Assembly: GCF_002198675.1 (NCBI RefSeq)
Contig: NZ_MWLL01000076.1
Coordinates: 1-33,976 of the forward strand
From: Kineosporia sp. R_H_3
Lineage (GTDB): Bacteria > Actinomycetota > Actinomycetes > Actinomycetales > Kineosporiaceae
Reading direction: 5' to 3'
Length of the DNA: 33,976 bases
In this document: positions 1 to 33,976 of the stretch, piece after piece
How positions within the stretch are numbered: position 1 is the first letter of the stretch
How the letters are laid out: each line of letters begins with the position of its first letter
The notes under the pieces: generated by a model
The model's input: the letters and a program-made list of their open reading frames with translations, nothing else
The model's database searches: none
What the model was told of the DNA's origin: nothing
Made by a program: the position numbers and the translations under genes

Positions 1-663
1 TTCGAGGCCGTGCCGGCGGGGGAGCCGAGGGCGGCCGTCGTCGTCCTGCCCGACATCCGCGGCCTGCACCCGTACTACCGCGCGCTCGCGGAGCGGCTCG
101 CCGAGGCCGGGTACCACGCGGTCGCGATCGACTACTTCGCGCGCACGGCGGGTGCGTCGATGCGCGACGAGGGCTTCGACTGGCAGGCCCACGTGCCGCA
201 GGTGACGCCGGAGCACGTCCTCGCCGACGTCACCGCGGCGGTCGGGCACGTCTCGCCCGACGGCACGCTCCCCGTGCTCACCCTCGGGTTCTGCTTCGGC
301 GGCGGGCACTCGTGGGGGCTCGCGGGCAGCGGGCTGGCGGCCGTCGGCACGCTCGCGGGTGCGGTCGGCTTCTACGGCCGACCGGCTCTGCTCGCGGAGC
401 GTGCCGCGGACGTCGCGGCGCCGGTCCTCATGCTCGTCGCGGGGGCCGACCACGCGATCCCGGCTGCCGACGTCGTCGCCGTCGCGGACGACGTCCGGGC
501 CGGTGGCGCGGACGTCGAGGTCCACGTCTACGACGGGGCGCCGCACTCCTTCTTCGACCGCACCTACGCCGACCACGCGGACGCCTGCACCGACGCGTGG
601 CGGCGGATCGTCGCGTTCACCGACCGGGTCGCGGGCGGTCCGCGCCGGGTCGCCGCGGGCTGA
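1..663 (+). CDS. dienelactone hydrolase family protein (5'-truncated by window edge)
   Basis: This is an alpha/beta-hydrolase of the dienelactone hydrolase family, cytoplasmic, with unknown substrate. The frame is open to the first base of the window, so the true start probably lies upstream; an in-frame GTG at 10 is the first visible start. Numbered from that GTG, the nucleophile elbow reads G-F-C-F-G-G with Cys95 as the family's cysteine nucleophile. Asp147 (in GADHAIP) and His179 (in GAPHSFF) complete the Cys-Asp-His triad expected of the family. The N-terminal VVLPDIRGL segment matches the strand and oxyanion region of these enzymes. About 217 residues are visible against a usual 220-250, so little is missing. 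No operon partner can be seen upstream, and the next gene starts 130 bases downstream with its own promoter. Confidence 0.85.
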   Translation, partial: FEAVPAGEPRAAVVVLPDIRGLHPYYRALAERLAEAGYHAVAIDYFARTAGASMRDEGFDWQAHVPQVTPEHVLADVTAAVGHVSPDGTLPVLTLGFCFGGGHSWGLAGSGLAAVGTLAGAVGFYGRPALLAERAADVAAPVLMLVAGADHAIPAADVVAVADDVRAGGADVEVHVYDGAPHSFFDRTYADHADACTDAWRRIVAFTDRVAGGPRRVAAG

Positions 664-720
664 GCGTCCACCACCCGCTCGTCGCCCAGGTTCCCGGGCG
701 CTGCGGGGACGTCGTCGAGG

Positions 721-737
721 CCGGCCGGACCGGCCGG
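721..737 (+). terminator. possible hairpin terminator after the dienelactone hydrolase gene
   Basis: The inverted repeat CCGGCC / GGCCGG has a five-base loop and lies 58 bases after the stop codon. There is no T-tract, and short GC palindromes arise by chance at this base composition, so this is only a candidate. Confidence 0.3.
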
Positions 738-781
738 GCCGGAGGCCCGAAAAGCGGTTGCAGCGCGGCCCCTCGGCGCCG

Positions 782-787
782 CAGGCT
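782..787 (+). promoter_or_regulatory. -10 element CAGGCT of a leaderless gene
   Basis: The hexamer CAGGCT is followed by six bases and then the ATG at 794. This places the expected transcription start on the first base of the start codon. No Shine-Dalgarno sequence is present. The same geometry recurs at many genes in this window. Confidence 0.55.
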
Positions 788-793
788 CGGGGG

Positions 794-1795
794 ATGCCCG
801 CCGCGCCCGCCCCGCTCCTGACCTGGGTCCCGCTCGCCGCCGAGAACGTGCCGGTCTGGCACCGCCTCGTCGAGGCGTGCACCGAGGCGGACGGCGGCGA
901 GGAGCACCTCACCGTCGAGGACCTGCACGACGAGCTGGAGCCGGAGTGGCTGGACCTGGCCCGTGACTCGCTCCTCGGCCTCGACGCCGACGGGGTCGCG
1001 CGTGCGTTCGGGCTGACGCTCGTGCGGCCGGGGGCGTCCGCCGAGCGCCGGGTCATCCTCTGGGGCGGCGTCGACCCGCAGCGCCGCGGCCTGGGCATCG
1101 GGCGCGAGCTCCTGCGCCGGCAGGTCGCGCGGGTCGGCGAGATCCACGCCGCCGCCGGTGACGGGCGCCCGACCGCCGCGTACGTCTCGGCCAAGGAGGA
1201 CCTGGAGTCCGCGGTGCGCCTGCTCGCCCGGTCCGGCTTCGAGAAGGTCCGGCTCAACCACGTCATGCTGCGGGCCCTGCCGAAGGCGGGCGGCAGCCTC
1301 CCGGACGTCCGGGTGCCGGATGGCGTCCGGTTCGTCACCTACACCGAGGAGCTCTCCGAGCACCTGCGGCAGGCCCACAACCTGGCCTTCGCGGATCACT
1401 GGGGGTTCGTCCCGTGGACGCCGGCGGAGTGGCGGCAGTGGACCGTCGAGCAGCGGTGGTTCCGGCCGGACTGGAGCGTCGTCGCGCTCACCGGCGACCC
1501 CGCCGACGGCGGCATCGCGGGCTACGCGCTGAGCGCCGGGTACGAGCCGGACTGGGGGCCGCAGGGCTTCACCGAGGGCTGGACGAGCAAGCTCGGGGTG
1601 CTGCCGGCGCAGCGTGGCCGGGGGCTCGCCAAGGCGCTGCTCGCGGAGTCGATGCGGCGGTTCGCGGCCGACGGCATCGAGTACGCCGGGCTCGACGTGG
1701 ACGCCGAGAACGTCAGCGGCGCACTCGGGCTGTACACGGCGACGGGCTACGAGGTCCGCAGCACGACGGGGTCGTGGCGGCTCGGCGCACCCTGA
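794..1795 (+). CDS. tandem double-GNAT N-acetyltransferase
   Basis: This is a 333-residue protein made of two GNAT folds in tandem. The acetyl-CoA pyrophosphate-binding motif A appears twice: once near residues 93-110 (VDPQRRGLGIGREL) and again near 266-284 (LGVLPAQRGRGLAKALL). Two-domain GNATs of this size are typical of actinobacteria; mycothiol synthase MshD is one example. The sequence does not identify an acceptor, and I do not claim MshD. The ATG at 794 was chosen because a CAGGCT -10 hexamer lies six bases before it, which fits a leaderless transcript. The open frame continues upstream into the preceding gene's 3' end, but that part has no GNAT character. Both motifs look intact, although in double GNATs often only one domain is catalytic. 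Confidence 0.85.
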   Translation: MPAAPAPLLTWVPLAAENVPVWHRLVEACTEADGGEEHLTVEDLHDELEPEWLDLARDSLLGLDADGVARAFGLTLVRPGASAERRVILWGGVDPQRRGLGIGRELLRRQVARVGEIHAAAGDGRPTAAYVSAKEDLESAVRLLARSGFEKVRLNHVMLRALPKAGGSLPDVRVPDGVRFVTYTEELSEHLRQAHNLAFADHWGFVPWTPAEWRQWTVEQRWFRPDWSVVALTGDPADGGIAGYALSAGYEPDWGPQGFTEGWTSKLGVLPAQRGRGLAKALLAESMRRFAADGIEYAGLDVDAENVSGALGLYTATGYEVRSTTGSWRLGAP

Positions 1796-1838
1796 CCCGC
1801 GTGCCCCCGGCGGCACCCGTCCGGCGGGACGCCGCGCG

Positions 1839-3005
1839 TCAGTACGACCTCGGCAGCCCGAGGACGTGGTGGCCGAGGTACGCCAGGACGAGGTTGTTGC
1901 TCACCGGCGCCGTCCGGTAGAGCCGGGTCTCGCGGAACTTGCGCTCGACGTCGTACTCGACGGCGAAACCGTAGCCGCCGTGCGCGTCGAGGCTCGCGTT
2001 CGCGGCCGCGAAGGACGCCTCGCTCGCGAGGAGCTTGGCCATGTTCGCCTCCGCCCCGCACGGCAGCCCGGCGTCGAACCGGCGGGCGGCGTCCAGGCGG
2101 ACGAGGTCCGCCGCACGCAGCTGCGCGTAGGCGTGCGCGAGCGGGAACTGGATGCCCTGGTTCGCGCCGACCGGCCGGCCGAAGACCTGCCGCTGCGAGG
2201 CGTAGCCGACGGCCCGGTCGAGGAGGAAGCGGCCGTCGCCGAGGCACTCGCTCGCGATGAGGATCCGCTCGGCGTTCATGCCGTCGAGGATCTGCCGGAA
2301 CCCCTGGCCCTCGACGCCGACGAGCGCGTCCTCGGGGACGACGACGCCGTCCAGGAAGACCTGCGTCGTGCTGTGGTTCATCATCGTCGCGATCGGCCGG
2401 ATCTCGATCCCGGGGGTGCCGCGCAGGTCGACGAGGAACGTCGAGAGCCCGTCGGAGGGCCTGGCGGAGGGTTCGGCGCCGTCCGCGCGGGGCGCCGTCC
2501 GGGCGAGCAGCAGCATGAGGTCGGAGTGCTCGGCGCGTGACGTCCAGATCTTGCCGCCGTCGATGCGCCAGCCCTGCGGCACCCGGACGGCGCGCGTCGT
2601 GATCCGGGTCGTGTCCGAGCCGGCCTCCGGCTCGGTGACGCCGAACGCCTGCAGCCGCAGCGCACCCGAGGCGATCTGCGGCAGCCACCGCCGCTTCTGC
2701 TCCTCGCTGCCGTGCCGCAGCAGCGTGCCCATGACGTACATCTGCGCATGGCACGCCGAGGGGTTCGCCCCGGACGCCGCGACCTCCTCGAGGATCACCG
2801 CCGCCTGGGTGAGCGTCGCGCCACCGCCGCCGTACTCCTCGGGCACGAGCGCCCCGAGGTAGCCGGCGGCGGTCAGCGCGTCGACGAACGCGGTCGGGTA
2901 GCGGTCGGGCTCGAGCCCCTGCCAGTAGCTGCCGGGGAAGTCGGCGCACACGGCGCGGACGCCGGCCCGCAGGTCGTCGTGCTCGGGCAGCGGCGTGAGC
3001 TCCAT
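1839..3005 (-). CDS. acyl-CoA dehydrogenase
   Basis: This is a 388-residue FAD-dependent acyl-CoA dehydrogenase that oxidises an acyl-CoA to the 2-enoyl-CoA and passes electrons to an electron-transfer flavoprotein. The middle-domain flavin motif FGVTEPEAGSDTT is at about residues 121-133. The C-terminal helical domain carries the family's HGGYGFAVEYDVERKFRETRLY segment at 342-363. The YEGT-type catalytic glutamate used by medium- and short-chain enzymes is absent: the equivalent loop reads YRTAPVSNN. A glutamate is present at 246 in GMNAERIL, the helix-G position used by isovaleryl-CoA dehydrogenase, so the base has probably moved. The substrate is unknown. The ATG at 3005 gives a standard length. 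The gene lies 35 bases downstream of parC on the same strand, but the functions are unrelated, so it may be read in part from the parC transcript. Confidence 0.9.
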   Translation of the reverse strand: MELTPLPEHDDLRAGVRAVCADFPGSYWQGLEPDRYPTAFVDALTAAGYLGALVPEEYGGGGATLTQAAVILEEVAASGANPSACHAQMYVMGTLLRHGSEEQKRRWLPQIASGALRLQAFGVTEPEAGSDTTRITTRAVRVPQGWRIDGGKIWTSRAEHSDLMLLLARTAPRADGAEPSARPSDGLSTFLVDLRGTPGIEIRPIATMMNHSTTQVFLDGVVVPEDALVGVEGQGFRQILDGMNAERILIASECLGDGRFLLDRAVGYASQRQVFGRPVGANQGIQFPLAHAYAQLRAADLVRLDAARRFDAGLPCGAEANMAKLLASEASFAAANASLDAHGGYGFAVEYDVERKFRETRLYRTAPVSNNLVLAYLGHHVLGLPRSY

Positions 3006-3040
3006 GCCGCCAGCCAACCAGCCTCCCGGCCCGGCAGGGC

Positions 3041-5527
3041 TCAGGCGCGTCCGAACGGGCCGCCGACCGCGGCGACCGGCTGCGGCAGCGGAGTCCCGGA
3101 GCCGTCCCGGCGCGGGTCGGGCGTCGGCAGCGTGAGGGCGACGCCGTTCGCGGCCGACGCGACCGGTGGCGCCGCCCCGGCCCACGCGAGCAGCAGGGTG
3201 TCCTCGCCCTTGAGGAAGCGGTGGCAGCGCACGCCGCCCGTCGCCCGCCCCTTGACCGGGAACTCCGCGTACGGCGTGACCTTCGCCGTCCCCGGCTGGG
3301 TGCCGGGCAGGGCGGACGTCGAGCCGGCGACCGTGACGACCGCGGCTCCCCACTCGCCGTCCGGGATCCGCAGGTCGACGACCCCGAACCAGGCGACCTT
3401 CGCGCCGGTCGCGAGGTTGATGCCGGCCATCCCGCCCGCGGCCCGGCCCTGCGGCCGGACCTTGTCGGCGCCGAAGCGCAGGAGCTGGGCGTCGTCCGTG
3501 ACGAAGACGAGGTCGCACTCCTCGTGCGGCAGCTCGGCGGCGCCGACGACGGTGTCGCCGTCCTTGAGCGCGATGAACTCCCAGGAGTCCTTGTTCGACG
3601 GGTGGTCCGTCGTGACCCGCTTGACGACGCCCTGCGCGGTGCCGACCGCGAGGCCGGGGGAGTCCTCGCGCAGGGACGAGAGCGCGAGGAGCCGCTCGCC
3701 CTTCTCCAGGGCGAGGAACTCGGCGACCGGAGCCCCGCCGGACAGCGACGGGCTCGTCGAGGTCGGCGGCAGCGCGGGCATGTCGAGGATCGGCAGCCGG
3801 ACCATCCGGCCCAGGCTCGTCACGGCCGCGACCTCGCCGCGGGCGGTCGACCGGACGGCGCTCACGACGACGTCGTGCGACGCGCGCTGCGCCGGGTCGA
3901 CCGGCGGCAGCGGCTCGTCCGAGCCGGTCCGGGCGAGCAGCCCGGTCGACGACAGGAGCACCCAGCACGGGTCGTCGGCGACCTCGAGCGGCGCGGCGGA
4001 CCGGCGGCTCGCGGTGACGGTCTGGCCGGCGGACTCCAGGAGCACGGTGCGCCGCGGCGTCCCGAACTCGGCGGAGACCGCGGCGAGCTCGTCGGACACG
4101 ACCCCGCGCAGCAGCGCGTCGTTCTCGAGGATCGCCGTGAGCTCGTCGATCTCCCGCTGCAGGTCGGACTTCTCCTTCTCGAGCTCGATCGTCGAGTACT
4201 TCGTGAGCCGCCGCAGCGGCATCTCGAGGATGTACTCGGCCTGCACCTGGGTGAGGTCGAAGACCTGCATGAGCCGGTCGCGGGCCTGCGCGGTGTCGTC
4301 GCTGCCGCGGATGAGCGCGATGACCTCGTCGATGTCGAGGATCGCGACGAGCAGGCCCTCGACGAGGTGCAGCCGGTCGAGCCGCTTGGTCCGGCGGAAC
4401 TCCGAGCGCCGGCGGACGACGTCGAGCCGGTGCCCGACGTAGACCTGGAGGAGCTCCTTGAGCCCGAGCGTGCGCGGCTGGCCCTCGACGAGCGCGACGT
4501 TGTTGATGCCGAAGGAGTCCTCGAGCGGGGTGAGCCGGTACAGCTCCTCGAGGACCGCCTCGGGGTTGAACCCCGACTTGATCTCGATGACGAGGCGCAT
4601 GCCCTGCTTGTTGTCCGAGTAGTCGTCGATGGCGCTGATGCCCTGGAGCTTCTTCGCCTGGACGAGGTCGCTGACCTTCTCGATGACCTTCTCGGGCCCG
4701 ACGAGGTACGGCAGCTCGGTGACGACGATGCCCTGCTTGCGGGCCGTGACGTTCTCGATCCTGGCGGTGGCCCGGGTGCGGAACGTGCCGCGGCCGGTCG
4801 CGTACGCCTCGCGGATGCCCTCCAGACCGACGATCTTGCCGCCGGTCGGCAGGTCCGGGCCGGGGACGAACTTCATGAGGTCGTCGAGGGTGGCGTCCGG
4901 GTTCGCGATGAGGTGCCGGGCCGCGCCGACGACCTCGACGAGGTTGTGCGGCGCCATGTTCGTCGCCATCCCGACGGCGATGCCGGACGACCCGTTGACG
5001 AGCAGGTTCGGGAAGGCCGCCGGGAGCACCTCGGGCTGGCTGAGCTGGCCGTCGTAGTTCGGGACGAGGTCGACGACCTGCTCGTCGAGGCCGTCGGTCA
5101 TGAGCATGGCGGAACGCGCCATCCGCGCCTCGGTGTACCGGTACGCCGCCGGACCGTCGTCCAGGCTCCCGAAGTTGCCGTGCCCGTCGATGAGCGGCAG
5201 CCGCAGCGTGAAGTCCTGCGCGAGCCGGACGAGCGCGTCGTAGATCGCACCGTCGCCGTGCGGGTGGAGCTTGCCCATGACGTCGCCGACGATGCGGCCG
5301 CACTTGACGTGCGGGCGGTCGGGCCGCAGGCCCATCTCCGACATCGTGTAGAGGATCCGGCGCTGCACCGGCTTCATGCCGTCGCGGGCGTCCGGGAGCG
5401 CGCGCGAGTAGATGACGGAGTAGGCGTACTCGAGGAACGCCCCCTGCATCTCCTGCTCGACGTCGATGTCGACGATGCGCTCGGTGAAGTCCTCCGGGGG
5501 CGGCGGTGCGCTGCTCCGGCGTGCCAT
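3041..5527 (-). CDS. parC: DNA topoisomerase IV subunit A (type IIA topoisomerase, GyrA/ParC family)
   Basis: This 828-residue breakage-reunion subunit pairs with ParE to decatenate and relax DNA. The N-terminal winged-helix domain carries the catalytic tyrosine Tyr131 (in RYTEARMA). The quinolone-resistance region HPHGDGAIYDALVRLAQ spans 88-104. The tower and coiled-coil region holds VTELPYLVGPEKVIEKVSDLV and the segment with EMPLRRLTKYSTIELEKEKSDLQREI. The C-terminal beta-pinwheel follows from about residue 500. I see no GyrA-box (QRRGGKG-like) in the C-terminal part, and gyrB is not adjacent, so ParC fits better than GyrA. Gly93 sits where E. coli GyrA has Ser83; Asp97 corresponds to Asp87. 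The start is ATG at 5527, with Shine-Dalgarno GAGGAG at 5537-5542, nine bases upstream. The open frame continues upstream but without family similarity. Confidence 0.88.
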   Translation of the reverse strand: MARRSSAPPPPEDFTERIVDIDVEQEMQGAFLEYAYSVIYSRALPDARDGMKPVQRRILYTMSEMGLRPDRPHVKCGRIVGDVMGKLHPHGDGAIYDALVRLAQDFTLRLPLIDGHGNFGSLDDGPAAYRYTEARMARSAMLMTDGLDEQVVDLVPNYDGQLSQPEVLPAAFPNLLVNGSSGIAVGMATNMAPHNLVEVVGAARHLIANPDATLDDLMKFVPGPDLPTGGKIVGLEGIREAYATGRGTFRTRATARIENVTARKQGIVVTELPYLVGPEKVIEKVSDLVQAKKLQGISAIDDYSDNKQGMRLVIEIKSGFNPEAVLEELYRLTPLEDSFGINNVALVEGQPRTLGLKELLQVYVGHRLDVVRRRSEFRRTKRLDRLHLVEGLLVAILDIDEVIALIRGSDDTAQARDRLMQVFDLTQVQAEYILEMPLRRLTKYSTIELEKEKSDLQREIDELTAILENDALLRGVVSDELAAVSAEFGTPRRTVLLESAGQTVTASRRSAAPLEVADDPCWVLLSSTGLLARTGSDEPLPPVDPAQRASHDVVVSAVRSTARGEVAAVTSLGRMVRLPILDMPALPPTSTSPSLSGGAPVAEFLALEKGERLLALSSLREDSPGLAVGTAQGVVKRVTTDHPSNKDSWEFIALKDGDTVVGAAELPHEECDLVFVTDDAQLLRFGADKVRPQGRAAGGMAGINLATGAKVAWFGVVDLRIPDGEWGAAVVTVAGSTSALPGTQPGTAKVTPYAEFPVKGRATGGVRCHRFLKGEDTLLLAWAGAAPPVASAANGVALTLPTPDPRRDGSGTPLPQPVAAVGGPFGRA

Positions 5528-5662
5528 GACGGTGATCTCCTCGCTGCTGCGTGCGACGCCGCCCGCGGGGTGGGGGAAGCGGCGGCGTCGCAGGCATTGT
5601 CCCTTGCCCGGCCCCGGGGGCGGCGGAGCGACCCGCCCGCGCGGCGTCCGGGCGGTGCTTGG

Positions 5663-5668
5663 CAGGAT
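5663..5668 (+). promoter_or_regulatory. -10 element CAGGAT of a leaderless gene
   Basis: CAGGAT is followed by six bases and then the GTG at 5675. It supports that GTG as both transcription start and translation start. Confidence 0.55.
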
Positions 5669-5674
5669 CGTCGG

Positions 5675-6739
5675 GTGGCCCCCGACGAGATCGACACCCA
5701 TCCCGCCGTCGTGGCGGCCGGCACGCTGGCCGACGACCTGCTGGCCCCGGCCGCGGCCGAGGTGGACCGGACGACCGTGCCGCGCTCGCACCTCGACGCG
5801 CTCGCCGCCGCCGGACTGCTCGGGGTCTCCGCCCCGGTCGCCGTGGGCGGCCTCGGCGCGCCGCCGGCCGTCGTCCGCCGCACCCAGGAGCTGATCGCCG
5901 GCGCCGACCTGTCGACGTGGTTCGTGCAGATCCAGCACCACACCTGCGCGCCGATGGCCCTCGACGCGGGCCGCGAGGATCTCGCGAGGGACCTCGCGAG
6001 CGGCCGGGCCGTCGCCGGCATCGCGTTCTCGCACCTGCGCCGGCGGCCCGCCCGCCTGGTCGAAGCGGTCCCGGACGGCGCGGGCTGGCGGCTCGTCGGC
6101 GACGCGCCCTGGTACACCGGCTGGGGGATCAACGACGTCGCCCTGCTCGGCGGGGCGACCGACGACGGCCGGGTCGTCTTCGGGGTCGTGCCGGCCCGCG
6201 AGCAGCCGGGGCTGACCGCCTCCGCGCCGATGGACGTCGCCGCGCTGCGCTCGGCCGTGACCGTGACGCTGCACCTCGACGGGCTGCGGCTGCGGCCGGA
6301 CGACGTCCTGCTCGTCGACGACGTCGAGGCCTGGGCCCGGCGGGACGCCCGGCCGTCCGCGAACCCGGTCCCCGCGGTCTTCGGCGTCGCCGAGTCGGCC
6401 CTCGACCTGCTCGCCGCGCGCGGCCGGCGCCGCGACGAGCCCGCCGCCGTCGAGGCGGCCGAACGGCTGCGGGCCCGGGTGCTCGAGGTGAAGGCCGAGG
6501 TCCACCATCTCCTCGACGAGGTCGACCCGGACGCGCAGATGCCGCGCAGGCTGCGGCTGCGGGCGCGCGCGCAGGCGCTCATGGTCGAGTGCACGACGGC
6601 GCTCGTCGTCGCCGGCGCGGGCGCGTCGATGGCGGCGTCCGACCCCGCGCAGCGCAAGGCCCGCGAGGCGCTGTTCCTGCTCATCCAGGCGCAGACCCGG
6701 CCCGCCCGGTCGGCGGCGCTCGACGCGTTCGCCCGCTGA
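5675..6739 (+). CDS. acyl-CoA dehydrogenase-like flavoprotein, divergent
   Basis: This 354-residue protein has the overall acyl-CoA dehydrogenase layout. It has an N-terminal helical segment with SHLDALAAAGLLGVSAPVAVGGLG, a middle beta-domain near residues 100-215, and a C-terminal helical domain ending in LFLLIQAQTRPARSAALDAFAR. The usual flavin motif TEPGAGSD is missing: the equivalent stretch reads AFSHLRRRPARL, followed by APWYTGWGINDVAL. Together with the short length, this suggests a member that is not a classical dehydrogenase. It could be a flavin-dependent monooxygenase-like relative or a non-catalytic one. The GTG at 5675 was chosen because a CAGGAT -10 hexamer lies six bases upstream; an open frame continues upstream antisense to parC but is not coding. 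It is divergent from parC with 147 bases between the starts. Confidence 0.7.
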   Translation: MAPDEIDTHPAVVAAGTLADDLLAPAAAEVDRTTVPRSHLDALAAAGLLGVSAPVAVGGLGAPPAVVRRTQELIAGADLSTWFVQIQHHTCAPMALDAGREDLARDLASGRAVAGIAFSHLRRRPARLVEAVPDGAGWRLVGDAPWYTGWGINDVALLGGATDDGRVVFGVVPAREQPGLTASAPMDVAALRSAVTVTLHLDGLRLRPDDVLLVDDVEAWARRDARPSANPVPAVFGVAESALDLLAARGRRRDEPAAVEAAERLRARVLEVKAEVHHLLDEVDPDAQMPRRLRLRARAQALMVECTTALVVAGAGASMAASDPAQRKAREALFLLIQAQTRPARSAALDAFAR

Positions 6740-6767
6740 CCCCTCGCGGGCCGCGACCCCGGGGTCG

Positions 6768-6773
6768 TAGGTT
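6768..6773 (+). promoter_or_regulatory. -10 element TAGGTT of a leaderless gene
   Basis: TAGGTT matches the actinobacterial TANNNT consensus and is followed by seven bases and then the ATG at 6781. No Shine-Dalgarno sequence is visible. Confidence 0.65.
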
Positions 6774-6780
6774 CGCGGTC

Positions 6781-7767
6781 ATGGACTACGTGCGTCTGGG
6801 CTCCACCGGTCTCAAGGTCTCCCGGATCTGCCTCGGCATGATGAGCTACGGCGACCCGTCGTGGCGCGCCTGGGTGCAGGGCGAGGACGTCGCCGACCCG
6901 ATCGTCCGGGAGGCGGTCGAGGCCGGTGTCACGTTCTTCGACACCGCGGACATGTACTCCGTCGGCGTGAGCGAGGAGATCACCGGGCGGCTGCTCGGGA
7001 AGTACTTCACGAACCGGGACGCCTACGTCCTCGCCACCAAGGTGTTCTGGCCGATGGGGCACGGCCCGAACGACGCGGGGCTGTCCCGCAAGCACGTCAC
7101 GGCGGCGCTCGACGCCTCGCTGCGGCGGCTCGGCACCGACCACGTCGACCTGTACCAGATCCACCGGTTCGACCCGCAGACGCCCGTCGAGGAGACGATG
7201 GAGGCGCTGCACGACGCCGTCCGCGCCGGGAAGGTGCGCTACCTCGGCGCCTCGAGCATGTACGCATGGCAGTTCGCGACGATGCAGCACGTCGCGCGCG
7301 AGCACGGCTGGACGCCGTTCGTCTCGATGCAGAACCACTACAACCTCGCCTACCGCGAGGAGGAGCGGGAGATGCTGCCGTTCTGCCGGGCGACCGGGGT
7401 CGGCGTCGTCCCGTGGAGCCCGCTCGCCCGGGGCCTGCTCACCCGGCCGCGACCGGCGGACGCCGCGGCCGCCCGCGACGTCACCGTGCGGGCCGGCAGC
7501 GACGCTGTCGCGGACTCCATGTACACCGAGGCCGACCACGCCGTCGTCGACGCCGTCGAGCAGGTCGCGCTAGCGCGCGGCGTCCCGATGGCCCAGGTCG
7601 GGCTCGCCTGGCTGCTGTCCCGGCCCGGCGTCACCGCCCCGATCGTCGGCGCGACGAAGGAGCGGCACCTCACGGACGCGCTCGGTGCGCTCGAGGTCCG
7701 GCTCACCGACGACGAGGTCGCCGCGCTCGAGGCGCCGTACGTGCCGCACCCGGTGCTCGGGCACTGA
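6781..7767 (+). CDS. aldo/keto reductase
   Basis: This is a 328-residue NADPH-dependent oxidoreductase with a TIM-barrel fold, cytoplasmic. The catalytic tetrad is complete: Asp54 and Tyr59 (FFDTADMYS), Lys87 (LATKVFW) and His128 (LYQIHRFD). The C-terminal nucleotide-binding part has WSPLARGLLTR and the IVGATKERHL segment that grips the cofactor phosphate. The sequence resembles the general-stress/YhdN-like class of soluble aldo/keto reductases, but the substrate cannot be named. The start is ATG at 6781, preceded by TAGGTT at leaderless spacing. It lies 41 bases after the acyl-CoA dehydrogenase-like gene but appears to have its own promoter. A strong hairpin follows the stop codon. Confidence 0.93.
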   Translation: MDYVRLGSTGLKVSRICLGMMSYGDPSWRAWVQGEDVADPIVREAVEAGVTFFDTADMYSVGVSEEITGRLLGKYFTNRDAYVLATKVFWPMGHGPNDAGLSRKHVTAALDASLRRLGTDHVDLYQIHRFDPQTPVEETMEALHDAVRAGKVRYLGASSMYAWQFATMQHVAREHGWTPFVSMQNHYNLAYREEEREMLPFCRATGVGVVPWSPLARGLLTRPRPADAAAARDVTVRAGSDAVADSMYTEADHAVVDAVEQVALARGVPMAQVGLAWLLSRPGVTAPIVGATKERHLTDALGALEVRLTDDEVAALEAPYVPHPVLGH

Positions 7768-7777
7768 GGACCCGCGG

Positions 7778-7802
7778 CCCGGGCGGCGCTGCGCCGTCCG
7801 GG
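7778..7802 (+). terminator. hairpin terminator after the aldo/keto reductase gene
   Basis: A ten-base-pair stem (CCCGGGCGGC with GCCGTCCGGG, one G-U pair) encloses a five-base loop and lies ten bases after the stop codon. There is no T-tract, which is common for actinobacterial terminators. Confidence 0.55.
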
Positions 7803-7923
7803 GGACGGGTCACCCGGACGGCTGACGACCGAACCGGGCACGGTCGCACCGGAACGCCCGTCTCGTGCGGTTCGCCCCTTCCGTGCGGTCAAGCCCCGGT
7901 GGCCCCCCGCCGATGACCGCCGC

Positions 7924-9531
7924 ATGTCTGGGGGACCTCACGGGGGCGTCGAGCGCCGGCCCGTCACCGCCGTCCGTGCCCGCCCGCGCCCGCTGCGGGC
8001 CGCCCGGCTGCGGGGTGCGTTCGTCGCCGCGCTCGCCGTGCTGCTCGTCGGGACCGTCGCCGCCCCGGCCGGCGCCGCGTCCTGGCCGGCGACCAAGCCG
8101 GTCGACGTGAGCGTCCTCGACGTCACGCACACCTCCTTCCGGGTGACGCTCGCGCGCACCCTCAACGCCGACTCCTACCGGCTGTGGATCTCCCCGAAGA
8201 ACGACGACATGTACGTGTCGAAGCTGCGGTCGGCGTCGTCGACCCGCAAGGGGTACGTGTCGAAGACCCCGGCGTTCGCGCTCACCGGGCTGACGTACCG
8301 GGCCGCGCCGTACTACGTGCGCGTGGCGACGGCCAAGGGCTCCAACTGGCGCGTCGGCGGCACCTTCAAGGTGTGGCTGCGACCGTGGACCCCGGGGGTC
8401 ACGGCGACCGCCGACGGCGCGGGCCTGCGGCTCACGTGGCAGGACCTGCTCGTCACCGGGTACGAGGTGCGCCGCGCGACGAACGCCGCGTTCACCACCG
8501 GCCTCGTGAGCTACACCGTCCGCGGCCGGACGAAGCAGTTCACCCCGTACGGCGTCGCCGCCGGGACGCCCTACTGGTTCCAGGTGCGCTCGGTGAACGG
8601 TGCGACGCGCTCGGCCTGGTCGACCCCCGACACGGCCACCCCGGTGACGGCCGCGGTGAAGGTCCGCGTCGCGAGCTACAACATCCTCGGCACGTTCGCC
8701 GACGGCAAGCGCGGGGACTTCGGTGCGGGCGAGGTCGTCGCCCCGTGGACGTCCGCCCGGCGCACCGCGACCGCGGCGACCGTCCGGCCCTGGGCCCCGG
8801 CCGTCATCCTCGTGCAGGAGGGGTCGGAGTGGATGAACGGCTGGGACAGCGACCTGCAGGTCGACACGTTCGCCGCCGCCCTCGGCTCGCGCTACGTCGT
8901 CGCCCGCACCCAGGGCCGCGCCGGTGACGTCGACTACGCCCGCCGCGGCGTCCACGTCGTCTACGACGGTGCCGTCCTCGAGGCCGTCGGCAACGGCGGC
9001 AACTGGACGCTGCCGAACACCCGGTTCGCCGCGTGGCAGCGCCTGCGGCACAAGGCCACCGGCGCCGAGATGCTCGTCATCAGCGTGCACAACACGTCGC
9101 AGGCCGGCGCGACGTACGACGTGCGGCGCCGGGCCGAGGCCGAGGCACTCAGCGACCGCGTCGCCGCCTACCAGAGCGCCCATGGGCCGGTACCCGTCGT
9201 CACGGGCGGGGACGTCGGCTCCTACGCGGCCCGGTGGCACCCGTACGACCCGCCCGGCGTCGTCATGCGGGCCGACGGGTACGTCGACACGCTCGAGGCC
9301 GCGCAGTACCTGACGAACCAGCGCTACGGCAGCTACAACCACTACACGCGCAGGCCGCCGAAGGACACCGGCTCCGCCGACCGCATCTTCGCCTCACCGG
9401 GCGTCGGCGTCGTCGGCTGGGCGCAGCTGCTGCGGCTCAAGAGCGACGGCACGTTCAACGGCACGATCCCGTCGGACCACAACCCGGTGCTCACCGACGT
9501 GATGGTCCCGTACGCGGACGGCGGCCCCTAG
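7924..9531 (+). CDS. secreted fibronectin-type-III / endonuclease-exonuclease-phosphatase family protein
   Basis: This 535-residue exported protein has an arginine-rich n-region and a hydrophobic core (residues 31-50) ending in an Ala-X-Ala site near APAGAAS. Two fibronectin-III-like beta-domains follow (about 58-155 and 156-242; note YEVRRATNAAF and YWFQVRSVNG). A C-terminal endonuclease/exonuclease/phosphatase domain spans 247-530. Expected metal and catalytic residues are visible: Asn253 (SYNIL), Glu299 (LVQEG), His389 (SVHN), Asp486 (SADRIF) and Asp518-His519 (SDHNP). The usual G-D-F-N motif reads G-D-V-G at 429-432, so its asparagine is lost. It may be a DNase, a phosphodiesterase or a degenerate relative. 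The ATG at 7924 fits the signal peptide, but no clear ribosome site or -10 box supports it. Its stop overlaps the convergent nitroreductase stop within the four bases CTAG. Confidence 0.8.
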   Translation: MSGGPHGGVERRPVTAVRARPRPLRAARLRGAFVAALAVLLVGTVAAPAGAASWPATKPVDVSVLDVTHTSFRVTLARTLNADSYRLWISPKNDDMYVSKLRSASSTRKGYVSKTPAFALTGLTYRAAPYYVRVATAKGSNWRVGGTFKVWLRPWTPGVTATADGAGLRLTWQDLLVTGYEVRRATNAAFTTGLVSYTVRGRTKQFTPYGVAAGTPYWFQVRSVNGATRSAWSTPDTATPVTAAVKVRVASYNILGTFADGKRGDFGAGEVVAPWTSARRTATAATVRPWAPAVILVQEGSEWMNGWDSDLQVDTFAAALGSRYVVARTQGRAGDVDYARRGVHVVYDGAVLEAVGNGGNWTLPNTRFAAWQRLRHKATGAEMLVISVHNTSQAGATYDVRRRAEAEALSDRVAAYQSAHGPVPVVTGGDVGSYAARWHPYDPPGVVMRADGYVDTLEAAQYLTNQRYGSYNHYTRRPPKDTGSADRIFASPGVGVVGWAQLLRLKSDGTFNGTIPSDHNPVLTDVMVPYADGGP

Positions 9532-10142
9532 GCGAATGGGACGGCGTACCGGCCGTCGTGGGCGACCTCGGCGACCGGACGGCGGCCCCGCCGCAGCGAC
9601 GGCGAGCGCCGGTCGGCCGCGGCGTACCCGAGGCTGCAGACGCCGACGACGCGGCGGTCCGCGGGCGCGCCGAAGGCGGCCAGCGTCGCCGCCTGGTGCT
9701 CGGGCGGCACCCCGAAGAAGCAGCCGGCGAGCCCTTCGTCCACGGCCGACAGCAGCACGAGCAGGGCGGCCATCCCGGTGTCGACGTCCCAGTACGGCAC
9801 CGGCCAGCGGGCCACGTCCCGGTCGGCCCAGCCCTTGTCGGGCTCGGCGTACCGGTCGAGGTAGCGGTTCGGGTCCGACAGGCACAGGACGAGCGCGGGG
9901 GCGGACCGCATGCCGGTCAGCCAGGCGTCGGGCTCGCCGTCCGGGTCGCTCGTGACCTGCCAGAACAGGTCGCGGTCCGCGGCCGCCGTCAGCACGAGGA
10001 AGTCCCAGCCCTGGGAGAAGCCCGCGCTCGGCGCCCGGACGGCGAGGTCGAGCATCCGCAGCAGTGCGTCCCGCGGGACGGGCCGGTCGGGGTCGTAGGC
10101 ACGGACCATGCGTCGGCGTCGGACGACGTCGGAGAACTCCAT
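9528..10142 (-). CDS. nitroreductase family protein
   Basis: This 204-residue FMN-dependent nitroreductase-fold protein is probably a homodimeric NAD(P)H oxidoreductase in the cytoplasm. The N-terminal flavin-phosphate motif is clear (FSDVVRRRRMVRAYDP, residues 3-18), as is the APSAGFSQGWDFLVL segment at about 37-51. The central helix DVDTGMAALLVLLSAVDEGLAGCFFGVP matches the family's core. The C-terminal GYAAADRRSPSLRRGRRP segment corresponds to the second flavin-contact region. The substrate is unknown; actinobacterial members include F420-independent redox enzymes and dehalogenase-like proteins. The start is ATG at 10142, with a TAGCCT hexamer eight bases upstream. The gene is convergent with the secreted protein and divergent from the DUF6458 gene. 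Confidence 0.88.
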   Translation of the reverse strand: MEFSDVVRRRRMVRAYDPDRPVPRDALLRMLDLAVRAPSAGFSQGWDFLVLTAAADRDLFWQVTSDPDGEPDAWLTGMRSAPALVLCLSDPNRYLDRYAEPDKGWADRDVARWPVPYWDVDTGMAALLVLLSAVDEGLAGCFFGVPPEHQAATLAAFGAPADRRVVGVCSLGYAAADRRSPSLRRGRRPVAEVAHDGRYAVPFA

Positions 10143-10150
10143 GGCGGCCG

Positions 10151-10156
10151 AGGCTA
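10151..10156 (-). promoter_or_regulatory. -10 element TAGCCT of the nitroreductase gene
   Basis: On the minus strand TAGCCT is followed by eight bases and then the ATG at 10142. The transcript would be leaderless or nearly so. Confidence 0.5.
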
Positions 10157-10280
10157 CCGGCGCGGCCGCGGCGGCCCGGCGGCGGTGCGGTGGGCGGAGC
10201 GGCGCGGTCCTGCGCGCATGATCGGTGACCTTCGGGGTACCGGGGGCCCGACAGCCGTCCAGCAGCGCGAGAGGCATGAC

Positions 10281-10508
10281 ATGGCACTCGGTATCGGGAT
10301 CTTCCTCGTGGTCGTCGGTGCGATCCTCGCGTTCGCCGTCGAGGCGAGCGTGTCGGGGCTCGACATCCAGGTCGTCGGCTGGATCTGCATGATCGCCGGG
10401 GTGCTCGCCGTCGTGCTGTCGCTCGTCATGAACGCCCAGCGGGCGAACACGAGCCACACCGAGGTCGTCGAGCGCCGGGACGTGGGCAACCCGCCGCCGC
10501 GGTACTGA
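10281..10508 (+). CDS. DUF6458 family two-TM membrane protein
   Basis: This 75-residue small membrane protein has two hydrophobic helices (about residues 4-22 and 31-50) joined by EASVSGLDIQ, followed by a polar tail with RANTSHTEVVERRD. The GIGIFLVVVGAILAFAV start and the GWICMIAGVL second helix match the actinobacterial DUF6458 family, whose function is unknown. The ATG at 10281 is preceded by a GAGAGG ribosome-binding site about six bases away; an ATG at 10276 is out of frame. The stop codon falls inside the first unit of a 15-base triple repeat. Confidence 0.8.
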   Translation: MALGIGIFLVVVGAILAFAVEASVSGLDIQVVGWICMIAGVLAVVLSLVMNAQRANTSHTEVVERRDVGNPPPRY

Positions 10509-10547
10509 CGCCGGCGCTACTGACGCGTGCGGTACTGACGCGGCGGG
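10503..10547 (+). repeat. three direct 15-base repeats carrying in-frame stops
   Basis: TACTGACGC recurs at 10503, 10518 and 10533, a period of exactly 15 bases with diverged second halves. The first unit contains the stop codon of the DUF6458 gene. Because 15 is a multiple of three, each later unit repeats a TGA in the same frame. Confidence 0.8.
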
Positions 10548-10556
10548 CGCCCCGGG

Positions 10557-11477
10557 TCAGCGTCGGAAGATCGCGGTGAGCGCCGGGGCCACGTCCCGGT
10601 GGTTCCGGACCGTCCGGAGCCGGCCGTGCCCGAGGCGGGCGAGGTCCCGACCGAGGTCGAGGTCGTGCTCGCCCGTGGTGTCGAGGAGGACGTCGAGCCG
10701 GGGCAGGGCCGCGGCCGACGGGCGCGGGTCGGGGCCGGCGTTGTGGACGCAGTCCGACAGCAGCAGCACCCGGGCGTCCCGCGCGGGGACCGCGACGAGC
10801 TCGCGGCGCGCCACCTGGAGCGGGAACGCCACGTTCGTCAGACCCTGTGCGGGGATCCGCAGCAGGTCCTCGACGAGGCGGCGGGGCCGTACGGGCCGGC
10901 CCAGCGGCAGGACGACCGCGGCGTCCGACCAGAACGCGACGACGCCGAGCGCGTCGTGCGCGAGCTCGCCCGCGAGCGCCCCGACGGTCGCGGCCGCCGT
11001 CCGGACCCGCTCGCCGCGCATCGAGCCGGACAGGTCCACGAGCAGCAGGACGCTGCGCCGGGTCCGCATCCGCTCCCGGACGACGATGTCCTCGGGCTCG
11101 GGGAGCGGCCGCTCGGCGAGCACCTCGAGGGTGCGGTCGAGGTCGACGTCGTCCGAGCCGCCCTTGTAGGGCACGCTCGTCAGCGTCCCCGCCCCGCGGC
11201 GCATCGTCGCGTCGGAGCGCGGACGCCGCAGCGCGAGCCGGGTGGCGATCGCCGCCGCCCGGGCGAGCACCTCCGGGTCGACGTCCACCGGCTGCGGGGG
11301 AGCGGGGACGAGCGTCGCCGCCTCGTCGGTGAACGCCGCGGGGGCCCCGCCGGCGCGGGTGACGCCCGGCGCCCGTTCGCGCCGCCCGCCGGACGTCCGC
11401 AGGGCCGTGCCGCCGCCCGACGCGCCGGGGGTGAACAGGGTCGGGTCCGCGGTGAGCTGCTTGGGCCTGCGCCGCAA
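10557..11477 (-). CDS. VWA domain-containing protein (CoxE-like partner of MoxR ATPase)
   Basis: This 306-residue protein has a disordered, Gly/Pro/Arg-rich N-terminal third and a C-terminal von Willebrand A domain. A complete MIDAS metal site is visible: DLSGS at 148-152, Thr214 (GLTNV) and Asp242 (LLSDCVHN). VWA proteins of this type act with a MoxR-class AAA+ ATPase as a chaperone pair that matures or activates metallo- and redox enzymes (CoxD/CoxE, NorQ/NorD, CbbQ/CbbO). The cognate ATPase lies immediately upstream on the same strand. The start is TTG at 11477, the first possible start after the ATPase stop. The frame is the same as that of the ATPase, with 23 open codons between its stop codon and this TTG. 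It is the last gene of the apparent operon. The client enzyme is not known. Confidence 0.82.
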   Translation of the reverse strand: MRRRPKQLTADPTLFTPGASGGGTALRTSGGRRERAPGVTRAGGAPAAFTDEAATLVPAPPQPVDVDPEVLARAAAIATRLALRRPRSDATMRRGAGTLTSVPYKGGSDDVDLDRTLEVLAERPLPEPEDIVVRERMRTRRSVLLLVDLSGSMRGERVRTAAATVGALAGELAHDALGVVAFWSDAAVVLPLGRPVRPRRLVEDLLRIPAQGLTNVAFPLQVARRELVAVPARDARVLLLSDCVHNAGPDPRPSAAALPRLDVLLDTTGEHDLDLGRDLARLGHGRLRTVRNHRDVAPALTAIFRR

Positions 11478-11546
11478 CGGTCTCGCGTTCTCCGGCGCGC
11501 GCCGCCCGGTCCGTCGCCGGACCGCCGGGTCGACGTCGACCGCCCT

Positions 11547-12527
11547 TCAACCGGGCGCGGCCACCGCCGGGCGGAGGACGAAGTGGTCCTCCCAGATCTC
11601 GCGCAGCACCCGTTCCGGCGTCGTCTGCACCGCCTCGTCGAGGTGGATCCGGCCGGAGAGGGCGACGACGAGCGCGTCGTGGACCACGTCGGGGTAGCGA
11701 GGGTCGTCCGGTCCGGCGACCTCGCGCAGCGCCGCCAGCGGGGCCGCCACGAGCACGAGGTCGATCGCGCCGCGCACGCTGGACCCCTGCCGCACGTCCT
11801 CATGCGTGCGGGTCGCCCGGGTCAGGGCCACCGCGTCGGTGACGAGCCGGTCGGCGAGCGGGCCCGCGTGCAGGCCGGCACCCGTCGCACCGGGTGCGGG
11901 GACGCCGTCCGCCAGGCCGGCGCGCAGCCGGACGATGGCCTGCTCCGCCGGCTCGTCCTGGTAGTCGATCGTCAGCCGGCACAGCCGGTCGTGGACGCTC
12001 GTCGACAGCCGCGTCGTCCCGACGTCGTCGCCCGGGTTCATCGAGGCGACGACGCGGAAGGTCGGTGCCGCGGTGACGACCCCGACCCGGGGGACGGCGA
12101 TCTGGCGGTCGGCCATCGCCGCGAGCAGGGTGTTCAGGGTGTCCTCGGGGGCCCGGTTGAACTCCTCGATGTAGAGGAACCCGCCGGCGCGCATCGCGGA
12201 CACGAGCGGGCCGTCGACGAACGTGTCGGCGCTGTAGTCCTCGCGCAGCACCCGGGCGGGGTTGTGGTGGCCGACGATCTTCGCGGGGGTGAGGTCGGCG
12301 TTGCCCTCGACGAAGAGCAGCGGGATGCCCCACTCCGCCGTGATCGCCTTGAGCATCGTCGTCTTGCTCGTGCCGGGCGGGCCCTCGAGGACGATGTCGC
12401 GCCCGGCCGCCACGGCGGACAGCACGAGCTCGAGCTCGCGCTGCCTCCCGACGAGACGCGCCGCGACGCGCGCACGCGTCGCGACGACGTCGACGACGGG
12501 GCTGCCGTGGCGGCCGTTCGCGCTCAC
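11547..12527 (-). CDS. MoxR-family AAA+ ATPase
   Basis: This 326-residue AAA+ ATPase carries Walker A GPPGTSKT at 49-56, a Walker B region at 115-126 ([10 protein letters not shown], with Glu in place of the usual Asp of DEINRA) and sensor-1 Asn164 (ASMNPGD). An arginine-finger-type segment follows ([11 protein letters not shown], 175-185), and then the C-terminal lid. MoxR ATPases form hexamers that remodel client enzymes with the help of a VWA protein, here encoded just downstream. The start is GTG at 12527. It overlaps the TGA of the preceding SDR gene by four bases (GTGA), so translation is coupled and the oxidoreductase, ATPase and VWA protein are likely made together. I see no recognisable cox, nor or cbb structural gene nearby. 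Confidence 0.88.
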
Positions 12528-13333
12528 TTGACGACGAAGCCCGCGTCGACGGGCAGCGTCACGCCGGTGACGTACCGGCCGGCGTCGCTCACGAGGAAGA
12601 GGATCGCGTTGCTGATGTCGACCGCCTCGACCATCTGCACGGGCAGGGCGTTCTGCAGCGAGAAGTCGATCCCCATCGACTCGATGACCTGCTCCATGAC
12701 CGGGTTGACGACCATCGGGGTGCTGACCCCCGTCGGGTGCACCGAGTTCACCCGGATCATGTGCGGTGCCAGCGCGTTCGCGTACGCCCGCATGAGGCCG
12801 ACGACGCCGTGCTTGGCCGCCGTGTAGCCGATCCCGCCGGGCAGGTCGCCCGTGATGCCCTTGAGGCCGGCCGTCGAGCTCGTGAGGACGATCGCGCCGC
12901 CGCCGCGGTCGACGAGGGCCTGCTTGCTCACCTCGACGGTGTGCCAGACACCGGTGAGGTTGACGTCGATGACGTCGAACCACTCCTGCTCGTCGTAGCC
13001 GTTCACCGAGATCGGTGCGATGCCCGCGTTGGCCAGGACGATGTCGCAGCCGCCCAGCTCGGCGACCCCCGCGTCGAAGGCGCCCTTGAGGGCTGCTTTG
13101 TCCCGGACATCGGCCTGGGTCGCGACGATCCGCCGGTCGAGGGCCTCCACCTGCTTGACGGTCTCGTCGAGGTCGGAGGGCGAGGCCATCTCGTAGGCGA
13201 CGCTGGCGATCTGCTCGCAGAGGTCCACGGCGATGATGTCCGCGCCCTCCTGGGCCAGTCGCAGGGCGTGGCTGCGGCCCTGCCCCCGGGCGGCGCCCGT
13301 GACGAACGCGACCTTGCCGTCGAGTACTCCCAT
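12524..13333 (-). CDS. mycofactocin-coupled SDR family oxidoreductase (first of two, MoxR-linked)
   Basis: This 269-residue short-chain dehydrogenase/reductase has the nucleotide-binding glycine motif [10 protein letters not shown] at 12-21, NAG at 102-104, catalytic Ser152/153, Tyr170 and Lys174 (YTAAK). The [10 protein letters not shown] motif and an insert between the second strand and the DVRD motif (about 43-72) are the hallmarks of the mycofactocin-coupled (carveol-dehydrogenase-like) subfamily. These enzymes hold NAD(H) as a non-exchangeable cofactor and pass electrons to the peptide-derived carrier mycofactocin. No mycofactocin biosynthesis gene is in this window. The substrate is an unknown alcohol. 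The start is ATG at 13333 with an AAGGAG-type site about eight bases upstream. It is a tandem paralogue of the next gene and overlaps the MoxR start by four bases. Confidence 0.88.
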
Positions 13334-13383
13334 GACATGCTCCTTTGCACGTTTCGGGGCTTCTACCGGGTGATGGAGGCGGT

Positions 13384-13401
13384 GGAACGGGAACGGGAAC
13401 G
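13384..13401 (-). repeat. three copies of a six-base repeat between the SDR genes
   Basis: GGAACG occurs three times in direct succession (plus-strand sense), followed by one diverged copy. It lies in the 76-base gap between the two SDR genes, just past the stop of the upstream one. No function is apparent. Confidence 0.6.
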
Positions 13402-13409
13402 GGTGCGGG

Positions 13410-14216
13410 TCAGCGGTTGGTGTTGCCGGCGTCCACGGTGAGCTGCAGCCCGGTGACGTACCGGGCCTCGTCGGAGGCGAGCCAGAGGACGGCGTTGCTG
13501 ATGTCGACCGGCTCGGTGATCTCGACGGGCAGCGAGTTCATGAAGACCGGGCCGAGCAGCGGGTCCTTGCCGAGGATCGGCTCCAGGCCGCCGAGACCGG
13601 CGACCATCGGGGTGTCGACGCCCGTCGGGTGCACGGAGTTCACCCGGATCGAGTGCTTGGCGAGCTCGTTGGCCAGGCTGTTCGTGATGCCGACGACGCC
13701 GTGCTTGGCCGCGACGTAGGGCCCGAGGAAGGGCAGGCCCTTGAGCCCGGCCGTGGAGCTCGTGATGACGATGGACCCGCCGCCGGTGGCGACGAGGTGG
13801 GGGATCGTCGCGACGCAGGTGTTCCAGACGCCGGTGAGGTTGATGTCGAGCGTGTCCTGCCAGACCTGGGGGGTCACCTCGTCCCACGTCTGGACGGTGC
13901 AGATGCCCGCGTTGGCCGAGACGATGTCGAGCCGACCGAGCTCGGCGACGCCCGCCTCGACCGCGGCGGACAGCGCGGTCGCGTCGCGCACGTCCGCGGC
14001 CTGCGCGACGATCCGCCGGTCGAGCGCCTCGACGGCCTTGACGGTCTCCGCGAGGTCCGCCTCGGTGGCGAGGCCGTACCCCACGCTGTCGACGTCGCGG
14101 CAGATGTCGACCGCGATGATGTCGGCCCCTTCCTGCGCGAGCCGGACGGCGTGGCTGCGGCCCTGGCCGCGGGCCGCTCCGGTGATGAACGCGACCTTGC
14201 CCTCGACCCGCCCCAT
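13410..14216 (-). CDS. mycofactocin-coupled SDR family oxidoreductase (second of two)
   Basis: This 268-residue paralogue of the adjacent SDR has [12 protein letters not shown] at 12-23, NAG near 102-104, TSST at 152-155, Tyr167 and Lys171 (YVAAK), and the subfamily's insert before DVRD. The C-terminus, [16 protein letters not shown], is typical of the fold. Like its neighbour it should oxidise an alcohol with tightly bound NAD and mycofactocin as acceptor. This is inferred from the subfamily, not shown. The start is ATG at 14216 with a strong AAGGAGG ribosome site six bases upstream. It is the promoter-proximal gene of the minus-strand cluster SDR, SDR, MoxR, VWA. A weak TACTCT -10 candidate lies at 14333-14338, which would give a leader of about 110 bases. 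It is divergent from the TetR gene. Confidence 0.88.
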
Positions 14217-14426
14217 CGCGAGCCTCCTTCGGTGTCGACGTCGGACGCCGTCCGGCGCCCGCCCCCGCGTGCCGCACCGGGACCGACGATCGCTCGGCGG
14301 GTGTGAGGTACGCCACGGAGGAAGGTGCCCGAAGAGTAACTGCACCGGGTGGCGAAACGGAAGAGCCGGGACGTATCACCCGGATCGCCGCGGCCCGGGA
14401 CGTCGTCAGTCAGGCCGTGACATCTG

Positions 14427-14447
14427 AAATGTTAGAGGCTAACATTT
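14427..14447 (+). promoter_or_regulatory. perfect palindromic operator overlapping the tetR -10 element
   Basis: AAATGTTAG and CTAACATTT form perfect nine-base arms around the spacer AGG, an AT-rich island in GC-rich surroundings. TAACAT at 14440-14445, inside the right arm, is a TANNNT -10 hexamer seven bases before the ATG of the TetR gene. Binding here would block RNA polymerase, so it is the likely autoregulatory operator. Confidence 0.85.
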
Positions 14448-14452
14448 GGTCC

Positions 14453-15064
14453 ATGACCACAACGGCACCGCCGTCCGCCAGGACGGCCCGGACCCGGGAG
14501 CGGCTGCTCGCCGCCGCGCTGGACCTGTTCTCCCGCAACGGCTACGACGGGACGACGGTGGCCCAGGTCGCGGCGGCGGCCGGGGTCACGGAGATGACCT
14601 TCTACCGGCACTTCGGGTCCAAGGAGGCGCTCCTCCTCGAGGACCCGTACGACCCGCTCATCGTGCGCGCCGTCGGCGAGCAGCCGCCGGGCCTGCCGCC
14701 GCTGGTCCGCGCCGCCCGGGGCGTGCGGACGGCGTGGGAGCGGTTCCCGATCGAGGCCTCCGGCCCGGTCCGCGAACGCGTGCGGATCGTCGCGGGCTCG
14801 CCGGGGCTGCGCGGCGCCATGCAGGAGAACACCCGGCGCTCGCAGGACGCGATCGCAGCGCAGCTCGTCGCCGACGGCACCGCCCCGGTGACGGCAGCGG
14901 TCGCCGCGGCTGCGGTGATGGCGGCGCTCATGACCGGCCTGCTCGCCTGGGCGCAGACGGACGACGGCGACCTCGGCGCCGCGATCGTCGGGGCCCTCGA
15001 CGTCCTGGACGTGCCCGACGGCCCCGTGGGGCCGTCGGCGGCCCGGGGAGGGCGGTCCCGGTGA
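14453..15064 (+). CDS. TetR/AcrR family transcriptional repressor
   Basis: This is a 203-residue regulator. The N-terminal helix-turn-helix runs from about residue 12 to 58: ARTRERLLAAALDLFSRNGYDGTTVAQVAAAAGVTEMTFYRHFGSKEALL in overlapping segments, with the diagnostic T-FYRHFGSKE end. The C-terminal ligand domain contains a hydrophobic Ala-rich helix (about 150-175) that may form the dimer interface. The ATG at 14453 lies five bases after a perfect palindromic operator and seven after a TAACAT -10 hexamer, so it is probably leaderless and autorepressed. Its TGA overlaps the GTG of the ABC ATPase by four bases. Repressor, ATPase and permease therefore form one induced operon, and the inducer is probably related to what the transporter moves. 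An in-frame GTG/ATG extension further upstream would read through the operator and is rejected. Confidence 0.92.
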   Translation: MTTTAPPSARTARTRERLLAAALDLFSRNGYDGTTVAQVAAAAGVTEMTFYRHFGSKEALLLEDPYDPLIVRAVGEQPPGLPPLVRAARGVRTAWERFPIEASGPVRERVRIVAGSPGLRGAMQENTRRSQDAIAAQLVADGTAPVTAAVAAAAVMAALMTGLLAWAQTDDGDLGAAIVGALDVLDVPDGPVGPSAARGGRSR

Positions 15065-15783
15065 CGGCGCTGCGGCTCGCCGGTGCGACCCGGCTCTTCG
15101 ACGGCGGGGCCGGGGTGCGCGACGTCGACCTCGAGGTCTCGGCGGGCGAGGTCGTCGCGCTCGTCGGTCTCAACGGGGCGGGCAAGACGACGCTGCTGCG
15201 GCTCGTGCTCGGGATGCTCCGGCCCCAGGCCGGGTCCGTCGAGATCGGCGGCGTGCCGCTGGACCGGCTGCCGCCGCACGCGTGGGCAGAGGTCGGTGCG
15301 CAGATCGAGTACCCCCTGGCCTACCCGGAGCTGGACGGCGCGACGAACCTCGCGCTCGCCGCGCGGCTGCACGGGGTGCCCGCCGTGCAGGTCCGCGCGG
15401 TCGTCGCGGCGGTCGTCGACGAGCTGGACCTCGGCCGGTACGTCACGGTGCGGGCCCGGCGGATGTCGCTGGGGAACCGGCAGCGCCTCGGGCTCGCCGC
15501 GGCCCTGCAGCACCACCCGCGGCTCGTCGTCCTCGACGAGCCGACGAACGCGCTCGACCCGCGGGGCATCGTGCTCGTCCGGGAGGCGGTCCGCCGCCGG
15601 GCGGACGCCGGGGCCGCCGTCCTCGTCTCGAGCCACCACCTCGACGAGGTCGCCCGGGTCGCGGACCGGATCCTCGTCATCGGCGACGGCCGGATGATCG
15701 GCACGCTCGACCCGCACGGGGCCGAGCTCGAGCGCGCCTTCTTCGCGCTCGTCCACGACGACGCGCTCTCGAGGGCGTCGTGA
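15061..15783 (+). CDS. ABC transporter ATP-binding protein
   Basis: This is a 240-residue ABC ATPase: Walker A GLNGAGKTT at 36-44, signature SLGNRQRLG at about 136-144 (the degenerate form of LSGGQ used by BcrA/drug-export ATPases), Walker B LVVLDE at 155-160 with catalytic Glu160, D-loop NALDP, and H-loop His192 (SSHHLDE). The similarity is to ATPases that serve ABC-2-type permeases for peptide antibiotics or drugs. The start is GTG at 15061, overlapping the TetR stop by four bases; its own stop overlaps the permease start in the same way. It acts on the cytoplasmic face of the membrane with the next gene's product. Confidence 0.93.
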   Translation: MTALRLAGATRLFDGGAGVRDVDLEVSAGEVVALVGLNGAGKTTLLRLVLGMLRPQAGSVEIGGVPLDRLPPHAWAEVGAQIEYPLAYPELDGATNLALAARLHGVPAVQVRAVVAAVVDELDLGRYVTVRARRMSLGNRQRLGLAAALQHHPRLVVLDEPTNALDPRGIVLVREAVRRRADAGAAVLVSSHHLDEVARVADRILVIGDGRMIGTLDPHGAELERAFFALVHDDALSRAS

Positions 15784-16574
15784 CCGCGCCGGCGGCCGCG
15801 GGCCAGAGGGCCCTGACCGGCCTGCGCACCGCCCTCGTCGTCGAGTCGGTGAAGGCCCGGGCGTCGCTCGTGCTGCGCTCGACGTCCGTGCTCCTCGTGG
15901 TCGGGGTCTGCGTGCTGTCCGCGGCGATGGTCGCCGCGGTCCGCGCCGGGCGCACGGACGTCACGCGCAAGCTCGGGCCCACCGTCGCGACGGGGGACTG
16001 GGACGCGTTCCTCTCGGTCGCGACCCAGGTGACCGGTGCGGCCGCCGTCCTCGCGACGGGCGTGGCCCTGGCCTGGCTCGTCGGGCGGGAGTTCTCCGAC
16101 GGCACGGTCGGCGGTCTCTTCGGGTTGCCGGTGACCCGGGGCGTGATCGCCTCGGCGAAGGTGCTCGTCTACCTCGGCTGGGCCGCCGGGCTGGGCGTCG
16201 TCCTGCCCTGCGCGCTGCTCGCCGCCGGGCTCGCCTGCGGCCTCGGCGCACCGGACGCCCCCGTCCTCGCAGGACTGGCCCGCATCGGCCTCCTCGTCCT
16301 CCTGTCGGCCTGCGTCGCCGTGCCGGCGGCGCTCGCCGCGACCCTCGGCCGCGGTCTGCTGCCGGGGGTCGCGACGACGGTGGGGGTCGTCGCCGTCGCC
16401 CAGGTCGGTGCCACCCTCGGTGCCGGGACCTGGTTCCCGCTCACGGCGCCGGCGCTCTGGGCGATCGCCCCGGGCACGGTCCCCGCCGCCGCGCTCGCGA
16501 CGGCGCCGCTCCTCGCGCTCGCGGTCGCCGCGCTCACGGTGCTCGCGTGGCGGCGGCTCCAGCTGGACCGTTGA
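15780..16574 (+). CDS. ABC-2 type transporter permease
   Basis: This is a 264-residue integral membrane protein with about six hydrophobic segments: roughly 35-55, 87-106, 131-160, 169-191, 200-220 and 232-257. A cytoplasmic-loop motif, GREFSDGTVGGLFGLPVTRG at about 108-127, is typical of ABC-2 permeases that work with BcrA-like ATPases. The start is GTG at 15780, overlapping the ATPase stop by four bases. It completes the TetR-controlled exporter operon. The cargo is unknown; toxin, antibiotic or lipid export are all possible. Confidence 0.88.
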   Translation: MTAPAAAGQRALTGLRTALVVESVKARASLVLRSTSVLLVVGVCVLSAAMVAAVRAGRTDVTRKLGPTVATGDWDAFLSVATQVTGAAAVLATGVALAWLVGREFSDGTVGGLFGLPVTRGVIASAKVLVYLGWAAGLGVVLPCALLAAGLACGLGAPDAPVLAGLARIGLLVLLSACVAVPAALAATLGRGLLPGVATTVGVVAVAQVGATLGAGTWFPLTAPALWAIAPGTVPAAALATAPLLALAVAALTVLAWRRLQLDR

Positions 16575-16693
16575 CGATCCGCGCGACGGCCTCGCCCGGC
16601 GGCCCGGACGGGCCGGGGTTACGGTCGCGGGGCGGCCGACGGTGGACGACGACCGGACCGCACCGCGCACGGACGACGACGGGGGAAGGCACC

Positions 16694-17611
16694 ATGCCGA
16701 AGGTCTACGGATTCAGCGAGTACGGCGGCCCGGACGTGCAGGAGTTCCGGGACGAGCCGACGCCCGCGCCCGGCCCGGGCGAGCTGCTCGTCGCGGTCCG
16801 CGCCGCCGGGGTCAACCCGGTCGACTGGAAGCTGCGCTCCGGCCGGCTCGCGGAGTGGATGCCGCGCGAGCTGCCCGTGGTGCTCGGCAGCGAGGCGTCC
16901 GGTGTGGTCGAGGAGGTCGGCCGGGACGTCGAGGGCTTCGCCGTCGGCGACGAGGTGCTCGGCGTCACGGCGCCGACGTCCGGCGGGTACGCCGAGTACG
17001 CGCTGCTCACCGCGGCGGGGTCGGCGAAGAAGCCGGTCCACCTCCCGTTCGTCGACGCGGCCGCCCTGCCCGTCGCGGCCGCGACGGCCTACGACGCGAT
17101 CCGGCAGCTCGCGCTCGAACCGGGGTCGACCCTGCTCGTCAACGGGGCGGGCGGCGGGGTCGGGGTCGTCGCGGCGCAGCTGGCCCGCGACGCCGGCGTC
17201 AACGTCGTCGGGACCGGCGGCGACGGCAAGCGCGAGCTCGTCGAGTCGCTCGGCGCGACGTTCGTCGACTACCGCGGGGACGTCGCGGCGCAGGTCCGGC
17301 AGATCCTCCCCGACGGTGTCGACGCCGTCCTCGACGCGGTCGGCGGCGACGCCCTGCGCGCCGTGGCCACCCTCGTGAAGGACCGGTCCCGGATCGTCAG
17401 CACGGCCGACCAGCGGACCGCCGAGGAGCTCGGCGGCACCGGCGTCGTCCGCGACGGCAGCGGCGCCGTGCTCTCCGAGGTCGCCTGGCTCGTCGCCGAC
17501 GGCAAGCTCGACATGCACGTCGTCGACGTCCGGCCGCTCGACGAGGCCGGGCAGGCGCTCAGCGGTGTCGAGTCCGGGCACTCGCGCGGCAAGGTCGTCC
17601 TCGAGCTCTGA
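16694..17611 (+). CDS. NADP-dependent MDR oxidoreductase (quinone oxidoreductase-like)
   Basis: This 305-residue member of the zinc-free medium-chain dehydrogenase/reductase superfamily has an N-terminal GroES-like domain (residues 1-125, with AAGVNPVDWKLRSG and LGSEASGVVEEVG). The Rossmann domain has GAGGGVGVVAAQLA at about 151-164, and the C-terminus is SGHSRGKVVLEL. The structural and catalytic zinc cysteines of alcohol dehydrogenases are absent. The family reduces quinones or activated alkenes with NADPH. The start is ATG at 16694, with a GGGGGAAGG ribosome site about five bases upstream. It is separated from the ABC operon by 119 bases and is convergent with the acyl-CoA synthetase gene, with only seven bases between stops. 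Confidence 0.9.
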   Translation: MPKVYGFSEYGGPDVQEFRDEPTPAPGPGELLVAVRAAGVNPVDWKLRSGRLAEWMPRELPVVLGSEASGVVEEVGRDVEGFAVGDEVLGVTAPTSGGYAEYALLTAAGSAKKPVHLPFVDAAALPVAAATAYDAIRQLALEPGSTLLVNGAGGGVGVVAAQLARDAGVNVVGTGGDGKRELVESLGATFVDYRGDVAAQVRQILPDGVDAVLDAVGGDALRAVATLVKDRSRIVSTADQRTAEELGGTGVVRDGSGAVLSEVAWLVADGKLDMHVVDVRPLDEAGQALSGVESGHSRGKVVLEL

Positions 17612-17618
17612 GACCGGC

Positions 17619-19400
17619 TCAGCCCTCTGCCCGGCCGCCGGGCAGGTCCTCCTCCCAGAACTCCCGCTCGCCCCGGGCCGTGAGGTTGTCGCCGTACGGG
17701 TGCCGGGAGTCCTCGGTGCCGCGCAGCTCGACCCGGCGGATCTTGCCGGAGATCGTCTTGGGCAGCTCCGCGAACTCGAGGCGGCGGATCCGCTTGTAGG
17801 GCGCGAGGTGCTCGCGGGCGTAGCCGAGGATGTCGGCGGCCGTCTGCGCCGTCGGCTCCCAGCCGGCGGCGAGGACGACGTACGCCTTCGGGACGGCCAG
17901 CCGCAGCGGGTCGGGCGAGGGGACGACGGCCGCCTCTGCGACCGCGGGGTGCTCGATGAGCACGCTCTCGAGCTCGAAGGGGCTGATCCGGTAGTCCGAC
18001 GCCTTGAAGACGTCGTCGGCCCGCCCGACGTAGGTGATGTAGCCCTCGGCGTCCGCGACCGCGACGTCACCGGTGTGGTAGACGCCGTCCCGCATCGCCT
18101 CGGCGGTGCGGGCGTCGTCGTCCCGGTAGCCGACCATGAGCCCGAGCGGTCGGCCGTGGACCGGGGAGTCCAGGCGCAGGCACAGCTCGCCTTCCTGGCC
18201 CGGCCCGGTGCGGATCTCGCCGCTCAGCGGGTCGACGAGGACGACGTCGTAGCCGGGCAGCGGGCGGCCCATCGACCCGAGGACGACCGGCTGCCCCGGT
18301 GCGTTGCCGACCTGCGCCGTCGTCTCGGTCTGGCCGAACCCGTCGCGGACGGTCAGCCCCCACGCGCTGCGGACCTGCTCGATGACCTCGGGGTTGAGCG
18401 GCTCGCCGGCGCCGACGACCTCGCGCAGCGGGATCCGGCCCTTCCAGGCGCCGAGGTCGGCCTGCACGAGCATCCGCCACACCGTCGGCGGCGCGCAGAA
18501 CGTCGTCACGCCGCACCGGGCCATCGTGTCCAGGAGCGGGCCTGCGGCGAACCGGGGCTGGTTGACGACGAGGACCGTGGCCTCGGCGTTCCAGGGCGCG
18601 AAGAGGTTGCTCCAGGCGTGCTTCGCCCAGCCGGGCGAGGAGATGTTGAGGTGCACGTCCCCGGGCTGCAGGCCGACCCAGAACATCGTCGCGAGGTGCC
18701 CGATCGGGTACGACGCGTGGGTGTGCTCGACGAGCTTGGGGGAGGCCGTCGTCCCCGACGTGAAGTAGAGCAGCAACGTGTCGGACGCCGCGGTGTCCGC
18801 CTGCGGCACCGGACGGCCCTCGTGGCCCTCGGCCTGCGCGTAGTCGAGCCAGCCCTCGACCGGCGCGCCGACGGCGATCGGCGTCCAGGCGCCGAGGAGC
18901 GCCTCGAACTTCGGGGCGTCCTCGCTGCGCGCGACGACGTGCCGGACCCGGCCGCGGTCGATCCGGTCCCGCAGGTCGGCGGGGGCCAGCAGCGTCGTCG
19001 CCGGGATGACGACGGCACCGAGCCGGATGCACGCGACGACGACCTCCCAGAGCTCGACCTGGTTGCCGAGCATGAGGAGCACCCGGTCGCCGGCACCGAC
19101 GCCCTGCTCGGCGAGCCAGGCGGCGACCCGCCCGGAGCGGCGGGCGACGTCGGCGAAGGTGAGCTTCGTCTCCGCGCCGTCCGCGTCGACGACCCACAGC
19201 GCCGTCCGGGCCGAGACGACCGGGTCGGCCGCGAGCCGGTCGAGGTGGTCCCGGGCCCAGTTGAAGCGCTCCGGGCGCGGCCAGCGGAACTCGGCGGCCG
19301 CCCGCGGCTGGTCCTCCCGCAGGGCGAGCAGCAGGTCCCGGGCGGCACGGAACTCGTCCGCCGCGTGAACACCCGTCGTCGTCGACGTGGTCTCCGTCAT
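17619..19400 (-). CDS. AMP-forming acyl-CoA synthetase
   Basis: This 593-residue ANL-superfamily ligase activates a carboxylic acid to its acyl-AMP and then the CoA thioester. Visible motifs are the phosphate loop YFTSGTTASPK, DGFGQTET, YHTGDVA and the C-terminal catalytic lysine Lys553 in PKTISGKIRR. It most resembles the medium-chain (ACSM-type) acyl-CoA synthetases, but the substrate is not fixed. The PX4GK arrangement around Lys553 is the recognition motif for Pat-type lysine acetyltransferases, and such an enzyme is encoded divergently next door. ATG at 19400 is preferred over the GTG at 19409 because a CAGGGT hexamer lies seven bases before it, the leaderless spacing used widely here. 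Confidence 0.9.
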   Translation of the reverse strand: MTETTSTTTGVHAADEFRAARDLLLALREDQPRAAAEFRWPRPERFNWARDHLDRLAADPVVSARTALWVVDADGAETKLTFADVARRSGRVAAWLAEQGVGAGDRVLLMLGNQVELWEVVVACIRLGAVVIPATTLLAPADLRDRIDRGRVRHVVARSEDAPKFEALLGAWTPIAVGAPVEGWLDYAQAEGHEGRPVPQADTAASDTLLLYFTSGTTASPKLVEHTHASYPIGHLATMFWVGLQPGDVHLNISSPGWAKHAWSNLFAPWNAEATVLVVNQPRFAAGPLLDTMARCGVTTFCAPPTVWRMLVQADLGAWKGRIPLREVVGAGEPLNPEVIEQVRSAWGLTVRDGFGQTETTAQVGNAPGQPVVLGSMGRPLPGYDVVLVDPLSGEIRTGPGQEGELCLRLDSPVHGRPLGLMVGYRDDDARTAEAMRDGVYHTGDVAVADAEGYITYVGRADDVFKASDYRISPFELESVLIEHPAVAEAAVVPSPDPLRLAVPKAYVVLAAGWEPTAQTAADILGYAREHLAPYKRIRRLEFAELPKTISGKIRRVELRGTEDSRHPYGDNLTARGEREFWEEDLPGGRAEG

Positions 19401-19407
19401 AACGGAC

Positions 19408-19458
19408 ACCCTGCCAGGGCCTTCGGCCGCGCGGCCAGGGATGAGCGATCGGTAGTCT
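19408..19458. promoter_or_regulatory. divergent leaderless promoters for the acyl-CoA synthetase and Pat-like genes
   Basis: Only 65 bases separate the two start codons. On the minus strand CAGGGT (19408-19413) lies seven bases before the synthetase ATG. On the plus strand TAGTCT (19453-19458) lies seven bases before the GTG at 19466. The -10 elements face away from each other and share any upstream regulator site. Confidence 0.6.
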
Positions 19459-19465
19459 CCTTGAC

Positions 19466-22138
19466 GTGCCCAACGGACCGGTCCCGCCTCCCGAGGACGA
19501 CCCGCCGGTCGCGTACCCCGCGCACTGGGAGGCGGACGTCGTCCTGCGCGACGGCGGGACGGCGCACATGCGCCCGATCCGCCCGGACGACGCCGAGGCG
19601 CTCCAGCGCTTCCACCTCGCGCAGTCGCCGGAGTCGATCTACCTGCGGTTCTTCGCGCCCATGCCGCGGCTGTCGGACAAGGACCTGCACCGGTTCACCC
19701 ACGTCGACCACCTCGACCGGGTGGCGTTCGTCTGCACCGTCGGCGGCGAGATCCTCGGCGTCGGCCGCTACGACCGGACCGAGCCCACCGAGGCCGAGGT
19801 CGCCTTCAACATCTCCGACCACCACCACGGCCGCGGCATCGGGTCGGTGCTCCTCGAGCACCTCGCGGCGGCCGCCCGGGAGAACGGCGTGCACCGCTTC
19901 GTCGCGGAGGTGCTGCCGCAGAACCGCAAGATGATGGCGGTCTTCCGGGACGCCGGGTACGAGGTCAAGCACGCCTTCGACGACGGCGTGATCTCCCTCG
20001 AGTTCGACATCGACCCGACCGAGAAGTCCCTGGCCGTCATGGAGTCCCGCGAGCACCGCGCCGAGGCGCGCTCGGTGCACGCGCTGCTCAACCCGCGCTC
20101 CGTCGTCCTCGTCGGGGCCAGCCGGCACGAGGGCACCGTCGGCCACAAGCTCCTCGCGGACATGCTCGCCGCCGACTTCACCGGCGCGCTGCACGTCGTC
20201 CACCCGGAGGCGGACGCCGTCCTCGGCGTCCCCGCGTTCCGGCGCCTCGCCGACGTCCCGCCGCCGGTGGACCTCGCGATCATCGCCGTCCCCGCCGCCG
20301 CCGTCGTCGAGGTCGTCGAGGAGTGCGCCGCGGTCGGCGTCCGGGGCCTCGTCGTCGTCTCGGCCGGGTTCGCGGAGACCGGCCCCGAGGGCCTGGAACG
20401 GCAGCGCGCGCTCGTCCGGGTCGCGCGCGAGCACGGCATGCGGGTCGTCGGCCCGAACTCGTGGGGCGTCATCAACGCCGACCCCGAGGTGCGGCTCAAC
20501 GTCTCGCTCGCCTCGGTGCTGCCGACGCACGGCCGGTTCGGCCTCTTCAGCCAGTCCGGCGCGATCTCCGTCTCGGTGCTCGACGTCGCGCAGCAGCGCG
20601 GCGTGGGTCTGTCGACGTTCGTCTCCGCGGGCAACCGGGCGGACGTGTCCGGCAACGACTGCATGCAGTACTGGGAGGAGGACCCCGGCACCGACGTCGT
20701 GGGCCTCTACCTCGAGAGCGTCGGCAACCCGCGCAAGTTCTCCCGCATCGCCCGCCGGCTGTCGCGGACCAAGCCGGTCATCGTCGTGAAGTCGGGCGCC
20801 TCTCGGTTCAGCGCGACCCCGGGTCACGCCGTCCGGCCGAGCCGGGTGCCCAAGGCGGCGTTCAACGCGCTGCTGCGGCAGAGCGGCTGCATCCGGGTCG
20901 ACAACGTCCGCCAGCTCTTCGACGTCGCCCAGCTCGTGCTCCACCAGCCGCTGCCGTCGGGCAGCTGCGTCGCGGTCGTCGCGAACAGCGAGGCGCTCGC
21001 CGCGCTCACCGCCGACGCCTGCGTCGCCCGCAAGCTGGACGTCGTCCACGGGCCGGTCGCGCTGCCGACGCTCGCGGGCCCGGAGGACTTCAGGACGGCG
21101 CTCGAGGCGGCCTTCGCCGACGAGGACGTCGACGCCGTCGTCACCGCCTTCATGCCGCCGGTCGCGACCCACGCCGCCGAGGTGGCGCGGGTGCTCGCCG
21201 AGACCTCCGCGAAGGCCCCGATCCCTGTCGTCGCCTCGTTCCTCGGGATGAGCGGCATCCACGAGCAGCTCTCCGCGGGCCGCGTCGTCCCGACCTACCA
21301 GACGCCCGAGGAGGCCGTCCGGGCGCTCGCCGCGGCGACGAAGTACGGCCAGTGGCGCCGCCGGGACGCCGGCCCCCGGGTCGACCCCGCGGGCCTGGAC
21401 GTCGAGGGCGCGCGCACGTTCGTGGACGCCCTGCTCGCCCTCAACCCGGAGGGGCTCGAGCTCTCGCAGCAGCAGGCCGCCACCCTGCTCGGGTGCTACG
21501 GCGTCCGGCTCTGGCCGAGCATCCCGGTGACGACCGCCGAGGAGGCGGTCGCCGCCGCCATGGAGGTCGGGTTCCCGGTGGCGCTCAAGGCGACCGCGCC
21601 GCACCTGCGGCACCGGGTCGACCTCGGCGGCGTCCGCCTCGACATCGCCTCGGTCGGTGAGCTCTCCGAGACCTTCGTCCGCATGCGGGACACCCTCGGC
21701 CCGCTCGGCGGGGAGGACCTCGTCGTCCAGGCGATGGCCCCGACCGGCGTCGCGTGCGTCGTCCGCTCGGCCGAGGACCCGCTCTTCGGCCCGGTCGTCT
21801 CGTTCGGCCTCGCCGGCGACGCGACCGCCCTGCTCGGCGACTGGGCGCACCGGATCCCGCCGCTGTGCGAGCAGGACGTCGTCGACCTGGTCCGCACCGT
21901 GAAGGCGGCACCGAAGCTCTTCGGCCACCGCGGCGCCGGTGAGGCCGACGTCGACGCGCTCCACGACGTCCTCGCCCGGGTCTCCTGCCTCGCTCTCGAC
22001 GTCCCCGAGATCGCCGAGCTCGACCTCAACCCGGTCGTCGCCGCCGACCGCGGTGCCGCCGTGCTCGGCGCGGTCATCCGGCTCGCACCCGACGAGGGGC
22101 GCACCGACGCCGGGGTGCGCGAGCTGACGACGGGCTGA
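19466..22138 (+). CDS. Pat-like bifunctional GNAT acetyltransferase / NDP-forming acyl-CoA synthetase-like protein
   Basis: This is an 890-residue multidomain protein. The N-terminal GNAT domain covers about 22-185, with motif A HHHGRGIGSVLLEHL at 119-133. A CoA-binding Rossmann domain follows (about 203-300, LNPRSVVLVGASRHEGTVG), then a succinyl-CoA-ligase-like domain (about 305-480, FSQSGAISVSVLD) and an ATP-grasp domain (about 650-885, ending IAELDLNPVV). Proteins of this type acetylate the catalytic lysine of AMP-forming acyl-CoA synthetases and so switch them off. The GNAT-first order is the arrangement known from Streptomyces, the reverse of Salmonella Pat. His454 sits where NDP-forming ligases carry the phosphohistidine, but the following loop is altered (GHAVRPSRVP instead of SHTGxxAGSD), so ligase activity is doubtful. 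No cyclic-nucleotide domain is present. The start is GTG at 19466, seven bases after TAGTCT. Confidence 0.9.
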   Translation: MPNGPVPPPEDDPPVAYPAHWEADVVLRDGGTAHMRPIRPDDAEALQRFHLAQSPESIYLRFFAPMPRLSDKDLHRFTHVDHLDRVAFVCTVGGEILGVGRYDRTEPTEAEVAFNISDHHHGRGIGSVLLEHLAAAARENGVHRFVAEVLPQNRKMMAVFRDAGYEVKHAFDDGVISLEFDIDPTEKSLAVMESREHRAEARSVHALLNPRSVVLVGASRHEGTVGHKLLADMLAADFTGALHVVHPEADAVLGVPAFRRLADVPPPVDLAIIAVPAAAVVEVVEECAAVGVRGLVVVSAGFAETGPEGLERQRALVRVAREHGMRVVGPNSWGVINADPEVRLNVSLASVLPTHGRFGLFSQSGAISVSVLDVAQQRGVGLSTFVSAGNRADVSGNDCMQYWEEDPGTDVVGLYLESVGNPRKFSRIARRLSRTKPVIVVKSGASRFSATPGHAVRPSRVPKAAFNALLRQSGCIRVDNVRQLFDVAQLVLHQPLPSGSCVAVVANSEALAALTADACVARKLDVVHGPVALPTLAGPEDFRTALEAAFADEDVDAVVTAFMPPVATHAAEVARVLAETSAKAPIPVVASFLGMSGIHEQLSAGRVVPTYQTPEEAVRALAAATKYGQWRRRDAGPRVDPAGLDVEGARTFVDALLALNPEGLELSQQQAATLLGCYGVRLWPSIPVTTAEEAVAAAMEVGFPVALKATAPHLRHRVDLGGVRLDIASVGELSETFVRMRDTLGPLGGEDLVVQAMAPTGVACVVRSAEDPLFGPVVSFGLAGDATALLGDWAHRIPPLCEQDVVDLVRTVKAAPKLFGHRGAGEADVDALHDVLARVSCLALDVPEIAELDLNPVVAADRGAAVLGAVIRLAPDEGRTDAGVRELTTG

Positions 22139-22156
22139 GCCGGACGGCGCGGAGCG

Positions 22157-22669
22157 TCAGCCGTTGCGCGGTGCGGCGTTCCGCATCCGGATCGCGCTGA
22201 ACCGGGCCCCGGCCGCGACGACGGCGTCGACGTACGGCCACAGGTCGGTCGTGAGGCGGAGCTCCACGCCTGCCTGCGCGAGCGCGGCGAGGCAGTCGTC
22301 GACCCGCCGGACGGCGCGGACGGCGGCCGGCCGGTCGCTGACCCAGTAGCCGGCCACGGGGTCGAGCAGGGTGAAGCCGGCCGGGTCGAGGTCGTGGACG
22401 AACAGCCCGGCACCGGTCAGCCGCGCCGCCCACGCGTGCTCGACGGTGACGACGCGCGCCGCGGGCGAGGCGAGGAGCGGCTGCGCGTCGTCCGCGGGCG
22501 TGGCCCAGCAGACCCGCGGGCAGTCGCGCGGCAGCAGGTAGTTCGCCAGCCGGTCGCCGTCGACGGCCCAGACCCAGCGGCGTCCCTCGTGCGGGGTGCC
22601 CGGCGGGGAGGGGCGTGGAGCGAGGAGCTCGAGCGGACCGGCGTCGCTGACGTGGTGGAGATCCGGCAC
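22157..22669 (-). CDS. DUF6886 family protein
   Basis: This 170-residue protein of unknown function begins PDLHHVSDAGPLELLAPRPSP and contains VWAVDGDRLANYLLPRDCPRVCW. Both are recognisable features of the DUF6886 family found in actinobacteria and firmicutes. The C-terminal part has FVHDLDPAGFTLLDPVAGYWVS and a closing helical region. No transmembrane helix or signal peptide is seen. The GTG at 22669 was chosen over the GTG at 22678 because TAGCGT lies exactly seven bases before 22669 and overlaps the upstream GTG. The gene is convergent with the Pat-like gene (18 bases between stops) and downstream of ohr, from which a strong hairpin separates it. Confidence 0.75.
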   Translation of the reverse strand: MPDLHHVSDAGPLELLAPRPSPPGTPHEGRRWVWAVDGDRLANYLLPRDCPRVCWATPADDAQPLLASPAARVVTVEHAWAARLTGAGLFVHDLDPAGFTLLDPVAGYWVSDRPAAVRAVRRVDDCLAALAQAGVELRLTTDLWPYVDAVVAAGARFSAIRMRNAAPRNG

Positions 22670-22676
22670 GTCGGCC

Positions 22677-22682
22677 ACGCTA
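22677..22682 (-). promoter_or_regulatory. -10 element TAGCGT of the DUF6886 gene
   Basis: On the minus strand TAGCGT is followed by seven bases and then GTG at 22669. The same hexamer followed by GG also precedes the aldolase gene at 32341. Confidence 0.6.
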
Positions 22683-22693
22683 TCCGCCGTCCC

Positions 22694-22734
22694 TGCGGAG
22701 GTTCGTGCGGCGAGGTGCCGCGCGAACCTCCGCA
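22694..22734 (-). terminator. strong hairpin terminator downstream of ohr
   Basis: Perfect 12-base arms (TGCGGAGGTTCG and CGAACCTCCGCA) enclose a second, inner stem (GCGGC with GCCGC, five-base loop). It begins 14 bases after the ohr stop codon and precedes the DUF6886 promoter, so it should insulate the two genes. There is no T-tract. Confidence 0.75.
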
Positions 22735-22748
22735 GACCGGTGACCGTG

Positions 22749-23165
22749 TCAGACGACGGCGAGCGTGACCTCGATGTTGCCGCGGGTCGCGTTGCTGTAC
22801 GGGCAGACCTGGTGGGCCTTCTCGAGCAGGTCCTGCGCGGCGGCCTTGTCGAGGTTCGGCGCGTGCAGGTCGAGCTCGACGGCGAGGCCGAAGCCGCCCG
22901 CACCGTTCGAGCCGATGGAGACCCGGGTCGTGATCTCGGTGCCGTCGACGTCGAGCTTGTCGCGGCGGGCGACGACCTTGACGGCCGAGTGGAAGCAGGC
23001 CGCGTAGCCGGCGGCGAAGAGCTGCTCGGGGTTCGTCGCGCCCCCGGGGCCGCCGAGGCCCGCGGGCATCCTCACGTCGGTGTCGACGAGGCCGTCGTCG
23101 GAGCGGACGTGGCCGTTGCGGCCGTCGCCGGTCGCGGTGGCCACGGCGGTGTAGAGGGCGTCCAT
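22749..23165 (-). CDS. ohr: organic hydroperoxide resistance protein Ohr
   Basis: This 138-residue OsmC/Ohr-family thiol peroxidase reduces organic and lipid hydroperoxides. Its two catalytic cysteines are in the expected places: Cys57 (GYAACFHSA) and Cys121 (HQVCPYSNATRGN). Other family marks are the N-terminal LYTAVATATGDGRNG and TNPEQLFAAGYAACF. The VCPYSNATRGN signature is specific to Ohr rather than OsmC. The start is ATG at 23165 with a purine-rich AAAGGAAG ribosome site. The gene is divergent from ohrR, and the intergenic palindrome at 23194-23207 is the likely repressor site. The hairpin at 22694 ends its transcript. Confidence 0.95.
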   Translation of the reverse strand: MDALYTAVATATGDGRNGHVRSDDGLVDTDVRMPAGLGGPGGATNPEQLFAAGYAACFHSAVKVVARRDKLDVDGTEITTRVSIGSNGAGGFGLAVELDLHAPNLDKAAAQDLLEKAHQVCPYSNATRGNIEVTLAVV

Positions 23166-23193
23166 GGGACTTCCTTTCGTTGGATTCTCAGAG

Positions 23194-23207
23194 GATCGTG
23201 CACAATT
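23194..23207. promoter_or_regulatory. OhrR operator between ohr and ohrR
   Basis: GATCGTGCACAATT is a near-palindrome centred on GTG|CAC at 23200/23201. On the plus strand CACAAT (23201-23206) can serve as the ohrR -10 element; on the minus strand CACGAT can serve as the ohr -10. A 13-base exact copy in inverse orientation precedes the peroxidase gene at 24246-24258. OhrR binding is inferred from position and sharing. Confidence 0.75.
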
Positions 23208-23265
23208 GGTCGAGCACGTGCGGTGCGGATGTTCGTGGGGGCGGGCGCAGGGCGAGGAGGTCGCG

Positions 23266-23745
23266 GTGGCGGGCAGGACGACGAGGCGTGGTGCGCGGGC
23301 CGCGGGGCAGGGGCCGGTGCTGGACGACCTCCTGTGCTTCTCGCTCTACACCGCGAGCCGCGCGGTGACGCGGGCGTACGGGCCGGTCCTCGCCGGGCTC
23401 GGGCTCACGTACCCGCAGTGGGTGACCATGGTCGCCCTGTGGGAGTCCGAGGAGCCGCTCGCGGTGGGGGAGCTGGGCCGCCGGCTGCACCTCGACAGCG
23501 GCACCCTCACGCCGCTGCTCAAGCGTCTGGAGGCCGACGGGCTCGTCACCCGCACCCGGGACCTCGTCGACGAGCGCCGGGTGCTCGTCGCCGTGACCCC
23601 CGCCGGCGCCGCGCTGCGCAAGGACGCGTGCGACGTCCCGGCGCGGATCGCGGAGGCGTTCGGCGGGGACGCCGCCGCGGTCCTGGCGCTCAAGCGTCAG
23701 CTCGATCAGCTCGTCGAGGTCGTCGAGTCGTCCTCGCCCGGCTGA
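23266..23745 (+). CDS. ohrR: MarR-family organic-peroxide sensor repressor OhrR
   Basis: This is a 159-residue MarR-type winged-helix repressor. Cys24 in LLCFSLYTASR aligns with the peroxide-sensing cysteine of OhrR (Cys15 in B. subtilis). The LTYPQWVTMVALWE segment (47-60) and the recognition helix plus wing (LHLDSGTLTPLLKRLEADGLVTRTRD, in overlapping parts; DERRVLVAVT) are classic. A second cysteine, Cys122, in the C-terminal helical region might serve as a resolving thiol as in two-Cys OhrR; this needs alignment. GTG at 23266 is chosen because GAGGAGG lies five bases upstream and the protein then has the usual length; the frame is open further upstream to 23164 but would cross the operator. 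The gene is divergent from ohr, and its last 40 bases overlap the convergent peroxidase gene. Confidence 0.93.
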   Translation: MAGRTTRRGARAAGQGPVLDDLLCFSLYTASRAVTRAYGPVLAGLGLTYPQWVTMVALWESEEPLAVGELGRRLHLDSGTLTPLLKRLEADGLVTRTRDLVDERRVLVAVTPAGAALRKDACDVPARIAEAFGGDAAAVLALKRQLDQLVEVVESSSPG

Positions 23746-24239
23746 GCCGACCGGGCGAGCAGCTCCTCGACGATCGGTGCGAGGTCGTCCGGGTCGGTGG
23801 CGGGCGCGAAGCGCCGCACCGTGACGCCGTCCGGCTCGACGAGGAACTTCGTGAAGTTCCACTTGACCGTCGACCCGAGCAGGCCCTTCGAGCGGGCCTT
23901 GAGGAACCGGAACACCGGGTGCGTGCCGCTGCCGTTGACGTCGACCTTCGTCGACAGCGGGAACGTCACGCCGAAGTTCACCCTGCACTCCTGCGCGATG
24001 ACCTCGTCGGAGCCCGGCTCCTGGTGCGCGAACTGGTCGCACGGGAACCCGACGACGGCCAGCCCGCGGGGGCCGTACTCCTCGTGCAGCTTCTGCAGGG
24101 TCGCGTACTGGGGGGCGAACCCGCAGTGCCGCGCCGTGTTGACGACGAGCACGGGCCGCCCCGCGAACTGCGCGAACGAGACCTCCTCGCCGGTGTTCGA
24201 CGTGTACGTCAGGTCCTGCAGGCTCGTTGGCTCGGACAT
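23706..24239 (-). CDS. glutathione peroxidase-family thiol peroxidase
   Basis: This is a 177-residue peroxidase with a thioredoxin fold. Peroxidatic Cys39 is in VVNTARHCGFAPQY, the GFPCDQFAHQEPGS motif (64-77) carries Cys67, and the VKWNFTKFLV segment supplies the catalytic Trp-Asn. Cys85 (AQECRVNFGVTF) is at the resolving position of two-Cys, thioredoxin-dependent enzymes. That suits an actinobacterium, which is likely to use mycothiol and thioredoxin rather than glutathione. ATG at 24239 is preferred over an in-frame GTG at 24254 because the latter lies inside the shared operator; CACAAT at leaderless spacing precedes the ATG. The gene is convergent with ohrR with a 40-base overlap. Confidence 0.92.
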   Translation of the reverse strand: MSEPTSLQDLTYTSNTGEEVSFAQFAGRPVLVVNTARHCGFAPQYATLQKLHEEYGPRGLAVVGFPCDQFAHQEPGSDEVIAQECRVNFGVTFPLSTKVDVNGSGTHPVFRFLKARSKGLLGSTVKWNFTKFLVEPDGVTVRRFAPATDPDDLAPIVEELLARSAQPGEDDSTTSTS

Positions 24240-24244
24240 GATTC

Positions 24245-24258
24245 GATTGTGCACGATC
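24245..24258. promoter_or_regulatory. second OhrR-type operator, at the peroxidase promoter
   Basis: Read on the minus strand, GATCGTGCACAAT is identical over 13 bases to the ohr/ohrR box and extends to 14 of 16 matches. CACAAT within it lies six bases before the peroxidase ATG at 24239, so the box covers the -10 element. Confidence 0.75.
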
Positions 24259-24303
24259 TAATTCGGGTCGGCAACCGCGCAGGGCGGCCGCCGGCCGGCC
24301 GGC

Positions 24304-25335
24304 TCAGCTCGTGGACGTGCGCAGCGCGCGACCCTCCGCGGCGGCGTCCCGCTGCTGCGCGGCGACGTCACCGATGGTGCGCTGGAACGCGTCGACCGCG
24401 GCGACGATCTCCTGGATCTCGCCGATGGCGCGGGTCGCGTGCCGGGTGTCCTGGAGGATCGCCTCGACCTTCTGGGCGATGTCGCCGGTCGCGCGCGACG
24501 TCTCGTTCGCCAGCTCCTTGACCTCGTTGGCGACGACGGCGAAGCCGCGCCCGGTGTCACCGGCGCGGGCGGCCTCGATGGTCGCGTTGAGCGCCAGGAG
24601 GTTCGTCTGGTCGGCGATCGAGGTGATGAACTGGACGACCTTGCCGATCTCGGAGCTGCTCTCGCCGAGCTTCTCGATGGCCGACGCGGTCGACTCGGCC
24701 GCGGTCACGGCGCTGCGCGCCGTCTGCGACATCTCGGTGCTCACGTGGGCGAGCTCGTCGGCGCTGGCGCTGAGCCGGTCGACGAAGCTCAGCGCGGACG
24801 TCGTGAGCGTCCGCTCGGCGTCGATGTCGAGCAGCGCGCCGGCGACCCGCACCGGGGTGCCGTCGGGCGCCCGGCGCGTGCTGCCGCTGGCCCGGAACCA
24901 GCGGTACTGGCCGTTCTTCAGCTGCAGCCGGTACTTCACGTCGTACGGGGTCCGGCCGCTGCGGTCGTTGAGGTGCGCGCCGAAGGCGTCGAGCACCCAG
25001 CCCGAGTCCTCCGGGTGCAACCGCGACGCCCAGCTGTCGAGGACGTTCGGGAAGTCGCTCGTGTCGCGGTAGCCGAGCATCGCGCGGAAGTGGTCCGACC
25101 ACCAGAACTCGTTGTTCGGGTTGACCGGGTCGCCGGCGATCACGGACATGTCCCACAGGCCGATGTTCGAGGCGTCGATCATGAGCTCGTAGCGCTCGTT
25201 GACGAACGTCAGCTCCTCGCGCAGCGCCGACACCTCCGCCTCGAGCGCGGTGACGCGGTGGTCGTCGAGCGACGGCTGGGCCTCGGCCCTGGTGGCGAGG
25301 CCGGTCGTCGGGGTCGTCTCGCGGCGGAAGAACAT
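24304..25335 (-). CDS. soluble PAS-domain methyl-accepting chemotaxis-type signalling protein
   Basis: This 343-residue cytoplasmic receptor-like protein has no signal peptide or transmembrane helix. Residues about 25-50 form a short coiled coil. A PAS_3-type sensor domain spans about 50-175 ([39 protein letters not shown]). An MCP signalling domain spans about 185-335, with the conserved hairpin tip [36 protein letters not shown] in overlapping parts at 240-275. It should bind CheW/CheA if the organism has them; no other chemotaxis gene is in this window. The cofactor or ligand of the PAS domain is unknown. The start is ATG at 25335, preceded by GGAGAGG about seven bases away. It is downstream of valS but separated by a strong hairpin. 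Confidence 0.88.
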
Positions 25336-25388
25336 GTGGGGCCTCTCCGGAACGGGGCAGGTCGGGCTGCGTCCGCCCTTCATCGGCG

Positions 25389-25422
25389 GCCGCGGGCGGT
25401 GACTGAAGCCACCGCCCGCGGC
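25389..25422 (-). terminator. hairpin terminator downstream of valS
   Basis: Perfect 13-base arms (GCCGCGGGCGGTG and CACCGCCCGCGGC) enclose an eight-base loop. It lies 37 bases past the valS stop codon and before the chemoreceptor gene. No T-tract follows. Confidence 0.75.
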
Positions 25423-25458
25423 ACGCCGACGGCCTCTTCCCTGCGGGCGCGTCCCGCG

Positions 25459-28146
25459 CTACGCGCCGTCCCCGCGCGGCGCGAGGTCGGCGAGGACGGC
25501 GAACGCGTCGCCGTCCCGCAACTCCAGCGTCCCGTCGCCGACGCCCGCGGCGGCCCGGACGTCGCCTTCCGCGAGCCGCAGCGCGGCGAGCCGTCGCGGG
25601 GTGTCCGTGACGACGAGCCGGACGACGGGGGTCTTCGCCGAGCGCTTCGCCTCGCTCTTCACCCGCCGGGCGGCGACGAGCACGTCGGTGGCCACCTCGA
25701 CGACGAGCGGGTCGGCCGCCGCGTCGGCGGCGTGTGCGCCGGCCGGCCAGGCGGCCCGGTGCACCGAGCCCTGCTGCCACCACGACCAGACCTCCTCGGT
25801 CGCGTAGGGCAGGAACGGCGCGAGCAGCCGGACGAGCACCGACAGCCCGGTGCGCAGCGCGACGACCGCCGAGCGCGCGCCCGCCGGGTCGGTCCCCGCC
25901 GCGTACACCCGCCCCTTGACGAGCTCGAGGTGGTCGTCGCAGAACGACCAGAAGAACGCCTCCGTCACCGCGAGCGCCCGGGTGTAGTCGTAGGCCTCGA
26001 ACGCGACCGTGGCCTCGGCCACGACGGCGTCGAGCGCCGCGAGCATCGCGCGGTCGAGCGGGTGCGTCACGGCCGCCCCCGGGTCGCCGGAACCGCCGGC
26101 CGCGCCGTCCGGGACCGGTTGCAGCAGAACGAAACGCGCGGCGTTGAGCAGCTTGGTCGCCAGCCGCCGGCCGACCTTCATCTGGCCCTCGTCGAAGGTC
26201 GTGTCCGTGCCCGGCCGGCCCTTGGCGGCCCAGTACCGCACGGCGTCCGCGCCGAACCGCTCGAGCAGGTGCAGGGGCGTGACGACGTTGCCCACGGACT
26301 TCGACATCTTCTTCCGGTCCGGGTCCATGACCCACCCGGAGATCTGCGCCGTCCGCCACGGCAGGCTGTCGTGCTCGGAGAGCCCCCGCAGCACCGTGTA
26401 GAAGAGCCAGGTCCGGATGATCTCGTGGGCCTGGGGGCGCAGGTCCATGGGGAAGACCCGGGCGAACAGGTCCGGGTCGTCGAGCCGGCCACCGGCGATC
26501 TGCGGCGACAGGGACGACGTCGCCCACGTGTCGAGGACGTCCGGGTCGGCGGCGAACCCGCCGGGCGCGCCGCGCTGCTCCACCGTGTACCCGTCGGGGA
26601 CGTCCGTCGAGGGGTCGACCGGCAGCCGGTCGGCGGACGGCGTGAGCGGGTGCGCGTGGTCGGGCTCGCCGTCGGCGTCGAGCGGGTACCAGACCGGCAC
26701 CGGCACGCCGAAGAACCGCTGCCGGCTCACGAGCCAGTCGCCCGCGAGCCCGCGGACCCAGTCGTCGTACCGCGCCTTCATGAACGGCGGGACCCAGTGC
26801 AGGTCGGCGCCGGCGCGCAGCAGGTCGTCCTGCCGGTCCAGCAGCCGCAGGAACCACTGCCGGCTCGTGACGATCTCCAGCGGCCGGTCGCCCCGCTCGT
26901 AGAACTTCACCGGGTGCGTGATCGGGCGCGGTTCGCCGAGCAGGTCCCCGGACGCCCGGAGCAGGTCGACGACCCGCTCGCGCGCCGTGTGCAGGGTCGC
27001 CCCGGCGAGGGTCTGCCACGCCGCGTCGTCCCGGACGCCGTCCGGCGGTGCGGTGGCGACCCGGCCCTCCCGGGTGACGACCGCGCGCACGGGCAGCCGC
27101 AGGTCCCGCCACCACACGACGTCGGTGAGGTCGCCGAAGGTGCAGACCATCGCGGCGCCGGTGCCCTTGTCACGCTCGGCGAGCGGGTGCGCGAGGACGG
27201 GCACCCGGACGCCGAACACCGGCGTCGTCACGTGCCCGCCGACGAGCCCGGCGTACCGCTCGTCGTCCGGGTGGACGACGACCGCGACGCACGCGGGCAG
27301 CAGCTCGGGGCGCGTCGTGTCGACCTCGAGTGCGGCCGGAACGTCATGGGCCGCAACGGGTCCGGTGTCCGGTGCGGCGGCGAACCGCAGCCGGTGGTAG
27401 GCGCCGGGGCGCTCGCGGTCCTCGAGCTCGGCCTGCGCGACGGCCGTGGCGAAGGTGACGTCCCACAGCGTCGGGGCCTCGGCGGTGTACGCGTCGCCCC
27501 GGGCGAGCGCGTCGAGGAAGGCCGTCTGCGCGGCACGCCGGGCCGGGGCCCCGATCGTCGTGTAGGTGCGGGTCCAGTCGACGGACAGCCCGAGGCGGCG
27601 CCACAGCTCCTCGAACGCCTGCTCGTCCTGGGCGGTGAGGCGCAGGCAGAGCTCGACGAACGTCGGGCGGGACACCGGGGTCTTCGGCGCCCCGGGGCGC
27701 GGCGGCGCGGCGGGTGGGACGAACCCGGGGTCGTACGGCAGCGACGGGTCGCACCGGACGCCGAAGTGGTTCTCGACGCGACGCTCGGTCGGCAGACCGT
27801 TGTCGTCCCAGCCCATCGGGTAGAAGACCTCGGCGCCGCGCATCCGGCGGTAGCGCGCGACGAGATCGGTCTGGGTGTACGAGAAGACGTGCCCGACGTG
27901 GAGCGACCCGCTCACCGTGGGCGGCGGGGTGTCGATCGAGAAGATCTCGTCGCGGCTGCGGCTGCGGTCGAAGCGGTAGGTGCCGTCGGCCTCCCAGCGG
28001 GCGCCCCAGCGGGCCTCGAGGCCGTCGAGGGAGGGGCGCTCGGGGAGCGCGCCGGGAGTCGTCCCGGTGGTCGGTTCAGGGGTCGGCTCAGAGGTCGGTT
28101 GAGGGGTCGGTTCAGGGGTCGGTTCGGTGGTCGGTTCCGTGGTCAC
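25459..28146 (-). CDS. valS: valine--tRNA ligase
   Basis: This 895-residue class I aminoacyl-tRNA synthetase carries HVGH at 83-86 (the HIGH motif), an inserted editing (CP1) domain with the DTTRPELLPACVAVVVHPDD segment, and KMSKS near residue 610 (DRKKMSKSVGNVV). An anticodon-binding helical domain follows. The C-terminus (LVVTDTPRRLAALRLAEGDV...) lacks the long coiled-coil arm of the E. coli type, matching the shorter form seen in many actinobacteria. Residues 3-26 are six x-E/Q-P-T tetrapeptides encoded by a 12-base DNA repeat. GTG at 28146 has AGGAG six bases upstream, and no usable start exists between the repeat and the catalytic domain, so the tail should be translated. The leader of about 225 bases has mutually exclusive helices. 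The gene is divergent from the DUF5998 gene. Confidence 0.93.
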   Translation of the reverse strand: MTTEPTTEPTPEPTPQPTSEPTPEPTTGTTPGALPERPSLDGLEARWGARWEADGTYRFDRSRSRDEIFSIDTPPPTVSGSLHVGHVFSYTQTDLVARYRRMRGAEVFYPMGWDDNGLPTERRVENHFGVRCDPSLPYDPGFVPPAAPPRPGAPKTPVSRPTFVELCLRLTAQDEQAFEELWRRLGLSVDWTRTYTTIGAPARRAAQTAFLDALARGDAYTAEAPTLWDVTFATAVAQAELEDRERPGAYHRLRFAAAPDTGPVAAHDVPAALEVDTTRPELLPACVAVVVHPDDERYAGLVGGHVTTPVFGVRVPVLAHPLAERDKGTGAAMVCTFGDLTDVVWWRDLRLPVRAVVTREGRVATAPPDGVRDDAAWQTLAGATLHTARERVVDLLRASGDLLGEPRPITHPVKFYERGDRPLEIVTSRQWFLRLLDRQDDLLRAGADLHWVPPFMKARYDDWVRGLAGDWLVSRQRFFGVPVPVWYPLDADGEPDHAHPLTPSADRLPVDPSTDVPDGYTVEQRGAPGGFAADPDVLDTWATSSLSPQIAGGRLDDPDLFARVFPMDLRPQAHEIIRTWLFYTVLRGLSEHDSLPWRTAQISGWVMDPDRKKMSKSVGNVVTPLHLLERFGADAVRYWAAKGRPGTDTTFDEGQMKVGRRLATKLLNAARFVLLQPVPDGAAGGSGDPGAAVTHPLDRAMLAALDAVVAEATVAFEAYDYTRALAVTEAFFWSFCDDHLELVKGRVYAAGTDPAGARSAVVALRTGLSVLVRLLAPFLPYATEEVWSWWQQGSVHRAAWPAGAHAADAAADPLVVEVATDVLVAARRVKSEAKRSAKTPVVRLVVTDTPRRLAALRLAEGDVRAAAGVGDGTLELRDGDAFAVLADLAPRGDGA
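28069..28140 (-). repeat. six tandem 12-base repeats encoding the ValRS N-terminal tail
   Basis: Six head-to-tail units of the form GGTCGGTTCAGG (plus-strand sense), with a few substitutions each, start at 28069, 28081, 28093, 28105, 28117 and 28129. On the coding strand each unit gives a tetrapeptide of the type T/P-E-P-T. The repeat begins right after the start codon. Confidence 0.92.
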
Positions 28147-28383
28147 TGCGGGCTCCTGGCGGACGTGCCGCGGTGCGCGCTCGTGGCGGCGTCGCGGACG
28201 GGTGACGGGGGAGTCGTCCGGCGCCCGCACGCGACGTTGTGTCGCGTCGTCCGGGTGGTTCTCGGGGGACCGGGCGCGGCTGGTCGCCGACTGGCCCGGT
28301 CCGCGGGCGCCTCAGCCGGCTACTCGGACCGACGCGGTCTGCGTCGCCAGGGTCGCGAAGGGGCTGCTCACCCCTCGACGGTA
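28147..28383 (-). promoter_or_regulatory. valS leader with mutually exclusive RNA helices
   Basis: A TACCGT -10 candidate lies at 28378-28383. In the leader, GGTCCG (28298-28303) can pair with CGGACC (28325-28330), while the overlapping GCCCGGTCC (28294-28302) can pair with GGACCGGGC (28267-28275, perfect nine bases); the two helices cannot coexist. Extra hairpins lie at 28330-28346 (six-base arms) and 28229-28247 (seven-base arms, loop GTTGT in plus sense). Shine-Dalgarno AGGAG is at 28153-28157. ACCGCGG ten bases before it recalls the T-box tail, but the UGGN bulge is not present. This fills most of the only gene-free stretch longer than 300 bases in the window. Confidence 0.5.
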
Positions 28384-28456
28384 GCGCGCCGGCCGGTCGG
28401 GCGCCGCCCGGTTACGGCGCGTTCCGCCGCGCGGACCGGGGGAGCCCGCGATCTGC

Positions 28457-28462
28457 GAGGAT
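28457..28462 (+). promoter_or_regulatory. -10 element GAGGAT of the DUF5998 operon
   Basis: GAGGAT is followed by six bases and then GTG at 28469. The first base departs from consensus, but the spacing is that of the other leaderless genes here. Confidence 0.45.
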
Positions 28463-28468
28463 GTGGGG

Positions 28469-29077
28469 GTGCGTGAGCGACACGGGACGCCCCTGAGCCA
28501 GGCCTCGGCAGGACTGCCGCGCGGCCTGCGGGCCGACGTCGAACGGGCCGGGTACTACCCCTCGATCGTCTGCGACGTCCTCGACGTCGCGGTGGCGGGG
28601 GAGGAGACCCAGGCCTACCTCGTCTACCCGGAGACGACGTTCGACCGCGACGAGGTGCGCCGGCACGTCACCGTCCTCGTCCTCACCCCGACCCGGCTCG
28701 TCGTCGCGCACGCCGACGACCACGAGCCGGACGCCTTGAGCCCCGAGCCCTACGCGTCGGCGTCGACCGAGGCCGTGCCGCTGCACGCCGTCCAGTCGGT
28801 CGTCCTCAGCCATGCGGTGGCCCGCCCCGAGAAGCACCGCCCGGGTGCGGCGCCGCGCGAGCTGACGCTCACCGTGAGCTGGGGCGTCGTCGCCCGGCTC
28901 GACCTCGAGCCCGCCACGTGCGGTGACCCCGAGTGCGACGCCGACCACGGCTACACCGGCACGACGACCGCGGAGGACATCTCCGTGCGGATCTCCGCGG
29001 ACGCCGAGGGGGCCGAGGCCGTGACCGCAGCCCTGGCATTCGCCCGCGCGCTGTCCGCGGCGACCGTCCGTCGGTGA
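28469..29077 (+). CDS. DUF5998 family protein
   Basis: This is a 202-residue member of an actinobacterial family of unknown function. Its N-terminal segment, GLPRGLRADVERAGYYPSIVCDVLDVAVAGEE, and the ETTFDRDEVRRHVTVLVLTPTRLVVAHADDHEPD stretch (quoted as separate parts of a conserved core near residues 45-90) are typical of the family. The C-terminal part has a Cys-X5-Cys motif (TCGDPECDADHGYTG). No membrane segment is seen. GTG at 28469 is chosen over GTG at 28463 from the GAGGAT spacing. Its TGA overlaps the next gene's GTG by four bases. The linkage to a phosphatase-superfamily enzyme and thymidine kinase is, as far as I recall, common in actinobacteria, which suggests a shared but unknown role. 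Confidence 0.85.
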   Translation: MRERHGTPLSQASAGLPRGLRADVERAGYYPSIVCDVLDVAVAGEETQAYLVYPETTFDRDEVRRHVTVLVLTPTRLVVAHADDHEPDALSPEPYASASTEAVPLHAVQSVVLSHAVARPEKHRPGAAPRELTLTVSWGVVARLDLEPATCGDPECDADHGYTGTTTAEDISVRISADAEGAEAVTAALAFARALSAATVRR

Positions 29078-30312
29078 CCGGCGGCGCCACCGCCCCCGGA
29101 CCCACCACCGCAGGGCTCACCGGCCCGGTCGACCTGACCGGCCACCCGGCCGTCGCCGGCACCCTCGCGGACGTCATGCCCGCGGTGGCCGCGGCGGTCG
29201 GCGTCCGGGCCGGACCGACGGCCGAGGACCCGCTCGGCGGCGACCGGCCCGGCCCGGCGGTCGTCCTGCCACCGGCGCGCAACGCCGTCGTCGTCCTCGT
29301 CGACGGGCTCGGCGACCTGCTGCTGGCCCGCCGCGGCGGGCACGCGCCGTTCCTGCGCCGGCTGCGCGCCGGGGCCGGGGCCTCGACGCTGACCTCGGGG
29401 TTCCCGAGCACGACGGCCACGAGCATGGCGATGCTCGGCACCGGGACGCTCCCGGGCAGCCACGGCCTCGTCGGGCTCGAGGTGCTCGACCCCGCGCGCG
29501 ACGTCCTCTTCAACGAGCTCGCCTGGGACCCGCAGGTGGACCCGCGGCGCTGGCAGCCCCTGCCCACGGTCTTCGAGGAGCTCGCCGGGGCGGGGCACGA
29601 CGTGGTCCGGATCGGTCCCGCGTACTTCGACGGCTCCGGGCTCACCGAGGCCGCGCTGCGCGGCGGCCGCTTCGTCGCCGCGGCGTCCCTCGAGGACCGG
29701 GTCGAGGCGACGCTGGCCGCGGTCCGGCGGGCCCCGCGCACCGGGCCCGGGGTCGTCGTCTACCTCTACTGGGGCGAGCTCGACAAGACCGGGCACGTCC
29801 ACGGCAGCGACTCGTTCGAGTGGGGAGAGGAGCTCACTGCCGTGGACGGCGCCGTCCGCAGCCTCGTCGCCCGGCTGCGCTCCGACACGCTCGTCGTCGT
29901 CACCGCCGACCACGGGATGGTCGACATCCCCTTCGAGAGCCGGGTCGACCTCGCGAAGGACGCCGAGCTCGCCGCGGGCGTCCGGCACGTCGGCGGCGAG
30001 GCGCGCTCGGTCCAGCTCTACTGCCGGCCCGGCGCGGCGGCGGACGTCGCCGCGACCTGGCGGGCCCGCCTCGGCGACCGGGCGACCGTCCTGCTGCGCG
30101 AGGAAGCCGTCGCGGCCGGCTGGTTCGGGCCGGTCGAGGAGCGCGTGCTGCCGCGGATCGGCGACGTCGTCACCTCGATGCGCGGTGACCTCGCGGTCGT
30201 CGACTCCCGGACGGCGCGTCCGGAGATCCTGCGCCTGCTCGGCCTGCACGGCGCCCGCACTCCCGACGAGGCCCTCGTGCCGCTCGTCGTCACGCACGGC
30301 ACCGGGAGGTAG
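29074..30312 (+). CDS. alkaline phosphatase superfamily protein (nucleotide pyrophosphatase/phosphodiesterase type)
   Basis: This is a 412-residue metal-dependent phosphohydrolase. The two-zinc site of the superfamily is readable: Asp77 (VLVDGLGD), the nucleophile threonine in GFPSTTATS (113/114), Asp238 and His242 (DKTGHVHG), Asp279-His280 (VTADHGMVD) and His408 (VVTHGTG). This is the residue set of nucleotide pyrophosphatase/phosphodiesterases, so a nucleotide or phosphodiester substrate is likely. No signal peptide is evident: the N-terminus is Gly/Ala/Pro-rich without a charged-hydrophobic pattern, so it is probably cytoplasmic. The start is GTG at 29074, overlapping the DUF5998 stop by four bases. 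Its stop codon follows a GGGAGG that serves as ribosome site for thymidine kinase. Confidence 0.88.
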   Translation: MTGGATAPGPTTAGLTGPVDLTGHPAVAGTLADVMPAVAAAVGVRAGPTAEDPLGGDRPGPAVVLPPARNAVVVLVDGLGDLLLARRGGHAPFLRRLRAGAGASTLTSGFPSTTATSMAMLGTGTLPGSHGLVGLEVLDPARDVLFNELAWDPQVDPRRWQPLPTVFEELAGAGHDVVRIGPAYFDGSGLTEAALRGGRFVAAASLEDRVEATLAAVRRAPRTGPGVVVYLYWGELDKTGHVHGSDSFEWGEELTAVDGAVRSLVARLRSDTLVVVTADHGMVDIPFESRVDLAKDAELAAGVRHVGGEARSVQLYCRPGAAADVAATWRARLGDRATVLLREEAVAAGWFGPVEERVLPRIGDVVTSMRGDLAVVDSRTARPEILRLLGLHGARTPDEALVPLVVTHGTGR

Positions 30313-30317
30313 GACCG

Positions 30318-31073
30318 TTGGCGGAGCTCGTCTTCTTCTCCGGGACGATGGACTGCGGCAAGTCCACGCTCGCCCTCCAGCTCGCCCACAACCGGGCGGC
30401 GCGCGGGCTCGCCGGGATGACGTACACCCGGCACGACCGGGCGGGCGCGAACGTCCTGTCGAGCCGGCTCGGGCTCAAGGCGGACGCCGTCGAGGTCACC
30501 GACGGGCTCGACCTGTGGGACGACGTCACCGCACGGCGGATGCACGGCGACCGGGTCGACTTCCTCGTGTGCGACGAGGCGCAGTTCTACACCCCGGAGC
30601 AGGTGGAGCAGCTCGCCCGGGTCGTCGACGAGCTCGGGGTCGACGTCTTCGCGTTCGGCATCACGGCGGACTTCCGGACCCGGCTGTTCCCCGGCTCGCA
30701 GCGGCTCGTCGAGCTGGCCGACCGGGTCGAGCTGCTCCAGGTCGAGGCGCTGTGCTGGTGCGGCGCCCGGGCGACGCACAACGCCCGGACCGTCGGCGGG
30801 CACATGGTCGTCGAGGGCGAGCAGGTCGTCGTCGGGGACGTCAACGCCTCCCAGGCGGAGGGCGGCGAGACCTTCGCGTCCGGGCTGGACGCCGAGGCCT
30901 CGGACGCGGGGGCGGTCGGGTACGAGACCCTCTGCCGCAAGCATCACATGCGCCGGCTCAGCGCGGCCGACGCCCGGGCCGCGGCGCTCTCGCCGGAGGT
31001 GCTCCCGCTGGGGCTCGACGAGGTCGACCTCGCGGCCGTCGAGCGGCTGGAGACGCTGCGCCTGTTCGACTGA
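30318..31073 (+). CDS. tdk: thymidine kinase
   Basis: This 251-residue type II thymidine kinase phosphorylates thymidine to dTMP for pyrimidine salvage. It has the P-loop SGTMDCGKST at 8-17, the DEAQF motif at 86-90 with catalytic Glu87, and the lasso/zinc region with Cys146 and Cys148 (LCWCGARATHNART) and Cys206 with nearby His209/His210 (TLCRKHH). The histidine may replace one of the four usual zinc cysteines. The C-terminus is longer than the common 190-220 residues. The start is TTG at 30318: GGGAGG at 30304-30309 is eight bases upstream and overlaps the end of the preceding gene. Third gene of the DUF5998 operon. Confidence 0.94.
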   Translation: MAELVFFSGTMDCGKSTLALQLAHNRAARGLAGMTYTRHDRAGANVLSSRLGLKADAVEVTDGLDLWDDVTARRMHGDRVDFLVCDEAQFYTPEQVEQLARVVDELGVDVFAFGITADFRTRLFPGSQRLVELADRVELLQVEALCWCGARATHNARTVGGHMVVEGEQVVVGDVNASQAEGGETFASGLDAEASDAGAVGYETLCRKHHMRRLSAADARAAALSPEVLPLGLDEVDLAAVERLETLRLFD

Positions 31074-31118
31074 GACGGCCGGCCCGGCCCGAGCGACCCG
31101 GCGGCCGGCGCCGGGAGG

Positions 31119-32159
31119 TCAACGGATCGTGACCTCGACCGTCCGGGTCGTCGGCAGCGGCCCGCTGCCGCCGGGGGTGCACGTGAGCAGCGTGTACGTC
31201 ACGGTGAAGCGCCCGGCCCGGGCGTACGTGTGGCGCCGGGTGTCGGTGAAGGACAGCGTGCCCGCGGGGGCGGCGGGGTCGCAGCGGACGCCGGCCCCCG
31301 GGGAGTCGTCGAGGGTGCCGTCACCGAAGTCGACCTCGACGCCCACCACCGCCGCGTGCGCCGACGTCCGGCCGGTGCCCGGGTCGACGCCCCGGGGCGC
31401 CGTCCCGTAGGCGGTGGCCGAGACCTCGACGACCCGGTCGCCGCCGGGGGAGGCCTCGCGCAGCCCGAGGGCGACGCCGTCCGCGGCCGTCGGCGGCTCG
31501 CTCACCCGGACGACGAGGTCGCGGGACGTCGTCCTGGCCTGCGCCGACCCGTTGGCGCAGGTGCTCAACGAGTACGTCAGCGTGTAGCGCCCCGGCCGGG
31601 CGTACGAGTGCCGCAGGACGCTGCCGACGGCGAGCACCCCGAGCGGTGCCCCCTTCGTGCACACGGTCGTCGCGGACGCCGCGCCGTCCAGGTGGTTCTC
31701 CTGGGTCCCGTCGCCGAAGTCCACGTGCACGGCCTGGATCCCGGCGTCCGGGGTGAGCCCGCCCGTCGCCGCGTCGAGCCCGCGCGGGGCGAAGCCGGAC
31801 GCCGTCGCCGCCACCTCGACGGCCGCGTCGCCGGGTCGTGAGCGCAGCGCGAGGGCGAGCCGCACGGTCCGCCGGGCGCCGGCCGGGACGGGCGTGCCGG
31901 ACGCCACCGCAGCGGTCGTCGGGGACGGCGCCGCGGCGGACGCGGACGGCGTGCTCCCGGCCGCCACCGCGACGACCGCGGGTGCCGGGGCGGCGTCGCC
32001 GGGCGGCGGTGCCGGGGCCGTCGTCGTGGTGCCGGCACCGCCCGCGGGGCGGCCGCCGGGGAACACGTCGGCGGCCCCGCCGAGCAGGGCCGCGACGACG
32101 AGCAGGCCCGCGACGGCCGCGGTGGCGAGCCGCGGGTCGTCGCCGCGCAGGCGGGTCAT
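31119..32159 (-). CDS. secreted or membrane-anchored protein with two PKD-like repeats
   Basis: This is a 346-residue exported protein. A hydrophobic segment at about 11-31 is a signal peptide or anchor, followed by a Pro/Ala/Thr-rich linker (about 35-95). Two homologous beta-sandwich repeats of about 120 residues follow (98-219 and 228-346). Each has VDFGDGT (147-152 and 277-282), a first cysteine (167 and 293), the R-H-S/T-Y-A-R-x-G-R-Y/F-T PKD core and a second cysteine (201 and 327), so one disulfide per repeat is likely. PKD-like domains usually mediate binding at the cell surface; no catalytic domain is present. The start is ATG at 32159 with GGAAGG five bases upstream. It is paralogous to the gene at 33133. 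The role is unknown. Confidence 0.82.
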   Translation of the reverse strand: MTRLRGDDPRLATAAVAGLLVVAALLGGAADVFPGGRPAGGAGTTTTAPAPPPGDAAPAPAVVAVAAGSTPSASAAAPSPTTAAVASGTPVPAGARRTVRLALALRSRPGDAAVEVAATASGFAPRGLDAATGGLTPDAGIQAVHVDFGDGTQENHLDGAASATTVCTKGAPLGVLAVGSVLRHSYARPGRYTLTYSLSTCANGSAQARTTSRDLVVRVSEPPTAADGVALGLREASPGGDRVVEVSATAYGTAPRGVDPGTGRTSAHAAVVGVEVDFGDGTLDDSPGAGVRCDPAAPAGTLSFTDTRRHTYARAGRFTVTYTLLTCTPGGSGPLPTTRTVEVTIR

Positions 32160-32217
32160 GACGGCCTTCCGGTCGTGGTGGACGCAGCGATCGTGGTGCA
32201 TCGCGCCCGTGCGGAGG

Positions 32218-32279
32218 CCTTGCACGGCAAGGGATCGGCCCAACGTAGGGGCGGGCACCCCGCACCTGGGGGGTGCGGG
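32218..32279 (-). promoter_or_regulatory. promoter region of the PKD-repeat gene with two palindromes
   Basis: On the minus strand a TACGTT -10 candidate is at 32242-32247. An eight-base perfect inverted repeat, CCCGCACC / GGTGCGGG with a five-base spacer (32259-32279), covers the -35 region, and CCTTGC-ACG-GCAAGG (32218-32232) lies just past the expected transcription start. Both could be operators, or the second a leader hairpin. No regulator gene is adjacent. Confidence 0.45.
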
Positions 32280-32340
32280 CCGCTCGCGGACCGCGAACCC
32301 GGGCGGCGGAGCGGGCCTTCCGCGGGGCGGACCGGCGGCC

Positions 32341-32346
32341 TAGCGT
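32341..32346 (+). promoter_or_regulatory. -10 element TAGCGT of the aldolase-like gene
   Basis: TAGCGT is followed by six bases and then the ATG at 32353, the leaderless geometry. No Shine-Dalgarno sequence is seen. Confidence 0.6.
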
Positions 32347-32352
32347 GGCTCC

Positions 32353-33111
32353 ATGAGCCTGCCGCACCTGGACCCGGACGCCGGCGAGCCGGACATCACC
32401 GACCCGGACGCCCTCCGCCTGCACCGGATGCGCCGCCTGGCGCTCGCCTACCGGATCTTCGGGGCGCTGCGCTGGGGGTCCCTCGGGGACGGCCACATCT
32501 CGGCCCGTGACCCCGAGCGCCCCGACCACTTCTGGCTCGCCCGCTACGGCGTCCCGTTCGGCGGCATGACGATCCACGACCTCGTGCTCGTCGCGCCGGA
32601 CGGCTCCGTCGTCGAGGGCGAGGGGTACATCAACGTCGCCGCCTACAACATCCACTGGCCCGTGCACGAGGCGCGCGCGGACGTCGTGAGCGCGGCCCAC
32701 ACCCACACGCCCTACGGGACGCCCTTCGCGGCGCTCGTCGAGCCGTTGCGGCCGATCTCCCAGGAGGCGTGCGCCTTCTTCGAGGACCACGCGGTCTTCG
32801 ACGACGACGAGGTGAACATCGTGTCGACGGACGGCGGCAAGCGGATCGCGCAGGCGCTCGGCCCGCACCGCGCCGTCCTGCTGCGCAACCACGGCACGCT
32901 CACCGTCGGCGGCTCGGTCGACGAGTGCGTCGGCTGGTACGTCATGCTCGAGCGGACGTGCGAGGTGCACGTGAAGACGCCGCAGGCGATCCCCATCGGT
33001 GACGAGGCCGCGCGCCGCGCCAAGGAGTCCGTCGGCACCGTCGTCGCCGGCTGGCAGGTCTTCCAGTGGCTCCTGCGCCAGCACGTGCCGGACCCGTCGG
33101 TCGTCGGCTGA
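32353..33111 (+). CDS. class II aldolase/adducin family protein
   Basis: This is a 252-residue protein with the class II aldolase/adducin fold. Zinc ligands His116 and His118 (AAHTHTPYG) and His180 (LRNHGTL) are present. The glutamate that acts as acid/base in fuculose-1-phosphate aldolase (E-x-x-x-H) appears as His101 in NIHWPVH, so aldol cleavage of that type is doubtful. The protein may be a decarboxylase-like, epimerase-like or adducin-like relative. ISARDPERPDHFWLARYGVPFG and the C-terminal helices are typical of the actinobacterial/fungal branch. The start is ATG at 32353 with TAGCGT six bases upstream. It sits between two PKD-repeat genes on the opposite strand. Confidence 0.87.
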   Translation: MSLPHLDPDAGEPDITDPDALRLHRMRRLALAYRIFGALRWGSLGDGHISARDPERPDHFWLARYGVPFGGMTIHDLVLVAPDGSVVEGEGYINVAAYNIHWPVHEARADVVSAAHTHTPYGTPFAALVEPLRPISQEACAFFEDHAVFDDDEVNIVSTDGGKRIAQALGPHRAVLLRNHGTLTVGGSVDECVGWYVMLERTCEVHVKTPQAIPIGDEAARRAKESVGTVVAGWQVFQWLLRQHVPDPSVVG

Positions 33112-33132
33112 CGCAGGAGCACCGGCGGGCGG

Positions 33133-33976
33133 TCAGCGGACGACGACCTGCAGTCGCGTGGTCGTGGGCCGGTCGGTGTCGGTGCCGGGCACGCACGAGC
33201 GGACCGTGTAGGTGAGCGTGTACGTGCCGGGCGCGTCGTACGTGTGGGACAGCGTGTCGGCGAGGTCGACCTTCGTGAGCGGCGTCCCGGCGGAGCAGGT
33301 CGCCGTGCCCGGGTCGGAGCCGTCGCCCGTGCCGTCCCCGAAGTCGACGACCCGACCCATGAGCCACGCCTCGGGGCCGGTGTTCAGCTCGACGGTGCTG
33401 CCGTCGACGGTCATCGGCACGGTGCCGCGGGTGCGGGCGGCGACGGTCACGGCCCGCTCGCCGGGGGCGGAGGTCAGCCGCAGCGCCGTGACCGGGGCGG
33501 CGGCCGCCGGCCCCTGCGTGACGACGACCTTCAGCGAGCGTGTCGTCGGCGTCGTCACGTCGTCCTTCCCCGGCACGCAGGTCCGCACGGTGTACGTCAG
33601 CGTGTAGGTGCCGGGCCCGGCGTACGTGTGCCGCAGGGTGTTCGGGAAGCGGAACCGCCGCAGCGGCGTCCCCTCGGCGCAGACCGCGGTGCCGGGGTCC
33701 GCCCCGTCCTTCGCACCGTCGCCGAAGTCGACGACGACCCCCTGGACCGGCGACTCCGGGTCGGTGTTCAGGCTGCCCAGTGCACCGTCGAGGGTGAGCG
33801 GCGCCGTCCCGCTCGTGAGCGCCGACACGACGACCGACCGCGCGCCGGCGGCCGACGTGAGGCGCAGCGTCGTGGCCACCGAGGCCTTCGCGGGCCGCGC
33901 CGCCGCCGGCGCCGCGGCCCGGACGGACGGTTCCGCGGCCTTCGCGGACCGGGTCGACGAGGCCGGGCCCGGCCCG
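33133..33976 (-). CDS. PKD-like repeat protein (5' part outside the window)
   Basis: The C-terminal 280 or so residues of a second PKD-repeat protein are present; the frame is open to the window edge, so the N-terminus is missing. What is visible begins with an Ala/Pro-rich linker (ASSTRSAKAAEPSVR...) like that after the signal peptide of the paralogue at 31119. Two repeats follow, each with VVDFGDG, a cysteine about 12 residues later (in TAVCAEGTP and TATCSAGTP), a HTYxxPGTYTLTYTVR core and a second cysteine (RTCVPG, RSCVPG). The protein is likely exported and cell-surface. Its stop lies 21 bases from the stop of the aldolase-like gene (convergent). Confidence 0.82.
   Translation of the reverse strand, partial: GPGPASSTRSAKAAEPSVRAAAPAAARPAKASVATTLRLTSAAGARSVVVSALTSGTAPLTLDGALGSLNTDPESPVQGVVVDFGDGAKDGADPGTAVCAEGTPLRRFRFPNTLRHTYAGPGTYTLTYTVRTCVPGKDDVTTPTTRSLKVVVTQGPAAAAPVTALRLTSAPGERAVTVAARTRGTVPMTVDGSTVELNTGPEAWLMGRVVDFGDGTGDGSDPGTATCSAGTPLTKVDLADTLSHTYDAPGTYTLTYTVRSCVPGTDTDRPTTTRLQVVVR

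What the first reader, a model, noticed from the sequence alone, without database searches (positions are those of the whole stretch)
23194..24258. A peroxide regulon with two near-identical operator boxes: ohr, ohrR and a glutathione peroxidase-family gene
GATCGTGCACAAT occurs between ohr and ohrR (23194-23206) and again, inverted, before the peroxidase gene (24246-24258), with 14 of 16 bases shared when extended. In this GC-rich DNA a 13-base match with such AT content within 1 kb is unlikely by chance. In both ohrR and the peroxidase gene the CACAAT part sits at the -10 position, so bound repressor would block polymerase. OhrR is known to control ohr; adding a two-Cys peroxidase as a second direct target is, as far as I know, unusual.
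Basis: partly seen in the sequence, partly recalled or inferred. Interest (0 to 1): 0.65.

Follow-up and report, generated by a model that had tools for sequence, protein, structure and literature searches.

The report
One repressor, two peroxide-detoxifying genes
A GC-rich bacterium appears to use a single peroxide-sensing repressor, OhrR, to control both its usual target and a second, unrelated peroxide-destroying enzyme through matching DNA switches; control of each enzyme by this kind of repressor is already known elsewhere, so this is a tidy new arrangement rather than a surprise.

Summary
GATCGTGCACAAT lies at 23194-23206 (+) and 24246-24258 (-), and the 12-bp core ATYGTGCACRAT occurs at only these two places in the 7.26-Mb genome.

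Comparison makes the boxes OhrR operators. Outside the own genus, 22 of 24 ohrR genes of the order that neighbour ohr carry the core with at most 2 mismatches, all 24 with at most 3. A matrix built from 20 ohr-ohrR sites finds the gpx box as the best site of the window (24.2 bits; next unrelated place 2.2). Upstream of other gpx genes it reaches 10 bits in 20 of 41 with an ohrR-like neighbour and 1 of 127 without.

gpx is therefore very probably a direct OhrR target, the operator lying over the -10 of a predicted leaderless promoter. The claim that this is unusual holds only in part: Pseudomonas OspR, an OhrR homolog, controls gpx (PMC4999210), and 39 of the 80 gpx loci fetched by similarity have an ohrR-like neighbour. 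Slightly new is one OhrR serving ohr and gpx through separate operators; 0 of 91 other gpx loci of the order show this. Nothing was tested at the bench.

The parts
22749..23165 (-). ohr, Ohr-family organic hydroperoxide reductase (138 aa; Cys57 and Cys121)
   Evidence: TIGR03561 174.5 bits, cutoff 88.85; OsmC PF02566; Cys positions
23184..23213 (-). candidate ohr promoter: TCGACC (23213-23208), 18 nt, GAGAAT (23189-23184); the box lies in the spacer
   Evidence: 8 of 12 consensus letters; the -35 letters differ in sister genome G011 and the tool scan found none: weak
23194..23206 (+). OhrR operator 1 between ohr and ohrR; 12-bp core 23195-23206 ATCGTGCACAAT
   Evidence: core matrix 18.4 bits, 0 of 2000 shuffles; lacks the second unit of the wider site (-4.1 bits)
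23255..23260 (+). AGGAGG, probable ribosome-binding site of ohrR
   Evidence: sequence
23266..23745 (+). ohrR, MarR-family OhrR repressor (GTG start; sensing Cys24, extra Cys122)
   Evidence: phmmer to OhrR 2pfb E 8.7e-34 and 1z91 E 3.8e-30; MarR PF01047; Cys positions
23706..23745 (.). 40-bp overlap of the convergent 3' ends of ohrR (+) and gpx (-)
   Evidence: the matched stretches overlap in sister genome G011 too
23706..24239 (-). gpx, glutathione-peroxidase-family two-Cys peroxidase (177 aa; Cys39, Cys67, Cys85, Trp127)
   Evidence: GSHPx PF00255 120.5 bits; aligns with yeast Hyr1 3cmi E 1.8e-48, all three Cys in register
24231..24272 (-). OhrR operator 2 at gpx: core 24246-24257, exact 13-mer 24246-24258, with AATT-type arms on both sides
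   Evidence: 27-letter matrix 24.2 bits at 24231-24257 and 16.9 bits for 24246-24272; 0 of 2000 shuffles reach 24.2
24246..24274 (-). candidate gpx promoter: TTGCCG (24274-24269), 17 nt, CACAAT (24251-24246), 6 nt before ATG, so a leaderless mRNA is predicted
   Evidence: 8 of 12 letters, and 43 bp from the -35 into the third codon of gpx identical in sister genome G011; not found by the stricter scan

Best explanation
This is an organic-hydroperoxide regulon run by one OhrR. Reduced OhrR dimers sit on two operators, one in the divergent ohr/ohrR promoter region and one over the -10 and start of the gpx promoter, and keep RNA polymerase off (inferred from position). An organic hydroperoxide oxidises Cys24 of OhrR, the sensing Cys by alignment; OhrR lets go, and ohr, ohrR and gpx are transcribed together. 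Ohr and the two-Cys Gpx then both reduce the peroxide. Shown here: the genes, the two boxes, their recurrence at ohr-ohrR and ohrR-gpx promoters elsewhere, and conservation in a sister species. Inferred: binding, repression and release.
For: Both genome-wide exact copies of ATYGTGCACRAT lie here, and sister genome G011 has the same two. Of 90 OhrR hits of the order outside the genus, 24 have an ohr neighbour, and 22 of these 24 have the core with at most 2 mismatches in the 200 bp upstream, 24 of 24 with at most 3; shuffles of 20 such regions reach these in 0.5% and 8.5%. Of the 65 with neither ohr nor gpx nearby 2 have at most 2 mismatches. A matrix from 20 ohr-ohrR sites outside the genus gives 30 to 45 bits in the 5 ohr-linked regions fetched later and not used to build it, and puts the gpx site first in the window, 24.2 bits against 2.2 for the next unrelated place. 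It reaches 10 bits upstream of 20 of 41 gpx genes with an ohrR-like neighbour and 1 of 127 without (Fisher p = 1e-13, own genus left out). Actinotalea has the exact core between divergent ohrR and gpx; a Halomonas and two Marinobacter have ATTGTGCACAAT before gpx-ohrR pairs. A 43-bp run over the gpx promoter is identical in G011 beside a 47-bp indel. The genome has no second close OhrR: next hit E 1.3e-10 against 5.1e-100. The sensing Cys is present in 104 of 104 aligned OhrR rows.
Against: No binding or expression data. The ohr-ohrR operator scores only -4.1 bits with the 27-letter matrix (205 of 2000 shuffles as good), so it lacks the second unit seen in relatives. The gpx site, 24.2 bits, scores below 18 of the 20 training sites in leave-one-out (13.7 to 49.4), and its 15-letter ACAATTNAATTGT-like part is matched by 2 of 2000 shuffles. 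21 of 41 ohrR-linked gpx genes elsewhere lack the site by this matrix, many of them Bacteroidales. 0 of 91 gpx genes of the order outside the genus have it directly upstream. The exact core occurs away from ohrR: it is in 61 of 198 genomes, and of the 30 loci brought in by the pattern 3 had an ohrR gene. The promoter scan found nothing at its threshold. The 24 ohr-linked rows are not independent; several share a genus.
Confidence: 0.87

Rival explanations
1. OhrR can bind the gpx box but gpx is driven mainly by another regulator (for example an ECF sigma factor of the SigH kind, recalled as the control of mycothiol peroxidase in Corynebacterium), so OhrR is a minor influence.
For: In P. aeruginosa OhrR binds the gpx promoter weakly and the authors doubt that it matters there (PMC4999210, abstract). 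No gpx gene of the order outside the genus has the site directly upstream (0 of 91).
Against: Here the gpx operator is the more complete of the two sites (24.2 against -4.1 bits), overlaps the best promoter candidate, and no second close OhrR/OspR was found in the genome.
Confidence: 0.08
2. The two boxes are targets of a different MarR-type or other palindrome-binding regulator, not OhrR.
For: ATTGTGCACAAT differs at first sight from the published OhrR box ACAATTNAATTGT (PMC6034001, passages), and the exact core occurs in genomes away from ohrR.
Against: The core marks 22 of 24 ohr-linked ohrR promoters of the order, and there the consensus GTTGTGCACAATTGAATTGTGTGCAA contains ACAATTNAATTGT as its middle. 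The gpx site has the same kind of extension.
Confidence: 0.03
3. The repeat is a chance match or a stray local copy of the ohr operator without function.
For: The two copies are 1 kb apart, so a local copying event is conceivable.
Against: The gpx copy has operator features that the ohr copy lacks; both are kept in G011 at 89% overall identity of the region, the gpx one inside a 43-bp identical run. Chance: 0 exact matches in 100 shuffles.
Confidence: 0.02

Closest known systems
Pseudomonas aeruginosa OspR-gpx and OhrR-ohr (PMC4999210; abstract and passages seen)
   Same: OhrR-family thiol repressors controlling a glutathione-peroxidase gene and ohr, both answering organic hydroperoxides, with cross-binding.
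   Different: Two separate regulators there; one OhrR beside both genes here. The boxes given in the paper (AATTCAA-N-TTGAATT and AATTCNNGCAC-N-GTGCNNGAATT) are not the core found here.
Streptomyces avermitilis OhrR with ohrR-ohrB2 (PMC6034001; passages seen)
   Same: Actinobacterial OhrR on a 28-nt protected stretch with two 13-nt boxes (consensus ACAATTNAATTGT) over divergent ohr and ohrR promoters.
   Different: Further promoters it is reported to bind there are those of ohrB1, aveR, pykA2 and tkt2/ctaB; 'glutathione peroxidase' has 0 occurrences in the text.
Mobilicoccus pelagius ohrR-ohr-gpx run (L071)
   Same: All three genes together, with an OhrR-type site before ohrR.
   Different: Three genes in one direction behind one site; no site directly before gpx.
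Actinotalea sp. M2MS4P-6 ohrR/gpx divergent pair (L028)
   Same: Exact core between ohrR and a gpx 64% identical to this one.
   Different: No ohr match in the fetched stretch.

Membership tests
OhrR (MarR-family organic hydroperoxide repressor) | MarR fold related to characterised OhrR proteins | tested here: met
   Best solved-structure matches are OhrR 2pfb/2pex and the organic hydroperoxide regulator 1z91. The Vibrio-type OhrR equivalog model matches below its cutoff, 139.2 of 200 bits.
OhrR (MarR-family organic hydroperoxide repressor) | reactive N-terminal Cys in the LCFxLY motif (motif recalled) | tested here: met
   Cys24 aligned with the Cys of 2pfb; 104 of 104 aligned rows
OhrR (MarR-family organic hydroperoxide repressor) | second Cys at the X. 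campestris Cys127 position (two-Cys subtype; position recalled) | tested here: not met
   In the alignment that column holds Glu; the extra Cys122 aligns with residue 119, a Gly. So it would be filed as one-Cys type, with an odd extra Cys.
OhrR (MarR-family organic hydroperoxide repressor) | gene beside ohr with an operator between them | tested here: met
   divergent ohr/ohrR with the core
OhrR (MarR-family organic hydroperoxide repressor) | DNA binding when reduced, release on organic peroxide | not testable with these tools
   needs protein
Ohr peroxidase | Ohr subfamily model and two catalytic Cys | tested here: met
   TIGR03561 above cutoff; Cys57 and Cys121 (their role as catalytic pair is recalled)
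Two-Cys (thioredoxin/mycoredoxin-type) glutathione peroxidase | GSHPx domain with peroxidatic Cys, Gln, Trp, Asn and a resolving Cys | tested here: met
   PF00255; Cys39, FPCDQF, Cys85 and WNF at 127 in register with Hyr1; roles of the residues recalled
Two-Cys (thioredoxin/mycoredoxin-type) glutathione peroxidase | electron donor (thioredoxin, mycoredoxin or mycothiol) | not testable with these tools
   needs enzyme assay
OspR-type gpx regulator | OhrR homolog in one clade with the gpx-linked Pseudomonas rows | tested here: inconclusive
   The window OhrR groups firmly only with its sister; nearest rows by path are ohr-linked ones of the order and Actinotalea, and the backbone is open

The most novel reading that the evidence does not exclude
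The three genes form a non-contiguous operon: with no terminator-like site found in 23100-24400 and 3' ends overlapping by 40 bp, transcription from the OhrR-controlled gpx promoter runs on antisense through ohrR and then in sense into ohr, so peroxide induction of gpx both dampens new OhrR production and boosts ohr, a built-in latch on top of shared operators.
Probability: 0.08. Interest if true: 0.6.

Novelty: new variant of a known kind. Interest (0 to 1): 0.3.

Why it matters
It would extend the OhrR regulon in this lineage from ohr to a second, unrelated peroxidase family and suggest that the jobs split between OhrR and OspR in Pseudomonas can be done by one protein. It also clarifies the OhrR operator of this order: ATTGTGCACAAT and the published ACAATTNAATTGT look like overlapping registers of one repeated site with a 15-bp period, which helps operator prediction. 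The biology is otherwise what specialists would expect.

Tried and rejected
Chance repeat: rejected by shuffles and genome-wide counts. A different regulator: judged unlikely because the core marks ohr-ohrR promoters elsewhere in the order. OspR orthology by tree: left open, the backbone is unresolved and the bootstrap had not settled. Horizontal gain of the cluster: 11 of 13 family genomes (all but G000 and G011) have no OhrR hit at E 1e-25 (at most 18 candidates scored per genome), which hints at gain or loss, but in genus member G012 the matching stretch begins at base 31 of a contig and the genome is 88% complete, so nothing was concluded.

Counting: the first neighbour count dropped overlapping genes such as the ohrR of L092. 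Searches mended this but still rested on a part of the rows: 59 of 90 OhrR rows (58 fetched as OhrR loci, one inside L100) and 70 of 91 gpx rows of the order outside the genus. Some of the 40 OhrR rows fetched were chosen when one search had already shown the core beside them (G069, G181, perhaps G020), a bias. I therefore fetched the remaining 31 OhrR and 21 gpx rows and recounted, whose numbers are used for the order and for the gpx comparison. One search leaves out the window's genome and its sister, takes the best hit per locus, and drops 3 gpx stretches under 80 bases (L024, L083 and one of the order) from the 41 against 127 comparison. Those 168 gpx rows are 90 of the 91 of the order and 78 of the 80 named loci. 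The 20 training sites of the matrix are 19 rows and Mobilicoccus L071.

Literature: ten searches; none of the listings showed a paper on OhrR control of a glutathione peroxidase in actinobacteria, but only open-licence PMC papers are covered and most were not opened. Seen as abstract or passages: PMC4999210, PMC6034001, PMC10294975, PMC6306002. The others were seen as search listings only. SigH control of mycothiol peroxidase, the roles of the Hyr1, Ohr and OhrR residues, and the idea of non-contiguous operons beyond the listing are recalled.

Full report
What is there. The window holds ohr (22749-23165, -), ohrR (23266-23745, +, GTG start after AGGAGG) and a glutathione-peroxidase-family gene, gpx (23706-24239, -). 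Family models agree. The 13-mer GATCGTGCACAAT occurs at 23194-23206 and, on the other strand, at 24246-24258; 100 dinucleotide-preserving shuffles of the window give none. The core ATYGTGCACRAT is present exactly twice in the 7.26-Mb genome, both times here. Allowing 2 mismatches in a 14-mer gives 71 forward matches, so weak matches carry no weight.

Is it an OhrR site? I took OhrR relatives from 198 genomes of the order by protein similarity and in the end read the surroundings of all 90 listed hits outside the own genus. 24 have an ohr neighbour: 22 of these 24 have the core with at most 2 mismatches and 24 of 24 with at most 3 within 200 bp upstream. Shuffles of 20 such regions reach these levels in 0.5% and 8.5%. 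Of the 65 with neither ohr nor gpx nearby, 2 have at most 2 mismatches. The rows are not independent, since several come from one genus. Twenty aligned sites give the consensus GTTGTGCACAATTGAATTGTGTGCAA. Its middle is ACAATTNAATTGT, the published S. avermitilis OhrR consensus, and the same paper reports a 28-nt protected stretch holding two 13-nt boxes (PMC6034001, passages).

Is gpx a target? The matrix from those 20 ohr-ohrR sites scores 30 to 45 bits in the 5 ohr-linked regions that were fetched later. In the window its best match is the gpx site: 24.2 bits at 24231-24257, and 16.9 bits for the mirror arm, against 2.2 bits for the next unrelated place. No shuffle of 2000 reached 24.2. The site is still weaker than 18 of the 20 training sites in leave-one-out. 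The window's ohr-ohrR region has the core (18.4 bits, 0 of 2000 shuffles) but not the second unit (-4.1 bits, 205 of 2000 shuffles). So the gpx operator is the more complete one. Applied to gpx genes elsewhere, with the own genus left out, the matrix reaches 10 bits in 20 of 41 that have an ohrR-like neighbour and in 1 of 127 that have none, Fisher p = 1e-13; the plain core at 3 mismatches splits 25 of 41 against 4 of 127. The one exception is Austwickia chelonae (36.5 bits); its single ohrR hit lies outside the stretch fetched around gpx and has its own site. The negative side: 21 of 41 ohrR-linked gpx genes miss the 10-bit mark; Mobilicoccus L071 and unnamed L100 among them have their site before ohrR instead. 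None of the 91 gpx loci of the order outside the genus has such a site directly upstream. The exact core is found in 61 of 198 genomes, and of 30 loci brought in by it 3 have an ohrR gene.

Conservation. In sister genome G011 both boxes are present. The compared stretch is 89% identical overall with a 47-bp indel just upstream of the gpx promoter. Yet 43 bp from the candidate -35 TTGCCG through the box into the third codon of gpx are identical, and so are 26 bp from the ohr box through the candidate ohr -10.

Mechanism. For gpx, TTGCCG-17-CACAAT ends 6 nt before the ATG, with no ribosome-binding site visible, so a leaderless transcript with the operator over the -10 is the natural reading; this is inference, and the tool's stricter promoter scan found nothing. 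For ohr the box would lie in the promoter spacer. OhrR Cys24 aligns with the N-terminal Cys of OhrR 2pfb and is kept in 104 of 104 aligned rows. The second Cys of two-Cys OhrR proteins is not at its place; Cys122 lies elsewhere. Gpx has Cys39, Cys67 and Cys85 in register with yeast Hyr1, so it looks like a two-Cys enzyme; its electron donor is unknown.

What is known. In P. aeruginosa, OspR, an OhrR homolog, regulates gpx and answers organic hydroperoxides, OspR also binds the ohr promoter, and OhrR binds the gpx promoter with lower affinity (PMC4999210, abstract and passages). In the set fetched by gpx similarity, 39 of 80 loci have an ohrR-like gene beside gpx, from records of Bacteroidota, Spirochaetota, Pseudomonadota, Bacillota, Chloroflexota and Actinomycetota. 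In the order, 2 of 91 gpx loci outside the genus have an ohrR-like neighbour, one of them only 35% identical. Mobilicoccus has ohrR-ohr-gpx in a row. On the OhrR tree the gpx-linked rows need 8 changes, at least 3 forced by well-supported branches, so the link came or went more than once.

Verdict. Real, very probably functional, and mostly expected: a single OhrR with two operators governing two peroxidases. Of the 14 loci whose gpx is at least 60% identical, 8 carry actinobacterial titles, 3 are 'uncultured bacterium' and 3 are from other phyla, so 'actinobacterium' is an inference.

Noticed in passing
23706-23745: The convergent genes ohrR and gpx overlap by 40 bp at their 3' ends, with overlapping matches in sister genome G011 too, and no terminator-like site was found; possible antisense or non-contiguous operon transcription toward ohr.
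   Followed up: partly
L249, L228, L242, L251, L147, L221: OhrR-like genes of the order with neither ohr nor gpx nearby, all six in one well-supported 31-row clade, have a different palindrome upstream, TTAGTGYACTAA or close to it: perhaps a paralogous regulator with its own box and unknown targets.
   Followed up: no
L074, gpx upstream at about -73: Austwickia chelonae gpx has a strong OhrR-type site (36.5 bits) although no ohrR is in the fetched stretch; the genome's one ohrR hit (L257) has its own site: possible control of gpx from a distance.
   Followed up: partly
23266-23745: OhrR has an extra Cys122 not at the usual second-Cys position; Cys in that alignment column is rare among 104 rows.
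   Followed up: partly
24304-25383: PAS plus methyl-accepting-chemotaxis signalling domain protein next to gpx; the genome gives 30 DNA matches to this gene, short ones included, so it seems to have many chemoreceptors.
   Followed up: no
19466-22138: Fusion of a GNAT acetyltransferase with CoA-binding, succinyl-CoA-ligase-like and ATP-grasp domains, of the PatA-like kind (name recalled).
   Followed up: no
   Followed up: yes
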